This document shows positions 1 through 64,000 of a stretch of 64,000 bases of DNA, one piece after another (the first letter of the stretch is position 1; the number at the start of each line of letters is the position of its first letter). The stretch comes from Psychromonas sp. CNPT3 (GTDB lineage Bacteria > Pseudomonadota > Gammaproteobacteria > Enterobacterales > Psychromonadaceae). A program made the position numbers and the translations under genes. Under the pieces are notes generated by a model, which did no database searches, was not told the origin of the DNA, and saw nothing but the letters and a program-made list of their open reading frames with translations. The DNA lies in assembly GCF_000153405.2 (NCBI RefSeq), contig NC_020802.1, positions 2,065,883-2,129,882 on the forward strand, read 5' to 3'.

Positions 1-2107
1 AGTATCGACCATAATAAATAAACATAAAACGCGCCCTAAAGGTAGGCACGTCAACTTCAATAGGGCATTGACTGCTACACGCTTTACAAGCGAGGCAACC
101 TTGCATCGCCTGCATCACTTCATGCGAAAAATCGTATTCACCTTGGCGTTTGGCCAATGTGTTTTTAAATCGTTGTAATACATTCTTATTTTTAGCACTC
201 AGCAGCGCATTTTCAACCTGCAACACATCAATATCATGATTTGCAAGTTGGCGTAACCATTCGCGCATTAATCCGGCACGACCTTTGGGTGAATGCACCC
301 TATCTCCGCTTATCTTTACCGACGGACACATCGTTGACGTCGCTACATAATTAAAACATAGACCATTCCCATTACAATCAAGGGCGCCATGATAACTTTC
401 CCGCACATTCACCGGTATTTGACGATCATAATAAGCACGTTTTCGCGCACTAACGCGCACTAATTTATCTGTCGAATCTAACGGCGTGCATATTTTCCCT
501 GGATTAATACGATTTTGCGCATCAAAACAGCCTTTTATTTTGCGCAGTTCAAGAAACAACTCTTCGCCAAAAAAAGCAGGCCCATATTCACTGCGAAAGC
601 CCTTTCCGTGCTCCCCCCACATTAAACCTTTATATTTTGCCGTTAACGCCACCACTTTATCGGAGATCTCATGCATTAAGGCTTCTTGATCAGGCTGACA
701 TAAATCTAACGCAGGGCGCACGTGTAAGACACCCGCGTCCACATGTCCAAACATGCCATAGTGCAGCCCTTTATCATCTAACAATTGACGAAATTCAGTA
801 ATATAAGCGGCTAAGTTCTCAGGTGGTACGCAGGTATCTTCCGCAAAAGGTAACGGTTTAGCGCGTAATGATGTTTTACCTAACAATCCCACCGCTTTTT
901 TACGCATTGCGTATATTTTATTAATGTCAGTAAGCGAGTCGCACACTTGATAACCAATGACGCCTGCTTCCTCATGACTGAGCAATTTATCGAGTGCCGC
1001 ACATAAACTAGCCACTTTCTCTTTTTGAATTTGCGCATTATCTTCTGCAAATTCAACAATGTTAAGACCATCTACAATCTTATTAGGGACATCTTTAATG
1101 AGTGATTTAATACTGTGCCAAATAATATCTTGCTTCGCTAAGTTCAAAACAGTGGAATCGACCGTCTCCACTGAAAGCGCCTTAGCCTGCACCAAAAAGG
1201 GGGCGTTTTTTAACGCAGATTGGAAACTATCGTATTTCACATTGATAAGCGTTCTATACTTCGGGATTTTTTGTATGTGCAGTTTAGCTTCACAAATAAA
1301 GGCTAAGGAGCCTTCAGCGCCACACAAAATACGGGATAAATCGACTTTTTTAAGCTGCGCATCATAAACATGCTTTAAATCGTAACCGGTTAAAAAACGG
1401 TTTAATTTTGGAAATCCAGAGGAAATTTGTGCTTCTTTTTCGGTGCATGTCGCAATGATCTGTCGATAAATGGCCCCGATTTTATCTTGGCGTGCACAAG
1501 CGTTATCTAATGCTTCGCCTTGCAATGGTGACGACGCTAATATTTCACCACTGATCAAAACTGATTTTAAGCCTAAAACATGATCGCTGGTTTTTCCATA
1601 ACGTAGTGACCCTTGCCCAGAGGCATCACAACTGATCATCCCCCCAAGTGTCGCGCGATTGCTCGTAGAGAGCTCCGGTGAGAAAAAATAGCCATAAGGG
1701 GCAAGATATTCATTTAACTGATCTTTGATAACCCCTGTTTGAACCCGTACCCAGCCCTCTTTAATGTTCACCTCTAAAATTTTATGCATATATTTAGATA
1801 AATCAACAATCACACCTTTAGTCAATGATTGTCCATTGGTACCGGTGCCACCACCGCGCGGTGAAAAGGTTATCTGCGAATATTCGGGCGCTTGTGATAG
1901 TTCACAAATCAGCACGATATCTTCTATGGATTTAGGGAAAAGGAGTGCTTGAGGAAGGCATTGGTAAACACTATTATCTGTCGAGGCGCTAAGCCTGCTC
2001 GCATAACTTTTCGCGATTTCTCCCGTATAGGGTGATTGACGCAGTGCATTTAAAAAAGATAAATAGTCACTCTGTATATTTTCATCATGAGTTAATATTG
2101 GGATCAT
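1..2107 (-). CDS. ydiJ: YdiJ-type FAD/4Fe-4S D-2-hydroxyacid dehydrogenase, 5' part only
   Basis: The frame starts at ATG 2107 and stays open to the window edge, giving about 702 codons of a family that is about 1,018 residues long in E. coli; the C-terminus lies outside. The N-terminal FAD-binding (PCMH-type) domain shows the glycine-rich stretch PRGGGTGTNGQ near residue 88 and the ATLGGM...DASGQGSLRYGKTSDHV block. The FAD-oxidase C-terminal domain follows (FAEDTCVPP, MFGHVDAGVLHVRP, WGEHGKG). Near the window edge a ferredoxin-type cluster CLACKACSSQCP appears (about 60-110). The family oxidises D-2-hydroxyacids, with D-2-hydroxyglutarate reported for YdiJ-type enzymes, and passes electrons on through Fe-S clusters. 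It is transcribed away from uraA with about 300 bp between them. The family call is very sure; the exact substrate is inferred. Confidence 0.93.
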   Translation of the reverse strand, partial: MIPILTHDENIQSDYLSFLNALRQSPYTGEIAKSYASRLSASTDNSVYQCLPQALLFPKSIEDIVLICELSQAPEYSQITFSPRGGGTGTNGQSLTKGVIVDLSKYMHKILEVNIKEGWVRVQTGVIKDQLNEYLAPYGYFFSPELSTSNRATLGGMISCDASGQGSLRYGKTSDHVLGLKSVLISGEILASSPLQGEALDNACARQDKIGAIYRQIIATCTEKEAQISSGFPKLNRFLTGYDLKHVYDAQLKKVDLSRILCGAEGSLAFICEAKLHIQKIPKYRTLINVKYDSFQSALKNAPFLVQAKALSVETVDSTVLNLAKQDIIWHSIKSLIKDVPNKIVDGLNIVEFAEDNAQIQKEKVASLCAALDKLLSHEEAGVIGYQVCDSLTDINKIYAMRKKAVGLLGKTSLRAKPLPFAEDTCVPPENLAAYITEFRQLLDDKGLHYGMFGHVDAGVLHVRPALDLCQPDQEALMHEISDKVVALTAKYKGLMWGEHGKGFRSEYGPAFFGEELFLELRKIKGCFDAQNRINPGKICTPLDSTDKLVRVSARKRAYYDRQIPVNVRESYHGALDCNGNGLCFNYVATSTMCPSVKISGDRVHSPKGRAGLMREWLRQLANHDIDVLQVENALLSAKNKNVLQRFKNTLAKRQGEYDFSHEVMQAMQGCLACKACSSQCPIEVDVPTFRARFMFIYYGRY

Positions 2108-2185
2108 ATTAAAGCTACCCTAGTCCATTAATTGATACGTAAAGCATAAAATAGTTACCAATAATAACACATTATTTTTATGTGT

Positions 2186-2329
2186 ATAAAAGCCTCATAA
2201 AATCATTCAATTAATACATTAACTTAGCGCTGATCCTTAACATAATACTGGGAATGATGAGTAGATAAATTAATAGAGAAGTGCGTAGGTTTTAATAATG
2301 ATCACATCTTCAAAAATAAAAGCCTCATA
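2186..2329. repeat. 14-nt direct repeat in ydiJ upstream region
   Basis: The AT-rich stretch 2108-2353 before ydiJ holds no gene. It contains the same 14 nt, ATAAAAGCCTCATA, at 2186-2199 and again at 2316-2329, 130 bp apart. This could be a pair of regulator sites for ydiJ or a chance repeat. No clear promoter was recognised. Confidence 0.4.
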
Positions 2330-2353
2330 CTTTTCATACTTAATTTTAGGCAT

Positions 2354-2382
2354 AAAAAAACGTACTCTAGTGAGTACGTTTT
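2354..2382 (-). terminator. Intrinsic terminator of upp-uraA
   Basis: An 11-bp perfect stem (2357-2367 with 2372-2382) and a 4-nt loop are followed on the minus strand by seven T. It lies 34 bp past the uraA stop and probably ends the upp-uraA transcript. The stem also reads on the plus strand, but few T follow there. Confidence 0.85.
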
Positions 2383-2415
2383 TATTTACAGGTTAATGCA
2401 TCAAAACATTTATCT

Positions 2416-3702
2416 TTATTCTTGATCCATTTTCGGCAAACATAAGTTGAGTACGATGGCAACAACACCACATAAACTCACACCTTGTAAGCTAAATGAG
2501 CCAAAACCAAAGGCCATGCCACCAATACCAAACACTAATGTCACTGAAACAATACATAAATTACGCGGATGTGATAAATCAACTTGATGACGAATTAACG
2601 TATTTAAGCCAACTGATGCAATACTACCGAATAATAAAATCATGATCCCGCCCATTACTGCAACAGGGATTGTTTGCAATATAGCGCCAAACTTACCCAC
2701 AAAAGCTAACACGATCGCAATGATCGCAGCCCATATCATAATTTTTGGATTAAAATTACGGGTGAGCATAACCGCGCCAGTGACTTCACTATACGTAGTA
2801 TTAGGAGGTCCCCCGAATAAAGCAGATACGCTCGTTGCGAGCCCATCACCAAATAAAGTGCGGTGCAAGCCCGGCTTTTTAAGGAAATCCTTACCCGTCA
2901 CATTACTAATAGCAAGGATATCACCAACATGCTCAACGGCTGGCGCAATCGCCACCGGGATCATAAATAATACCGCATGCCAGTTCCATTCCGGTGCGAC
3001 AAACTTTGGCACACTAAACCAAGGTGCATTTGCTATCGCAGTAAAATCGACCACACCAAAGTAAAAGGCTAATAAATAACCCACTAATACTCCAGCGAAA
3101 ATAGGTACTAATTTTAATACACCTTTAGCCATTGTCGATATCAATAAGGTAGCTAATAAAGCCGGTAATGAAATCATTAACGCGGTTTCATAGGCAATAA
3201 AAACAATAGAGCCATCGCCTGATTTACCAATTGCCATGTTCACAGCCATTGGCGCAAGGCCTAGACCAATCACCATGATCACAGGTCCCACAACTACAGG
3301 GGGTAATAAACGATGAATAAAATCAACACCACGCACTTTAACGGCATAGGACATCAGCATATAAACGAGGCCGGCCGCAAAAAGACCAGACATCGTTCCC
3401 GCAATTCCCCACGTTTGTACGCCATAGGTAATAGGCGCAATAAACGCAAAAGATGACGCTAAAAAGATAGGCACTTGCCCTTTCGTCACCCATTGAAATA
3501 ACAAGGTACCAAGACCTGCGGTAAACAGAGCAACATTGGCATCAAGACCGGTAATTAAAGGCATTAAAACTAATGCCCCAAAGGCCACAAATAACATTTG
3601 CCCGCCGGCAAATATTTGTTGAAGCGTATTAAAATTAGCCGTTAAATCTTCCTTTACCTGGCTATTTTTTTCATTTACTGGTTGTGGCGTATTAGCGGAC
3701 AT
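2416..3702 (-). CDS. uraA: NCS2-family uracil permease
   Basis: This 428-residue polytopic membrane protein of the NCS2 nucleobase:cation symporter family takes up uracil at the inner membrane. The substrate-site segments are visible: APAVEHVGDIL around residues 254-263 (Glu257 corresponds to Glu241 of E. coli UraA) and GGPPNTTYSEVTG around 298-309 (Glu306 corresponds to Glu290). The position equivalent to E. coli His245 is Asp261, as in many other NCS2 members, so specificity could be slightly broader than uracil alone. It begins 14 bp after the upp stop, with an AGGAG ribosome site, so it is the second gene of a upp-uraA operon. That pairing supports uracil as substrate. The shared terminator is at 2354-2382. 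Confidence 0.93.
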   Translation of the reverse strand: MSANTPQPVNEKNSQVKEDLTANFNTLQQIFAGGQMLFVAFGALVLMPLITGLDANVALFTAGLGTLLFQWVTKGQVPIFLASSFAFIAPITYGVQTWGIAGTMSGLFAAGLVYMLMSYAVKVRGVDFIHRLLPPVVVGPVIMVIGLGLAPMAVNMAIGKSGDGSIVFIAYETALMISLPALLATLLISTMAKGVLKLVPIFAGVLVGYLLAFYFGVVDFTAIANAPWFSVPKFVAPEWNWHAVLFMIPVAIAPAVEHVGDILAISNVTGKDFLKKPGLHRTLFGDGLATSVSALFGGPPNTTYSEVTGAVMLTRNFNPKIMIWAAIIAIVLAFVGKFGAILQTIPVAVMGGIMILLFGSIASVGLNTLIRHQVDLSHPRNLCIVSVTLVFGIGGMAFGFGSFSLQGVSLCGVVAIVLNLCLPKMDQE

Positions 3703-3716
3703 CCCTTTCTCCTGTC

Positions 3717-4343
3717 TTATTTAGTACCAAAAATCTTATCGCCAGCATCACCTAGTCCAGGCACAATATATCCTTGTGCATTTAGGTGCGAATCAATCGA
3801 CGCTGTATAAACTTCGATATCTGGGTAAGCTGCTTCTAAGGCTTTTAGGCCCTCAGGCGCTGCTACTAAAATAAGTACTTTAATATTCGTACAACCGCTT
3901 GCCTTAAGAAGATCTAGCGTTGAAATCATTGAGCCACCCGTTGCAAGCATGGGATCAACCACTAATGCGAGACGCTCATCAATTTGGCCAACTAATTTAG
4001 AGAAATAAGGAATAGGCTCAAGTGTTTTTTCATCGCGATAAATACCGACTACGCTCACTTTCGCGCTTGGAATATTCTCTAAAACACCATCCATCATGCC
4101 TAATCCAGCTCGTAAGATTGGCACGACAGTGGCTTTTTTTCCTTTAATTTGTTGCACAACAATTTCACCATCCCAACCATTGATAGTGACATCTTCAAGT
4201 TCTAAATCTTTCGTTGCTTCATAAGTTAATAAACTAGAAACCTCACGCGCTAATTCACGAAAACGTTTTGTACTAATATCGCCTTCACGCATTAGACCTA
4301 ATTTATGCTGTACTAGTGGGTGTTTAACTTCTATTACTTTCAT
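3717..4343 (-). CDS. upp: Uracil phosphoribosyltransferase
   Basis: The enzyme converts uracil and PRPP to UMP in pyrimidine salvage in the cytoplasm. From the ATG at 4343 it has 208 residues, the length of E. coli Upp, and begins [19 protein letters not shown]. An in-frame ATG six codons upstream (4361) is less likely, because AAGGAG sits 6 nt before 4343. The PRPP-binding loop [11 protein letters not shown] and the C-terminal uracil-binding region [17 protein letters not shown] are intact. It is cotranscribed with uraA. Its 5' leader carries a short ORF (4456-4557) and an intrinsic terminator (4408-4444), so attenuation is possible. Confidence 0.96.
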
Positions 4344-4407
4344 GTTCATCTCCTTGGACAATGTTTAAATAAAACAACCGATCTCTTTTTTACACAATAA
4401 ATACGTA

Positions 4408-4444
4408 TAAAAAAAGAGCAATAACACTAAGGTTACAGCTCTTT
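4408..4444 (-). promoter_or_regulatory. Terminator hairpin in upp leader (candidate attenuator)
   Basis: On the minus strand AAAGAGC (4444-4438) pairs with GCTCTTT (4419-4413). An inner TAAC/GTTA stem lies beyond a 2x2 mismatch, and seven T follow. The hairpin is 65 bp before the upp start and 12 nt after the stop of a small leader ORF. A ribosome at that stop would cover the hairpin base, the geometry used by E. coli pyrBI attenuation. The terminator is seen in the sequence; its regulatory role is inferred. Confidence 0.6.
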
Positions 4445-4455
4445 AATTCTTTAAT

Positions 4456-4557
4456 TTAATTTTTATATTCTCGATGACGCCACGTAGGCATATAAATAAA
4501 GGGAATATATGCCATAGCATCTATCTTTACCCTTAATTTTTTATATAAACCTGTCAT
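4456..4557 (-). CDS. Putative 33-residue leader peptide of upp-uraA
   Basis: A short frame opens at ATG 4557 and ends at TAA 4456, after a purine-rich GAGCGAGG sequence at a usable distance. It lies between the tRNA-Asn terminator and the upp attenuator-like hairpin. The C-terminal half is aromatic and basic (IYMPTWRHREYKN). I do not recognise a family. It may be a leader peptide whose translation couples to termination ahead of upp, or a chance frame. Conservation of the frame in relatives would separate these. Confidence 0.45.
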   Translation of the reverse strand: MTGLYKKLRVKIDAMAYIPFIYMPTWRHREYKN

Positions 4558-4648
4558 ATTAGCCTCGCTCAATAAATATTCAATACTATTATTATCGCCT
4601 ATTTTAAGCGATTTGATATTTTGAATATACTATTCTTTCAGATATTCG

Positions 4649-4680
4649 AAAAAAGCCCTAAGTTCAGAGAACTTAGGGCT
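4649..4680 (-). terminator. Terminator of tRNA-Asn operon
   Basis: An 11-bp perfect stem (4654-4664 with 4670-4680), a 5-nt loop and a run of six T on the minus strand lie just past the last tRNA-Asn gene. It closes the six-gene tRNA transcript and separates it from the upp leader. Confidence 0.9.
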
Positions 4681-4686
4681 TAAATA

Positions 4687-4762
4687 TGGCTCCTCTTGCT
4701 GGACTTGAACCAGCGACACACGGATTAACAGTCCGTTGCTCTACCAACTGAGCTAAAGAGGA
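4687..4762 (-). tRNA. tRNA-Asn (GTT), copy 6 in transcription order
   Basis: This 76-nt cloverleaf has anticodon GTT in the loop CTGTTAA and an encoded CCA end. It is the promoter-distal copy. It differs from the other five at one T-loop base (T instead of C near position 60), so it has not been fully homogenised with them. Confidence 0.97.
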
Positions 4763-4843
4763 ATTGTCTTTTTAAGTCTTCCGACTCGTTACCTTGTTTA
4801 CAACAAAAGTTTACAACAAAAGTTTACAACAAAATAACTATAT

Positions 4844-4919
4844 TGGCTCCTCTTGCTGGGCTTGAACCAGCGACACACGGATTAACAGTCCGTTGCTCTA
4901 CCAACTGAGCTAAAGAGGA
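4844..4919 (-). tRNA. tRNA-Asn (GTT), copy 5
   Basis: This 76-nt tRNA-Asn carries anticodon GTT and an encoded CCA end and is identical to copies 1-4. The 81-nt spacer to the next gene contains an imperfect tandem repeat of TTTACAACAAAAG units, a sign of slippage or unequal exchange. Confidence 0.97.
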
Positions 4920-4973
4920 ATTGTCTTTTTAAGTCTTCCGACTCGTTACCTTGTTTACACAAAATAACTGTAT

Positions 4974-5049
4974 TGGCTCCTCTTGCTGGGCTTGAACCAG
5001 CGACACACGGATTAACAGTCCGTTGCTCTACCAACTGAGCTAAAGAGGA
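4974..5049 (-). tRNA. tRNA-Asn (GTT), copy 4
   Basis: This 76-nt tRNA-Asn has anticodon GTT and an encoded CCA end. The 54-nt spacer before the next gene keeps the shared block CTTTTTAAGTCTTCCGACTC seen between all copies, so the array grew by duplication of gene plus spacer. Confidence 0.97.
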
Positions 5050-5105
5050 ATTGTCTTTTTAAGTCTTCCGACTCGTTACCTTGTTTAATAACAAAATAAC
5101 TGTAT

Positions 5106-5181
5106 TGGCTCCTCTTGCTGGGCTTGAACCAGCGACACACGGATTAACAGTCCGTTGCTCTACCAACTGAGCTAAAGAGGA
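5106..5181 (-). tRNA. tRNA-Asn (GTT), copy 3
   Basis: This 76-nt tRNA-Asn has anticodon GTT and an encoded CCA end and the same sequence as its neighbours. The spacers on both sides are near-identical, which is consistent with recent tandem duplication. Confidence 0.97.
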
Positions 5182-5237
5182 ATTGTCTTTTTAAGTCTAC
5201 CGACTCGTTACCTTGTTTAATAACAAAATAACTATAT

Positions 5238-5313
5238 TGGCTCCTCTTGCTGGGCTTGAACCAGCGACACACGGATTAACAGTCCGTTGCTCTACCAACT
5301 GAGCTAAAGAGGA
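5238..5313 (-). tRNA. tRNA-Asn (GTT), copy 2
   Basis: This 76-nt tRNA-Asn has anticodon GTT and an encoded CCA end. The spacer to copy 3 carries a single change in the shared block (CTACC for CTTCC on the plus strand). Confidence 0.97.
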
Positions 5314-5382
5314 ATTGTCTTTTTAAGTCTTCCGACTCGTTACCTTGTTTACAACAAAAGTTTACAACAAAATAACTATATT

Positions 5383-5458
5383 TGGCTCCTCTTGCTGGGC
5401 TTGAACCAGCGACACACGGATTAACAGTCCGTTGCTCTACCAACTGAGCTAAAGAGGA
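5383..5458 (-). tRNA. tRNA-Asn (GTT), copy 1 (promoter-proximal)
   Basis: This is the first gene of the minus-strand array: 76 nt, anticodon GTT, encoded CCA end. It starts about 50 bp downstream of the strong promoter at 5512-5540. Confidence 0.97.
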
Positions 5459-5511
5459 ATTATATTTTAAAAACAGCGTGTTTTTACAAACAGCGTTCTA
5501 AAGATGTGCGC

Positions 5512-5540
5512 AGTATATTTTTTGCATTTGTTTCTGTCAA
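5512..5540 (-). promoter_or_regulatory. Sigma-70 promoter of tRNA-Asn operon
   Basis: On the minus strand a perfect TTGACA (5540-5535) is followed after exactly 17 nt by TATACT (5517-5512), then by a GC-rich discriminator GCGC. This is the expected form of a strong, stringently controlled stable-RNA promoter. Confidence 0.9.
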
Positions 5541-5563
5541 CCAAAAAGGGAGATAAAAGAATC

Positions 5564-5683
5564 GGTTGCTGAGAATTCAAGCAACCAATCACAAAAGATA
5601 GCCGTTTTGCTCATTTATAGAGCAATTTAAACAAATAACCTCAATAGATTTTAAAAATACACTCTTTTTAAAATTTATTGAGG
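5564..5683. repeat. Three hairpins between tRNA-Asn promoter and next gene
   Basis: The gap 5541-5727 carries no gene. It holds three inverted repeats: GGTTGCT/AGCAACC (5564-5586), TTGCTC/GAGCAA (5607-5625) and a 19-bp stem with one mismatch (5639-5657 with 5665-5683). The last has T-rich arms and lies 45 bp past the stop of the gene at 5728, so it probably ends that transcript. The first two have no T tract. Confidence 0.6.
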
Positions 5684-5727
5684 TGCCCCTTAAAAGGAGT
5701 CCTCTTTCTTACACCGGTTTTTATTTT

Positions 5728-6189
5728 TTAATGCTGAATATTAAAATCAAACATTAAGGTTTCCGGTTGATATTCACCTTTGACTTGAATTTGTAAGCTC
5801 CAACGCATCATTGGCATAGTACAAGCGGCTAAAATAACTTTCGCTTTCCAATCCTTGTTTGCATTTTCTTTGAAATCCAGTTTTATTTCACCCATGTACA
5901 TATTTTTCCCCACGATTTTGGCGCTGAGGACCTGCATCTCTTTATTTTTATGTTGTAAGGTGAAATTTATCCATTGTTCCGCTTTGATAGGATCTTCATC
6001 GATTTTTATCCAATATTCACTGTTGGCATCTAATTGGCATTCTTTGACATCATCACAACGTTGGATCTGCGTTATTTTCAATGTTTGCACAACGAGCGTC
6101 TTTTCTTTGCTATAAGTTTGCCAGACGACCAAACCGATTAAAAGCACCAACATAAGCAATAACTGTACAATTCTTGTTTTTGTTAACAT
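5728..6189 (-). CDS. Membrane-anchored protein of unknown function, divergent from ccoN
   Basis: I do not recognise this 153-residue protein with certainty. An N-terminal hydrophobic helix (about residues 7-24) is followed by a soluble, probably periplasmic domain of beta-rich character. That domain has conserved-looking Cys and Met residues: RCDDVKEC near residue 45, KNMYMGEIKLDF, and AACTMPMMRW near residue 122. This spread of Cys and Met, together with divergence from the cbb3 operon, suggests a link to copper handling or oxidase assembly, but this is inference. ATG 6189 is preferred over the adjacent ATG 6192, because AAGGA then sits at better spacing. Confidence 0.75.
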   Translation of the reverse strand: MLTKTRIVQLLLMLVLLIGLVVWQTYSKEKTLVVQTLKITQIQRCDDVKECQLDANSEYWIKIDEDPIKAEQWINFTLQHKNKEMQVLSAKIVGKNMYMGEIKLDFKENANKDWKAKVILAACTMPMMRWSLQIQVKGEYQPETLMFDFNIQH

Positions 6190-6376
6190 CATAATTCCTT
6201 AGAAAATAGTAGCCAGCACACACTTCTTAACATAAGTAGTTTATTTGTTAACAATTCATCAACGTCAACCTACCCCTTTTTTACATTATCACGTACACTT
6301 CGCCATTATTGAAGTACTATTCTCAAATTTAGTTATCTTTAATCTACATTTTAAATACACAGATGGGATATTAACA

Positions 6377-7810
6377 ATGACCAGCATAACCATACCTCAA
6401 CCTGACTACAATATGAAAGTTGTACGTCAATTTACACTGACGACAATATTCTGGGGTATTGTCGGCATGAGCGTTGGGGTGATCATCGCAGCCCAACTTA
6501 TTTGGCCCGCATTAAATTTTGATACACCTTGGTTTACTTACAGCCGCTTACGACCTTTACATACCAATGCAGTTATCTTTGCATTTGGTGTGTCTGCCTT
6601 GATGGCTACCTCATTTTACGTGGTGCAGCGCACCTGCCAAACGAGGCTTTTTGGTGGTTCACTTGCCTCTGTGGTGTTTTGGGGCTGGCAACTCGTCATT
6701 CTTTCAGCGGTAATATCCTTACCTTTAGGTTATACCACGTCTAAAGAATATGCCGAGCTGGAATGGCCGATTGATCTCTTAATCACCTTTGTTTGGGTAT
6801 GTTACGCGATTGTGTTTTTTGGCACACTAGCGATACGTAAAACATCACATATATATGTTGCCAACTGGTTTTTTGGGGCTTTTATCCTCACCGTCGCGGT
6901 ATTACATATCTTTAATAGTTTAGCGATCCCTGTCTCACTAACGGGCATGAAATCTTATTCTATCTATGCAGGGGCAGTCGATGCCATGGTGCAATGGTGG
7001 TATGGACATAATGCAGTGGGCTTCCTACTAACCGCAGGCTTTTTAGGCATGATGTATTACTTTGTCCCTAAACAAGCAAATCGCCCGGTTTACTCATATC
7101 GCTTATCTATCATCCATTTCTGGGCATTGATTGCCGTATACATTTGGGCAGGTCCGCATCACTTACATTACACCGCATTACCTGATTGGGCTCAATCATT
7201 AGGTATGGTTATGTCACTGATTTTATTTGCACCGTCTTGGGGAGGCATGATAAATGGGATTATGACGTTATCAGGCGCATGGCATAAATTACGTACCGAT
7301 CCTATTTTACGTTTCTTAGTGGTCTCTTTATCTTTTTACGGCATGTCGACCTTTGAAGGTCCGATGATGGCGATTAAAACTGTTAATGCACTTTCGCATT
7401 ATACTGACTGGACTATCGGTCACGTACACTCAGGCGCACTCGGCTGGGTTGCTATGATAACCATTGGTGCGATTTACCATTTAATACCTAAATTATTTGA
7501 TCAAAAAGGCATGTACAGTGTTGCGTTGATCAATCTACACTTTTGGCTAGCTACGATTGGTACGGTGTTGTATATCGTCGCCATGTGGATCTCAGGTGTT
7601 ATGCAAGGGCTAATGTGGCGTGCGGTTAATAGCGATGGCACTTTAACGTACACTTTTGTAGAGTCTCTCGAAAAGTCTTATCCGTTCTACACCATTCGAT
7701 TTGTGGGTGGCCTTATATTCTTAAGTGGAATGTTAATTTTGGCTTACAATACTTATAAAACGATCAGTGCAGAAAAAGGCTCTATTCAACCTCAAGAATT
7801 GGGGGAGTAA
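6377..7810 (+). CDS. ccoN: cbb3-type cytochrome c oxidase subunit I
   Basis: CcoN is the catalytic subunit of the high-affinity cbb3 oxidase in the inner membrane; it reduces O2 at a heme b3/CuB centre. From ATG 6377 it has 477 residues, the usual size. An upstream in-frame ATG at 6245 would add 44 residues with no family counterpart. Visible family segments include [13 protein letters not shown] (low-spin heme ligand region), [21 protein letters not shown] (CuB ligands) and the helix containing [17 protein letters not shown]. It starts the operon ccoNOQP and is followed by ccoO after 3 bp. I could not find a convincing FNR box in 6193-6376, although Fnr control is usual for this operon. Confidence 0.97.
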
Positions 7811-7813
7811 GTT

Positions 7814-8416
7814 ATGAAACATGAATTAATTGAAAAAAATGTAGGCTTATTAGCAATATTGATCATTGTCGCGATCAGTTTTGGGGGGCTCGCTCAGATA
7901 GTACCTTTGCTTTTCCAAAAAGAAACAACTGAGCCGGTGGATACATTACGTCCTTACACGGCGCTACAAATGGAAGGTCGTGACATTTACATTCGAGAAG
8001 GTTGTCATGTTTGTCATAGTCAGATGATCCGTCCTTTTCGTGCAGAAACGGAGCGTTACGGCCATTATAGCTTAGCGGGTGAACACGTTTGGGAGCATCC
8101 TTTTCTTTGGGGCTCTAAACGTACAGGCCCTGATCTTGCGCGCGTTGGTAAACGTTATTCTGATGCATGGCATGAAGTGCATTTGATGAACCCGCGCGAC
8201 GTAGTACCACAATCGAATATGCCAGGATTCCCTTGGCTTGCCGATAATATTTTAAGCGGTGAAGATACACAGCGAAAATTAGAAATATTTCGTAATAATT
8301 TTGGCGTTCCTTACACCGATGAAGATATTGCTGGCGCACAAAAAGCCGTAGCCGGTAAGACTGAGATGCAGGCATTAATTGCCTACTTACAATCCCTTGG
8401 TCATGCCTTTAAATAA
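7814..8416 (+). CDS. ccoO: cbb3-type oxidase monoheme subunit II
   Basis: CcoO is a membrane-anchored c-type cytochrome that passes electrons to CcoN. The 200-residue product has one N-terminal helix (about residues 10-33) and a single heme c motif CHVCH (Cys64, Cys67, His68). A distal Met ligand is probably in the SNMPGFPWL segment. A GGGGGAG site overlaps the end of ccoN, so the two are translated together. Confidence 0.97.
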
Positions 8417-8461
8417 GCGTGTACATGGGCACTAAAAAGCCCATGGTGCACAGGAGAATTT

Positions 8462-8647
8462 ATGAATTACGCGACGTTTAACGGCTTATACACCCTGTTT
8501 CTGATCATTATTTTTGTGGCATTGATCTTATGGGCTTATAGTAAAAAGCATAAGAAATCATTTGAAAACATCGCCAATTCTATTTTTGATGATGACTTAA
8601 ATACATTGGAAAAGAAACACAATGAAAAATCAGGAGTGAAAAAATAA
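8462..8647 (+). CDS. ccoQ: cbb3-type oxidase subunit IV
   Basis: This 61-residue protein has one membrane helix and a charged C-terminal tail. Its position between ccoO and ccoP and its size identify CcoQ, which stabilises the complex in species where it has been studied. AGGAG stands 5 nt before the start. Its stop codon overlaps the ccoP start by one base (TAATG). Confidence 0.93.
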   Translation: MNYATFNGLYTLFLIIIFVALILWAYSKKHKKSFENIANSIFDDDLNTLEKKHNEKSGVKK

Positions 8648-9609
8648 TGAGCCTTTTTTGGTCAATGTGGATCTCTATCATTACCCTTATCGTGGTAATT
8701 GGTTGTGCGATTTTACTCAGAGCAACCTCAAAAAATGATACAGGAATACCCGAAGGTGAGCCGATGCCTCACACTTTTGATGGTATCCAAGAGTTAAATA
8801 ACCCCTTACCTAAGTGGTGGGTAGGATTATTTTGGTTTACCATTTTCGCAGCAGTTACTTATAGCTTTGCTTACCCCACGTTTACTGCTAATTATAATGG
8901 ATTATTGGATTGGACGAGTGCCGATAAAGATGTAATGTCGCCACAAGAATCTAAGCTCCGCGCGAAAACATCGCATTCTCAATATCAACGTGAAATGGAT
9001 TTAGCTGAAATCAAATATGGCGCGGTATTTAAACAACTTATCTCTAACGATGATGGTACCTATAAAACACTAAGTTATATCGCTAAAGATCCCGAAGCGC
9101 TAAAAGTAGGGCAACGTTTATTCCTACAAAACTGTGCGATGTGCCATGGCTCTGATGCGAGGGGCAGTAAAGGGTTCCCTAACTTAACCGATGATGATTG
9201 GCTATATGGCGGAACAGAAGTGGCCATTAAAACAAGTATTATGCATGGCCGATCGGGTGTGATGGCAGCTTGGAAGGATATACTCGGAGGCAAACAAGGC
9301 GTTAAAGAAGTCGCCAGTTATGTTTTACAACTCAGTGGTCGCCGCGTGAATGCGCTTGAAGCAAAAGCGGGACAAAAGAAATTTGCCCTTTGTGCAGCTT
9401 GTCATGGCGCAGATGGTAAAGGATCTTACGTTTTTGGCGCGCCTAATTTAACCGATAAAACATGGTTATATGGCGGTTCGAGAAAAGCGGTTGAAGCAAC
9501 CATTGCCAATGGTCGCGGTGGCGTTATGCCAGCATGGTCTGAAGTATTAGGTGAAGATAAAGTGCATCTTATTAGCGCATTTGTGTACTCTTTATCCATG
9601 AAAAAATAG
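8647..9609 (+). CDS. ccoP: cbb3-type oxidase diheme subunit III
   Basis: CcoP is the entry point for electrons from soluble cytochromes. The 320-residue protein has two N-terminal membrane segments (about residues 4-24 and 57-76) and a periplasmic domain with two heme c sites, CAMCH (163-167) and CAACH (249-253). These lie in repeated halves, each with a following NLTD..WLYGG block. A hairpin at 9615-9652 lies right after the stop, before the assembly genes. Confidence 0.97.
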   Translation: MSLFWSMWISIITLIVVIGCAILLRATSKNDTGIPEGEPMPHTFDGIQELNNPLPKWWVGLFWFTIFAAVTYSFAYPTFTANYNGLLDWTSADKDVMSPQESKLRAKTSHSQYQREMDLAEIKYGAVFKQLISNDDGTYKTLSYIAKDPEALKVGQRLFLQNCAMCHGSDARGSKGFPNLTDDDWLYGGTEVAIKTSIMHGRSGVMAAWKDILGGKQGVKEVASYVLQLSGRRVNALEAKAGQKKFALCAACHGADGKGSYVFGAPNLTDKTWLYGGSRKAVEATIANGRGGVMPAWSEVLGEDKVHLISAFVYSLSMKK

Positions 9610-9614
9610 AAATG

Positions 9615-9652
9615 AGGGTGGGTCTGTTTTATAAATAAAATAGATCTCCCCT
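9615..9652 (+). terminator. Hairpin between ccoP and ccoH
   Basis: GGTCTGTTTTAT (9621-9632) pairs with ATAAAATAGATC further on with two G-U pairs, and GGG/CCC extends the base. The stretch ends in CTTTCTT rather than a clean T run. It probably lowers transcription into ccoHIS or protects the ccoNOQP mRNA 3' end. This would help keep oxidase subunits in excess over assembly factors. Confidence 0.5.
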
Positions 9653-9698
9653 TTCTTATCAATAATGCCTTAGGGCGCAGAGATATTTAATTAAAAAT

Positions 9699-10169
9699 AT
9701 GAAAAATGATAATTGGTTTAAACAATTTTGGCCTTGGTTTTTAATCATTTTACCGCTGTGTGCGGTCGTTGCCAGTATAAGTACCTTCGTTATCGCAACA
9801 AATAACCAGCCTGATATGGTCGTCGATGATTACTATACGGTAGGAAAAGCAATTAATGTTGATCTGTCTTTATTAAAAGAAGCAAAGAAACGCGGTATAG
9901 AAGCAACGGTTACCCAAACTGAAAACCAGTTATCGGTGAGTTTTGTTGGTTTAAAAGAGTACAGTGCCATCCTTTTTTCATTGCATCATCCCACCATTGC
10001 GCAAAGAGATCACGTAACAATGCTCACAGCCGACGCGCAAGGACGTTATCATTTTGAAAGTGAAAAAGTATTAACAGGAAAATGGCGGTTACGTATTGAG
10101 CCATTTGATAAAAGTTGGCGTTTAGAAAAAACGATTTATTTACCCTCTAAAAATATCCTAATGCAATGA
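9699..10169 (+). CDS. ccoH: cbb3 oxidase assembly protein FixH/CcoH
   Basis: This 156-residue single-pass protein has a membrane helix at about residues 10-32 and a periplasmic domain. The DDYYTVGKAIN stretch after the helix is typical of FixH/CcoH. The family is needed for stable cbb3 assembly and associates with CcoN and the copper-loading machinery. The stop overlaps the start of ccoI by 4 bp (ATGA), so the two are translationally coupled. Confidence 0.92.
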   Translation: MKNDNWFKQFWPWFLIILPLCAVVASISTFVIATNNQPDMVVDDYYTVGKAINVDLSLLKEAKKRGIEATVTQTENQLSVSFVGLKEYSAILFSLHHPTIAQRDHVTMLTADAQGRYHFESEKVLTGKWRLRIEPFDKSWRLEKTIYLPSKNILMQ

Positions 10170-12556
10170 CACAATCGACGCAGTGTTTCCACTGCAATGA
10201 GCCCAATCCTGCGCACACCCATTTTCAAGTCAACATAAAGGGAATAAACCAAGATTTTTGTTGCCCTGGGTGCCAGGCTGTCGCGCAAATGATCATGGAT
10301 AGCGGCGCGGGCTCTTATTATGAGCATCGCAGCGCGCCTGCGCTTAAAGTTGACACATTGATCCCAGAAGAACTGCAAAAACTTGAATATTACGACATCG
10401 AAAAAATACAAGAAGATTATATAAAACAAGGTGATGAATTTAACGAGATCACCTTAACGGTAGAAGGTGTCACTTGTGCAGCTTGTGCTTGGTTAATTGA
10501 GAAACAGCTACGCCACATCCCCGGTTTACACTTTATTAACGTCAATACCACCTTACAACGCATTGCCCTGCACTGGGATAACAAACAGGTTAAACTCAGC
10601 GCCCTCTTAAAAGCCATTCAAGAAATTGGCTATAAAGCTTATCCCTTTCAAATGGATAAAGAAGAGTTATTCTATCAACAACAAGCAAAAGCTTATTTAC
10701 GCCGATTAGGCCTCGCAGGCCTTGCTACCATGCAAATTATGATGTTTGCGATTGCCCTTTATGGCGACTTTTTCTCCTCCATGGAGACGCAGTTCATACA
10801 ATACTTTCGCTGGGTCAGTTTTATTCTCGCCACCCCCGTGCTCTTGTATAGCGCGCAACCATTTTACATTAATGCTTGGCGCGACATAAAACAGCGCACA
10901 TTGGGCATGGATATCCCTATCTCTATTGCGTTATTAAGCGCCTACAGCGCTTCAGCTTATGCCACTATTTTCGGCCAAGGTGAAGTATACTTTGAGTCCG
11001 TCTCAATGTTTACTTTTCTGCTTTTACTGGGGCGCTCTCTGGAGCTTCGAGCGCGCCGTAAAGCCTCTGAAACCAGCAATAATTTACTGCGATTACTGCC
11101 TACCATGGCCACACTCCTTGAAGGTGATGAGCAGATTTTGATGCCGGCAAAGTTGCTCAAGGTTGGACAACTCATTTTAGTGAAAGCGGGCGCAAGTATT
11201 GCTGCCGATGGCTGTATTGTTAGCGGTAAAAGTAGCGTTGAAGAGTCTATGTTAACCGGCGAGTCTGAGCCCATTAGTAAAGGCCCTGATAGCCCCGTTT
11301 TTGCTGGCACCGTTAATATTAGTAGCCCCTTAACAATCCGCGTTGAAAAAGTGATCCAAAAGAGTTTAATCACCGACATTATTCATATGCAAAACAATGC
11401 GCAGATGCATAAACCTAAAATTGAAATTTTAGCCACAAAAGTATCACGCTACTTTGTGGGCGCGCTGTTATTGATAGCGACCATCACTTATATTTCCTGG
11501 CATTTTATCGACGCCTCACAGGCTTTTTGGATCACCCTTTCGGTCCTCGTTGCCACCTGCCCCTGCGCCCTTTCTCTGGCAACGCCAACCGCACTCACTT
11601 GCGCCACCGCCAACCTTAATAAACAAGGTATTTTAATTAAAAAACACCATGTATTAGAGACGTTAAGTGGCATTAAACATATTATTTTTGATAAAACGGG
11701 CACCTTAACCAAAGGCAACTTTAAAGTCCTAAAATGCACGCCTTATCTGCATTATACAAAGCAACAGTGTCTGGATTTGGCAGCTCAAATCGAGCATTTA
11801 TCAGAGCATCCGATTGCCCATGCTTTTAGCGCGCTACAAGTTGATAAAGTCCTCCTAACACAGATATTAAATAAACCTGGCGAAGGGGTACAGGCGCTCT
11901 ATCAAGATAAAGCGCTTAAACTGGGTCATGCTCTTTTTTGTAATATAGCACCTAGCGCGCCATGCTCTAATTTACTTATCTATTTAACACTCGATGCAAA
12001 ACTTATCGCCACGTTTGAATTAGGTGACCAAGTACGCCCGAGTGCCGCGGATATATTGCAGTATTGTAATGCAAACAACATTAAAACAACCCTTTTAAGT
12101 GGTGATATCTCAATGCGCAGTGACGCATTAGTAAAACAGCTAAAAATAGACACTCTGTGTAAAGGTGTCAGCCCACAAGGTAAACTCGCCTATTTGAAAA
12201 AAATACAACGTCATGAAACTGTTTTAATGGTGGGTGACGGTATTAATGACGCTCCCGTGTTAGCGGGCGCTCACGTATCTATTGCATTGAGTAGTGGTAC
12301 AGATATTGCAAAAAACAGTGCAGATGTTATTTTATTAGGCTCGGATCTGGGAAAAATTATTACACTAAAAGAAAATGCCCAAAAAACAGCGCGTATTATT
12401 AAAGAGAATCTTGCGTGGGCGATGCTCTACAACATTATCATTGTGCCACTTGCGGTTAGTGGACATGTACTGCCCTATGTTGCGGTACTCGGCATGTCTT
12501 TTAGTTCTTTAATTGTACTCAGTAATTCTTTACGTCTGCTCAAAGAGAAACGCTAA
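10166..12556 (+). CDS. ccoI: Copper-exporting P1B-type ATPase for cbb3 assembly
   Basis: This 796-residue inner-membrane pump supplies copper for the CuB site. The N-terminus has a Cys-rich zone (Cys7, Cys10, Cys32, Cys33, Cys36) typical of FixI, then an HMA domain with GVTCAAC (Cys104, Cys107). The pump core has the membrane metal motif CPC (465-467), the phosphorylation motif DKTGT (Asp509), the TGES actuator motif near residue 365 and the hinge GDGINDAP. All catalytic residues are present. It sits in ccoH-ccoI-ccoS, and export for oxidase assembly rather than resistance is inferred from this place. Confidence 0.96.
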   Translation: MTQSTQCFHCNEPNPAHTHFQVNIKGINQDFCCPGCQAVAQMIMDSGAGSYYEHRSAPALKVDTLIPEELQKLEYYDIEKIQEDYIKQGDEFNEITLTVEGVTCAACAWLIEKQLRHIPGLHFINVNTTLQRIALHWDNKQVKLSALLKAIQEIGYKAYPFQMDKEELFYQQQAKAYLRRLGLAGLATMQIMMFAIALYGDFFSSMETQFIQYFRWVSFILATPVLLYSAQPFYINAWRDIKQRTLGMDIPISIALLSAYSASAYATIFGQGEVYFESVSMFTFLLLLGRSLELRARRKASETSNNLLRLLPTMATLLEGDEQILMPAKLLKVGQLILVKAGASIAADGCIVSGKSSVEESMLTGESEPISKGPDSPVFAGTVNISSPLTIRVEKVIQKSLITDIIHMQNNAQMHKPKIEILATKVSRYFVGALLLIATITYISWHFIDASQAFWITLSVLVATCPCALSLATPTALTCATANLNKQGILIKKHHVLETLSGIKHIIFDKTGTLTKGNFKVLKCTPYLHYTKQQCLDLAAQIEHLSEHPIAHAFSALQVDKVLLTQILNKPGEGVQALYQDKALKLGHALFCNIAPSAPCSNLLIYLTLDAKLIATFELGDQVRPSAADILQYCNANNIKTTLLSGDISMRSDALVKQLKIDTLCKGVSPQGKLAYLKKIQRHETVLMVGDGINDAPVLAGAHVSIALSSGTDIAKNSADVILLGSDLGKIITLKENAQKTARIIKENLAWAMLYNIIIVPLAVSGHVLPYVAVLGMSFSSLIVLSNSLRLLKEKR

Positions 12557-12557
12557 T

Positions 12558-12743
12558 ATGAGTATTATTTATATTTTAATTCCCGTTGCGATGTTATTTG
12601 TCAGCATTGCCGTGATCATCTTTTTTTGGGCAATAAAAACAGATCAATATAGCGACCTTGATCGTGAAGGTATGAATATTTTATTTGATGACGATCAGCC
12701 AGTCACTCCGTCTAACAAAGAAAAATCAGCACATGATGAATGA
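12558..12743 (+). CDS. ccoS: cbb3 oxidase maturation protein CcoS
   Basis: This 61-residue protein has one membrane helix (about residues 3-24), then FFWAIKTDQYSDLDREGMNILFDDD, which is typical of CcoS. It is required in other species for cofactor insertion into cbb3 oxidase. ATG 12558 directly follows the ccoI stop; a longer in-frame start at 12513 inside ccoI has no support. Its 3' end overlaps the next gene. Confidence 0.92.
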   Translation: MSIIYILIPVAMLFVSIAVIIFFWAIKTDQYSDLDREGMNILFDDDQPVTPSNKEKSAHDE

Positions 12744-13413
12744 TTTTCTCGCGGCCTTGTTAATTGGCCTTCTCGGTGCAGGGCACTGCTTAGGTATGTG
12801 CTCAGGAATTGCTGGCGCCATCACTTTTTCAGAACAACAAAAAGTAAGTAAACTCAGCGCCTATGCTTCACTTATCCTCTACAACATCGGACGGGTGAGC
12901 AGTTACTCACTCGCTGGCGCTATATTTGCCGGTGGAGGAAGCACTCTTATTGTCTTTTTCGGTGGTAAAGATGCCCTTATTTACTTACGCATTTTAGCTG
13001 CCGTACTGATGCTGTTTTTAGCACTTTATATTTCACGCCTGTATTTTGGGCTTTTAAAACTCGAACAACTCGGACAGTTTTTCTGGCGTTTTATTAAACC
13101 CTTCGCACAATACTTCATGCCTCTTAAGCACCCTTTATATGCCTTTCCACTGGGATTTTTTTGGGGTTGGCTACCTTGTGGTTTAGTCTATTCAACGCTT
13201 TCATGGGCGGCCAGCAGTGGCAGTTCAAGCCACGGATTTTTGATCATGCTCGGCTTTGGTTTAGGCACAATGCCCGCCATGCTCAGTGTGGGAAAATTAA
13301 CCCAACATTTAAAATATTACCTTAATCATCGGCTTTTCCGCTATACAAGTGGTCTAATATTAGCCCTTTTTGCAGTGCAAACTTTTTATATTGCATTATT
13401 ACAACTACGATAA
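12733..13413 (+). CDS. Sulfite exporter TauE/SafE-like (UreH_2-type) membrane protein
   Basis: This roughly 226-residue polytopic protein has about six membrane helices. A GHCLGMCSG motif near residue 17 and a second cysteine-bearing helix (WLPCGLVYSTL) resemble DsbD/UreH-type transporters. Homologues commonly follow ccoS and precede fnr in Shewanella- and Vibrio-like genomes, so a role in metal or thiol transport for oxidase assembly is likely but not proven. Tandem ATG codons at 12733 and 12736 are both possible starts. It overlaps ccoS, which implies coupling. Confidence 0.85.
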   Translation: MMNDFLAALLIGLLGAGHCLGMCSGIAGAITFSEQQKVSKLSAYASLILYNIGRVSSYSLAGAIFAGGGSTLIVFFGGKDALIYLRILAAVLMLFLALYISRLYFGLLKLEQLGQFFWRFIKPFAQYFMPLKHPLYAFPLGFFWGWLPCGLVYSTLSWAASSGSSSHGFLIMLGFGLGTMPAMLSVGKLTQHLKYYLNHRLFRYTSGLILALFAVQTFYIALLQLR

Positions 13414-13506
13414 CCCGCGTGTACTCTCCTTGCGCGTACGTCTATGAAACAAAAGTGTGCTCTCTCTTTTACTGGCTATTCAAACTAAGTAACAATAATG
13501 TTAAAC

Positions 13507-13520
13507 TTGATTTAAGTCAA
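13507..13520 (+). promoter_or_regulatory. FNR binding site upstream of fnr
   Basis: TTGATTTAAGTCAA matches the FNR consensus TTGAT-N4-ATCAA at nine of ten positions. Its end is 20 bp before the fnr start codon, a position suited to autorepression. The match is seen directly; the autoregulation is inferred from E. coli practice. Confidence 0.8.
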
Positions 13521-13540
13521 AATTGGAACATATCTGAATT

Positions 13541-14284
13541 ATGGAAAAAAGTAATCTAACACGCGTTCAAACAGGTGGTTGTGCTATTCACTGCCACGAT
13601 TGTAGTATTAGCCAGCTCTGCATTCCTTACTCTCTTAATGAAACAGAGCTCGACCGCCTCGACAATATTATTGATCGTAAAAAACCGATCCAAAAAGGCC
13701 AAGAAATATTTAAAGCCGGCGAAGATATGAAATGTCTCTACGCTATTCGCTCTGGCACGCTAAAATCTTATACCATTACCGAACAAGGTGATGAGCAGAT
13801 CACTGCGTTTCATTTGGCGGGTGACTTGATTGGTTTTGATGCTATCAGTACCGGTATACACCCAAGTTTCGCCCAAGCGCTTGAAACATCCATGATTTGT
13901 GAGATCCCGTATGACACGTTGGATGAACTTTCAACGAGCATGCCAAAATTACGTCAACAAATATTACGCTTAATGAGCGCTGAAATTGTGGGCGACCAAA
14001 ATATGATTTTATTACTCTCAAAGAAAAATGCCGAAGAGCGTCTTGCTTCTTTTATCTATAATTTATCGAATCGATTTGCGATGCGTGGTTTTTCTCCCAA
14101 AGAATTTCGCTTATCCATGACGCGTGGTGATATTGGCAACTATCTTGGCTTAACCGTTAAAACCATCAGCCGTTTACTGGGTCGCTTCCAAAAAAGTGAT
14201 ATGATCGCGGTAAAAGGCAAATATATCAGTGTGTTAGATAGCGTTCAACTCGCACTTTTAGCGGGTGAACGTAATAAACCTTAA
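13541..14284 (+). CDS. fnr: Oxygen-sensing regulator Fnr/EtrA
   Basis: Fnr is a Crp-family activator and repressor that binds DNA under low oxygen when it carries a 4Fe-4S cluster. The 247-residue product has all expected ligands: Cys18, Cys21 and Cys27 in [14 protein letters not shown] (Cys14 is an extra cysteine also present in E. coli) and the distal Cys120 in SMICEIP. A cyclic-nucleotide-binding-like beta-roll is followed by the dimer helix and a helix-turn-helix with [14 protein letters not shown]. That recognition helix matches E. coli Fnr, so the TTGAT half-site is expected. An FNR box lies just upstream, and uspE follows as in E. coli. Confidence 0.97.
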
Positions 14285-14314
14285 TATATTAGTTCAACAC
14301 TTAAATATTGAATA

Positions 14315-14359
14315 AGATCCTTTTTTTTAAAAAAAAGACAGTTTCATGACGAAGGATCT
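14315..14359 (+). repeat. Inverted repeat between fnr and uspE
   Basis: AGATCCTT at 14315-14322 is matched by AAGGATCT at 14352-14359. The loop begins with runs of T and A that can themselves pair. It lies about 30 bp past fnr and is not a textbook terminator, but it may slow or end fnr transcription. Confidence 0.45.
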
Positions 14360-14421
14360 ATTCGTAAGCCTATTTTTGCTCTAAATTATACCTATCAACC
14401 TTAATTAATAGGATGTCTAGT

Positions 14422-15360
14422 ATGCTTAAATATCAAAATATTTTAGTTTTTATCGATCCGAGCAAAGTATCTCAACCCGCCTTAAGCAGAGCTTTCGATA
14501 TTGCCAAAAAAGAGAGCAGTGCAAAAATCACACTTTTCATGTGTTGTTATGATTTAAGTTATGAAATGACGTCTCTTAGTTCAAAAGAAGAACGTGAGTC
14601 CATGCAACAACTTGTTATTAAAGAAAATAAAGAATGGTTAGAGTCCCTTATTCAACCTTTAAATTATCCTGGTATTAGCGTCGAACTCTCCGTTATTTGG
14701 CACCCTCGTCCTTTTCAAGCTGCCATTATTGAAATATTAAAAAAGGGTTATGATTTACTTATCAAAGCCACTCATCCGCATTCTAAACTCAGTGCTATTT
14801 TCTTTACCCCTACCGATTGGAATTTATTACGAAAATGTCCCGTTCCTGTCCTTTTGGTAAAGCATTGCCATTGGCCTGAGCGCGGTAATATTCTTTGTGC
14901 CATTGACTGTAAAGACTTTGATGAAGAAGATCACCACCTACTTAATAATCAAATCATTAATGAAGCAAAAGACATGTCGGAAATCATTAATGCAAAAGTA
15001 CATTTGGTCAATGCTTACCCGACCCCGCCGGTAAATATCATGCTCGAATTACCGGAATTTGATCCGATTGATTATGAAGATGGATTAAAGAAATTCCATG
15101 AGAAAATATTAAACGACTATGCGCAAAGGCATGCAATATCACTACAACGTTGCCATTTAAAACAAGGATTACCCGAAGATGTTATCAGTAAGGTTGCCTG
15201 TTCTATTGATGCCGAATTAGTGGTACTCGGCACCGTGGGTCGATCCGGATTTAGTGCTACTTTACTCGGGCACACAGCAGAGCAAGTCATTGATAATCTA
15301 GATTGCGATTTATTAGCATTAAAACCAGAAGGCTTTAAAAGCCCCATTACCATAGACTAA
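14422..15360 (+). CDS. uspE: Tandem universal stress protein UspE
   Basis: Two Usp domains of about 150 residues each make up this 312-residue cytoplasmic protein. It is co-linear with E. coli UspE (for example FTPTDWNLLRKCP and LPEFDP shared blocks). The C-terminal half keeps a nucleotide-binding-like GTVGRSG motif. ATG 14422 is preferred over ATG 14413, because the AGGA site spaces correctly only for the second. UspE acts in stress resistance and motility in E. coli. The fnr-uspE order is conserved there too. bcp follows after 11 bp. Confidence 0.93.
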   Translation: MLKYQNILVFIDPSKVSQPALSRAFDIAKKESSAKITLFMCCYDLSYEMTSLSSKEERESMQQLVIKENKEWLESLIQPLNYPGISVELSVIWHPRPFQAAIIEILKKGYDLLIKATHPHSKLSAIFFTPTDWNLLRKCPVPVLLVKHCHWPERGNILCAIDCKDFDEEDHHLLNNQIINEAKDMSEIINAKVHLVNAYPTPPVNIMLELPEFDPIDYEDGLKKFHEKILNDYAQRHAISLQRCHLKQGLPEDVISKVACSIDAELVVLGTVGRSGFSATLLGHTAEQVIDNLDCDLLALKPEGFKSPITID

Positions 15361-15371
15361 AGAGAAAACAG

Positions 15372-15839
15372 ATGAACCGATTGATCAAGGGTGATAAAGC
15401 GCCTTTATTTAACCTCCAAGATGAAAACGATAATGCCGTATCTTTAGCCGATTTAAAAGGCAAAAAAGTGCTCATCTACTTTTATCCTCGCGCTATGACG
15501 CCGGGTTGTATTACACAAGCCTGTGGCCTACGTGATAGCCAAACACAGCTAGCAGAGCTTAATACAGTGGTTTATGGTATTAGCCCAGATCCTGTTAAAA
15601 AACTTGCTAATTTTGTCCTTAAAAAAGAGTTAAACTTTGCGCTTCTTAGTGATGAAGATCACCAAGTTGCAGAAGCTTTTGGAGTATGGGGAGAAAAGAA
15701 ATTTATGGGTAAAACATACGACGGTATACACCGCATTAGTTTTTTAATTGATGAAAAGGGTGAAATCGAACATGTTTTTGATAAATTTAAAACCAAAGAG
15801 CACCATCAAGTTGTCTTAGATCACCTGAACGGTCTTTAA
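15372..15839 (+). CDS. bcp: Peroxiredoxin Bcp (thiol peroxidase)
   Basis: This 155-residue AhpC/TSA-family peroxidase reduces H2O2 and organic peroxides in the cytoplasm using thioredoxin or glutaredoxin. The peroxidatic cysteine lies in AMTPGCITQACGLRD (about Cys46), and the second cysteine five residues later is the likely resolving one, as in E. coli Bcp. It is 11 bp after uspE and probably cotranscribed, and is closed by the terminator at 15852-15888. Confidence 0.97.
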   Translation: MNRLIKGDKAPLFNLQDENDNAVSLADLKGKKVLIYFYPRAMTPGCITQACGLRDSQTQLAELNTVVYGISPDPVKKLANFVLKKELNFALLSDEDHQVAEAFGVWGEKKFMGKTYDGIHRISFLIDEKGEIEHVFDKFKTKEHHQVVLDHLNGL

Positions 15840-15851
15840 ATATCAAGTACA

Positions 15852-15888
15852 AAAAAGCGCGGATACATTAAATGTATCCGCGCTTTTT
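15852..15888 (+). terminator. Terminator after bcp
   Basis: A near-perfect stem of about 17 bp (AGCGCGGATACATT core) with a tiny loop has five A before and five T after. It works in either direction and lies 13 bp past bcp. The rest of the gap to perM (15889-16017) shows nothing recognisable. Confidence 0.93.
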
Positions 15889-16017
15889 GTGCTTAGACAA
15901 AGGCCCTGCAGGCGAAAACCCCACAAGCTCAACGCCATGTTCCACATCACAATAATGGGCCAGCTAAACGAGAAAGAGTCCCTAATCAAGCATATTTACG
16001 TGAGATGAGTATCTATT

Positions 16018-17088
16018 TTACGACTCAATTAGTTTTTTCTCAGGGAATGCGTTAAGTAGCGCTTTCACAAGTGTTGCGAGTGGAATGGCAAAAAACACCC
16101 CCCAAAAGCCCCATAAGCCCCCAAAAATTAAGACCGCTATAATGATCATCACCGGATGTAAATTAACAGCATCTGCAAATAAAATGGGCACCACTAAATT
16201 ACCATCAAGCGCCTGCACTATCCCATACGCTAACATTAAATAGGCAAACTCGGGGGTTAGGCCCCATTGAAATAACGCGACAACAGCCACAGGTACCGTT
16301 ACCACCACCGCACCAATGTACGGGATCAATACTGAAAACCCCACTAATACGGCAAGTAAAACAGAGTAGCGCAGATCTAAAAACAAAAAGACTAAATAAG
16401 TGAAAAATCCGACAATAATAATTTCAATCACTTTGCCTCGAATATAATTCATTATCTGCATATTCATTTCGCGGCTAACTTGATCGATTAATTTATGATG
16501 CGTCGGTAAAAATCTAAGCATCTGTTTAATGAGTATATTTTTATCCTTGAGCATAAAAACCATCATTAAAGGCACTAAAATCGCGTAAATAATTAGCGCT
16601 GCAAGATTAAGCAATGATGAAAAAGAATGTGATAGTAAAAAACCGCCACTTTCTAAAACATAATTACGTAAATTTTCCATCAGGCCCGCTAATGTATTGG
16701 CATCAATTAAATCTGGGTATCGACTCGGCAGCGTGAGTACAAAAATTTGTGACTGATTAAACATCGCAGGGAGATCATGTAATAAAGAAATACCTTGTTT
16801 TATGACCGTCGGCACAACGGCAATAAACATAAATATCATAATCGACATAAAGCCTGACATTACGATCAATGTCGCTAAGCCACGGCTTATTTTTAAGCGC
16901 ATTAAATGCATAACGGGCCAATCTAGAAGATAGGATAAAACGAGGGCCACAAATAAAGGTGTTAATATTCCCCCAAAAAAATAAATAGTAAAAAACAGTC
17001 CCAATAAAGAGACAAAAAGTACGCCTAAATGCGGATCTGAAAAGCGCGATTTATACCAAATTGTTAACTCTTGTAACATCAAATTCAA
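16018..17088 (-). CDS. perM: AI-2E family transporter / PerM permease
   Basis: This 356-residue inner-membrane protein of the AI-2E (UPF0118) family has about seven to eight helices. The C-terminal glycine-rich segments (FGGLWGFWGVFFAIPLATL) are typical. The gene sits beside bepA, as perM does in E. coli. Its substrate is not established; some family members act as Na+/H+ antiporters or exporters. Its start overlaps the stop of the TusA-like gene by 4 bp. Confidence 0.9.
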   Translation of the reverse strand: MNLMLQELTIWYKSRFSDPHLGVLFVSLLGLFFTIYFFGGILTPLFVALVLSYLLDWPVMHLMRLKISRGLATLIVMSGFMSIMIFMFIAVVPTVIKQGISLLHDLPAMFNQSQIFVLTLPSRYPDLIDANTLAGLMENLRNYVLESGGFLLSHSFSSLLNLAALIIYAILVPLMMVFMLKDKNILIKQMLRFLPTHHKLIDQVSREMNMQIMNYIRGKVIEIIIVGFFTYLVFLFLDLRYSVLLAVLVGFSVLIPYIGAVVVTVPVAVVALFQWGLTPEFAYLMLAYGIVQALDGNLVVPILFADAVNLHPVMIIIAVLIFGGLWGFWGVFFAIPLATLVKALLNAFPEKKLIES

Positions 17089-17288
17089 CCTTTTGCTTGT
17101 AATTGTATTTTTAACATATCCACTTGATACTGATAATTTTTTTTCTTTAAATAATACAATATATCTTGCATCGCAACCTCGGTTGCAAATAATATCTGTA
17201 CTGAGACCAAGGGGTTAGTTAATAAAAACTCTTTTAATTTCAACAACGAAAGAGGACAGCGACAATGACGTAAATCTAAAATATACAT
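17085..17288 (-). CDS. Small TusA/SirA-family protein
   Basis: This 67-residue protein starts with the TusA-fold pattern DLRHCRCPLSLLK. Cys11-Pro12 occupies the place of the sulfur-carrying cysteine of the CPxP motif, though the second proline is replaced. TusA-family proteins relay persulfide sulfur or pair with membrane transporters. Its 4-bp overlap with perM suggests joint action, but the role is unknown. It is divergent from bepA. Confidence 0.82.
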   Translation of the reverse strand: MYILDLRHCRCPLSLLKLKEFLLTNPLVSVQILFATEVAMQDILYYLKKKNYQYQVDMLKIQLQAKG

Positions 17289-17406
17289 CGAAAACCCTCA
17301 TGTATTTATATTATCAAGATCGCGATAATGACGATGAAAAAAATCATTGCTTGCAATAAATGTAAGCTTGTTTATGATTTTGTTATATTTTTCAGGAGAG
17401 GTTAAC

Positions 17407-18852
17407 ATGTCAAAACAGGGCCGACTAGGCACAATGTTTCTTATATTACTGTTTTTTAGCCGTTTAAGCTATGCACAAAATGATCTTCCCGATATTGGTA
17501 CGGTTGGCGCGGGTGCGCTTAGCCTTGAAAAAGAAAAAGAATATGGCTGGGCATTTCACTTATTAGCCAATCAATCTTTACCTATTATTTACGATCCGGT
17601 TTTAAATAATTACATTAATAATCTGGGACAAAATTTAGTCGCACATGCAGATTCTGTAAAATTAGCCTTTAACTTTTTCCTTATTGACGATAAAGAGATA
17701 AATGCAGCCGCGTTTTTAGGCGGTAATGTGAAAATTCATACTGGTCTCTTTTTATATGCTAAAAATGAAAGTGAACTTGCAGGTGTTATTTCTCATGAAA
17801 TAGCGCATATTACGCAGCGCCATTTAGCGCGCATGCTAGAGCGTCAATCGTTAAGCAACCCTGCATCTATGGCTGCTATGGCAGGCTCTGTATTATTAGC
17901 CTTAGTGTCACCAGCAGCCGGTATAGCAGCATTAACCACCAGCATGGCGGTTAATGCACAAATGCAAATTAACTATACGCGTTTACATGAATATGAAGCG
18001 GATAGGCTTGGTATTCAAACATTATATAATGCAGGCTATGATCCCAGTGGAATGGCAAACTTTTTTAGTAAATTGGCACAAAAATATCAATATGCATCCA
18101 TGCCCCCTGCCATGCTCTCCACTCACCCTTTAACAGAAACACGTTTAGCAGAAGCTCGTTTACGGGCCGATAGGTTCCCTAAGCGTCGTTATAAAGCAAA
18201 ACTTGCATATCAACTGAGCAAAGCAAGGATCAGTGTGCGCTTTAACAACATTTCAGCCCCCGCTGCTATTAATTACTACAAAAACCAGCTAACAAACCAC
18301 CGTTATTTAATACAAGACAGTGTAAAATATGCGTTAGCATTAGCTTATTTTAAAAATAAACAACCGAAAAAAGCCCATGAAATAGCCTTAACATTACTGC
18401 ACAAGATGCCCCACAATCTGTTTTATCTGGATTTGATCACCGACACTTCAATACAACTTAAAAATCCCATTTTAGCCATTGATTTACTGTCAAAAGAGTA
18501 CAAAGCGCACCCTAAAAATACGGTGCTGGCATTAAATTTAGTGGTGGCTTTGCAAGCAAATAAACAAGACCGACAAGCCGAAAAAATATTGGCACTTTTT
18601 TTACGTAAAAACCCCCAACATATATTAGCGCATTTAATGGCGATTGATGTCTATAAAACCCTTAAAGACCGCGCAAAAGAGCATGCAACACGCGCTGAAT
18701 ATTATTCTTTGCTCGGGCGATTTAGAGCAGCCAGTGAAGAGATAGGCAGTGCATTAATTTATACACAAAGCACTCTTGATAGAGCACGTTATAGCGCTAA
18801 AATAGAAGTGTATCGACAACAAGATTTACGTTTACAAGCATTACAAAAATAA
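17407..18852 (+). CDS. bepA: Periplasmic M48 metalloprotease / chaperone BepA
   Basis: BepA degrades stalled outer-membrane proteins and helps LptD assembly. From ATG 17407, which has AGGAGAGG in front, the 481-residue product has a signal peptide (cleavage near residue 23, SYA-QND). The zinc protease motif is HEIAH (His130, His134), with Glu197 in EYEAD as third ligand. His240 in STHP is the counterpart of the E. coli regulatory histidine. The C-terminal half is built of TPR helices. An upstream in-frame start at 17347 is less likely. Confidence 0.94.
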   Translation: MSKQGRLGTMFLILLFFSRLSYAQNDLPDIGTVGAGALSLEKEKEYGWAFHLLANQSLPIIYDPVLNNYINNLGQNLVAHADSVKLAFNFFLIDDKEINAAAFLGGNVKIHTGLFLYAKNESELAGVISHEIAHITQRHLARMLERQSLSNPASMAAMAGSVLLALVSPAAGIAALTTSMAVNAQMQINYTRLHEYEADRLGIQTLYNAGYDPSGMANFFSKLAQKYQYASMPPAMLSTHPLTETRLAEARLRADRFPKRRYKAKLAYQLSKARISVRFNNISAPAAINYYKNQLTNHRYLIQDSVKYALALAYFKNKQPKKAHEIALTLLHKMPHNLFYLDLITDTSIQLKNPILAIDLLSKEYKAHPKNTVLALNLVVALQANKQDRQAEKILALFLRKNPQHILAHLMAIDVYKTLKDRAKEHATRAEYYSLLGRFRAASEEIGSALIYTQSTLDRARYSAKIEVYRQQDLRLQALQK

Positions 18853-19005
18853 TACTAATCTGTATTGAGACGTGATTAAAAGCGAATGTTTTAACGATTT
18901 TTTAAAAGGATTTTATTTTGGATATCTTGAGTTGAGAGGTCTTGCTTTGGAATGTATTGATTTTGAAAACTTGGTTTTGAAAAGGTGGGTTTTAAAAACG
19001 TTGTA

Positions 19006-19038
19006 TTAAAGCCTCTTTTTAATAGAAAGAGGCTTTAA
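19006..19038. terminator. Bidirectional terminator between bepA and arcB
   Basis: A 13-bp perfect stem TTAAAGCCTCTTT (19006-19018) pairs with 19026-19038. It stands just past the arcB stop on the minus strand and also follows bepA. The remainder, 18853-19005, is low-complexity T/A/G sequence with several TTTTGAAAA-like repeats and no gene. Confidence 0.8.
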
Positions 19039-19047
19039 GCATGACAA

Positions 19048-21303
19048 TTATATATCCGATTTTTGCTCCCGCACCCACTGCTTTAATCTATTAATATCAC
19101 TTTCATATTGGGTTTTAATTAACGATAACCAATCATCAATATTATCCCACCATGCCGGTAATTCCGGTGACTGCATGTTTTGCGCTAATAACTGAATACG
19201 CATCAGGCCGACCGCACTGGCGGCTCCTTTAATTTTATGCGCTTCGCTGACAATCCCTTTCTTATCTTTGGCTATCATATGCGAGTCTAAAATTTTCAAA
19301 TAATCCGGCAACATTTTTTCAAACAGTGCGATGTTTTCTAGCATCATTGAGATTGAAATAAAATCAAGTAACTCTAATAACATCGACTCATTTAATAAGA
19401 CATCTACGCTATTAACCACGTCTTCCTGTATCTCATTATCAACTAACGTATTATCAACAAATAACCGCGCTATCATATTATTTAATAACTCCACATTAAG
19501 TGGCTTACCTAATGCATCATCCATGCCTTTTTCTCGGAAACTGGCTTTATCACTAAACACATTTGCCGTTAATGCCACTATCGGTGGTAAATTATCTCGA
19601 TAAAGCGCCCGTAATCTTTTTGTTACTTGGTAACCATCCATATCCGGCAGTTGAATATCCATTAAAATTAATTGATAACTATTTTCTGCCATTTTTTGCA
19701 ACGCTTGTTGCCCTGTTTTAGCGCAATCCACTTGGTGACCTAGTTTTTCTAATAATGATTTGGCCACTAAAATATTAAGCTCAATATCTTCAACCAATAA
19801 AATAGATAAACAAGGTAAAGGGATTAATAACGCTTTATTTTCCTTTTTTTCTTTAGGGCAAAGTACCGGTAAAGAAAGTGTAAAAGTACTGCCTTTGCCA
19901 AAGGTACTTTTAACACTTAGTTTTCCGCCCATCGCATCGACGATTTGCTGCGAAACAGCAAGGCCTATTCCTGTGCCGGTGGCATGTTGATCGCCTTGTA
20001 CTTGATAATACATTGAAAATATTTTATCGAGTTGCTGCGCAGGGATACCGATGCCTGAATCTTCAACTTCAAAGCATAGGGTTGCATGTTGCGCATTTTG
20101 GCGTTTAGCAAAACAGCGTATCGTAATATGACCCGTTTTAGTAAATTTGACGGCATTACTTATCAAATTCCACAACACTTGGCGTAGACGCGTATCATCC
20201 GCCTCAATATAATCAGGAAGCATACCTTCTTGCTCAAAATTCAAGACTAAGCCTTTTTGCTCTGTTTGAATAAAGGCTAAACTTTCTAAGTCTCCCACGA
20301 AATCAAACATATCAATTTGATCGCACACTAAATTCAAACGGCGACGATCAAGTTTATCTAAATCGACAATATCATTAAAAATATTACCTAATGTAATGGC
20401 GCTCATATGAATTGTTTTTAAATGTTTATGCTGCTCTGCATTTAGTTGCTCATCTAATAGCATTCGGCTTAAGCCGACAATACCATTAAGCGGGGTTCTT
20501 AATTCATGGCTAATGGTAGCAATAAAGGTTGTTTTATCGCGACTTGCTTTTTCTAATGACTCTTGATGAATTTTTCGCTCGGTGATATCACGCCCAAAAC
20601 CTATAATACCAACACATTTTTTTTGTGTATTAAATAAAGGAAAGGAGCGTATTTCGAAATAGGCTTGTTGGCCATTAGGGTATTGCAGCCAATGTTCATG
20701 GATTTGCTCTTGTTCGGTTTCTTTAACTTGCTGATCATATTCGACCACTTCACGCGCATAACTCTCCGAATATATATCGAAAGGCGTTAAACCCAGCATC
20801 TGACGCTCTGTTTTCCCACTTATCTTTTGCATGGCTTTATTACAGTTAACAAAACAGCCTTGCAGATCACGATGAAAAACCAAATCAGGAGACGTATCTA
20901 AAAATGAGCGCAATAAAATACTGCCTTCTTCTAATTGAAGCTGCGTTCTCTGGCGCTCAATGATTTCATTTTCTAAAGCTTGCGTTTTCTGCTGATCGCT
21001 CTTAAGCATCACTTGCAAATGCTCAACCGTATTATCTAAACGTTGGCGTGCTTCTTCTAAGTCGCCCATCACCACCGTTAAAAAATAAACCGCCCAAGGC
21101 GTTATCAATAGGCCGAGAATAAAAGAACGGGTAATGGCCGTGATATCCAGGGGATCGTGAAAATAATAAGCCAGTAATATTTGCAGTAAAGAATCAGATA
21201 AAATAATGGCCAGGGCTAAAATCAAACTAAAACGAAAGGCACCTAAACGTTTTAAAAGTTCGACGTAATAATGAACCCATGTTTTAAGGTTAAATATACT
21301 CAA
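19048..21303 (-). CDS. arcB: Tripartite hybrid sensor kinase ArcB
   Basis: ArcB senses the quinone pool and phosphorylates ArcA under low oxygen. The 751-residue protein aligns throughout with E. coli ArcB. It has two membrane helices (about 22-47 and 58-79), a coiled linker, a PAS domain (about 125-245), an HATPase kinase with His266 in ISHELRTPLNG, a receiver with Asp549 in LMDIQLPDMDG, and an Hpt domain with His689 in EAHKIKG. Of the two redox cysteines known in E. coli, Cys180 is kept (Cys154 here), but the position of Cys241 is Tyr215. Cysteines at 150 and 230 lie nearby. The redox switch may therefore differ. Confidence 0.96.
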   Translation of the reverse strand: MSIFNLKTWVHYYVELLKRLGAFRFSLILALAIILSDSLLQILLAYYFHDPLDITAITRSFILGLLITPWAVYFLTVVMGDLEEARQRLDNTVEHLQVMLKSDQQKTQALENEIIERQRTQLQLEEGSILLRSFLDTSPDLVFHRDLQGCFVNCNKAMQKISGKTERQMLGLTPFDIYSESYAREVVEYDQQVKETEQEQIHEHWLQYPNGQQAYFEIRSFPLFNTQKKCVGIIGFGRDITERKIHQESLEKASRDKTTFIATISHELRTPLNGIVGLSRMLLDEQLNAEQHKHLKTIHMSAITLGNIFNDIVDLDKLDRRRLNLVCDQIDMFDFVGDLESLAFIQTEQKGLVLNFEQEGMLPDYIEADDTRLRQVLWNLISNAVKFTKTGHITIRCFAKRQNAQHATLCFEVEDSGIGIPAQQLDKIFSMYYQVQGDQHATGTGIGLAVSQQIVDAMGGKLSVKSTFGKGSTFTLSLPVLCPKEKKENKALLIPLPCLSILLVEDIELNILVAKSLLEKLGHQVDCAKTGQQALQKMAENSYQLILMDIQLPDMDGYQVTKRLRALYRDNLPPIVALTANVFSDKASFREKGMDDALGKPLNVELLNNMIARLFVDNTLVDNEIQEDVVNSVDVLLNESMLLELLDFISISMMLENIALFEKMLPDYLKILDSHMIAKDKKGIVSEAHKIKGAASAVGLMRIQLLAQNMQSPELPAWWDNIDDWLSLIKTQYESDINRLKQWVREQKSDI

Positions 21304-21513
21304 TATAGTTCCGATATGACTAAGAATAATATTTCATATTGTAATCGAAGTCGCTACTAATGTGCTTTTTTTCTCATTGAATTGCGTTAAATTCATAATA
21401 AAGTAGGTAAGAATACGCTTTATCGGCTCCTTTTCTCTTCATTGCTTTTAATTTCAAAGCAGACGTTTATAATGCAACGCTTAGATTTTCATTTATTCCG
21501 GGAGTTGTTTCTC

Positions 21514-22434
21514 ATGGCTATGCCAGATATCGCAAATAGTGCACAAGCTCAAACTGAAGGTAAACTTAATAGAGTCGGTATGAGTAATATTAAATTACCT
21601 CTTATGGTGCAAACTGATGACCAACCAGCCCAACAAGTCACTGCAAGTAGCGAATTATTTGTCAATTTAAGTGATGCGAGTGCTAAAGGCATCCATATGT
21701 CGCGCTTATACTTACAACTTGATAAACTTTCTACTGAATCTGAACTCACACTTGAAACCTTAGGCGAGTTATTAAAAGGCTTTATCGAAAGCCATCATCA
21801 ATTAAGCGAAGAAGCGGTCGCTAAATTTACCTTTGATTATCAGCTACGCCGTAAATCGCTGATCAGTGAAAAGCGAGGCTGGAAAATATACCCCGTCGTT
21901 ATCATTGGCCGTTTAATTAATGGGGTGCTAGAGTTTGAGTTGCAAGTCAATGTGACTTATTCATCGACGTGCCCTTGTTCGGCCGCACTTGCCAGACAAC
22001 TTATACAACAACAGTTCCGCAAGCAATACGCAGAGCAAAGTACTATAGATAGTGACGAAATGTTTGCTTGGTTAGGCTCAACACAAGGCATCATCGCGAC
22101 CCCACACAGCCAACGTAGTATTGTTGAGGTAAAAGTAAAACTCAGCGCACAAAATAAAGAATTCCCCGTGATTGCGTTAATTGATCTTATCGAAGCGACC
22201 TTAAAAACCCCTGTACAAGCAGCGGTTAAACGCGAAGATGAACAAGAATTTGCACGCCTCAATGGTCAAAACTTAATGTTTTGTGAAGATGCTGCAAGGC
22301 AATTACAAGATGTTTTAAATCAACAAGCATCTTTTAATGACTTTTGGCTACGCGTGAATCATTACGAAAGCTTACATGCTCATGATGCTGTCGCAATCAC
22401 CACTAAAGGTATTGACAACGGCTACCAAGCTTAA
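21514..22434 (+). CDS. folE2: GTP cyclohydrolase IB (FolE2)
   Basis: FolE2 makes 7,8-dihydroneopterin triphosphate from GTP, the first step of folate (and queuosine) synthesis, and can use metals other than zinc. The start at ATG 21514 is chosen because GGGAG lies 9 nt before it and homologues begin near this point; an earlier in-frame ATG exists at 21442. The 306-residue product shows KGIHMSR (59-65) and [10 protein letters not shown] with Cys153 and Cys155, the expected metal/catalytic region. FolE2 is often Zur-regulated when it duplicates FolE, but I could not identify a Zur box. Confidence 0.93.
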
Positions 22435-22436
22435 TC

Positions 22437-22464
22437 AAAAAAGGGAGCCGAAGCTCCCTTTTTT
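22437..22464. terminator. Bidirectional terminator between folE2 and convergent gene
   Basis: AAAAAAGGGAGC and GCTCCCTTTTTT form a 12-bp perfect stem around a CGAA tetraloop, 3 bp after folE2 and 21 bp after the stop of the convergent outer-membrane gene. It serves both. Confidence 0.95.
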
Positions 22465-22484
22465 ATACGTTTTAAATGACTAGA

Positions 22485-23150
22485 TTAAAAAGCAAAATTA
22501 ATATCTGCCCAATACTCCTCATCATCATTTACATGCCCTGCGACACTAAAACCTTCCACAAATTGGTAACCAATTTCAGCGGTAAAGCTCCAATCTCTTA
22601 AATCTTCACCTTTCATCGCATAGATATAAGAAGGTGTAGCACCAATCCAAGCCGCATCAGTGATCGCATAACGCACCGCGACGTCCGTTGCTACATAGGT
22701 CGTATCATCGAGGTTATCACCCCATAAGAAACCTATTTTAAGACTCGGATAGAGTGTTACGTGCTCTTCAAGCAAAGGTAAGCGCTTAATAAGACCAACA
22801 GCAACGCGATTAGAATCGTGCCAATTACGTTCATCACGGCCCCACTGGCTTTCCATTACAAACCCCGTATCATTCGAGCTATTGAGCACTAAATAATCGA
22901 CCGTGTAATACTCTAAGTCATGCTTGGCTTGTACCGTTAATTTTTGCTTGTACTCCCCCGCTAAATAACTACCGTAAGACGCAATAATATCAACGCCTTC
23001 ACTGCCCGCTGCAATACCTACTTTTGAATAAATAGCCAAAGGGTCACTAAAATCTGCCCAGTAGGCACTCTCTTCTGCATAGGCAGAAGCAGAGGCTAAT
23101 AAAGGCAATACAGCGCAACTTAATACACTTATCTTTTTAAAATTTACCAC
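22485..23150 (-). CDS. Predicted outer-membrane beta-barrel protein, unknown function
   Basis: This 221-residue protein starts at GTG 23150 with a clear signal peptide (SVLSCAVLPLLASASAYA, cleavage near residue 25). The mature part consists of alternating short amphipathic strands rich in Tyr, Trp and Gly and ends in Phe, as outer-membrane barrels do. I do not recognise a family. The start lies 5 bp after the tyrS stop and its GGAG site is inside the end of tyrS, so it is probably translated from the tyrS transcript. A separate internal promoter cannot be excluded. Confidence 0.75.
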   Translation of the reverse strand: MVNFKKISVLSCAVLPLLASASAYAEESAYWADFSDPLAIYSKVGIAAGSEGVDIIASYGSYLAGEYKQKLTVQAKHDLEYYTVDYLVLNSSNDTGFVMESQWGRDERNWHDSNRVAVGLIKRLPLLEEHVTLYPSLKIGFLWGDNLDDTTYVATDVAVRYAITDAAWIGATPSYIYAMKGEDLRDWSFTAEIGYQFVEGFSVAGHVNDDEEYWADINFAF

Positions 23151-23155
23151 GTTAC

Positions 23156-24427
23156 TTAACTCCAGTTGTATAAGTTAAACAAACGTTTACCACGTTTGAT
23201 CACTGTATATTGTCCAAATAATGCATCTTTACGTAAGATGATAGCTTCACTATCTGTTTGTTTTTCACCATTGACACTGACTGCGCCATTACTTATAAAC
23301 TCTCTTGCCATTTTATTTGACTTAGCAAGCTCTGAACTGGTTAATAATTCAACCAATGATTTTTCGGTGCCACTTACCTGCGTAGAGGGTAAACCATCTT
23401 GCGCCAGTTGCCCCAGATCAGAAAGGCTCAAAGCGCTCAAGTCACCTGAAAAGAGTGCTTCTGTAATACGCTCTGCTGATGCAAGCCCTGTCTCACCGTG
23501 AACAATTTTAGTCACTTCTTTCGCGAGAATAGCTTGGCCTTGAGGGCGCCCTTGTGCCGCTTTATCTTGTGCTTCTATCGCATCTATCTCAGCAATCGAA
23601 AGGAACGTAAAGAAGCGTAAGAATTTATACACATCTGCGTCTAATGTTGTGATCCAAAATTGATAAAAAGCATACGGTGATGTTTTAGTCGCATCAAGCC
23701 AAATCGTACCTGATTCCGTTTTACCAAATTTAGTGCCATCTGCTTTAGTCACTAGTGGTAATGTTAGACCATATACTTTCTTTTTATTCATACGGCGGGT
23801 TAAATCGATGCCTCCGGTAATGTTACCCCATTGATCAGAGCCTCCAATTTGGAGCGTACAATCTTTGCTTTCATTAAGGGCTGCAAAATCATAAGACTGC
23901 AATAACATATAACTAAATTCAGTAAACGATATGCCAGCACCTTCTCTGTCAATTCGTTGCTTAACCGATTCTTTTTGGATCATCGCATTAACACTAAAAT
24001 GTTTCCCCACATCACGTAAAAATGAAATGGCATCCATCTTACTGATCCAATCTAAATTGTTGACCACTTCAGCTGCATTTTTAGCATCACCAAATTTAAT
24101 AAAAGCACTGACTTGCGCTTTTATTTTAGCCACCCAATTCTCAACAACATCATCGGTGTTTAATTTACGCTCAGCAGCCTTAAAACTAGGATCGCCAATA
24201 AGTCCCGTTGCCCCGCCGACTAAAGCCAGTGGCTTATGACCTGCATCTTGAAAACGCTTTAGCGTTAACAAAGGAACTAAACTACCAATATGTAAACTAT
24301 CGGCCGTTGGATCAAAACCACAATACAGAGTACGACAACCACTTGATAAATGTTCATGCAATTCTTCGTCGGCAGTAGTTTGCGCAATCAGACCGCGCGC
24401 TTTTAAATCTTCAAGTAATGTATTCAT
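23156..24427 (-). CDS. tyrS: Tyrosyl-tRNA synthetase
   Basis: TyrS charges tRNA-Tyr in the cytoplasm. The 423-residue class I synthetase has the signature HIGS at residues 46-49, the KMSKS-loop variant KFGKTE at 233-238, and a C-terminal S4 RNA-binding domain. Its length matches E. coli TyrS. It is divergent from mtnN across 142 bp. The downstream barrel gene follows after 5 bp. Confidence 0.97.
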
Positions 24428-24569
24428 GTTTTAGATCCTTGATCTTTATTTATTTAATATATTTAAAATATATTACACAGTTAAGGCGCACAACAAAACC
24501 ATTGTCTGAAGATCTTAGCAATAATATGCTAACATTATGACTTTATTAAAACGTTAACGAGTAAAAAAG

Positions 24570-25265
24570 ATGAAAATCGGCATTATTGGCGCAATGGATG
24601 AAGAAATTGCGATCCTAAAAGAAAAAATCAGTGATCTTGAAAGTATCACTATTGCAGGTTGTGAGTTTCATAAAGGCACACTGTATGGCCAAAATGTTAT
24701 TTTAACTTTATCAGGTATTGGTAAAGTGGCGGCCAGCGTTGCAACCACTTTATTACTCGACAAATTTAAACCCGATCACATTATTAATACGGGATCTGCC
24801 GGCGGTTTTGATAGCCAGCTAAATGTGGGTGACATTGTTATCTCGAATGAAGTGCGTTTTCATGATGTAGACCTAACCGCTTTTGGCTACGAAATTGGAC
24901 AAATGGCGCAATTACCGCCAGCATTTACTGCAGATCCCATGCTTATCTCACTGGCGCAGAACGCTGCAAACAGTTTAAATCATTTAAAAGTGATCAAAGG
25001 TTTAATTTGTAGCGGTGATATTTTTATGGCGGATCCTAAAAAAGCCGATATCGCCCGTCAAAACTTCCCAGACATGGCGGCCTGTGAGATGGAAGCTGCC
25101 GCTATTGCACAAGTTTGTTATCAATTTAAAGTGCCGTTTGTGATCATTCGCGCTCTCTCGGATATTGCTGGTAAGAAATCAGAAGTTTCTTTTGAAAAGT
25201 TTTTACCGATTGCTGCTAAAAATTCATCTGCTCTCATTGAAGAAATGCTAAAACGGATAGCTTAA
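24570..25265 (+). CDS. mtnN: 5'-methylthioadenosine/S-adenosylhomocysteine nucleosidase
   Basis: MtnN cleaves adenine from MTA and SAH, recycling methionine salvage products and feeding the AI-2 precursor route. The 231-residue protein has the catalytic Glu12, Glu175 in CEMEAAAIAQ and Asp198 in ALSDIA, in the usual spacing. The stop overlaps the next start (TAATG), so the CbiB-like gene is coupled to it. Confidence 0.96.
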   Translation: MKIGIIGAMDEEIAILKEKISDLESITIAGCEFHKGTLYGQNVILTLSGIGKVAASVATTLLLDKFKPDHIINTGSAGGFDSQLNVGDIVISNEVRFHDVDLTAFGYEIGQMAQLPPAFTADPMLISLAQNAANSLNHLKVIKGLICSGDIFMADPKKADIARQNFPDMAACEMEAAAIAQVCYQFKVPFVIIRALSDIAGKKSEVSFEKFLPIAAKNSSALIEEMLKRIA

Positions 25266-26239
25266 TGCCAGAATTTATCGCGTTTGTTGAATTATACCGC
25301 GCTTACTTTAGTTTTATAAGTGTCGCGCTATTGTCTTTGTTTATTTCTTTACCCAAAGATCTCAATCCACTTAGTGCGATTGAGTTAATATTTCAACAAA
25401 TCGCGAAAAAAGTAAATTTAGATAGTCGCAGTGATAGCTATAAAAAAATGGCCAGTTTGTTATCCATTGCGCTTATCTTTTTCCCTGTTTTTTTAATCAT
25501 AAGCCAACTCTATAATGTCGTTTTTCAACCTCTCATATTAGACTTTTTGATCTTATTTATTTTATTGTCATGGCACGATAAAAAAATAGTTTATCAACAA
25601 ATCAGCCAAGCGCTTGTAAATAAAAATTTAGCCAGCGCCAAATACAAATTAGCACAATTAACCCGCCGTGATACAAAACCACTTTCTTTAATGGGCATCA
25701 ATAAAGCGAGTATTGAATCGATGGTATTACAATTTAGTGCTTCTTGGTTTGCGGTGATTTTTTGGTATTTATTAACAGGCATCTATGGAGCACTATTTTA
25801 TCGTATTGTTCAAATTTGCGCGCAACAATGGAATAGTAAGCAACAAGAATATGATGCTATCGCAGTTATTCCTTCTGTTTTATATAACATTTTATTGTTT
25901 CCCATTCATTTACTAGTGGGTTTTACATTTGCTTTATACGATAGGCCTCTACACAATATCACTTCTAAATTTAAACAAAGTACACATTGGCATCACTTTT
26001 CATCGGGATTAATGCTGGCAAGTTTCGCCTTTAGCATGAAATTAGGTTTAGGGGGTGTACGTATTTATGGTAAGCAAAAAATAACCTATCCAGAGCTCGG
26101 TACGGGAGAGTCACCTAAAATTGAACACGTGGCATTATCCTTACAACGGATCAGTTTAAGTGCCTGGTTTTGGCTGTACTGCATCACAGGGTATACTTTC
26201 TTTCCTTTATTGTTAGATCTTTTTAGAGCGCAGCACTAA
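25265..26239 (+). CDS. CbiB/CobD-like polytopic membrane protein
   Basis: This 324-residue integral membrane protein has about five to six helices and resembles the CbiB/CobD (adenosylcobinamide-phosphate synthase) family. It keeps motifs such as LTRRDT...NKASIES near residue 137 and KLGLGGVRIYG...ELGTGE near 259. No other cobalamin gene is present in the window. In related marine gammaproteobacteria a similar gene follows mtnN, so it may have a different job. Overlap with the mtnN stop implies one transcript. The biochemical role is unknown. Confidence 0.75.
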   Translation: MPEFIAFVELYRAYFSFISVALLSLFISLPKDLNPLSAIELIFQQIAKKVNLDSRSDSYKKMASLLSIALIFFPVFLIISQLYNVVFQPLILDFLILFILLSWHDKKIVYQQISQALVNKNLASAKYKLAQLTRRDTKPLSLMGINKASIESMVLQFSASWFAVIFWYLLTGIYGALFYRIVQICAQQWNSKQQEYDAIAVIPSVLYNILLFPIHLLVGFTFALYDRPLHNITSKFKQSTHWHHFSSGLMLASFAFSMKLGLGGVRIYGKQKITYPELGTGESPKIEHVALSLQRISLSAWFWLYCITGYTFFPLLLDLFRAQH

Positions 26240-26248
26240 ATAGCAGAC

Positions 26249-26283
26249 AAAAAAATACCCTTAGCAATGTGCATAAGGGTATA
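26249..26283 (-). terminator. Terminator after fklB
   Basis: The stem ATACCCTTA/TAAGGGTAT (26255-26263 with 26274-26282) is followed on the minus strand by a run of about seven T, past the stop of the peptidyl-prolyl isomerase. On the plus strand the same hairpin has no T tract. Confidence 0.85.
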
Positions 26284-26305
26284 AAATTATAAAATAACGA
26301 CAGAC

Positions 26306-26926
26306 TTATTTAATCGCTAATAATTCCACTTCAAAAATCAGTGTTGTATGTGGGCCAATAGCAGCACCGGCGCCACGCTCACCATAAGCAAGAGCCGCGG
26401 GAATAGCTAACTTAAATTTAGATCCGACAGGCATAAGTTGTAATGCTTCAGTCCAACCTGCAATCACACCACCGACAGGGAACTCGGTAGGTTGGCCACG
26501 ATCAACTGAACTATCAAAAATAGATCCATCAATTAATGTACCATGGTAATGAACGCTAACCGTTGATTCAGCCGTTGGTTTTTCACCGTCACCCATCACC
26601 AATACTTCATACTGTAAACCAGAGTCTGTAATTGTAATGCCGTCTTTTTTTGCATTTTCAGCTAAGAAAGCTTCGCCTTGCGCGCCTAATATTTTAGCTT
26701 GCTCTTCTGCAACAGCTTGCATTTTAGCTGAAATCATTTGGAAGGCATCTTGTAATTCTTGTTGTGACACTTTACTTTCCTCACCAGAGAATGCATCTGC
26801 AATACCGGCAGCAACGGCAGAGATATCTAAACCATCAAAAGGCTGTGCTTTTAACTGTTCGCCCATCTGCAAACCAATACCGTAACTTGCTTGTAGTTCT
26901 TGTGTCGTAAGTTGTAATTCAGACAT
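26306..26926 (-). CDS. fklB: FKBP-type peptidyl-prolyl isomerase FklB
   Basis: This 206-residue enzyme has the E. coli FklB length when read from ATG 26926, after an AAGAGAA site. An in-frame start 63 bp upstream is not supported. An N-terminal helical dimerisation domain (about 1-110) precedes a C-terminal FKBP domain with YHGTLIDGSIFDSS, PVGGVIAGW and YGERGAG. No signal peptide is seen, so it acts in the cytoplasm as a proline isomerase and chaperone. Confidence 0.94.
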   Translation of the reverse strand: MSELQLTTQELQASYGIGLQMGEQLKAQPFDGLDISAVAAGIADAFSGEESKVSQQELQDAFQMISAKMQAVAEEQAKILGAQGEAFLAENAKKDGITITDSGLQYEVLVMGDGEKPTAESTVSVHYHGTLIDGSIFDSSVDRGQPTEFPVGGVIAGWTEALQLMPVGSKFKLAIPAALAYGERGAGAAIGPHTTLIFEVELLAIK

Positions 26927-27129
26927 ATTATTCTCTTTAAAAAGTAATTGAGCACCTAAAATGACATTATATTTTATACTTATCGTCATCTCTTAACGCT
27001 AAAATATAATGAATTAACACTCTATATGGGGGGATATTTTGATTTTTAAAGGCATATTAATCAATTAATTTTATTAATGTGCACTGCTTAGCCTCGCACA
27101 AAAAATATAATAGGCCATGTTTTTTTAAG

Positions 27130-27160
27130 TAAAAAAAAGACCATCACGAGGATAGTCTTC
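27130..27160 (-). terminator. Terminator after dnaJ
   Basis: AAGACTATC pairs with GATGGTCTT (one G-U pair) across a 5-nt loop. Eight T follow on the minus strand, about 40 bp past the dnaJ stop. The rest of the gap 26990-27197 is AT-rich with no gene seen. Confidence 0.87.
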
Positions 27161-27197
27161 TTTATAAATCTAACATCAATGCTAAATTTAATCGTTA

Positions 27198-28319
27198 TTA
27201 TTTACTTAAGTCATCAAAAAATGTTTTAATATTATTTAAAAAACCTTCTGATTTTGGCTTATGTTTTTTAGGACTAGAAGCACAACTACTTTCAAATTCT
27301 TTTAATAGTTCACGCTGCTTGGCAGACAATTTCACTGGTGTTTCAATGATGACTTTACACATTAAATCACCCGTCGCATGGCTACGCACAGACTTAACGC
27401 CTTTATTACGCATGCGGTACATACGTCCCGTTTGTGTTTCTGCTGAAATTTTCAATTTTACCCGTCCGTCTAAGGTCGGGACTTCAATTTCACCACCTAA
27501 TGCAGCCTCACTGAAACTGATTGGCACTTCACAATATAAATTATTGCCATCACGAACAAAAACATCGTGCTCACGCACATGCATCTGCACATAAAGGTCA
27601 CCTGCTGGCGCCCCTTTTTCGCCCGCTTCACCCTCGCCACTTAAGCGAATACGATCACCGGTATCGACGCCCGCTGGGATTTTAACACTGAGTGTTTTAG
27701 TGCGTTCATAACGTCCTTCACCATGGCACTTATTACAAGGATCTGTAATAATTTTACCCGCACCATGACAGGTTGGACAGGTTTGATTAACCGCAAAAAA
27801 GCCTTGGCGCATTTGCACTTGACCTTGGCCATGACACGTTGAACACGTTCTAACATCTGAGCCTTTCTTCGCGCCAGAGCCATTACATTGTTCACAATGA
27901 ACCAAGGTAGGAACTTGAATGTCTTTACTAACACCATGAACGGCTTCTTCAAGGGAAAGTTCCATATTGTAACGCAGATCAGATCCTTGCTGAGGACGTT
28001 GTGCTCCACCGCGCCCACCACCAAAAATATCACCAAAAATGTCATCAAAACCACCGCCACCAAAACCACCACCAAAGCCACCTTGACCTTGTTGATTAAC
28101 GCCTTCATGACCATATTGGTCAAAAGAGGCTTTGGTTTGTGCGTTATTAAGAATTTCGTAAGCTTCTTTTACTTCTTTAAACTTTTCTTCAAGGGCAACA
28201 TCCCCTTTGGTACGATCAGGATGATATTTCATCGCAAGACGTTTATAAGCCTTTTTGACCTCTTTACCAGTTGCACTGCGGCTTATTCCAAGTACTTCAT
28301 AACAATCACGTTTTGACAT
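27198..28319 (-). CDS. dnaJ: Hsp40 co-chaperone DnaJ
   Basis: DnaJ delivers clients to DnaK and stimulates its ATPase. The 373-residue protein has the J domain with HPD at 33-35, a Gly/Phe-rich linker (about 73-107), four zinc-binding CxxCxGxG repeats (about 145-205) and the C-terminal substrate-binding domains. It follows dnaK after 93 bp. That gap contains an ACGCGG/CCGCGT stem and no evident promoter, so it is likely read from the dnaK heat-shock promoter. Confidence 0.97.
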
Positions 28320-28412
28320 TTTTGACTCTCAAATCTCTTACCTACAAACAATAACGCGGATCATAGATAAATCCATAACCCGCGTCATTCATTAAATAAT
28401 TAACTCAGTTAA

Positions 28413-30320
28413 TTATTTTTTATCATCTTTCACTTCTTCAAACTCAGCATCAACGATATCATCGTCTTGCTTCGCTTTTTCTTCACTCGGTGCATCGCCC
28501 GCTTTTTCTTTTTGTTGCGCAATTTCACCTAGTTTTTGAGACGCTTCTGCAAGAGCGGTTGTTTTCGCTTCAATTTCGCTCTTATCTTCCGCTTTTGATG
28601 CTTCTTCTAGATCTTTGATAGCAGCTTCGATTTTTTCTTTCTCGTCACTTGCTAGCGCATCGCCCGCTTCCGTAATTTGTTTTTTAGTGGCATGAACTAA
28701 AGCATCAGCTTGGTTACGCGCTGTAACGACTTCTTCAAATAGTTTATCCGCTTCTACATTTGCTTCAGCATCTTGTACCATTTTTTCAATTTCATCATCA
28801 CTTAAACCAGAGCTTGATTTGATAGTGATATGTTGCTCTTGATTCGTATCTTTATCTTTTGCAGATACATGTAAAATACCATCGGCATCCATATCAAAAG
28901 TCACTTCAATTTGAGGAGCACCACGCGTTGCTGCGCGAATACCTTCAAGATTAAATTGGCCTAATGATTTGTTGTCCGCAGCACGTTTACGCTCACCTTG
29001 TAAGATGTGGATAGTTACTGCGCTTTGATTATCTTCAGCCGTTGAGAATGTTTGTGATTGCTTCGTTGGGATAGTCGTGTTTTTAGTAATAACGTTAGTC
29101 ATTACACCACCCATGGTTTCAATACCCATAGATAATGGCGTAACATCTAATAATAATACGTCTGTTTTCTCACCAGAAAGTACCGCGCCTTGAATCGCAG
29201 CACCCATTGCAACCGCTTCATCAGGGTTAACATCTTTACGCGCAGCTTTACCGAAGAATTCAGCAACCGTCGCTTGCACTAAAGGCATACGAGTTTGGCC
29301 ACCCACTAAGATAATATCATCAATTTCAGAAACGCTTAAATCTGCATCTTTAAGTGCAATACGTAGAGGCTCAAGTGTTGCTTTAACCATATCTTCAACA
29401 AGAGATTCTAATTTAGCACGCGTGATCTTAACGTTTAAATGTTTAGGACCCGTTGCATCAGCCGTAATGTAAGGCAGGTTGATATCAGTTTGTTGCGTTG
29501 AAGATAATTCGATTTTTGCTTTTTCAGCAGCTTCTTTAACACGTTGCATTGCTAAAGGATCGTTAGTTAAGTCAAAGTTTTGCTCTTTCTTAAATTGATC
29601 AACAACAAAATTAATTAAACGGTTATCAAAATCTTCACCACCTAAGTGTGTGTCACCATTTGTCGCTAATACTTCAAATGTTTTTTCACCGTCAACTTCA
29701 TCAATTTCAATGATTGAAATATCAAATGTACCACCACCAAGATCATAAACCGCAACCGTACTATCACCTTTAGAACTACTTACGCCATAAGCAAACGCGG
29801 CAGCAGTTGGTTCATTGATAATACGTTTAACATCTAATCCTGCGATACGACCTGCATCTTTAGTTGCTTGACGTTGTGCATCATTAAAGTAAGCCGGTAC
29901 TGTAATAACCGCGCCTGATACTTTTTCACCTAAATAATCTTCTGCTGTTTTTTTCATTTTTTTCAATACTTCAGCAGATATTTGCGGTGGCGCCATTTTT
30001 TGGCCATGTGCTTCTACCCATGCATCACCATTGTCAGCTTTAACAATGTTGTAAGGCATGATTTTCATATCACGTTGTACTTCTTCGTCTTCAAAACGAC
30101 GACCAATAAGACGTTTGATAGCATAAAGAGTATTTTGTGGATTTGTGACTGCTTGACGTTTAGCCGGTTGACCTACTAAAGTCTCACCATCTGTGTAAGC
30201 AATAATTGACGGCGTAGTACGCTCACCTTCGGCGTTTTCAATAATTTTAGCCACATCACCATCTAAAACTGAAACACACGAATTAGTTGTACCTAAATCA
30301 ATACCGATAATTTTACCCAT
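28413..30320 (-). CDS. dnaK: Hsp70 chaperone DnaK
   Basis: DnaK is the ATP-driven cytoplasmic chaperone. ATG 30320 gives [18 protein letters not shown] and 635 residues, the family norm; a TTG four codons upstream is not needed, since GGAGAG precedes 30320. The N-terminal ATPase domain, the conserved linker region [11 protein letters not shown], the substrate domain and the acidic tail [10 protein letters not shown] are all present. The gene has its own sigma-32-type promoter and is separated from grpE by a terminator. Confidence 0.98.
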
Positions 30321-30402
30321 TGTACTCTCCAAACTTGTTTTATGTTTTTTTGATAACGATGACTAAATTGAATTTAAAATATTCATCGTGTTGATGTTTA
30401 CT

Positions 30403-30430
30403 ATATGAGGGAAGATTTTAATCTTTCAAG
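30403..30430 (-). promoter_or_regulatory. Sigma-32 heat-shock promoter of dnaK
   Basis: On the minus strand a perfect -35 CTTGAAA (30430-30424), a 13-nt spacer and CCTCATAT (30410-30403) match the sigma-32 consensus CTTGAAA-N13-CCCCATNT with one change. It lies about 80 bp before dnaK and just past the grpE terminator. Confidence 0.88.
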
Positions 30431-30438
30431 GCAATATT

Positions 30439-30476
30439 AAAAAAAAAATGAATTTATTTGAAAATAAATTCATTTT
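30439..30476 (-). terminator. Terminator after grpE
   Basis: A 14-bp perfect stem (30445-30458 with 30463-30476) has a 4-nt loop and a run of T on the minus strand. It lies 50 bp past grpE and directly upstream of the dnaK -35 element, so grpE and dnaK are separate units here. Confidence 0.85.
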
Positions 30477-30526
30477 AACTTTAATAGACTGATCTTTTTA
30501 GATATCCGCCTCCCATCACACGGAAA

Positions 30527-31159
30527 CTATGCCGACGCAACGGTTACCATTGCAGGGCGAATAACTTGACCATTATATACATAGCCTTTTTGCATCACTA
30601 AAATTATTTCATTAGCGACTTTACCTTCGACTTTTTGCATACTAACAACTTGATGTTTCTCTGGATTGGCTTGTTCTCCAAGAGGATCCATTTGCATAAT
30701 ACCCACTTTTGAAAATGCACCTAGCATCGATTTCAAAGTAAGTTCAACACCTTCAGCCACTTGCACTAACGCTTCATTTTCTTTATCAATATGATTAAGT
30801 GCCATTTCTAAACTATCAGCTGCTGGAAGTAATTCTTCGGTAAAACGTTTTAATGTTCTTTTTACTTTATTTTCAGCATCGATACCCGCTTTACGGATCT
30901 CGTTTTGTGCATGTGCTTGTGCACGTATCACTAAATCTTTTTGTGTTTTTAATGCTTCATCAGCAACTTCTAATTTCGTTTCTAACGTTTTGATCAGTGC
31001 AGCTTGCATTGCTAATTCATCGAGTTCAACCTCAATGTCTTCGCTTTGTGGCTCATCGTTAACAACATCTTCGTTAACAACACTTTCGACATGCAGCGTT
31101 TCTTCTGCTAACACCTTTTCAATTGCATCTTCCACTGTTACTTTTTGTTCTTCACTCAT
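30527..31159 (-). CDS. grpE: Nucleotide exchange factor GrpE
   Basis: GrpE releases ADP from DnaK. The 210-residue protein has an acidic N-terminus, a long coiled coil (about 45-110) and the C-terminal beta-wing with GYVYNGQVIRPAMVTVA, the family hallmark. A consensus sigma-32 promoter lies at 31202-31229. It is divergent from nadK, as in E. coli. Confidence 0.96.
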   Translation of the reverse strand: MSEEQKVTVEDAIEKVLAEETLHVESVVNEDVVNDEPQSEDIEVELDELAMQAALIKTLETKLEVADEALKTQKDLVIRAQAHAQNEIRKAGIDAENKVKRTLKRFTEELLPAADSLEMALNHIDKENEALVQVAEGVELTLKSMLGAFSKVGIMQMDPLGEQANPEKHQVVSMQKVEGKVANEIILVMQKGYVYNGQVIRPAMVTVASA

Positions 31160-31201
31160 GTTTTAATCCTAACTATTTTCATTGATAATGACTTATGTCT
31201 A

Positions 31202-31229
31202 TTATGGGGATCATTGCAATAGTTTCAAG
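31202..31229 (-). promoter_or_regulatory. Sigma-32 heat-shock promoter of grpE
   Basis: On the minus strand CTTGAAA (31229-31223), a 13-nt spacer and CCCCATAA (31209-31202) match the sigma-32 consensus without mismatch in the core. The distance to the grpE start is about 43 bp. Confidence 0.93.
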
Positions 31230-31297
31230 CCTGTTAATAAAATCATTTTATCAGGTTATACTCCCTTTCATCAATAGAACTAAACATAGGTTTTTTT

Positions 31298-32197
31298 ATG
31301 ATCCAACAACATGCTGATTTCTCTGAATTTAAAACGATTGGCTTGATCGCTAAAACACAACATGAAAAAGCAACACAAACGTTATTAACACTGTGCCATT
31401 TCCTAGAAGAAAAAGGGATCACGGTAATAATAGATCAACGCAATACAAACGATGTGGATTTAGGGCATCTACAAAGCTGTGATCTTGTCGGTATTGGTGA
31501 ACGTTGCGATCTTGCCATTGTGATCGGTGGTGATGGCTATATGCTAGGTGCTGCACGGGTCCTTTCTCGCTTTGACATTGCCGTCATCGGGGTAAACCGT
31601 GGTAATCTTGGTTTTTTAACCGATCTTGACCCTGAACATTTTGAAGGCCCTTTAACCGAAGTCCTAAAAGGTAATTATCTTGTTGAAGAGCGATTTTTGT
31701 TAGCGGCGGAAGTGCACAGACACGGCCACTTAAAAAGTCGAAATACAGCCGTGAATGAGGTCGTATTACATCCGGATAAAATTGCGCACATGATTGATTT
31801 TGAAGTTTATGTTGATGATGACTTTATGCTCAATCAGCGCGCTGACGGCCTGATCGTGTCAACGCCTACTGGCTCCACCGCCTATTCTCTTTCCGGAGGC
31901 GGACCTATATTAACCCCCAACATAGATGCGATTAGTTTATTACCTATGTTTCCACATACGCTTAATAGTCGCCCTATCGTCATTGATGCAAACAGCACGG
32001 TACGTCTAAAAATAGCGCAAACGAATAAAAGTGAAATGCAAATTAGTTGCGATAGCCATGTTAATTTGTCTGTTTTACCCGGTGATGAGGTCTTCATTCA
32101 CAAAACAACACATAAGTTAAAATTAGTACACCCTAAAGATTACAATTATTTTCACGTACTGCAAAATAAATTAGGCTGGGGAAATAAATTATTTTAA
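31298..32197 (+). CDS. nadK: NAD kinase
   Basis: NadK makes NADP from NAD and ATP. The 299-residue cytoplasmic enzyme has the GGDG motif at 77-80 and the second conserved block [16 protein letters not shown] (about 188-203). The neighbours grpE and recN are the same as in E. coli. Confidence 0.97.
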
Positions 32198-32201
32198 AAC
32201 C

Positions 32202-32244
32202 TTTACTGTTTAAAAAAACAGTATTACACTGTTCATACAAACAG
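32202..32244 (+). promoter_or_regulatory. recN SOS promoter with two LexA boxes
   Basis: Two perfect CTGT-N8-ACAG operators lie in tandem at 32206-32221 (CTGTTTAAAAAAACAG) and 32229-32244 (CTGTTCATACAAACAG), 23 bp apart centre to centre. A plausible promoter, TTTACT (32202-32207) and TACACT (32225-32230) with a 17-bp spacer, is covered by them. LexA binding would therefore block RNA polymerase directly. Confidence 0.95.
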
Positions 32245-32259
32245 TATTTGGGGTGACAT

Positions 32260-33936
32260 ATGTTAAATCAATTAACAGTACAAAATTTTGCCATTGTGCA
32301 ATTTTTAACATTAGAATTTAAACGTGGCATGACAACCATCACCGGCGAAACCGGCGCAGGTAAATCGATTGCGATTGATGCGCTTGGTCTTTGCCTTGGT
32401 GAGCGTGCCGATGCAAATATGGTGCGCAATGGTAATGAAAAAGCAGAAATAAGTGCACATTTTACGCTACAAGACACCCCACACGCACAACAATGGCTCA
32501 TTAATAATGATCTCGAAAATGAAGATGACGTTAATGAGTGTCTACTGCGCCGTACTATTAATAAAGAAGGACGATCGCGCGCTTATATTAACGCGACGCC
32601 AGTACCCCTCTCTCAGCTTAAAAGTTTAGGGCAACTCTTAGTTAATATCCATGGGCAACATGCGCATCAAAGCTTATTAAAAAGTGATGTTCAACTCTCT
32701 ATTTTAGATGAATATGCAGATCACAATACGCTATTACAAAAAGTAAAAGATACTTACCAAGGTTGGCATTTTTTAAATAAACAATTACAACAACAGCGTT
32801 TAAACCAACAAGAAAAACAGGCTCGTCAGCAATTACTTGAATATCAAATTGAAGAACTCGATGCCTTCTCTTTGAGCCAAGGCGAATTTGAACAAATTGA
32901 AGAAGAGCATAAACGTCTTGCCAACAGTGGCGCCTTAATAGAAACCTGTCAAAAAGGCTTAAATCAACTTTGTGATAATGATGACGTCGATGTCTTAAGT
33001 TTATTACGCAGTAGCGTCTGTGCATTAGAAAAACATGCCGATGCGAATAAAAATTTAGAAAATATCGTAACGAGCTTACAAGAAGCACTGATCCAAGTTG
33101 AAGATGCAACCTATGATCTGCGTCACTTCAATGAAAATATAGAAGAAGATCCCGAACGATTTATTCAATTAGAAGAGCGTATGAGTGAAGCCCTGTCGCT
33201 GTCCAGAAAGCATCAAGTACCGGCCCAGCAACTTTATATACAACACCAAAAATTAAATAAAGAATTTAAACAACTTAATAGTAATGAGCAGCAAATTCAA
33301 CAACTCGAAGAAGCACGTCAAAAAGCTCAGGATAATTATGCAAAACATGCGAAAAAACTAAGCCTTAGCCGTATACGTTACGCCAAAGAGCTTGGCCAAA
33401 AAATCAGCGCAAGTATTCAACAATTAAACATGCAAGACGGTGTTTTTTACATCGCATTAAATCAAAATGAAACACAAAGCATAAACCCTTTAGGTCTTGA
33501 TAGTATTGAATTTCAGGTTAAAACCAATGCCGGACAAGTATTACAAAATTTAGCGAAAGTTGCCTCAGGTGGCGAACTTTCACGTATTGGTCTGGCGATG
33601 CAAGTCATTATTAGCCAACGCGTTGCTATCCCAACCTTAATTTTCGATGAAGTTGATGCAGGGATCAGTGGCGCAACCGCCTCTGTCGTCGGTAAACTAT
33701 TACGACGCCTTGGTGAAAAAACACAAATATTATGTGTCACACACCTTCCGCAAGTTGCCGGTAATGGACATCAACAAATGTTTGTTGAAAAAAACAGCAA
33801 AGGCAATACAACTAATACCACGATGGTAAGCCTCAATAAAACGCAACGCATCAAAGAACTTGCACGTTTACTGGGGGCCGATAATATCACCGAGCGTACC
33901 CTTGCCAATGCACAAGAGTTATTAGTAGAAGCATAA
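32260..33936 (+). CDS. recN: DNA repair protein RecN
   Basis: RecN is an SMC-like ATPase that acts early in double-strand break repair. The 558-residue protein has Walker A GETGAGKS at 29-36, a coiled-coil middle (about 160-390), and at the C-terminal end the ABC signature ASGGELSR and Walker B LIFDEVDAGISG. Strong SOS control is expected from the two LexA boxes just upstream; E. coli recN is likewise one of the most strongly LexA-controlled genes. Confidence 0.97.
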   Translation: MLNQLTVQNFAIVQFLTLEFKRGMTTITGETGAGKSIAIDALGLCLGERADANMVRNGNEKAEISAHFTLQDTPHAQQWLINNDLENEDDVNECLLRRTINKEGRSRAYINATPVPLSQLKSLGQLLVNIHGQHAHQSLLKSDVQLSILDEYADHNTLLQKVKDTYQGWHFLNKQLQQQRLNQQEKQARQQLLEYQIEELDAFSLSQGEFEQIEEEHKRLANSGALIETCQKGLNQLCDNDDVDVLSLLRSSVCALEKHADANKNLENIVTSLQEALIQVEDATYDLRHFNENIEEDPERFIQLEERMSEALSLSRKHQVPAQQLYIQHQKLNKEFKQLNSNEQQIQQLEEARQKAQDNYAKHAKKLSLSRIRYAKELGQKISASIQQLNMQDGVFYIALNQNETQSINPLGLDSIEFQVKTNAGQVLQNLAKVASGGELSRIGLAMQVIISQRVAIPTLIFDEVDAGISGATASVVGKLLRRLGEKTQILCVTHLPQVAGNGHQQMFVEKNSKGNTTNTTMVSLNKTQRIKELARLLGADNITERTLANAQELLVEA

Positions 33937-34139
33937 AAGACATCAAGTTTGGCGTTGTCATTTGTATACCCTTTTCATTGATTTCAACACCAAAGTGGTA
34001 TTCTAGCTAGCACCCAAAAGGGCAAGCGGCTTGTTGATACATTTTGAAGTATCACGGGTACACAGCACTTTATGACATCACAAATACACAAATGGGAAAA
34101 GATAAGTTAAACTCGTTTAATTTATCGGTTTAATATCTT

Positions 34140-34751
34140 GTGTTGAAACAATTTGTAGTGCCCTTATTTCTTTTATTATTGCTGAGCAGTTGTGCGCAAC
34201 AACCTCGCGTGGTCGATACTACGACAAACAGCAACATCCCTTGGTCAATACACCAACAACGACTCAACGCATTAACACAATGGCAATTTAGCGGTAAGCT
34301 TGCCGTACTATCCCCCACTGAGCGCCATAGTTTTAATATACACTGGCAACAATCTGAGCAAACCTTAAAAATATCCTTAACCAACTTTTTAGGAATGCGC
34401 GTCCTAAGCATTAGTAAAAATGCACAACTGACTACCGTTATTGATGCGAAAGGGAATAAATACAGTGATCCAAATGCAGATATGCTTGTGCACTCTTTAT
34501 CTGGACTCGATATCCCTATCGCCTTATTACAGCAATGGATAAAAGGTAACCCAGTTCAAGCCACATACTTACTTGATAGGCATCAGCGTGTTGCGCAGTT
34601 GACACAAAAAGAGGCAATAACAAGTCGTTGGTCAATACAATATACGGATTATCGCGCAACAAGCGGACTGATGTTACCTTATAAATTAGCGTTACAACGA
34701 CAAGATATTCGTTTGAAGTTTGCAATTAATCAATGGAATATCATCCCCTGA
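34140..34751 (+). CDS. lolB: Outer-membrane lipoprotein receptor LolB
   Basis: LolB receives lipoproteins from LolA and inserts them in the outer membrane. The 203-residue protein starts with GTG 34140 and has a lipoprotein signal ending LLLLSSC, with Cys18 as lipid site and Ala at +2, consistent with outer-membrane sorting. The WQFSGKLAVLSP and FNIHWQQS segments fit the LolB fold. No good ribosome site precedes the GTG. The gap before it (33937-34139) holds a long-loop inverted repeat and the TTGAAGTATCA motif (34044-34054) but no gene. lolB is followed by ispE and prs as in relatives. Confidence 0.92.
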   Translation: MLKQFVVPLFLLLLLSSCAQQPRVVDTTTNSNIPWSIHQQRLNALTQWQFSGKLAVLSPTERHSFNIHWQQSEQTLKISLTNFLGMRVLSISKNAQLTTVIDAKGNKYSDPNADMLVHSLSGLDIPIALLQQWIKGNPVQATYLLDRHQRVAQLTQKEAITSRWSIQYTDYRATSGLMLPYKLALQRQDIRLKFAINQWNIIP

Positions 34752-34814
34752 TAGCTTTATATAAATAGCTATTTTGATAGCAATGCTATTGACCAAAAAC
34801 AATATTAATTCGGT

Positions 34815-35008
34815 GTGCCCTGTGAATACCAAAGGAATTAATGAAGTTTTCATGTATTGCGCAGGAAAAATTAACACTAGCAAGGCATGAGTTGTAGGAG
34901 ATAGTTGTTCTCACTTCAAAACTCACAACGCAGGGTGGGATAATTTCAACAAGCAAGACGGGTAACCTTTTTAGTTCCTTTGGTATAACTCCTCTTTTTA
35001 TCGGGCAC
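34815..35008. repeat. Inverted-repeat-bounded element between lolB and ispE
   Basis: GTGCCC at 34815-34820 is mirrored by GGGCAC at 35003-35008. Inside these, ATACCAAAGGAATTAA (34826-34841) is mirrored with one mismatch by 34971-34986. The roughly 190-bp unit has short open frames on both strands but none with a convincing start site. It could be a MITE, a dispersed intergenic repeat or a structured RNA. I cannot tell its copy number from this window. Confidence 0.5.
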
Positions 35009-35243
35009 TTGAGGGGACGTCCGTACAATTTCGGTTCTAACAAACACCCTAAGGGCAAGCTCAATTTAACTCATTACTAATGTCGATGTGTCGTTATAAA
35101 ACATCAATATAGCGTCGCTACGTTTCCAATTTCATGCCGATAATCTAAGCCCAATTTGGCTTGCTGATTTTGTATCTTGAAGTATCATAGAGCTAAACTC
35201 ATTATTAGCGCCTATAAATAGGCCCATAAAAAGAGCATCGTCC
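35009..35243 (+). other. Upstream region of ispE with short palindromes
   Basis: No gene is seen. The stretch has GCCTATAAATAGGC (35210-35223), a perfect palindrome-type stem 20 bp before ispE. A GGCTTG-TGAT...TTGAAGTATCA motif (35158-35187) also occurs upstream of lolB (34028-34054). Confidence 0.4.
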
Positions 35244-36095
35244 ATGAAAATGACAAGCATCTGCTGGCCAGCCCCTGCAAAACTTAATCTTTTTTTATAT
35301 ATTAATAAGCAACGTGATGATGGCTATCATGAATTACAGACGCTTTTTCAATTTATTGATCGCTGCGATCATCTCACTCTTAGTCCTAACCTTTCAGGCA
35401 TTATCAGTCTTTCTCCCTGTATTGAAGGTCTCAAAAAAGAAGATAACTTAATTTATAAAGCGGCAATGTTATTAAAGGAATTTTGCCCAGATGATTACGG
35501 CGTACACATTGATTTACTTAAAAATTTACCGATGGGAGGAGGACTCGGAGGAGGATCATCAGATGCTGCGACCACCCTTGTCGCTTTAAATTACCACTGG
35601 GAACTTAACTTAAGTAAACAAAAATTAGCAAAAATAGGGCTTAGTTTAGGCGCTGACGTGCCTATCTTTATTCACGGTAAAGCGGCCGTTGCAGAGGGTG
35701 TAGGTGAAAAGTTACAAGATGTTTACCCCCGAGAGGATCATTATCTCGTCGCCGTACCCGATTGTCATGTTTCGACTGCAACTGTTTTTAACGATCCCCA
35801 TTTACCCAGACATCGCGCAAAACAAGCGATCACAGAGTTAATGACGCAAATTTGGCATAATGATTGTGAGCCTTGTGTAAAAAATAACTACCCTAAGGTT
35901 GCCAAGGTTATACAGTGGTTGGTAGAATATGCTCCGACTCGGCTAACAGGAACTGGCGCTTGTGCTTTTAGCACCTTTGCAACAGCTCTCGAGGCACGTC
36001 TTATACAGAAAAAAGCACCACCTTGGTTAAACGTTTTTGTTTGTAAAGGACTCAACCGTTCACCACTTGATCTTTTTTTATCAAAATTAAAGTAA
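35244..36095 (+). CDS. ispE: 4-diphosphocytidyl-2-C-methyl-D-erythritol kinase
   Basis: IspE is the ATP-dependent kinase of the MEP isoprenoid pathway. The 283-residue GHMP kinase has PAPAKLNLFL at its N-terminus (conserved Lys) and the ATP loop PMGGGLGGGSSDAA (about 96-109). A C-terminal LTGTGAC block is also present. The start may be ATG 35244 or the next in-frame ATG two codons later. It sits in lolB-ispE-prs, the usual order. Confidence 0.96.
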   Translation: MKMTSICWPAPAKLNLFLYINKQRDDGYHELQTLFQFIDRCDHLTLSPNLSGIISLSPCIEGLKKEDNLIYKAAMLLKEFCPDDYGVHIDLLKNLPMGGGLGGGSSDAATTLVALNYHWELNLSKQKLAKIGLSLGADVPIFIHGKAAVAEGVGEKLQDVYPREDHYLVAVPDCHVSTATVFNDPHLPRHRAKQAITELMTQIWHNDCEPCVKNNYPKVAKVIQWLVEYAPTRLTGTGACAFSTFATALEARLIQKKAPPWLNVFVCKGLNRSPLDLFLSKLK

Positions 36096-36175
36096 TAATA
36101 TCGTATTGAAAATATAAATGTTATTTAGCATGTTGCTACTTAACACCAACTCTCAGGATTACAGAGGTCCTCACA

Positions 36176-37123
36176 GTGCCAAATATGAAACTATTTGCAG
36201 GTAACGCGACACCCCAACTAGCACAAAAAATTGCTGATCGTCTTTTCATTAAACTAGGAAGCGCAGAAGTCGGGCGTTTTAGTGATGGAGAGATCCATGT
36301 GCAAATTAATGAAAATGTACGTGGTGATGATATTTTTATCGTCCAATCAACGTGTGCTCCTACAAACGATAACTTGATGGAATTAATTGTCATGATTGAT
36401 GCGATGCGTCGTGCATCAGCTGGACGTATTACTGCTGTTATTCCTTATTTCGGTTACGCCCGTCAAGATCGCCGAGTGCGTTCAAGTCGTGTTCCTATCA
36501 CAGCAAAAGTGGTTGCAGATTTCTTATCTAATGTCGGTGTAGATCGCGTTTTAACGGTAGATTTACATGCAGAGCAAATTCAAGGTTTCTTTGATGTACC
36601 TGTTGATAATGTGTTTGGTAGTTCTGTATTACTTGAAGATATGCTTTCTAAAAACTTAGACAATCCAATGATCGTATCGCCTGATATTGGTGGTGTTGTT
36701 CGTGCTCGTGCACATGCAAAATTATTAAATGATGCTGATCTTGCTATTATTGATAAACGTCGTCCACGTGCAAATGTTGCACAAGTGATGCATTTAATTG
36801 GTGATGTTGAAGGACGTAATTGTATTATTGTTGATGATATGATTGATACCGGTGGCACATTATGCCAAGCTGCCATTGCACTTAAAGAGCGTGGTGCACT
36901 TTCTGTTTATGCTTATGCAACCCATGCGGTTTTCTCTGGAAAAGCTGCGGAAAACATTACTAACTCAGTTATTGATGAATTCATTGTTACCGATTCTATT
37001 CCTCTTTCTGAAGCAATCATTGCAACAGGAAAAGTAAAACAACTGACATTAAGTGGCATGTTAGCAGAAGCTATTCGCCGTGTTAGTAATGAAGAATCTA
37101 TCTCTGCCATGTTCCATTACTAA
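36176..37123 (+). CDS. prs: Ribose-phosphate pyrophosphokinase
   Basis: Prs makes PRPP for nucleotide, His and Trp synthesis and for Upp. The 315-residue enzyme starts with GTG 36176, as E. coli prs does, with GAGG 8 nt before. The catalytic flexible loop region [15 protein letters not shown], the metal site [12 protein letters not shown] and the PRPP loop [11 protein letters not shown] are intact. It is closed by the terminator at 37188-37216. Confidence 0.97.
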
Positions 37124-37187
37124 AAGAAATAACAGAAATAAAGCTTAATTAAGGGTTTATTTCTGGTTTTCATTTGAACAAATTAAG

Positions 37188-37216
37188 AGGGTGCGTTATT
37201 ATGGCGCGCCTTTTTT
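37188..37216 (+). terminator. Terminator after prs
   Basis: AGGGTGCG pairs with CGCGCCTT (two G-U pairs) over a 9-nt loop, followed by further T. It lies 65 bp past the prs stop and separates it from rplY. Confidence 0.8.
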
Positions 37217-37248
37217 ATATGCAGAGCTGTTTTTTTTTGCATAGGTGG

Positions 37249-37306
37249 TTTTATCTGGTCGCAAGATAAAATCTATTTTACATTTGAGATGGCATTTAAG
37301 CCTCTC
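37249..37306 (+). promoter_or_regulatory. Structured rplY leader (candidate L25 autoregulatory element)
   Basis: Two hairpins precede the rplY ribosome site: TTTTATCT/AGATAAAA (37249-37256 with 37264-37271) and GAG-AT-GGC/GCC-T-CTC (37286-37306). Autogenous control of rplY through its leader is reported for gammaproteobacteria. Whether this leader belongs to that class needs a covariance-model search. Confidence 0.4.
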
Positions 37307-37323
37307 TTTATTGGAGTTACATC

Positions 37324-37941
37324 ATGTCTATTAAATTAGTTGCACAAACCCGTACAGACCTTGGGAAAGGTGCGAGCCGCCGCCTTCGTCACGCGGAATT
37401 AGTACCAGGTATCGTATACGGTATCGGAAAAGATCCAATCTCTCTTACGTTTGAACAGAAAGAACTGCGTAAAATTGAATCAGTTGAAGCTTTCTACTCA
37501 TCTATTCTTGATTTAGAAATTGATGGAACAGTAGAAAAAGTAGTACTTAAAGCATTACAACGTCATGCATTTAAAGAGCAAATCCAACATTTAGATCTTT
37601 TACGTGTTGATGCGTCTCATAAACTACAAACAACTATTCCACTACATTTTATCAATGCTGATACAAATGAAGCTTTAAAAGCAGGTGGCGTTCTGACTCA
37701 AATCATGAATGAAGTTTCTATTAGTTGTTTACCAACTGATCTTCCTGCGTTCATCACTGCAGATCTTGCTAACTTAGAAATGGGTACTTCATTACACATC
37801 TCTGATCTAGTACTTCCTAAAGGTGTTGAATCAGTTGAGCTTATTAAAGGTACTGAATACGATCGCTCTATTGCATCTATCAGCGCTTCTAAAGAAAAAG
37901 CTGAAGTAACTGACGAAGCAGAAGTAGCAACAGCAGAGTAA
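37324..37941 (+). CDS. rplY: Ribosomal protein bL25, long TL5/Ctc form
   Basis: bL25 binds 5S rRNA in the large subunit. This protein has 205 residues: an N-terminal L25 domain (about 1-92; [20 protein letters not shown]) plus a C-terminal TL5-type beta domain (about 95-185). E. coli L25 has only the first domain (94 residues). The tail is Lys/Glu/Ala rich. TTGGAG precedes the start. pth follows after 2 bp, so the two are cotranscribed. Confidence 0.95.
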
Positions 37942-37943
37942 TC

Positions 37944-38534
37944 GTGTCTACAACGATTAAATTGCTTGTGGGCCTGGCTAATCCAGGCCCCGAATATGAA
38001 AATACCAGACACAATGCAGGACAGCGCTTTCTCAATCAGCTCGTTTCTCAAGAAAATGTTCACCTAAAAGCAGAAGCAAAATTTTATGGCTTAACGGGCC
38101 GTATCCAGTTTGCAGGTAATGATTTACGTCTTCTTGTTCCCACCACGTTTATGAACCTCAGTGGTAAATCTGTTGCCGCTATGGCAAATTTTTATCGTAT
38201 AAAACCAGAAGAGATCCTCATCGCACATGATGAACTTGATCTACCTCCTGGTATCGCAAAATTTAAACTCGGTGGTGGTCATGGTGGCCATAATGGATTA
38301 AGAGATATTATTAGTCAGCTTGGTAATAATAAGAATTTTTATCGTCTGCGTATTGGCATTGGTCACCCCGGTGATCGCAACAGAGTCAGTGGTTTTGTAC
38401 TAGGCAAAGCATCTAGAACGGAGCAAGACCTGATTGACCAAAGTATCGATGAGGCGGCGCGTTGTACCCTTATATTAGGGCAAGATGGCTTAGCTAAAGC
38501 GATGAATCGCTTACACAGTTTTAAAGCACAATAA
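37944..38534 (+). CDS. pth: Peptidyl-tRNA hydrolase
   Basis: Pth rescues tRNA from drop-off peptidyl-tRNA. The 196-residue enzyme starts with GTG 37944, 2 bp after rplY. It shows the family residues in [17 protein letters not shown] (catalytic His23), FMNLSG, and HDELDLPPG. It is followed by ychF after 18 bp, as in E. coli. Confidence 0.97.
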
Positions 38535-38552
38535 ATTAATAAGGTACATAGT

Positions 38553-39644
38553 ATGGGTTTCAAATGTGGCATTGTCGGCTTACCAAATGTAGGTAAATCA
38601 ACTCTTTTTAATGCACTGACTAAAGCGGGTATTGAAGCCGCTAACTTTCCTTTTTGTACGATTGAGCCTAATACAGGGATCGTACCCGTTCCAGATCCTC
38701 GCTTAGATAAATTAGCTGCCATCGTTAATCCACAACGCGTATTACCGACTACTATGGAATTTGTTGATATTGCAGGCCTCGTTGAAGGTGCATCTAAAGG
38801 TGAAGGTTTAGGTAATAAATTCTTAGCAAACATTCGTGAAACGGATGCGATTGGTCATGTTGTTCGCTGTTTTGAAGATGAGAATATTGTCCATGTTTCG
38901 GGTAAAATTGACCCAAGAGATGATATTGAAATTATTAATACCGAGCTTGCTCTTGCCGATTTAGAAAGCTGTGATCGTAGTCTTTTACGCGTATTTAAAA
39001 AAGCCAAAGGTGGTGATAAAGACGCTAAGATTGAGCTTCCTGTTTTAGAAAAAATCAAAGCGCATCTCGAAAATGATGGCATGGTACGTAGCCTTGGTTT
39101 AAACGAAGATGAACTTGCGAGTGTTTCTTACCTTAACTTCTTAACCGGCAAACCTACTATGTATATTGCCAATGTTGCAGAAGATGGTTTTGAAAACAAT
39201 CCTTATTTAGATATCGTGCGTGAAATTGCAGCAGCTGAAAATGCCGTTGTGGTTCCCGTTTGTGCCTCTATTGAGTCTGATATCTCTGAATTAGATGAAG
39301 AAGACAAAGCCGAATTCTTAGAAGCGATTGGCCAAAAAGAAACAGGGCTTAACCGCTTGATCTACAGTGGTTACCAATTATTACATCTACAAACGTACTT
39401 TACTGCAGGCGTAAAAGAAGTACGCGCATGGACAGTAAAAATCGGCGCAACCGCACCACAAGCAGCCGGTGTTATTCATACTGATTTTGAGCGTGGCTTT
39501 ATTCGTGCTGAGATTATTGGTTTTGATGATTTTGTGGAGTTTCAAGGTGAAGCTGGCGCAAAAGAAGCTGGTAAATGGCGTTTAGAAGGGAAAAAATACA
39601 TAACCCAAGATGGTGATGTTATCCACTTCCGCTTTAATGTTTAA
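38553..39644 (+). CDS. ychF: Obg-family ATPase/GTPase YchF
   Basis: YchF is a ribosome-associated P-loop ATPase of the TRAFAC class. The 363-residue length equals that of E. coli. The P-loop GLPNVGKS is at 9-16, a coiled-coil insertion follows the G-domain, and the C-terminal TGS domain is present. It is transcribed with pth and closed by a strong terminator at 39674-39701. Confidence 0.97.
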
Positions 39645-39673
39645 ACATTAAACGATCGTAAAAAAATAGAAAT

Positions 39674-39701
39674 AAAAAAGGCAACTCAGGTTGCCTTTTT
39701 T
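39674..39701. terminator. Bidirectional terminator between ychF and tetR-type gene
   Basis: AAAAAAGGCAAC and GTTGCCTTTTTT form a 12-bp perfect stem around TCAG, 29 bp past ychF and 30 bp past the convergent regulator stop. Confidence 0.95.
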
Positions 39702-39730
39702 ATTATGAACGCTAAATTTTCACACCTAAC

Positions 39731-40168
39731 TTACGAAATTAATGCGTATACAGACCATCCGAGTAAGCTAAAGAGCGTCTCTTTACCTAATTTACCTTGT
39801 AAGGCATCAAGACACTGCTTTGTTTTGGCACGGCCTTGTTGTGGCGCATTCACCGAGGTGATCAAAAATTTAATGCAGTTTTTAAATTTAGGTTGTAAAA
39901 AAGCGGTTTCCCATGTTTGCGCCGTTTTGAGCGCATCGGATAGATCGAGTTGCCCTAATATATACTGGTAAACCTGCCCTTGAAAGGCTTCTGTCATCGC
40001 TTCTTTACTCGGCACAATACGTTGCACCCCTCCGCGAGAAAGTCCAGTATATTTAGCAATTGACCCGTAAGTTATTGCTTCCCAGCCTTTTTCCATAAAA
40101 ATGTCAACGATAGCTTGATGGATCCGCTGCTCTGTTAACAATGCTTGCTGTTGTGAATTCTTAGCCAT
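39731..40168 (-). CDS. Short TetR-family transcriptional regulator
   Basis: The N-terminal 60 residues form a TetR helix-turn-helix (IVDIFMEKGWEAITYGSIAKYTGLSRGGVQRIVPSK). The remaining effector/dimer part is only about 85 residues, making 145 in total against 190-210 usual for the family. The frame ends cleanly near the shared terminator. Short versions appear to occur in Vibrio-type genomes, so this may be a natural subfamily rather than a truncation. No target is apparent in the window. Confidence 0.85.
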   Translation of the reverse strand: MAKNSQQQALLTEQRIHQAIVDIFMEKGWEAITYGSIAKYTGLSRGGVQRIVPSKEAMTEAFQGQVYQYILGQLDLSDALKTAQTWETAFLQPKFKNCIKFLITSVNAPQQGRAKTKQCLDALQGKLGKETLFSLLGWSVYALIS

Positions 40169-40271
40169 TTTTTATTCCATTAATTTATCTATAATATTCA
40201 ATTATCAAATATGACACGGCGAAGACTACACTGCATTTTTAATAAGTCAAAGTAATAAAAGAAACAATGCC

Positions 40272-41036
40272 TTAGTTATTCTTACAGATTTTAACCTTAA
40301 CCCCCTTCGCTTTTAATAAGCGTAAAGTTTGCGCGTCAGATGCCTCGTCCGTTATCAATAAATTTAATTTATTACTCTCACAGACTTTATAAGTCCCCAT
40401 CTTTCCTAGTTTTACCGCCGAGCCTAATACAACAACCAGCTCCGATTGTGCAATAATGATAGCCAGTGTTTCGGCTTCATCAAGATGATTGATACTTAAC
40501 CCTTGGCTAGGATGCAGTGCACAAATACCTAAAAAGCAACTATCAAAATGGATTTTTCGTAACATCGCATTGGTGGTAGCCCCTAACGTCATCACTGAAG
40601 GTTTAAATATTTTCCCTCCTAATAATATTAATTCAATATTATTATGATGCATCAATTTTATCGCCACCAGAGGGCTTGGCGTCACCACCGTAAAATTAAA
40701 ATCGGTGGGTAAATTCATTGCCAACTGTAAACATGTTGTACCTGAATCAAGTAAAATGGTTTGTCCTTCTTTAATAAAAGGGATTGCAGCCAATGCCACC
40801 CGTTTTTTTAAAGGATCTATTTCATCTTGGCGCTCTCTATATTCATCAAAGGTTTGTTGCAAAGGTAGCGCTCCACCATGCACTCTACGTAAGCGTTCCT
40901 TTTTATCTAACAATTTTAAATCACGACGAATAGTATCTTCCGACACCTCTAAGAGACCACTTAATTCATTGGCATAAACGCGCCCAAACTGGCTCAGTAG
41001 CTCTAATATTTTATGATGTCTTTCTTGCTGTAACAT
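40272..41036 (-). CDS. DeoR-family transcriptional regulator
   Basis: This 254-residue repressor has an N-terminal DeoR helix-turn-helix (about 5-57; VSEDTIRRDLKLLDKKERLRRVHGGA) and a C-terminal sugar-phosphate sensor domain (DeoRC) with LLDSGTTCLQLA and LGGKIF. Such regulators usually control carbohydrate genes. It is divergent from the acetyltransferase at 41305, which could be a target, but no sugar operon is next to it. Confidence 0.93.
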   Translation of the reverse strand: MLQQERHHKILELLSQFGRVYANELSGLLEVSEDTIRRDLKLLDKKERLRRVHGGALPLQQTFDEYRERQDEIDPLKKRVALAAIPFIKEGQTILLDSGTTCLQLAMNLPTDFNFTVVTPSPLVAIKLMHHNNIELILLGGKIFKPSVMTLGATTNAMLRKIHFDSCFLGICALHPSQGLSINHLDEAETLAIIIAQSELVVVLGSAVKLGKMGTYKVCESNKLNLLITDEASDAQTLRLLKAKGVKVKICKNN

Positions 41037-41189
41037 TGCTGACCTTTCACCTTGTTTTTATTTTATTTTACGTGATTTAAAGACAATATGTATATATTAA
41101 TATCCGGTGCACTGCCCACTGCAAAAATCTTAAACACGAAAAAAAGAACATGATCATATTCAGCATTATAAACATGCTACGTACAGCAC

Positions 41190-41203
41190 AGCATAAGTAT
41201 GCT
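41190..41203. promoter_or_regulatory. 14-bp palindrome before acetyltransferase gene
   Basis: AGCATAAGTATGCT is a perfect palindrome in the 268-bp gap (41037-41304) between the divergent deoR-type gene and the acetyltransferase. It could be an operator. The rest of the gap is AT-rich, with a -10-like TATATT nearby. Confidence 0.4.
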
Positions 41204-41304
41204 AACTTTATTATAACACAGCTTAAAGTATATTGTATTTCTCGAGATATTCCCAAATATATATACCACACCCACCCTTTGCCTTTGATAAAAAAGAGAA
41301 AAAC

Positions 41305-41850
41305 ATGGATGAATTTGAAAAAATGCAACAAGGCTTAAACTATGATCCCCTCGCCCCTGAATTTGAAATATTACGCGATAGCGCCTTTGGCTTATTACAA
41401 AAAATAAACCAATGCCGCTTCACTCAAGCAAAACCTTATTACGTAAAACTATTAAAGCATCTTGGTGAAAACACTGTGATCTCGACGCCTTTCTTCTGTG
41501 AATACGGGGTGACTATCAGCATAGGTAACAATAGTTTTATAAATATGGGCGCTACTTTTCTTGATAACGCACCGATTAATATTGGCAATTATGTTCTTAT
41601 TGGTCCCAATGCCCAATTTTATACGCCGACACACCCGTTAGATCATCAGCGTCGCCGGCAATGGGAGATAAATTGCCTGCCCATCGTTGTTAGTGATGAT
41701 GTTTGGATTGGGGGTAATGTATGTATCTGCCAAGGCGTACATATCGGCGCACGTGCGATTATTGCAGCGGGCTCGGTGGTTACCCGCGATGTGCCAGCAG
41801 ACACCCTTGTAGGGGGCTCTCCTGCAAAATTTATTAAACGCTTAGATTAG
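41305..41850 (+). CDS. Maa/NodL-type hexapeptide O-acetyltransferase
   Basis: This 181-residue left-handed beta-helix acetyltransferase uses acetyl-CoA. It has the Mac N-terminal domain (about 1-55), hexapeptide repeats ([24 protein letters not shown]), the catalytic region with TPTHPLD (His) and the end [26 protein letters not shown]. It is like maltose/galactoside acetyltransferases of the LacA/Maa group. ATG 41305 is chosen over an in-frame upstream ATG at 41233 because the family starts here. The exact sugar acceptor is unknown. Confidence 0.9.
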
Positions 41851-41933
41851 GGGCTCTAAACTGCAAAATATACGATGCTCATTATGCGCTTAAGTTTATG
41901 CTAAGAATAAACTCAAGCGCATAAAATATTGAT

Positions 41934-44900
41934 TTAGCTTTCACGAGGAATAAATTTATATTGAGAGTCAAGCTTACTGTAGCCCGCGCCAGTGCCTTTA
42001 TGCACTTGTATTTGATGGTTAATACGCTCTTTTAAAGCGCTTACATGAGAGATGATACCGATAAGTTTCCCCGTAGAATTTAAACGCTCCAATGCATTTA
42101 ATGCAATATCAAGTGTATTTTCATCTAACGTGCCAAAGCCTTCATCTAAAAATAGTGATTCTATTCGCGTTTTATGACTGACTAAATTCGACAATGCGAG
42201 CGCCAATCCTAAACTGACTAAAAAGCTTTCACCACCAGAGAGAGTACGCACATCCCGGATACTATTAGCTTGCCAACAATCGATCACTTGCAATGCTAAT
42301 TTTTCGTCACTATTCCGTTTTAACTGATAACGAGGATCCAAATTGGCCATCTCTTGATTGGCTAAATAAACTAAATTATCGAGCGTTAAACCTTGCGCAA
42401 ACTCTCTAAATTTACTCCCATCTGCCTGCCCTATCAGTTTATTTAATAGTTCCCACTCTAATGCATTTTCTTGACTTAATTGTCGTTTAATCTGTAGTTC
42501 ACCTTGTTTCTCGGTGTTTATATCATCCGTTCTTTGCAATGTTTTCTTACTAATTAACGTTTCATTTATTAGCGTTTCTTGGGAATTAAACGTCTCTTTT
42601 TGATGTATTAATTGCGTCATGTCGTCCGCTATTAATTGTTTTTCCTGGTGCATTAGAATTTCATGCTCCAGACTTTTCCTCTGCGTATTCTTTGCTAATA
42701 ACTGATCGCTATGTTGTGTATGTTGTGATTGTAAACGCGAAAGTTCCTCTTCATCTAACAAGGCAACTTTAAAGTCATCAATCGTACTAAAAACACTGTT
42801 TAACAGTTTATTTTCAAGTGTGCTTTGTGCCTCTTTTTGCGCCGTTTTTAGTAACGGTTGCGTGGATAACAATTGCGTATAGGCACCTTGTGTCCCCTCT
42901 AATTTAATGCTCAACTGAGTAACATTCTCACTGGAAACATCAAAAGAAGCCTGTACTTGTGCATATTGATTTTCATATTCAAGCTGTAATTGTTGATGCG
43001 TCTGCACGCCAAAGCCTTGCACTCGTGTATTTTCCAATTGGTTTTTCGTCTCTTTAAATTTCTCTAATTCAACCTGTGTCGACACCGTTATAATATGATA
43101 TTGCTCAGTTTGTTGACTTTGTAATTGCACACTATGCTCTGCATCTTTTAACGTTTGAGTGTTGTTGTTTTGTTTTATTAACAGATTTTCAACTTGACCC
43201 GCTATCTTTTGCTGCTTGTCCCACCAAATTACCGGCGCTTTAAATAATGCATCTAACTGCGTTTTATCTGTCACTATGCTCTGAATATTGGTTTTAAGGT
43301 TTTCCATTTCTCGATTTAGTACATCAAGTTGTAACGCAACTTGATGTACTTTCTCATCCAACCCTTGTTGTAGTGTGAATGTTACCTGCCAACGCCCCTG
43401 CGCTTCATTCGCCTTTGCTAAATTGCGCTCTTTTTCTTTTATTAGCGGTTGGCGCTGTTCATCTATCTCTTGTAAACGCGTTATTTGCGCTGTCAATTGT
43501 TGCATCTGCGCCGTTTGTATCGAGAGTTTCTCTGTTAAAAGAGTACTGGTTGTTACTTGATAACTTATATTTTCTGCATTTACATAAGGACTTAACAGCC
43601 AGTTTTTTTGCGCCTCTTGTATTTTCTGTTGTAATTGTTGCAGTTGATCCATTAACGCCTGTAAGTAATTTTTTGATCCTTGTATCTGCCCTTTTAATTG
43701 ATCATACTCCCCGCGTTTAGTCTGTAACGCCTCATCTTTATGTTTAAAACGTTGCTCTGTGGCCGATCTATCTAAAGGCACTAATAAAGATCCGATAGCA
43801 GGATGTTCAAGCGCACCACACAAAGGGCAAGGTTGATGTGCTTTTAGCTCTAATTGCAATTGCTGTAAACTGCGTAATGCATTGTCTTGCTGCAATAATA
43901 AGCTTAAATCGGAGGCCTCTCTATTAAGCGTTTTCCCCTGGGCTTCTAAGCTCTCTAATTGCGTGTTATCTGCGTGTAACTGCGCTTCGAGAGTGTGGAT
44001 CTCTTGGCGTCGATCTAACTCTGCCTGCATCAGCACATCTACATTTATTGTAAGCTGTTGTAATTTTTGTAAGTTATCTTTTTGCTGATGCAAAGTGCTC
44101 AGTTGTTCTCGCGCCAAAGCCATAGAGCCCGAATCTAATGAGGTTAATATATTTTCTTGTTGAAGATCTATCTCGTCTAATTTTTTTAATACCGTTTTAT
44201 ATTGCTGCTCAGAGGCAATCTGCAATGCTTTTTGTTGCTTTTGGTTTGCCTCTACTTGCACCTTCTCTTCTTGTATTTCTGACTGTGTTTTTTGGGCGCA
44301 TTGTAACTGCAAGAGGTGCTGCTCATACGTTGTCAACAAATGTCCCATTGTCCCCATGTCGCGTTGCTCAATCGAACTATCTTGCAACATGTCTAATTGC
44401 ACTTTAATATTTTGCAATCCTTGTTGTTGCACCTCAAGCGCCGTTTCTTTTTGGTGCATGAGTTGTAATGCTTGCTGATACTCACTTTCTCTTTGCTGAT
44501 TTAAACGCGTTTTATCTTGTACATCGAGAGTCATCGTTTGCAGTTTTGCATCCATCGGGATCAACTCTTGGGTTAAACATTGCATTTTTTGATGCCGTGT
44601 TTGTTTCGCTTTTGCTAACAAACTTACCCAGCGTTGTAACTCTTGTTGGCTTTGCGTTACTTGAACCTGTAACACATCAACTTTGTCTTTTTGTATGCCA
44701 CTTTGTAGCTCATTATCATCAAACAATTGTCGCTGCGTCTTTAATTTAACAAAACTAGGTTGCAGGCGTAATGCTTGCTGAGCGTTTTCTATTTTTAATA
44801 CCTGCACAGAAAATGATTGTAGCGCTTGCTCTGCCGTTTTTAATTGGGTGAGAATATCCTCTAATTTTTCCTGCAACCGGCCCTCTTCATGTTTCCACAA

Positions 44901-45635
44901 TACGGCATTATTTGTGGCTTCAATGCGCAGTAACAACTGCTCTTTTTGGGAGTGTAAAAGTGCGATATCCTCTTCTAATTGTACTTTTTCTGGGCCAGTT
45001 AACCTGTCTATTAACTCCGATTGTTGTGCCAGCAACGTAAATTCAGCTTGTACTTCTTTATTACGTTCAAAAATATGCTTGGATATTTGAGCGTAAATTT
45101 CTGTTCCCGTTAACTCTTCTAACAATTCAGCGCGATCTTTAGGCGTTGCATTTAAAAAAGCCGCAAAACCTCCTTGGGCTAATAACATCGATTTGGTAAA
45201 ACGAGAAAAATCTAATCCTGTTAGCTCAACCACCTGCTTTAATACATCACTACTTTTACTGGCTAATACCTTGCCTGATTGCTCTGCGAGCTCACATGTT
45301 GGTGCTTGTAATTTACCAGAGCCTTTTTTACGCGCTCGATTTTGCCCCCAAAAAACGCGGTAGGCTTTATCTTTAACACTAAATTCAACCTCCGCCAGAC
45401 AACTGCCCTCTCCGCGCGTCATCAATTCATTTTTTGCTTGTGTTAATTTATCTAAACGCGGCGTTTGTTGGTACAACGCCAAACAAAGCGCATCTAATAT
45501 CGTGCTTTTACCGGCTCCGGTTTGGCCTGTTATAACAAATAAACCATTTTCAATAAAAGCGGCACTTTGAAAGTCTATTTTCCAGTGTCCTTTTAACGAA
45601 TTTAAATTTTCAAATCTTAGTGATAATATTTTCAT
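41934..45635 (-). CDS. sbcC: SbcC, ATPase subunit of SbcCD nuclease
   Basis: SbcC pairs with SbcD to cleave DNA hairpins and process blocked ends. The 1,233-residue Rad50-like protein has Walker A GQTGAGKS at 37-44, long coiled coils, the zinc-hook CPLC at 603-606, and the C-terminal signature LSGGESF plus Walker B LFLDEGFGTLD. It is longer than E. coli SbcC (1,048) because of extended coiled coil. Its start overlaps the sbcD stop by 4 bp, as expected for coupled subunits. Confidence 0.96.
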   Translation of the reverse strand: MKILSLRFENLNSLKGHWKIDFQSAAFIENGLFVITGQTGAGKSTILDALCLALYQQTPRLDKLTQAKNELMTRGEGSCLAEVEFSVKDKAYRVFWGQNRARKKGSGKLQAPTCELAEQSGKVLASKSSDVLKQVVELTGLDFSRFTKSMLLAQGGFAAFLNATPKDRAELLEELTGTEIYAQISKHIFERNKEVQAEFTLLAQQSELIDRLTGPEKVQLEEDIALLHSQKEQLLLRIEATNNAVLWKHEEGRLQEKLEDILTQLKTAEQALQSFSVQVLKIENAQQALRLQPSFVKLKTQRQLFDDNELQSGIQKDKVDVLQVQVTQSQQELQRWVSLLAKAKQTRHQKMQCLTQELIPMDAKLQTMTLDVQDKTRLNQQRESEYQQALQLMHQKETALEVQQQGLQNIKVQLDMLQDSSIEQRDMGTMGHLLTTYEQHLLQLQCAQKTQSEIQEEKVQVEANQKQQKALQIASEQQYKTVLKKLDEIDLQQENILTSLDSGSMALAREQLSTLHQQKDNLQKLQQLTINVDVLMQAELDRRQEIHTLEAQLHADNTQLESLEAQGKTLNREASDLSLLLQQDNALRSLQQLQLELKAHQPCPLCGALEHPAIGSLLVPLDRSATEQRFKHKDEALQTKRGEYDQLKGQIQGSKNYLQALMDQLQQLQQKIQEAQKNWLLSPYVNAENISYQVTTSTLLTEKLSIQTAQMQQLTAQITRLQEIDEQRQPLIKEKERNLAKANEAQGRWQVTFTLQQGLDEKVHQVALQLDVLNREMENLKTNIQSIVTDKTQLDALFKAPVIWWDKQQKIAGQVENLLIKQNNNTQTLKDAEHSVQLQSQQTEQYHIITVSTQVELEKFKETKNQLENTRVQGFGVQTHQQLQLEYENQYAQVQASFDVSSENVTQLSIKLEGTQGAYTQLLSTQPLLKTAQKEAQSTLENKLLNSVFSTIDDFKVALLDEEELSRLQSQHTQHSDQLLAKNTQRKSLEHEILMHQEKQLIADDMTQLIHQKETFNSQETLINETLISKKTLQRTDDINTEKQGELQIKRQLSQENALEWELLNKLIGQADGSKFREFAQGLTLDNLVYLANQEMANLDPRYQLKRNSDEKLALQVIDCWQANSIRDVRTLSGGESFLVSLGLALALSNLVSHKTRIESLFLDEGFGTLDENTLDIALNALERLNSTGKLIGIISHVSALKERINHQIQVHKGTGAGYSKLDSQYKFIPRES

Positions 45636-46840
45636 GATTTAGTCTCAAGATCAGCACATGCTTGCGCAAAAAGTACTTCTAACTTTAATTTCTGAGTCTC
45701 ATCTAAATTATCTTGCGCATCGAGACGATGCACAAAAAGCTCTTGCGGTGTTAATGTTTCTAAAGTGTCTATGTGCTGCGTCTGCCACTGCTTATTTTCA
45801 TTGATCATCGGCGCGCTTATTTTTAAAATTTCTAAGGTGCTACCTTCTACTAAATCATTAAGCTGAGTTTGTACATCCGATAAATAAAGCCTATCTTTTA
45901 ATTTTATCTCCAGCCAGATCGTCACCTTAGGTGTTGCTTCTTTTAATGTTTGTAACTGCTGCTTAATCGATTCTAAATCGCCACTGATAACTTGCAGTTT
46001 TTGTGTACACGGAATATCTAACGCGCGTACATCTAATGATTTGTTCAATTCAAATTGCACCATTAATACTTTTTTAGTCTGCTTACTTTCATCAAAACTA
46101 AGCGCAATGGGTGAGCCACAATATTGTATATGCTCATTATTTTGTACCTTTTGAGGCCGGTGCAAATGCCCTAGCGCAATATAATCAAACTTTGGAAACA
46201 ACGAGGCAGGAAAGGCGCTTAATGTGCCAATATAAATTTCACGTACGGAGTCTGAAACCGCGCAACCGAGCGCCGTTAAATGCCCAGTTGCAACAATGGG
46301 TAATGAGCCATCATGATCTTTGGCTAATTGGTATATCTTTTGATAGGTTGATTGTATTGCCCGCTGCAAATTCATTTGTTTTTGATCTGCTGAAAGGCCA
46401 AATTCGCTATGTACCAGATCGCTGGCCCGTAAGAAAGGTAATGCGCAGACAAGCATCGCATCTTGCTGTTGTTTATCTTTTAAGACGATCAAATGATCGC
46501 TTAGATCCTCACTAAGACCTGCTAACACCGAAACATTTAAACATTGTAATAAATTCTTACTTTCGTTTAAGACGGCGACACTGTCATGGTTACCCGAAAC
46601 GATAATTAACTGAGTACAGCCCGTACGTTGTAATTTCACTATAAAATCACTGTACAACTTTCGAGCATAAGAAGGCGGTGATGTACTATCGAAAATATCT
46701 CCCGCTACGATCACTGCATCGACTCCCTCACTAGAAACCGTCTCTATGAGCCAATTTAAAAAGCTAAGGTGCTCACTTTGCCTGCTTTTCATCATAAAGT
46801 ACTGACCTAAATGCCAATCTGAAGTGTGTAGTATTTTCAC
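45632..46840 (-). CDS. sbcD: SbcD, nuclease subunit of SbcCD
   Basis: SbcD is the Mre11-like metallophosphoesterase. The 402-residue protein shows the nuclease motifs HTSDWHLGQ (4-12), VAGDIFDS, SGNHDS and GHLH in order, and a C-terminal capping domain. It is first in sbcD-sbcC, with 4-bp overlap. The 242-bp stretch upstream (46841-47082) carries the tRNA promoter and no gene. Confidence 0.96.
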   Translation of the reverse strand: MKILHTSDWHLGQYFMMKSRQSEHLSFLNWLIETVSSEGVDAVIVAGDIFDSTSPPSYARKLYSDFIVKLQRTGCTQLIIVSGNHDSVAVLNESKNLLQCLNVSVLAGLSEDLSDHLIVLKDKQQQDAMLVCALPFLRASDLVHSEFGLSADQKQMNLQRAIQSTYQKIYQLAKDHDGSLPIVATGHLTALGCAVSDSVREIYIGTLSAFPASLFPKFDYIALGHLHRPQKVQNNEHIQYCGSPIALSFDESKQTKKVLMVQFELNKSLDVRALDIPCTQKLQVISGDLESIKQQLQTLKEATPKVTIWLEIKLKDRLYLSDVQTQLNDLVEGSTLEILKISAPMINENKQWQTQHIDTLETLTPQELFVHRLDAQDNLDETQKLKLEVLFAQACADLETKS

Positions 46841-46997
46841 GATCGCTCTCTTTTTGCTATTTATGTTTTTTTATACAGTAAGTGTAACTTTTTCTCTTAC
46901 TGAAAACTGTTTTAAAGAAATGTTTGCCTAAAATAAAATCAAGTTGATTAGCAAACAAGCAAATAAAACAATTTTTACGAATTTTAAGAGAAACTAG

Positions 46998-47026
46998 TTG
47001 ACGACAATCACTGTAATCCGCATAAT
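46998..47026 (+). promoter_or_regulatory. Sigma-70 promoter of tRNA Met-Leu-Gln array
   Basis: TTGACG (46998-47003), a 17-nt spacer and CATAAT (47021-47026) are followed by the GC-rich discriminator GCGCCCC, the mark of a stringently controlled stable-RNA promoter. The first tRNA starts about 50 bp downstream. Confidence 0.85.
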
Positions 47027-47082
47027 GCGCCCCATCGAAACGGAGATTGGTTAAACAATTTTAGGTTCGATTTTAAGTAAAT

Positions 47083-47159
47083 GGCTACATAGCTCAGCTG
47101 GTTAGAGCACATCACTCATAATGATGGGGTCCCAAGTTCAAATCTCGGTGTAGCCACCA
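47083..47159 (+). tRNA. Elongator tRNA-Met (CAT), copy 1
   Basis: This 77-nt cloverleaf has anticodon CAT in loop CTCATAA and an encoded CCA end. It resembles E. coli metT rather than initiator or tRNA-Ile2, though the sequence alone cannot exclude a lysidine-modified form. It is first in the array. Confidence 0.93.
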
Positions 47160-47169
47160 TTTACTTTAT

Positions 47170-47254
47170 GCGGAAGTGGCGGAATTGGTAGACGCGCTAG
47201 ATTTAGGTTCTAGTATCGTAAGATGTGAGAGTTCAAGTCTCTCTTTCCGCACCA
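47170..47254 (+). tRNA. tRNA-Leu (TAG), copy 1
   Basis: This 85-nt class II tRNA has a long variable arm, anticodon TAG in ATTTAGG and an encoded CCA end. It follows tRNA-Met after 10 nt. A 12-bp hairpin begins at its CCA end. Confidence 0.96.
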
Positions 47255-47277
47255 TTTTTATCTTAGATAAAAATGGT
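47251..47277 (+). repeat. Perfect hairpin at 3' end of tRNA-Leu copy 1
   Basis: ACCATTTTTATC (47251-47262) and GATAAAAATGGT (47266-47277) form a 12-bp perfect stem over TTA that includes the tRNA's terminal ACCA. It lacks a clean T run, so it is more likely an RNA-processing or partial-termination signal. Confidence 0.6.
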
Positions 47278-47350
47278 GATATATCAGAAAATAATCTAAA
47301 TAGTTGATTATATGATGATAAGCAGAGATAATAACTCTTAAACATATTAT

Positions 47351-47425
47351 TGGGATATCGCCAAGCGGTAAGGCACCGGGTTTTGATCTCGGCATTCAGA
47401 GGTTCAAATCCTCTTATCCCAGCCA
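47351..47425 (+). tRNA. tRNA-Gln (TTG), copy 1
   Basis: This 75-nt tRNA has anticodon TTG in loop TTTTGAT and an encoded CCA end. It is like E. coli glnU/V-type tRNA-Gln. Its 5' flank (47302-47350) is repeated before copy 3 and before the decayed copies. Confidence 0.96.
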
Positions 47426-47459
47426 AATTCACTGTTTTGCTTTTAGCAAAAGAGTAATA

Positions 47460-47556
47460 CTTGAAGAAGTTTAAACTTAGCGCGTAACGCTTTAAAATTA
47501 CAGAGACAATGACTCTTAAAAACATTAGAGAAAATAACTCTTAAACATATTATTGG
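47460..47556 (+). repeat. About 95-bp direct repeat, copy A (partner at 47859-47954)
   Basis: The block from CTTGAAGAAGTTTAAAC to the start of tRNA-Gln copy 2 recurs at 47859-47954 with a single-base length change in an A run. The two copies show that a tRNA-Gln-containing segment was duplicated within the array. Confidence 0.9.
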
Positions 47557-47628
47557 GATATCGCCAAGCGGTAAGGCACCGGGTTTTGATCTCGGCATTC
47601 AGAGGTTCAAATCCTCTTATCCCAGCCA
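47554..47628 (+). tRNA. tRNA-Gln (TTG), copy 2
   Basis: Its sequence is identical to copy 1. Only one base separates its CCA end from tRNA-Leu copy 2, so the two must be separated by precise processing. Confidence 0.96.
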
Positions 47629-47629
47629 T

Positions 47630-47714
47630 GCGGAAGTGGCGGAATTGGTAGACGCGCTAGATTTAGGTTCTAGTATCGTAAGATGTGAGAGTTCAAGTCT
47701 CTCTTTCCGCACCA
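47630..47714 (+). tRNA. tRNA-Leu (TAG), copy 2
   Basis: This 85-nt tRNA-Leu is identical to copy 1. It is followed by the hairpin TTCTTAGTT/AACTAAGAA and a degenerate form of the final terminator (about 47738-47761: AACC...GGTTTTTTT), suggesting the array once ended here. Confidence 0.96.
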
Positions 47715-47773
47715 TTCTTAGTTTAACTAAGAAGAAAGAACCCGTTAAATCTGGTTTTTTTGTTTAAGTAAAT

Positions 47774-47850
47774 GGCTACATAGCTCAGCTGGTTAGAGCA
47801 CATCACTCATAATGATGGGGTCCCAAGTTCAAATCTCGGTGTAGCCACCA
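47774..47850 (+). tRNA. Elongator tRNA-Met (CAT), copy 2
   Basis: Its sequence is identical to copy 1, and it also shares the 5' flank TTTAAGTAAAT, so it was copied with upstream sequence but not with the promoter. Its expression depends on read-through past the decayed terminator or an unseen promoter. Confidence 0.93.
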
Positions 47851-47858
47851 TTACTTAG

Positions 47859-47954
47859 CTTGAAGAAGTTTAAACTTAGCGCGTAACGCTTTAAAATTAC
47901 AGAGACAATGACTCTTAAAACATTAGAGAAAATAACTCTTAAACATATTATTGG
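47859..47954 (+). repeat. About 95-bp direct repeat, copy B (partner at 47460-47556)
   Basis: This is the second copy of the block described at 47460-47556. Here it leads not into an intact tRNA-Gln but into two decayed tRNA-Gln units. Confidence 0.9.
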
Positions 47955-48046
47955 ATATCAACAAATAGTCGGCACTGTAGATTTTAATATAGGATCTCGG
48001 TAGATTAAATGATGATAACCAGAGAAAATAACTCTTAAAAATATTG
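47951..48046 (+). pseudogene. Decayed tRNA-Gln unit 1 (96-bp tandem repeat)
   Basis: The 5' part still resembles tRNA-Gln: GGATATC, then a D-arm remnant (AACAAATAGTCGGCAC against GCCAAGCGGTAAGGCAC), then GATCTCGG from the anticodon stem. The anticodon loop is interrupted and the T-arm and CCA are lost. The unit is 96 bp with the same 3' flank that precedes the intact copy 3. I see no functional cloverleaf. Confidence 0.65.
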
Positions 48047-48142
48047 TTGGATATCAACAAATAGTCAGCACTGTAGATTTTAATATAGGATCTCGGTAGA
48101 TTAAATGATGATAACCAGAGAAAATAACTCTTAAACATATTA
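48047..48142 (+). pseudogene. Decayed tRNA-Gln unit 2 (96-bp tandem repeat)
   Basis: This nearly exact copy of the preceding 96-bp unit has only a few changes (for example AGTCAGCAC for AGTCGGCAC), so the decay came before the duplication. The next unit in phase, at 48143, is the intact tRNA-Gln copy 3. Confidence 0.65.
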
Positions 48143-48143
48143 T

Positions 48144-48218
48144 TGGGATATCGCCAAGCGGTAAGGCACCGGGTTTTGATCTCGGCATTCAGAGGTTCAA
48201 ATCCTCTTATCCCAGCCA
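48144..48218 (+). tRNA. tRNA-Gln (TTG), copy 3
   Basis: This intact 75-nt tRNA-Gln is identical to copies 1 and 2. It stands in the same 96-bp phase as the two decayed units upstream and is one base before tRNA-Leu copy 3. Confidence 0.96.
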
Positions 48219-48219
48219 T

Positions 48220-48304
48220 GCGGAAGTGGCGGAATTGGTAGACGCGCTAGATTTAGGTTCTAGTATCGTAAGATGTGAGAGTTCAAGTCTCTCTTTCCGC
48301 ACCA
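48220..48304 (+). tRNA. tRNA-Leu (TAG), copy 3
   Basis: This 85-nt tRNA-Leu, anticodon TAG, is identical to copies 1 and 2. It is the last gene of the array and is followed by a small TTCTTAGTT-type hairpin and the terminator. Confidence 0.96.
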
Positions 48305-48327
48305 TTCTTAGTTTACTAAGAAGAATT

Positions 48328-48350
48328 AACCAGCTGAGGCTGGTTTTTTT
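48328..48350 (+). terminator. Terminator of tRNA Met-Leu-Gln array
   Basis: AACCAGC/GCTGGTT form a 7-bp stem with a TGAG loop and five more T, 24 bp after the last tRNA. The following 48351-48546 shows no gene. Confidence 0.92.
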
Positions 48351-48546
48351 ATGCCTGTCATAAAATATCTCAGCGCATAACAGTTGCTATACTCCTATGC
48401 TTCAGGTGCAATATAAGCAAACCAAATTGGCTTAGCTTGTCTGCATAATATTGAAGATAAAAACATTTATGCAATAATGATGCAAGAGAATATAAATCGC
48501 ACCGAGTTTAGTGACGACCAGTAGACCTTTAATACGAGACGTATTT

Positions 48547-49338
48547 ATGATTTTAGATAAAGAATGGCGGATTTTAACTATTGGAGATGGCGATCTTTCC
48601 TTTTCGGCTTCTTTGCAAAAACATTTCTCTCCTCGAGCATTAACGGCAAGCGTTTATGATCCTCTCTCGATCATGACCCGAAAATACAATGACACCTTTT
48701 ATCAATACTTAAAAAATGAGAAGATTCAAACTTTATTTGATTTTAATGTCTGCGATAAAAAAACGTGGGGAGATTTAAAACAACACAGTTTCGATGTCGT
48801 TATTTTTCAATTTCCGTTAGTCCCCGCCTTTCAAAATTTTGATGAATATAAAGCGCACGCCAAAAACAGTAATATCAATGTCTTAAATCGGCGCCTTTTA
48901 CGTCAATTTTTACTTAACTCATTTAAATACTTTTTAGATGAGAAGGGTCAACAATTGTGTTTTATTACCTCTAAAGATGTTAAACCTTACCGGCAGTGGA
49001 ATATTGAAAGCGCATTACACATGCACACTAATATTCATTATTTAGGCTCTATCGCTTTTGATATTAATAAATTTCCCGGTTATAAAATTCGTAATGTAGA
49101 TAGAGATAAACATGTTCGTGATACAAGAGGTGAAACTTATATGTGGAGCCTACAAAAGAAGCACACATTAAGTTCACAGTTGCATAAACTGCCTTATCAT
49201 GGCGAGAATTTTTGTGCTATTTGCCGTGCGGGTCCCTTTAGCACCGAAAATGATAAACAGGTGCACCAAGCGTCAAAAAAACACTTACAAATGCTAGATT
49301 TTGAGCAAGCTTGGCTAAAAGAGATAAATAAAAATTAG
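48547..49338 (+). CDS. Bmt5-like (DUF2431) SAM methyltransferase with C2H2-type zinc finger
   Basis: The first residues from ATG 48547, MILDKEWRILTIGDGDLSFSASL, match the SAM-binding start of the Bmt5/DUF2431 family. The eukaryotic member methylates uridine N3 in 25S rRNA. The domain covers about residues 1-190 of 263. A C-terminal finger CAIC-x13-H-x5-H (about 222-245) follows, which may bind RNA. An upstream in-frame GTG at 48511 adds 12 residues without family match. Flanking genes give no hint. RNA methylation is inferred from the family; the target is unknown. Confidence 0.8.
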   Translation: MILDKEWRILTIGDGDLSFSASLQKHFSPRALTASVYDPLSIMTRKYNDTFYQYLKNEKIQTLFDFNVCDKKTWGDLKQHSFDVVIFQFPLVPAFQNFDEYKAHAKNSNINVLNRRLLRQFLLNSFKYFLDEKGQQLCFITSKDVKPYRQWNIESALHMHTNIHYLGSIAFDINKFPGYKIRNVDRDKHVRDTRGETYMWSLQKKHTLSSQLHKLPYHGENFCAICRAGPFSTENDKQVHQASKKHLQMLDFEQAWLKEINKN

Positions 49339-49636
49339 GCTGTTTTTAATCTTTTTATATTTAAGAGTAATTTTTTTTGCCCTTGGCTACATTATTTACG
49401 AAAATAGCCCATGTCTCAAAGAACAACTTTACTCACCAACCAAGCTCAAAAAAATGCAACAGTCGCCCATTAACAAATAGCTAACACATAACCCCTTGTT
49501 CTGCAACATACCTCTGACTTAAAAGTTCATTTTACACACAAAAAATAGAGAAATATTAAGCAATTACATAAAAAAAACCCTTTTCTATGTAATTTAATTT
49601 ATAATATTTATGTAGGTATTAAATAAGGAAATTAGT
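49339..49636 (+). other. Upstream region of cheV
   Basis: No gene is supported in these 298 bases. An inverted repeat ATTACATA/TATGTAAT (49563-49570 with 49586-49593) sits close before a TATAAT hexamer (49600-49605). No good -35 was found. A flagellar sigma-28 promoter could not be identified. Confidence 0.4.
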
Positions 49637-50518
49637 ATGCCGTCTACATCGAGTCAATCCCAAGGATTATTGTTATTTAAACTTTCTCAATTACAGAGTT
49701 TTGCCATTGGTACATTAAAAATTCAAGAGCTTGTTCCCTATCAAGCGCTAACTAAAGTACCAAACTCCAGCCATAATATTATTGGTGTGACACATATTCG
49801 CGGTAAAACAGTGCCTATCATTGATATGGCAGCCTCTGTGGGTTACCACGCAATACCAAGTGATGAATATAAAGATTGCACCATTATTATTACAGATTGT
49901 AGTCGTCAGCATGTTGGTTTTTTAGTGCGTAAAATAGAGCGCATTATTGCCTGTAATTGGAAAGAAATTGAGCCACCACCAAATAGTCTCGGAAATAAAA
50001 CCTATATTACTGGTGTGACTAAATTTGAGGATACAATGATACAGTTACTCGATATCGAGTTATTATTATCAGAGATATACCCAAGTGAAGATGAAGCACG
50101 CGTTGAAATCACCGCCATCGAAAAAGGACTACTACAGCATTCTCGCATTCTATTAGTCGACGACTCTGCCGTGGCGCGCCATCAATTAGAAAACGCATTA
50201 ACACGCATCGATGTGCCCTTTCAAGTCTGTAAAAATGGAGATGATGCTTTAGAAGTAATGAAAGCGGCAGCCGAAGCTGAAGAGCCCTTTGATATTCTCG
50301 TCAGTGATATTGAAATGCCAGGACTCGATGGCTATGAACTCACTTTTGAAGTACGTAGTGCCAAAGAAATAGCACATGCTTATATTATTTTACATACTTC
50401 CCTATCGAGTGAAATGAGTATCGACAGAGCAAGTCAAGTCGGCGCAAATGATGCACTTACCAAGTTTGAAGCGCAAGCCCTAGTAGATGCAATGCTTAAA
50501 GGCACTAAACAAGCATAA
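49637..50518 (+). CDS. cheV: Chemotaxis coupling protein CheV
   Basis: CheV links chemoreceptors to CheA and can be phosphorylated. The 293-residue protein has a CheW domain (about 8-155, with HIRGKTVPIIDM) and a C-terminal receiver (about 170-290) with the acidic pair Asp175/Asp176, phospho-acceptor Asp224 in VSDIEMPGLDG and a conserved Lys in LTKFEA. AAGGAAA precedes the start. It stands alone, away from other chemotaxis genes. Confidence 0.95.
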   Translation: MPSTSSQSQGLLLFKLSQLQSFAIGTLKIQELVPYQALTKVPNSSHNIIGVTHIRGKTVPIIDMAASVGYHAIPSDEYKDCTIIITDCSRQHVGFLVRKIERIIACNWKEIEPPPNSLGNKTYITGVTKFEDTMIQLLDIELLLSEIYPSEDEARVEITAIEKGLLQHSRILLVDDSAVARHQLENALTRIDVPFQVCKNGDDALEVMKAAAEAEEPFDILVSDIEMPGLDGYELTFEVRSAKEIAHAYIILHTSLSSEMSIDRASQVGANDALTKFEAQALVDAMLKGTKQA

Positions 50519-50530
50519 AAATCCCAAAAG

Positions 50531-50562
50531 AGAGAAGTAAAATGGCCCCACTTTACTTCTCT
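50531..50562. terminator. Hairpin after cheV
   Basis: An 11-bp perfect stem AGAGAAGTAAA/TTTACTTCTCT with a 10-nt loop lies 13 bp past cheV. It lacks a T run, so termination would be weak or factor-dependent. The rest of 50563-50782 has a TCAGA/TCTGA stem and no gene. Confidence 0.55.
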
Positions 50563-50782
50563 AACACCACACGTCAGTCAATATAGAACAATGAGAATTT
50601 TTTCTATACCTCGATTAGTTGGAAATACTGTCAAAAAGAGACAGATTCCCCACTTTCTCTTTCGGAGAACAGGGTTTAATGACCAAAAAAAGTGCTTAAC
50701 GATAAAAGCCCTCCCTTTAATCAGAGACCTGAACTTAATCTGACTAAGGCGAGAAGAAAATGAGACATTGATCCTTAATTTA

Positions 50783-52141
50783 TCAAACTTTTATATGATC
50801 TCGCTGTAAAAATGGAATATTAAATAAATCAAAATGACTAAGATTTGGAAATATAGATAAAATATCAGCGTCAGAAAGTCCTAACCACTGACACAAAGAT
50901 GCATGTACTTGATCCGCTGCAATACCAGGAATGACACGACCGTTATTATAATCATCTTCACTCTTGGGTTTTAAATCCGGCCAATTCCCATAGGCTTTAT
51001 TACCATGAAGATCCCCACCAACAACAATTTGATGGCCACCCCAACCATGATCGGTTCCTGATGCATTTGCTTGTATACGCCGTCCAAAATCAGACATTGT
51101 GATACTCACAACTTGTTCATTAAGACCTGAACTTTCCATATCATGATTAAATTCAACCAAGCCGTCGGCTAATTCAGCTAATAATGATCCATGTGTTTTC
51201 TGTTGATTTTTATGAGTGTCAAAACCATTCATACCAACAAAAAACACCTGTCGAGACTGCCCAAGATCGCCTTGTGCTTTTATTAATCGACTTACCATAT
51301 TAAGTTGCTTCGATAATTTTGTATTAGAATATTGACTATTACTTGGATATTTAATTAATATTTTTTTCATTCGCTCATTTTCATCCAGACTATCAATCAT
51401 TTTATGCGCATAATTTCTCATATAAAGGTTGTCATATTGACGTTCTGAAAAATTAAAAAACAACCCATTTAGTCGTACTTCATCATTAAGTGCACTATAA
51501 TTACCAGCCCCCTTGGAGCTTACAATCGTTTGCTGTAAGTGTTTACTGCGTAATAATTTTTTTTCATTGGATATCGAAATAAGAGGTGATAAATCACTTT
51601 TTACAGAAATAATATCAAACATTTTACCAACCCAACCATACTTACTATTTAAATTAGTCGCCCCAGATTGCCACATTTCTTGTTGTGAATTATGCGCCAT
51701 TAATAAATCGGGTAGTTTTACCAACGAATGGTCTATTAATGATTTTGATGTTGGAGACAGTAATTGCCCTGAATTAATAAGAACGGTTGCATGGCCCTTT
51801 TCAAATAGAGGTAGCAAAGACTTCATTTCATGATGTATACCAATATTAATATTATTCTCAGAGTTTAATCCTGTCGGTAAAATTTCATTTTCTTTTAATC
51901 CTAAATGAGGCCGTCTAGCTAAATAGTCCGTATAAGCGGATGTCTCCACGCTAGGCACTAGCATATTATATGAGTCATTCCCGCCATATAAAAAAACGCA
52001 TACAAGCGCTTTATGACCTGTTATTTTATTTTTATCTGACGACAATAGTGATGCGGCAATACTTTGTGATGAAAATGAGGCCATACTAGAAACGCCTAAT
52101 AAACCAGTACTCTTTAAAAAACGACGACGAGATAATTTCAT
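50783..52141 (-). CDS. DUF1501 family protein with Tat signal
   Basis: This protein of about 452 residues starts at ATG 52141 with a twin-arginine signal (KLSRRRFLKSTGLLG), so it should be exported folded. The body has DUF1501 features: FLYGGNDSYNMLVP, a GMNGFDTHKNQ segment and MSDFGRRIQANASGTDHGWGGHQIVVGG, resembling alkaline-phosphatase-like folds. Function is unknown. It follows the DUF1800 gene by 8 bp with an AGGAG site inside it, so they are coupled. This pair recurs in many bacteria, which suggests joint action at the cell envelope. Confidence 0.88.
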   Translation of the reverse strand: MKLSRRRFLKSTGLLGVSSMASFSSQSIAASLLSSDKNKITGHKALVCVFLYGGNDSYNMLVPSVETSAYTDYLARRPHLGLKENEILPTGLNSENNINIGIHHEMKSLLPLFEKGHATVLINSGQLLSPTSKSLIDHSLVKLPDLLMAHNSQQEMWQSGATNLNSKYGWVGKMFDIISVKSDLSPLISISNEKKLLRSKHLQQTIVSSKGAGNYSALNDEVRLNGLFFNFSERQYDNLYMRNYAHKMIDSLDENERMKKILIKYPSNSQYSNTKLSKQLNMVSRLIKAQGDLGQSRQVFFVGMNGFDTHKNQQKTHGSLLAELADGLVEFNHDMESSGLNEQVVSITMSDFGRRIQANASGTDHGWGGHQIVVGGDLHGNKAYGNWPDLKPKSEDDYNNGRVIPGIAADQVHASLCQWLGLSDADILSIFPNLSHFDLFNIPFLQRDHIKV

Positions 52142-52149
52142 TATTGATT

Positions 52150-53682
52150 TTACTCCTGGCAGAAAAACTCTGGTGATGTGCATGCAACATAAATCGTACA
52201 TAAGAAACGACGTTCATACTGAGTAGAAGGTATTTGTGTGACTAACATATCAATTAAATAATCATATAATTCAGATGACATTAAGCCTGCATATAGACGT
52301 TCATTGAGCAAGTCTACATAGGCATAAATATCTTTTTTTATTAATGTCATAAACTCTGATTTGTCCCAATTCCATTGGTTTTCTTCGGTTAAATGAGAGG
52401 CGACAATATTGCTCCATATTCTATTGTGCAGACGGCGTATTATATCTGTCGTTAACAAAGAAAATTCGGGTGCCGTTAAAGATAGATCAGAAATTTCACC
52501 TTGAGGGGCATCACTAGGAGAGTAAAAATTAAATACACTTTTTGATCTAAGTGGCGCTTGGCCTAAATTCCCTTCGGTACCTTGAAAATTCCACCAACGA
52601 AGACTAACCGATTTCATATTCAGGCTTCTTACTTGATTGCTTATCACTAAAATAGGCTCTTTCAATAAACCAAAATTATGTTTATCGCTATTATTGCCTT
52701 TGCCTGCATTATCAGCAATACCATTAAAAACATCATCTTCAGTAAGTACCGCTTTTAAAGTAGCTTGTAAATCGCCACGGACTCCTTTTCCATTGTTTTT
52801 AAATACCTTTGCAACTTTAGATATATAACTCCCTCTAGGATTACTTGTAACAAAACGCTTAATAAGTAATGTGGCAAATGTAATGGGAGTATTTGGATGT
52901 TTAAAAATAACATCAAGAGCTTGGGATAAGTCTTCATATGCATTTTGGCCATCAGAAAAATGCTCCCCCAATATTAATTTACTGCCTGTATCATGCACTT
53001 TTTCATTTGCTTTCATCGGTTGATAACCATCAACTTTTTGCCATCCTGTTAATGCTCTCGCGAGCTCTTCCACATCATTTTGACTATAAGATGGAATGTA
53101 ATTACCGTGTTCATTTAATTCTGGCGTTCCGTTACCTGCCAGTTTCCACAAACCAATAGAGAATAATTGCATGACTTCACGCGCATAATTTTCATCAGGG
53201 TTACTATTTTTATTAGGATCGTATTTTTCACTTCCATCGAGGGTCAAGTAGCTCCCCATTACAGGGTTTAGCGTGATCTCTTCTAATAAATCACGGTAAT
53301 TACCAAAAGAATTTTTTAGTAAAATATCATAATAATACGCAAGTTCATCATCATAAATACCCACAGAATACTTAGAAACCACAAATATTTGACTCAGTGC
53401 GTAAGCCATACGTTGACGTAATTGGTCCGGAGCTTGAATTGCTCTTTCCCACCATGCTCCAAGGCGAGTATTACCATCGATTTTACTGTTAGATAAATCA
53501 GCAAATTCTTGAGCCTTATAGCGGTGATAAGAAATTCCAGCAGAGTACTGTTGTGAAAACCAAGCATTAAATCCAATATTTTGTAATTGATTCACATCAC
53601 CTTGTTTAGGGCCAAATGTACCTCGATATAAAAATTTTGCACATTGTTTTCGATCCTTACTAAAAATATCAATATTAGTCAT
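52150..53682 (-). CDS. DUF1800 family protein
   Basis: This 510-residue protein has the DUF1800 hallmarks LYRGTFGPKQGD near the N-terminus, PDENYAREVMQLFSIG near residue 180 and the LARALTGW block. No signal peptide is visible, and the start is supported by AAGAGG 5 nt before ATG 53682. The partner DUF1501 protein carries a Tat signal, so a folded complex might leave the cell together. The function is not established. Confidence 0.87.
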   Translation of the reverse strand: MTNIDIFSKDRKQCAKFLYRGTFGPKQGDVNQLQNIGFNAWFSQQYSAGISYHRYKAQEFADLSNSKIDGNTRLGAWWERAIQAPDQLRQRMAYALSQIFVVSKYSVGIYDDELAYYYDILLKNSFGNYRDLLEEITLNPVMGSYLTLDGSEKYDPNKNSNPDENYAREVMQLFSIGLWKLAGNGTPELNEHGNYIPSYSQNDVEELARALTGWQKVDGYQPMKANEKVHDTGSKLILGEHFSDGQNAYEDLSQALDVIFKHPNTPITFATLLIKRFVTSNPRGSYISKVAKVFKNNGKGVRGDLQATLKAVLTEDDVFNGIADNAGKGNNSDKHNFGLLKEPILVISNQVRSLNMKSVSLRWWNFQGTEGNLGQAPLRSKSVFNFYSPSDAPQGEISDLSLTAPEFSLLTTDIIRRLHNRIWSNIVASHLTEENQWNWDKSEFMTLIKKDIYAYVDLLNERLYAGLMSSELYDYLIDMLVTQIPSTQYERRFLCTIYVACTSPEFFCQE

Positions 53683-54217
53683 TTTTACCTCTTATAATGA
53701 AGTAGTCGTGTTTCCATTGCTAAATTAGATACCCATACAAAATATGTAATTTACTGTTACAGACGGTATAGCGTAGAACAAAATGTTATTTTTCATATTA
53801 AGTTTTTCACATTTTAATAACGACTTTCTTCTCTCGCCTCTTTCAAAAAACATGTTCAATAAATTGATGTCGATTTTAAAACAGCCTTTTTTAAGTTTTT
53901 ATTAACTATAAATTTTGATATATCAATATATTGGATCGCATAAAACATTGACTAATACATATCAAAAATATTACACACAGACAAAACGAGAGTAACCACA
54001 AAAAAAACATGACGACGATTTAATCTTATATAGGGACTCAAATAAATATGATTTAATCAGTAACGTTAAAAATACAAATGTTTTTTTACGCTTTAAATAC
54101 GAAGGGATTTGAATTAGAGCTGAATATAACTTAATGTAAATGGAGAAAATAAAAATATACTTTAAATGCAGATAAAGGTTACATTACCCCCTACCTATTG
54201 TGAGCTAAGGAGCCAGT
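53683..54217. other. 535-bp AT-rich gap upstream of DUF1800 and GST genes
   Basis: I see no gene here. The stretch is strongly AT-rich and holds the 12-bp palindrome TTGATATATCAA at 53915-53926, which has only 2 bp between half-sites and so is not an FNR box. It must carry the divergent promoters of the DUF1800 operon and the GST gene. An AAGGAG site precedes the GST start. Confidence 0.5.
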
Positions 54218-54850
54218 ATGGCACATACCCTTTATTCTTTTCGTCGATGCCCTTATGCCATGAGAGCAAGACTTGCCATCAGCATCAGCCAGCAACAGGT
54301 GCATTTACGAGAGATAGTATTAAAAGACAAACCCAATGAAATGCTCCTCATATCACCTAAAGGTAGCGTGCCCGTTTTACAAACGGCAAGCGGTGAGGTT
54401 TTAGATGAAAGTTTAGATATTATGATATGGGCACTCGAACAACACGATCCCAATAAATGGCTAGAAGGTGATTTAGTTGGCATGCTTAATTTGATTGATG
54501 AAAATGATATCGATTTTAAATATTGGCTAGATAAATATAAATACGCCGTACGTTTCCCTGAATTTCCAAGTGAGCATTATAGAGACCAAGGTGAATTATT
54601 TTTAAATAAATTAGAACAACGACTTAATGCGCATACTCATCTTTTTGACAATCATACTAGATTAGCCGATATGGCTATCTTTCCTTTTATTCGGCAATGG
54701 GCAAGTGTTGATAAAGATTATTTTAAAAATAGTCCTTATCCTCGCATTAAAGATTGGTTAAATGCATTGATAAGCAATCCTCTTTTTAATAGCGTAATGC
54801 AAAAAAATCCTCTCTGGTTGAGTAATAACGAAGAGGTTTTATTTCCTTAA
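54218..54850 (+). CDS. Glutathione S-transferase family protein
   Basis: This 210-residue protein has an N-terminal thioredoxin-fold GST domain (about 1-78) with a CPYA motif (RRCPYAMRARLA, Cys12) and GSVPVL...DESLDIMIW for glutathione binding, then an all-helical C-terminal domain. The Cys-Pro-Tyr pattern is close to omega-type GSTs and glutaredoxin 2, which favours thiol transfer over conjugation. It is followed by cytochrome b561 and YceI genes. The substrate is unknown. Confidence 0.87.
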   Translation: MAHTLYSFRRCPYAMRARLAISISQQQVHLREIVLKDKPNEMLLISPKGSVPVLQTASGEVLDESLDIMIWALEQHDPNKWLEGDLVGMLNLIDENDIDFKYWLDKYKYAVRFPEFPSEHYRDQGELFLNKLEQRLNAHTHLFDNHTRLADMAIFPFIRQWASVDKDYFKNSPYPRIKDWLNALISNPLFNSVMQKNPLWLSNNEEVLFP

Positions 54851-54929
54851 GCGCTTCTTAGTGTCTGCAGGTTTTAATTTATGACATACACTTGTGCTTA
54901 TAAAAACAACCCTAAAAGAGATAGCAAGC

Positions 54930-55457
54930 ATGGTAGCTAGCATTAAAAAATATCATTTAATAATGAGAATAATACACTGGAGCAGTGCTCTCATTATTTT
55001 TTCCTTATTTTTTTTAGGTTATTGGATGACTGAGCTTAGCTATTACAGTGCATGGTATACACGCGCGCCACATTGGCATAAATCCGTTGGCTTATGCCTT
55101 TTTGCATTAACGTTAATACGACTAGTTTATAAACGGTATTCGTTAACCCCCAAAATTTCAGGTAAAACATGGGAAATATATAGCGCTAAAACAGTGCATT
55201 TTCTTCTTTATTTGTTACTTTTTACTCTGTTTATTTCAGGCTACATGATAAGTAGCGCAGATGGACGTAGCATTGAAATTTTTAACTGGTTTGCATTACC
55301 AAGTTTGGGCTCTATGCTTAAAGGTCAAGCTGATGTTGCCGGTGTCTGGCACCAGTATATTGCTTACAGCCTTATCTCTTTAGCCGTATTGCATGGTCTC
55401 GCTGCATTAAAACATCACTTTTTAGATAAAGATAATACTCTTACCAAAATGTTATAA
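54930..55457 (+). CDS. Cytochrome b561 family protein (YceJ/CybB-like)
   Basis: This 175-residue four-helix membrane cytochrome has histidines placed for two b hemes (IIHWSSAL, HWHKSVG, FLHGLAALKHH region). The family oxidises quinol or transfers electrons at the inner membrane. ATG 54930 is chosen; a GTG 36 bp upstream is possible. It is followed after 10 bp by a yceI gene, as yceJ-yceI in E. coli. Confidence 0.9.
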   Translation: MVASIKKYHLIMRIIHWSSALIIFSLFFLGYWMTELSYYSAWYTRAPHWHKSVGLCLFALTLIRLVYKRYSLTPKISGKTWEIYSAKTVHFLLYLLLFTLFISGYMISSADGRSIEIFNWFALPSLGSMLKGQADVAGVWHQYIAYSLISLAVLHGLAALKHHFLDKDNTLTKML

Positions 55458-55467
55458 AGGATATAAA

Positions 55468-56037
55468 ATGAAAAAAATACTGTTAAGTAGCGTTTTTTGT
55501 ACACTGTTATTATTCATCAACCCCTCATTTGCCAGTGAATATAAAATAGATAGCAAAGGTGCACATGCCTCTATTAATTTTAAAATCAGTCATTTAGGAT
55601 TTAGCTTTATCACCGGCCGTTTTAATACTTTTTCTGGCACTTTTAATTATGACAAGAATAAAATTGAAAATGCCAGTATAAAGGTAAAAATCGACACCAG
55701 TAGTATTAACAGTAACCATGCAGAGCGCGATAAACATATTCGTAGTAGCGACTTTATCAACGTCAAAAAATTCAATCAAGCCACTTTTGAAAGCACCAAT
55801 ATTAAAAAGGAAAAAGATGGCATGTTAAGCATTACCGGCAACTTTACTCTGCACGGTGTCACTAAAGAAATTCGCTTGGACGGACAATTTATTGGCGAAG
55901 GTAAAGATCCCTGGGGTGGTTACCGCGCAGGTTTTACAGCCTCTACGCGCCTCTATCTTAAAGACTTTAATATTAAGGTGCTTGGTAACAGTAATTATGT
56001 CGATATCGACTTAAATATTGAAGGTATACGCCAGTAA
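55468..56037 (+). CDS. yceI: YceI family periplasmic lipid-binding-like protein
   Basis: A signal peptide (residues 1-22, ending SFA) precedes a lipocalin-like YceI domain with the typical HASINFKISHLGFSF and HAERDKHIRSSDFINV blocks. YceI proteins bind isoprenoid chains such as ubiquinone-8 in structural work, which fits the neighbouring b561 cytochrome. The total is 189 residues. AAAGGAT precedes the start. Confidence 0.93.
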   Translation: MKKILLSSVFCTLLLFINPSFASEYKIDSKGAHASINFKISHLGFSFITGRFNTFSGTFNYDKNKIENASIKVKIDTSSINSNHAERDKHIRSSDFINVKKFNQATFESTNIKKEKDGMLSITGNFTLHGVTKEIRLDGQFIGEGKDPWGGYRAGFTASTRLYLKDFNIKVLGNSNYVDIDLNIEGIRQ

Positions 56038-56061
56038 ATATTATTGGAAGATAGATTTAGA

Positions 56062-57105
56062 TTAACGCCTAGGCGCTAACGTGATCATGACGACGCCATG
56101 ATCACTGCTTTGTTGATCATACTCAAAAATGGGGCAAACTAAATGTTGTACATGAGTATGATGAGCACTCACGCTAAAAAAACACTGGCTAGCGCTCGTA
56201 TCAAACTCCGAAGAGAGTAAAATATGATCTAAGGTCACCCATTGCTGCGCAAAATAATGTGTACCTGGACACGGTTGAGACTCTCGCTCTGGATCCGCTT
56301 TTTGATATAAATCCCAAGCATTTTTTAAACAGTATTTGTCTAAATATTGCTTGTCTTGCGCCCCTGTTACAAAACGTAATTCATGCTTTAGAAGCTGACT
56401 TAATACACCATCTTCTAAATTATTATTAAAATCACCTAATAAAACAACGGGTAAACCCAACTTTTCTCGGCGCTCTAGTATCGCCATATGTAATAGTAAC
56501 GCCTCGCTTCCACGTTGCACTGTCGATCCCCACCCACCCGAAAGTTGTGCTTTTAAGCGTCCTAATATGGTTTTTTCAATACGCTCTTTTGCGTCAGGGT
56601 AATACTCAAAGAGGGATCGTTTCGATTTAAGATGCACAACATAAAAATCGCATAACCCAATATGTGGCAATTCGATACTTGCGCGTAATACTTTACGACT
56701 AAATGAAAAATCAGCAGACAAGCCTAAGGGAGCTAATAACGTTGGATCCACACCCAACGCATACGTTTCTTTGATAGGGTAACGAGAAGCGATGGCAAGT
56801 ACGGGATCTCGATAGATAAATCCGTCGCTTAATGTCGGCGCATCAACGACTGAAAAATATGCATACCCCGCTTCTTTTAATAGTTTCTGTAAGGAGTCAA
56901 TGCTAAAAACTTCTTGAAAAGCAATAACATCAGGTTTAAATCTAGCAAGATAAGCGCATATCCAAGCTTGTTTTTTTGCCCATTGCACGTCACTATAAAT
57001 TGACTCAAAATCATAATATGCATAAGGAGGCTGTGCATAATTAAAAAGATTAAAAGTGCATATTTTTATTGGCGTTGTTGGTGTTGTACACAAATCATGA
57101 GACAA
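56062..57105 (-). CDS. Endonuclease/exonuclease/phosphatase (EEP) family hydrolase
   Basis: This 347-residue metal-dependent hydrolase of the EEP fold has the motifs in order: TFNLFN (17-22), AFQEVF (Glu near 65), LLGDFNNN (about 221-228), LDHILLSSEF and SSDHGVVMITL at the C-terminus. No signal peptide is seen, so it is cytoplasmic. It could be a nuclease or a phosphodiesterase; the sequence does not decide. It is convergent with yceI and divergent from asmA. The 269-bp gap 57106-57374 upstream contains no clear feature. Confidence 0.88.
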   Translation of the reverse strand: MSHDLCTTPTTPIKICTFNLFNYAQPPYAYYDFESIYSDVQWAKKQAWICAYLARFKPDVIAFQEVFSIDSLQKLLKEAGYAYFSVVDAPTLSDGFIYRDPVLAIASRYPIKETYALGVDPTLLAPLGLSADFSFSRKVLRASIELPHIGLCDFYVVHLKSKRSLFEYYPDAKERIEKTILGRLKAQLSGGWGSTVQRGSEALLLHMAILERREKLGLPVVLLGDFNNNLEDGVLSQLLKHELRFVTGAQDKQYLDKYCLKNAWDLYQKADPERESQPCPGTHYFAQQWVTLDHILLSSEFDTSASQCFFSVSAHHTHVQHLVCPIFEYDQQSSDHGVVMITLAPRR

Positions 57106-57374
57106 ATTATGCTACCTATAAATAATATAACTATTATGGTTTACGCCTTGATACGATCTCCAAGCAGTACCTGATAAAGTATTTTGAGACAACATGGCAT
57201 ATAACGAGATCCCTTTACTGATCAGTCGTAAAATATACGCTTTTCTTCTCATAATATAACTTATTTAACTGAAAACCGGCTAGATCCGGTAAAGAAAATA
57301 ACAGAATCCCCCATTTTTACTGCATTTGCTATAAACTGAGAAAATACCCTCTACTTTAGAGCAAAGGAAATTAC

Positions 57375-59303
57375 ATGAAATTGCTTCTTAAAATATTTAT
57401 CTCATTCATCGTCTTGATCCTTCTCGCGATGCTTGCTTTAGTCATGTTGGTCAATCCCAATGATTACAAAGAGCAGATCCAAACCCAAGCAAAACAGAGT
57501 CTTAATCGTGAATTACTTATTAACGGTGATTTAAGCTGGACTTTATTCCCACAACTCGGTCTGAGTAGTGGTGAGATTGAAGTACGTAACTTAGATGGAT
57601 TTAATCGAGAAAACTTTCTAAAAATAGAGAGTGCAAGTCTGGGTATTAAAATATTGCCATTGTTAAAAGGCCAATTAAAAATTGCAGAGTTAAACTTAGA
57701 AGGTTTTAGGTTAAATATTATTACCAATAAATATGGACAATCTAATCTTGATAACTTAGGCCCTCAAAACAGTATTGAAGAGCAACCTGAAAGTAACACC
57801 AAACAAAGCACTGAAGTCGTCACTAACAACGATAATAAAGAGGCCTTTTTTGATATAAGCCAACTGGTGTTAGATGGTATTAATATCAACAATACCGTAC
57901 TAGAAATACAAGATTTAAAAGCCAATAGTTACCATAAAGTGATCATTAATAAAATGCACTTAGGGCAATTTGAATTTTCTAAAGACAGTGATTTTGTTCT
58001 TATTAGTGAACTCCTTGTTAATGGTACTAAAGCTAATATCAAACTCACCAGTGTCATTAATGTCAGCGCAGATCTCACCCAAATTAATCTTAATAACCTC
58101 GTATTGGAAAGCCAATTTAGTGGTAAAGACATTCCTAATGGCGCAGTAAACAGTACGTTAAAAACAAATGTTGTTTATCAGGTAAAAAGCAAAAAATTAA
58201 CCTTAGAGCAATTTCAATTTGCTGTGGATGATATCACTTTAAACGGCAAGATCTCATTGCAAAGTGGAGACATTACCAAAGTACGCTACTCCTTGGTTGG
58301 GAACCAATGGGATCTTAACCCCTATCTTCCTAAAAATAGTACAACAACTGACAAAAATATAAAAAACGACAGTAAAGTAACAAAAAAGGTAGAGAAAAAC
58401 ACAGCCGAAGTCGAGCCTGATCTCAGTTTCTTACAAGGCTTAGATGTACAAGGTGATTTGAAAATTGCCGGTATTTTATATGAAAATATAAAAATTGGTA
58501 CGATCACCAACAACTTGATCATAAAAAAAGGTAAAGCAAGCTTAAGCCCTCTTAATGTACAACTCTATGGAGGACAATTAAACTTAAATGCAAGTGTTGC
58601 AGATGCTAAGGGTAAAAACCGTTATTACGTGAATACACAGCTTAAAGACGTCCAATTACGCCCCCTACTCATTGATGCGGCTCAAATTAAGTTTCTCAGT
58701 GGTCACACTGCCTTTAGCTTTAAAGGTAAAGGCCAAGGCCTAACCCAAAGCAAAATTAAAAAAGGATTAAGCGGTCAAGGTAGCTTTACTTTACTCGATG
58801 GTGAACTTTATGGGGTTAACCTTCATCAAGATATACGCCGTTTGAAAGCAACATTAAAAGGTAAGAAACCGCCGACAGAAAGCGATGTGAAAAAGACAGA
58901 CTTTGCCTCTCTTGCCGGTAGCTTTAGTTTGCATAAAGGCGTGGTTAATAATCAAAAATTATTAATGTTATCCTCCGTTTTACGTTTAGATGGTACGGGG
59001 ATCATTAATATTATTAGCAATACTTTAGATTATAAATTGAGCCTTGCACCCCTTTCAAAACGCGGCGTAGAAACCGAGCAATTTGATCTTAATGGTGTTG
59101 TGATCCCCTTGCATATTCAAGGCTCTTTAAACGATCCTAAGTTCTCTTTAGACACAAAAGGCGCATTCAAAGCACAGGCAAAAGCAAAAATAGATGCTGA
59201 GAAAAAACGCTTACAACGTAAGGTAGAAAAAAAATTAAAAGGTCGTCTTGATGATAAATCGAAACAACTTTTAGATGGCATATTCAAAGGTTTATTTAGA
59301 TAA
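57375..59303 (+). CDS. asmA: AsmA family protein
   Basis: This 642-residue protein has one N-terminal membrane helix (about 3-25), then the family start VNPNDYKEQIQTQAKQ and a long periplasmic beta-rich part of the bridge-like lipid transfer type. The conserved C-terminal block FSLHKGVVNNQKLLMLSSVLRLDGTG and HIQGSLNDPKFSLD is present. AsmA-like proteins help carry phospholipid to the outer membrane. Length is near that of E. coli AsmA (617). It is closed by the terminator at 59323-59361. Confidence 0.93.
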   Translation: MKLLLKIFISFIVLILLAMLALVMLVNPNDYKEQIQTQAKQSLNRELLINGDLSWTLFPQLGLSSGEIEVRNLDGFNRENFLKIESASLGIKILPLLKGQLKIAELNLEGFRLNIITNKYGQSNLDNLGPQNSIEEQPESNTKQSTEVVTNNDNKEAFFDISQLVLDGININNTVLEIQDLKANSYHKVIINKMHLGQFEFSKDSDFVLISELLVNGTKANIKLTSVINVSADLTQINLNNLVLESQFSGKDIPNGAVNSTLKTNVVYQVKSKKLTLEQFQFAVDDITLNGKISLQSGDITKVRYSLVGNQWDLNPYLPKNSTTTDKNIKNDSKVTKKVEKNTAEVEPDLSFLQGLDVQGDLKIAGILYENIKIGTITNNLIIKKGKASLSPLNVQLYGGQLNLNASVADAKGKNRYYVNTQLKDVQLRPLLIDAAQIKFLSGHTAFSFKGKGQGLTQSKIKKGLSGQGSFTLLDGELYGVNLHQDIRRLKATLKGKKPPTESDVKKTDFASLAGSFSLHKGVVNNQKLLMLSSVLRLDGTGIINIISNTLDYKLSLAPLSKRGVETEQFDLNGVVIPLHIQGSLNDPKFSLDTKGAFKAQAKAKIDAEKKRLQRKVEKKLKGRLDDKSKQLLDGIFKGLFR

Positions 59304-59322
59304 AATATAATCTAACGCATAT

Positions 59323-59361
59323 AAAAAGGGCATTGAATGTAAACCATTCAATGCCCTTTTT
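59323..59361. terminator. Bidirectional terminator between asmA and aroC
   Basis: A 17-bp perfect stem (59323-59339 with 59345-59361) with a 5-nt loop has A before and T after, 20 bp past asmA and 30 bp past the convergent aroC stop. Confidence 0.95.
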
Positions 59362-59390
59362 TATATGAAATATATTTAGATAGAGTGCAT

Positions 59391-60479
59391 TTACTTTAGG
59401 TGAGGCGTATTGGTCTGCACGTCCATGTTTTGCGCGCGATGGCGTAACAGGTGATCTAACAATGTGATTGCCATTTGCGCTTCAGCAATGGGCACTGCGC
59501 GAATACCGACACAAGGATCATGACGACCTTTAGTTATCATCGTTGTCGCCTCGCCCTCTTTGGTAATAGTTCGCCCAGGGATAGTTAAACTTGATGTCGG
59601 TTTTAATGCGATTGACGCAATAATATCTTGCCCAGTAGATATACCCCCTAAAATGCCACCAGCATGATTTGATAAAAACCCTTGCGGGGTCATTTCATCG
59701 CGATGCTCGGTGCCTTTTTGCTCAACCACTTTAAAGCCATCGCCAAACTCTACACCTTTCACCGCATTAATACTCATGAGTGAATGTGCTAACTCTGCAT
59801 CTAATCTATCAAAAACAGGCTCCCCTAAACCAACAGGAACATTCGATGCAACAACAGTGACTTTCGCACCCACTGAGTTACCTTCTTTTATTAGCGCTTT
59901 CATATAGGTTTCAAGGGCGCTAATTTTACTCGGATCAGGAAAGAAGAAAGGATTGTTATGTACTTCAGACCAATCTAATACTTGCGCGCTAATATCACCT
60001 AATTGGCTTAAATAACCATTAATTGTAATGCCAAATTTGGTCTTTAAATATTTTTTAGCAATTGCGCCAGCTGCCACTCGCATCGCAGTTTCGCGCGCAG
60101 AAGCGCGGCCTCCACCTCGATGATCACGATGACCGTATTTTTGATAATAAGTATAATCTGCATGACCGGGGCGAAAAAGATTTTCAATAGCTGAATAATC
60201 TTGTGAGCGTTGATCCGTATTTAAAATCATCAGGCCAATACTGCACCCTGTCGTCTTACCTTCAAAAACGCCCGATAATATCTGCACTTGATCTTTTTCT
60301 TGGCGCATCGTGGTATAACGAGATTGTCCTGGACGACGCCTATCTAAATCATGTTGCAGATCCGCCTCACAAATTTCTAAACCCGGCGGGATACCATCTA
60401 CGATACAACCTAAAGCAACGCCATGACTTTCACCAAAGGTACTTACTTTAAAGAGTTGACCAATACTACTTCCTGCCAT
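59391..60479 (-). CDS. aroC: Chorismate synthase
   Basis: AroC converts EPSP to chorismate with reduced FMN, the last step of the shikimate pathway. The 362-residue enzyme has the three signature regions: [18 protein letters not shown], the [20 protein letters not shown]-type block around residue 120, and a C-terminal [17 protein letters not shown]. It lies 63 bp after prmB on the same strand, as in E. coli. Confidence 0.97.
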
Positions 60480-60541
60480 AATTCTACCCTATTATATGAT
60501 TGAGCTAGTGCACCAATGGTGAGAGGGAAATTAACGTGATG

Positions 60542-61450
60542 TTATTTTAACTTTTCTAATTGCGCTTTAGTCAGCACAAAGACGCCGTGTCCACCCGATT
60601 TTAATGGGATCCATTCAAAATCTACATCAGCATAAGCTTCATCTAAATGAATTTGTGAGTTGCCTACTTCGACAAATAACAAACCATTATCATTGAGCAT
60701 ATCAGCTGCTTGTGCCAGCATTTTACGGACAAGATCAAGGCCATCAAACCCCGATGCTAAACCTAACTCTGGCTCATGTTTAAACTCAGCGGGTAAGTTT
60801 TGCATATCTTCATTATCAACATACGGAGGGTTTGAAACAATTAAATCATATTTTTCGTTTTCAATACCCGAAAACAGATCCGACAACATAGGAATAACTT
60901 GTTGCTCTACGCCGTGTCCTTGAATATTAATTTCAGCCACATCTAAGGCATCTTCTGATATGTCGACTGCATCAACGTACGCATCAGGGAAAGCATAAGC
61001 ACAAGCAATCGCAATACAAGCGCTGCCAGTACAAAGATCTAAAATACGCTCAGGAGATGTTGTTAGCCATGGTTTAAAACCATTTTCAATTAATTCAGCA
61101 AACGGAGAGCGAGGCACTAAGGTGCGTTCATCCACATAAAATTCTAAGCCCGCGAACCATGCACTATTGGTCAAATATGCAACGGGAATACGCAATTCAA
61201 TACGTTTGATAACTAATGCGACCAATTTTTCACGCTCTCTACGTGTTAAGCGCGCATGATTAAACTCTATATCGCTGTATAGTGGTAATTTAAATGTAGC
61301 AAAGATTAAACTACGTGCATCATCGAGTGCGTTGTCTTGTCCATGCCCATAAAAAAGCTCTGCTTGTTCAAATTGCGTACATGTCCAACGTAACATATCT
61401 TGAATAGTAAGCAGTTCATCAACTGCTTCATCGCAAAAAATCGATTCCAA
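60542..61450 (-). CDS. prmB: Ribosomal protein uL3 glutamine methyltransferase PrmB
   Basis: PrmB methylates a glutamine of ribosomal protein L3. The best start is the TTG at 61450: GGAG lies 6 nt before it, and the protein then reads MESIFCDEAV, matching the E. coli start MDKIFVDEAV. A GTG 30 bp upstream would add ten residues. The 302-residue product has the SAM motif DLCTGSACIAIA and the catalytic NPPYV. It is divergent from smrB, as in E. coli. Confidence 0.94.
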   Translation of the reverse strand: MESIFCDEAVDELLTIQDMLRWTCTQFEQAELFYGHGQDNALDDARSLIFATFKLPLYSDIEFNHARLTRREREKLVALVIKRIELRIPVAYLTNSAWFAGLEFYVDERTLVPRSPFAELIENGFKPWLTTSPERILDLCTGSACIAIACAYAFPDAYVDAVDISEDALDVAEINIQGHGVEQQVIPMLSDLFSGIENEKYDLIVSNPPYVDNEDMQNLPAEFKHEPELGLASGFDGLDLVRKMLAQAADMLNDNGLLFVEVGNSQIHLDEAYADVDFEWIPLKSGGHGVFVLTKAQLEKLK

Positions 61451-61503
61451 TTTATTCTCCAATCGAGTTAAAATAAGCACTTAAAAATAGAGAGTTAAAA
61501 ACC

Positions 61504-62052
61504 ATGAGCAAACATAAAGATGATGATGATGATTTTTCGCTATTTAGCGCTGAATTTTCAGGTATTAAAAAGTTAACACAGGATAGCATACTATTAAGTA
61601 CGAAAAATACGAAGAAAAAGCAGTTCAATCAAGTCGCCATTGTGGCTGATTTAGAAACCGAACATTTTTCAGATGGTTTTGAGCCACTCCTTGCAGAACA
61701 AGGCCCGGTACGCTATTGCCGAGATGATGCAGGCAAGTATTTATTAAAACAATTACGCAGAGGTGATTTCTCACCTGAAATTATATTGGACTTACATGGC
61801 TTAACTCAACTTGAAGCAAAACGAGAATTGGGCGCATTGATTGCGTGTTGTAAAAAAGAAGGTTTATATTGTTGCAGTGTGCTGCATGGGATAGGTACGT
61901 ATGTACTAAAAAAACAAGTCCCCCTTTGGCTCGCACAACATCCAAACATTTTAGCTTTTCATCAAGCCCCCCTTGAATTTGGTGGCCGTGGCGCTTTATT
62001 AGTACTTATTGAGCTAGAAGACTGGCAGATAAAACGTGAATTTGAAAAATAA
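61504..62052 (+). CDS. smrB: Ribosome rescue endonuclease SmrB
   Basis: SmrB cuts mRNA between collided ribosomes. The 182-residue protein has an acidic N-terminal extension and a C-terminal Smr domain (about 92-178) with DLHG (96-99) and HGIG (128-131), the catalytic-type motifs. The gene lies beside prmB as in E. coli. Confidence 0.94.
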   Translation: MSKHKDDDDDFSLFSAEFSGIKKLTQDSILLSTKNTKKKQFNQVAIVADLETEHFSDGFEPLLAEQGPVRYCRDDAGKYLLKQLRRGDFSPEIILDLHGLTQLEAKRELGALIACCKKEGLYCCSVLHGIGTYVLKKQVPLWLAQHPNILAFHQAPLEFGGRGALLVLIELEDWQIKREFEK

Positions 62053-62091
62053 AACGTATCCTCTGCCTGGCGTATAAAGTAGCACCTGTAT

Positions 62092-62562
62092 TTAAGGTAA
62101 TTGACTGACCGCAATAATACTATGTAACTGCGCAAAACCTTGCTCATCTAATTCGATATGGGCAACGCTTGATGTCGAAAACGCAGGAACACCTGCCGAG
62201 GGGACAAGTTCAGACACAATATAACCGACTAAGGGAAGGTGTGAGATCAACAAGACACTTTTGATGCCCTGCGCCTGTAACGCAAGTATTTCTGAGACGG
62301 TTTTATGCGCACTGCCTGATGGGGTTAATATTCTTAACGTTTGTTGTTGCTCTATATCAGGAAAGTATTCACATACACTTTGCCACGTTTGTTGTGCTCG
62401 TACAAAAGGGCTGACCATAAGCGCATCAAAAACCACGTCTTTTGTGCGTAAATAACGCGCCATTCGAGCGTTTTGAGCGCGCCCTAATGACGTTAATGCG
62501 CGTTGTTCATCGGATCTTGCCATCATTTGGGCTTCACCATGACGCATAATATAAAGATGCAT
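62092..62562 (-). CDS. sixA: Phosphohistidine phosphatase SixA
   Basis: SixA removes phosphate from histidine phosphotransfer domains; in E. coli it acts on ArcB and the nitrogen PTS. The 156-residue protein has the RHG motif (7-9) and a second catalytic histidine in LLISHLPLVGY. arcB is present elsewhere in this window, so the known partner exists. The genome position next to smrB is conserved. Confidence 0.94.
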   Translation of the reverse strand: MHLYIMRHGEAQMMARSDEQRALTSLGRAQNARMARYLRTKDVVFDALMVSPFVRAQQTWQSVCEYFPDIEQQQTLRILTPSGSAHKTVSEILALQAQGIKSVLLISHLPLVGYIVSELVPSAGVPAFSTSSVAHIELDEQGFAQLHSIIAVSQLP

Positions 62563-62665
62563 AATATTTATTCTCAGTGTCTTATGTAGGCAAAAAGTAT
62601 AGCATACAAAATCAGCAACTAAGACGTATAACAGTGCAAGTTCATACGTTTATAAAATTACTTTA

Positions 62666-62806
62666 TTAATTCTTTACCGGGCCGTTACCGGTGAAATGTA
62701 ATATCGCAGCAGCAACACAAAAAACCCCCACAAATCCACCTAAGAAAATAACAGGCATAGCTGCATAACCTAATGTATGCCAAATAATTGATTCTAAGTT
62801 ACTCAT
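62666..62806 (-). CDS. 46-residue single-pass membrane protein (TIGR02808-like)
   Basis: A short frame opens at ATG 62806 with GAGG 6 nt before and ends at TAA 62666. The product begins MSNLESIIWHTLGYAAMPVI, and one hydrophobic helix (about residues 14-38) covers most of it. The pattern LES-IWH-LGY-AMPVIFLGG matches the short-protein family TIGR02808 of Vibrio- and Shewanella-like bacteria, as far as I recall it. Function is unknown. It is upstream of sixA on the same strand, 103 bp away, and divergent from moxR. Confidence 0.82.
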   Translation of the reverse strand: MSNLESIIWHTLGYAAMPVIFLGGFVGVFCVAAAILHFTGNGPVKN

Positions 62807-62961
62807 ACGCATCCTCTGCTTTACGTTACAATATTGTTAATAATACGTAATAATGACATGAAAAACATGTTTAAAATCATAAAACAGGTAAACAATTTTT
62901 TTTATTAAGGGAACTTTTTAAATAAAACATTGCCTGTTACTATACCAAAATCATTCTGAAT

Positions 62962-63933
62962 ATGAGTATTCTCATGGAAAAACAACAAATTAAAGCATTA
63001 CGCAATTACCTAAACCAAATGATTTTAGGGCAAAGTGAATTAGTCGATGGATTACTAATCGCATTGCTTGCAGATGGACATATTATTGTAGAGAGTCCCC
63101 CTGGACTTGCCAAAACACGTGCCATTAATGCCCTTGCTAAAGGAATCGAAGGCGATTTTCATCGCATTCAATTCACCCCTGACTTATTGCCTTCTGATTT
63201 AACGGGAACGGATATTTTCCGCCAAGAAACAGGCGAGTTTATTTTTGAAAAAGGCCCTCTTTTCCATAACCTTATTTTAGCGGATGAGATAAACCGTGCC
63301 CCTGCAAAAGTACAATCGGCTTTATTAGAGGCGATGGCCGAGCATCAAATTACGGTAGGTAAAACGACTTATCAATTACCAGAGCTTTTTTTAGTAATGG
63401 CAACACAAAATCCATTAGAGCAAGAAGGCACTTATCCTTTACCAGAAGCACAGCTAGATCGTTTTATTATGCACCTTGAATTAGATTATCCGGATGCAAA
63501 AACTGAAAAACAAATCTTAGCCCTTAATCATAAAGAGATTTTAAAAGAAGAAGTTGCAAAGGTAACCCCTCTCACTAATCAGCAAATTTTTAATATGCGC
63601 CGTGAAGTGATGAATATCACTATCGCTCCGCATCTTGAGGACTACCTCATTAATTTGATCATAGCGACGCGTCAACCTAAACTCTATTCTGATCAACTCG
63701 GTGAATGGATAAATTATGGTGCGAGTCCACGCGCAACACTTGCCTTAATGCGCACCGCCAAAGCACGAGCGTGGTTAGATCAACGCGATCATGTGATCCC
63801 TGATGATATTATTCAAAACCTTTATCCGGTATTACGCCATCGTTTGATTTTAACTTATGAAGCAGAGGCACAAGGCATTACAGCGAATCAAGTGATCAAA
63901 GAAATATTACAACAAGTGGCGATCCCTGCATAA
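62962..63933 (+). CDS. MoxR-family AAA+ ATPase
   Basis: This 323-residue AAA+ ATPase has Walker A SPPGLAKT (45-52), Walker B LILADEIN (near 110) and the MoxR block KVQSALLEAMAEHQITVG, followed by the helical lid domain. MoxR proteins work as chaperones with DUF58 and VWA-domain partners at the membrane. Its stop overlaps the next start by one base (TAATG), as in such operons. A second in-frame ATG four codons in is possible. Confidence 0.94.
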   Translation: MSILMEKQQIKALRNYLNQMILGQSELVDGLLIALLADGHIIVESPPGLAKTRAINALAKGIEGDFHRIQFTPDLLPSDLTGTDIFRQETGEFIFEKGPLFHNLILADEINRAPAKVQSALLEAMAEHQITVGKTTYQLPELFLVMATQNPLEQEGTYPLPEAQLDRFIMHLELDYPDAKTEKQILALNHKEILKEEVAKVTPLTNQQIFNMRREVMNITIAPHLEDYLINLIIATRQPKLYSDQLGEWINYGASPRATLALMRTAKARAWLDQRDHVIPDDIIQNLYPVLRHRLILTYEAEAQGITANQVIKEILQQVAIPA

Positions 63934-64000
63934 TGAGCCGTCAAAATATACTCGCTATTTTTAATAACACACCTTATAGCAATGGTATTGAGGTCAATCT
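63933..64000 (+). CDS. Start of DUF58-like protein (cut by window end)
   Basis: Only 22 codons are visible, opening at ATG 63933 in the moxR stop. The segment NNTPYSNGIEVN resembles the N-terminal part of DUF58 proteins, which normally follow moxR. The call rests mostly on gene order. Confidence 0.6.
   Translation, partial: MSRQNILAIFNNTPYSNGIEVN

Follow-up and report, generated by a model that had tools for sequence, protein, structure and literature searches.

A candidate translation-coupled transcription attenuator preceding upp-uraA in the deep-sea bacterium Psychromonas sp. CNPT3

Organization of the upp-uraA locus

The window analyzed (the whole stretch of 64,000 nucleotides, positions 2,065,883 to 2,129,882 of contig NC_020802.1) belongs to Psychromonas sp. 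CNPT3, a deep-sea piezophile (PMC3668011). Read directly along its minus strand, the region of interest presents in succession a promoter-like core, a Shine-Dalgarno sequence, a 33-codon frame, 11 nt, an intrinsic terminator, 65 nt, upp and uraA. The individual features, numbered from the first letter of the window, are as follows.

4648–4681, minus strand: intrinsic terminator closing the upstream tRNA-Asn run, AGCCCTAAGTTC-TCT-GAACTTAGGGCT plus a T run; read directly
4591–4611, minus strand: promoter-like core TCGC(C)TTAAAATAGGCGATAAT, with a putative -10 GATAAT at 4596–4591 and a weak -35; retained in the sister genome G004
4563–4566, minus strand: Shine-Dalgarno GAGG, within GAGCGAGGCT, 5 nt 5' of the ATG; read directly
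4456–4557, minus strand: leader frame of 33 codons, ATG at 4557 to stop TAA at 4458–4456, translation MTGLYKKLRVKIDAMAYIPFIYMPTWRHREYKN
4409–4444, minus strand: intrinsic terminator, putative attenuator, with a 7+5 bp stem, one internal mismatch and a U tail; read directly
4344–4408, minus strand: 5' untranslated region of upp (65 nt) with Shine-Dalgarno AAGGAG; read directly
3717–4343, minus strand: upp, uracil phosphoribosyltransferase, the putatively regulated gene, ATG at 4343; UPRTase family PF14681, 3e-64
2416–3702, minus strand: uraA, which from family knowledge we take to encode uracil permease (428 aa), presumed from its position and translation to be co-transcribed with upp

Six tandem tRNA-Asn genes lie upstream of the leader on the same strand (4687–5458). 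The strong terminator at 4681–4648 closes this run, so that only the small frame is found between the two terminators; about 90 nt separate the tRNA-Asn terminator from the frame and contain the promoter-like core and the GAGG. The six tRNA-Asn(GTT) copies are near-identical, versus a single copy at the same site in G004. Elsewhere in the window (47083–48301) eight tRNA genes are clustered as repeated units, apparently tandem duplications.

The second hairpin, AAAGAGC.GUAAC-CUUAGU-GUUAU.GCUCUUU, begins at 4444 on the minus strand and is followed by seven T (4415–4409); of these, the first three are able to pair with the stem's AAA. Folded alone it reaches about -11.5 kcal/mol in the window and -9.8 in G004, and a hairpin and T run as good did not arise in any of 200 dinucleotide-shuffled versions of the 307-nt region. 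An automated terminator scan of the window did not call it, probably because of the internal mismatch. The initial annotation had recognized a 33-codon frame with a ribosome site, an intrinsic terminator with seven T and upp 65 bp beyond, all of which were recovered here; the 12 nt that it had placed between stop codon and stem are in fact 11.

Conservation of the leader region

Among 24 genomes of the genus, this layout is common to CNPT3 and G004 only. In the other Psychromonas amtB precedes upp, in most cases with the amtB terminator a little past its stop codon; CNPT3 lacks the upp-adjacent amtB copy and has one other amt gene elsewhere in its genome. One relative (L023) repeats the outer stem of the CNPT3 hairpin, AAAGAGC...GCTCTTTTTTTAT, in its amtB terminator. 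In Enterobacterales, Shewanella and others, upp and purM are mostly arranged divergently; there the upp leader has no terminator beyond sporadic hairpins, but frequently a GATTTTTTT start. No comparable leader was found at the other upp loci compared. A further survey, which scored terminators only, covered the upp leaders of another 60 genomes from the order and the other loci retrieved; the hits inspected fell in or after upstream genes, in long GC-rich pairings or in isolated hairpins without a shared layout. The comparison of upp upstream regions across genera, as proposed in the initial annotation, places the arrangement in CNPT3 and G004 alone among the genomes compared.

The Upp proteins of these two strains share 95% amino acid identity, with a dS of about 1.1 and 39 of 91 fourfold sites identical, so that neutral sequence is expected to be near saturation. 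Against this background the flanking elements are well kept: the tRNA-Asn terminator (33/36 identical, 92%), the 53 nt 5' of the -10 (87%), the stretch from the -10 to the frame start (85%), the Shine-Dalgarno region (82%, with GAGCGAGGCT unchanged), the hairpin (34/36, 94%, its one stem change keeping the pair, C-G to U-G) and the upp 5' untranslated region (55/59 aligned positions, 93%, with six gap columns from indels of 2 and 4 nt). The position of the frame start is retained as well, ATG in CNPT3 and GTG in G004. The frame body, in contrast, is 59% identical, no better than shuffled sequence, and carries indels of -3, -1 and +3; counts by codon position before the indel are 8/6/8, as expected without coding constraint. 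The body has thus diverged to a point where neither peptide nor RNA sequence is kept. No significant homologue of the small peptide occurs in the 24 genus genomes, the leader DNA matched G004 only when searched in the genus and in its own genome, a conserved RNA fold of the body is unsupported (z about -0.9 in each genome, with differing hairpins), and Rfam returned no family at gathering score nor at E up to 5, only weak sub-threshold hits. A PyrR-dependent attenuator or another Rfam leader was rejected, there being no gathering-score match and no PyrR element among the weak hits.

What does persist is openness. The frame is open for 33 codons in the window and 37 in G004, each of the other two frames having 3–5 stops. 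The window frame alone is modestly beyond chance (P of at least this length, given a start codon, about 0.035). For G004 the chance is 0.030, or about 0.03–0.06 if independent of the window, and rises to about 0.16 for at least 30 codons, and 0.08 for 37, when the G004 sequence is generated by simulated neutral drift starting from the window; these values come from two genomes only, the first frame having been chosen post hoc. The stop codon lies 11 nt 5' of the stem in the window and overlaps the stem in G004. The outcome that the initial annotation considered adverse, a broken frame beside an intact hairpin, was seen weakly: the peptide is lost, shifted by the -1 indel, yet G004 still has a frame that is open as far as the hairpin. 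Taken together, the conserved Shine-Dalgarno, start and openness support translation of the leader moderately but not strongly.

Putative promoter, terminator and the known pyrimidine leaders

The core AAAATAGGCGATAAT was searched in both genomes as a 22-mer, allowing up to 3 mismatches (the reversed-pattern control gave 0 matches). Besides upp, it recurs only in the gap upstream of gmk, in both CNPT3 and G004 (L228 and L230), 54 nt 5' of the gene, suggesting a promoter ahead of the frame. We infer that the core is a promoter with GATAAT as its -10 and a transcription start near 4584. An inverted repeat spans the putative -10, ATCGCC-N8-GGCGAT in G004 and ATCGC-N9-GCGAT in the window (4593–4612), and could be an operator. 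Sigma-70 scans by simple scoring gave no consensus promoter on either side of the hairpin, and are uninformative since scores stay at the level of random AT-rich sequence even at the relatives' upp. Over the 65 nt from the hairpin to upp, no sigma-70-like or otherwise plausible promoter shared by the window and G004 was found, nor any convincing candidate for the downstream promoter that the initial annotation had named as evidence against attenuation.

Intrinsic terminators are repressed when an upstream stop codon lies less than about 27–30 nt from the stem, and amino-acid attenuators avoid this by keeping a stop-to-terminator distance of more than 20 nt (PMC4824070). Both gaps observed here fall within the repressing range of that study, the overlap in G004 being more favourable to ribosome blocking than the 11 nt of the window. 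Pairing of leader segments with the 5' arm of the hairpin stays at chance level in both genomes, which makes a classic antiterminator unlikely, so that the best reading is direct occlusion by the ribosome, as at pyrBI and pyrE. An amino-acid leader-peptide attenuator was rejected: the frame contains no special codon run, no antiterminator rises above chance, and the gap is 11 nt or an overlap versus more than 20 nt (PMC4824070).

The closest likeness is to the pyrBI attenuator of E. coli, where a Shine-Dalgarno-bearing leader frame likewise precedes an intrinsic terminator ahead of a pyrimidine gene, no antiterminator is involved, the peptide sequence is free and the terminator is within reach of the ribosome. 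By sequence, two features expected of pyrBI/pyrE-type attenuators are present at upp: an intrinsic terminator between leader and gene, and a Shine-Dalgarno-bearing frame open to the terminator in both genomes. The systems differ in that pyrBI attenuation controls aspartate transcarbamylase and is UTP-sensitive, whereas the CNPT3 case concerns a salvage gene, with UTP as a putative signal; also, the pyrBI frame runs through the stem, whereas the CNPT3 upp frame stops before it and has no recognized U-rich pause tract. The E. coli rph-pyrE attenuator has a translated frame whose end lies a short distance 5' of the terminator hairpin, which resembles the 11-nt gap at upp, although the pyrE leader frame is a full gene (rph) and the upp leader comprises 33–37 codons without a conserved product. 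The body of the upp leader is rich in A (40% A and 33% T in the window; 32% T in G004), its longest T run is 3 in the window versus 6 in G004, and no conserved U-rich pause tract is shared by the two. UTP-dependent pausing is thus not visible in the sequence.

A similar arrangement, used here as an internal control, occurs at pyrB in the same genomes. In CNPT3 (L154, G000:C1:571617-572510) and G004 (L153, G004:C3:810-1703) a pyrBI-type leader frame and terminator lie just upstream of the gene, the terminators being identical at 33 of 34 positions. CNPT3 has a 20-codon frame ending at the terminator foot and a 26-codon frame running through the terminator; in G004 a 42-codon frame runs through the terminator and ends at the pyrB start, as does the pyrBI leader frame of E. 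coli. Frames and peptides differ between the two genomes. Six other Psychromonas have a short pyrB leader without a terminator, and no terminator was found in the 220 nt upstream of pyrE in CNPT3, G004 and two relatives. Attenuation of the pyrBI kind hence seems to be in use in the CNPT3/G004 lineage, and the leader of upp appears to behave like that of pyrB, apart from the more conserved body of the latter (33/40 identical).

In E. coli, upp itself is controlled by reiterative transcription together with UTP-sensitive start-site choice (Tu and Turnbough 1997, cited in PMC6245113); control is exerted at the initiation step, through a T-tract that follows a TATAAT box. This system has the same target gene and would follow the same logic if UTP is the signal in CNPT3. 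A T-tract start, GATTTTTTT, which is the UTP-sensitive element known from E. coli upp, is seen at upp in many relatives. Reiterative control of the E. coli type was rejected for CNPT3, where GATAAT is followed by AATAGTATTG, with no T-tract.

Proposed mechanism, alternatives and implications

The explanation that we favour, and to which we give about an even chance, is that upp-uraA is preceded by a translation-coupled transcription attenuator. Transcription would begin near 4584, 5' of the small frame, and a ribosome would translate the leader, as the conserved Shine-Dalgarno, start and openness suggest. A ribosome close behind RNA polymerase would be at or near the stop codon while the hairpin is transcribed, covering its foot, so that the terminator would fail and upp-uraA would be read; a lagging ribosome would allow the hairpin to form and transcription to end. 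The peptide sequence would be irrelevant. The most natural signal would be low UTP, slowing RNA polymerase and inducing uracil uptake and salvage, but this is a guess by analogy and UTP sensing should be regarded as doubtful. Of the pyrBI-like attenuation put forward in the initial annotation, the attenuator layout therefore stands, with Shine-Dalgarno, start, terminator, core and openness retained in G004 and a gap in the ribosome-blocking range, but its UTP component is not borne out by a conserved U-rich pause tract.

The most serious competitor, which we nevertheless rate as rather unlikely, holds that the hairpin is an ordinary terminator, either an amtB relic or an additional block past the tRNA-Asn operon, that the frame merely happens to be open in a drifting spacer, and that upp is read from a promoter of its own between hairpin and gene or relies on leak-through. 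The amtB gene and terminator found just 5' of upp in other Psychromonas, the missing upp-adjacent amtB in CNPT3, the shared outer stem in L023 and a frame body without selection on the peptide all fit this account. Yet a useless relic is not expected to remain 94% identical at a dS of about 1.1, the Shine-Dalgarno and an 85-nt upstream block are also kept, the 65 nt past the hairpin, with their indels of 2 and 4 nt, share no sigma-70-like site, and the frame is open in both CNPT3 and G004. Less probable still is that the same translated-leader switch responds to the general coupling of translation with transcription (translation rate, cold, pressure or ppGpp) instead of UTP. Geometry and conservation fit it as they fit the attenuator reading, the leader has neither a U-rich pause tract nor a special codon run, and CNPT3 is a deep-sea piezophile (PMC3668011), but both the location at a pyrimidine salvage operon and the co-occurrence of a pyrBI-type leader in these genomes point rather to pyrimidines as the signal. 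That the region is an independent small gene, for a small protein or sRNA unrelated to upp, is very unlikely, for although core, Shine-Dalgarno, frame and terminator would make a self-contained unit, promoter and terminator included, changes have saturated the body so that it keeps neither peptide nor RNA sequence, no homologue occurs in the 24 genus genomes, and Rfam yields only weak sub-threshold hits.

The initial annotation knew of no described attenuator of this kind at upp; no report of one was found in the literature searched, which excludes most subscription journals, and upp is unmentioned in the main text of Naville and Gautheret (2010). Returning to the attenuator, we tentatively suggest that in a single lineage of deep-sea Psychromonas a UTP-responsive, pyrBI-like form of it arose at the uracil salvage operon once the amtB context had been lost, with the peptide free to drift, unlike the start-site mechanism of E. 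coli upp and alongside the pyrB leader. If this is true, a pyrBI-like switch would operate at a salvage operon for which E. coli uses another UTP sensor. It would also be a clean case in which selection retains only the start site, the openness of the frame and the terminator, leaving the peptide to drift; such a signature may be usable to find peptide-independent attenuators missed by sequence conservation.
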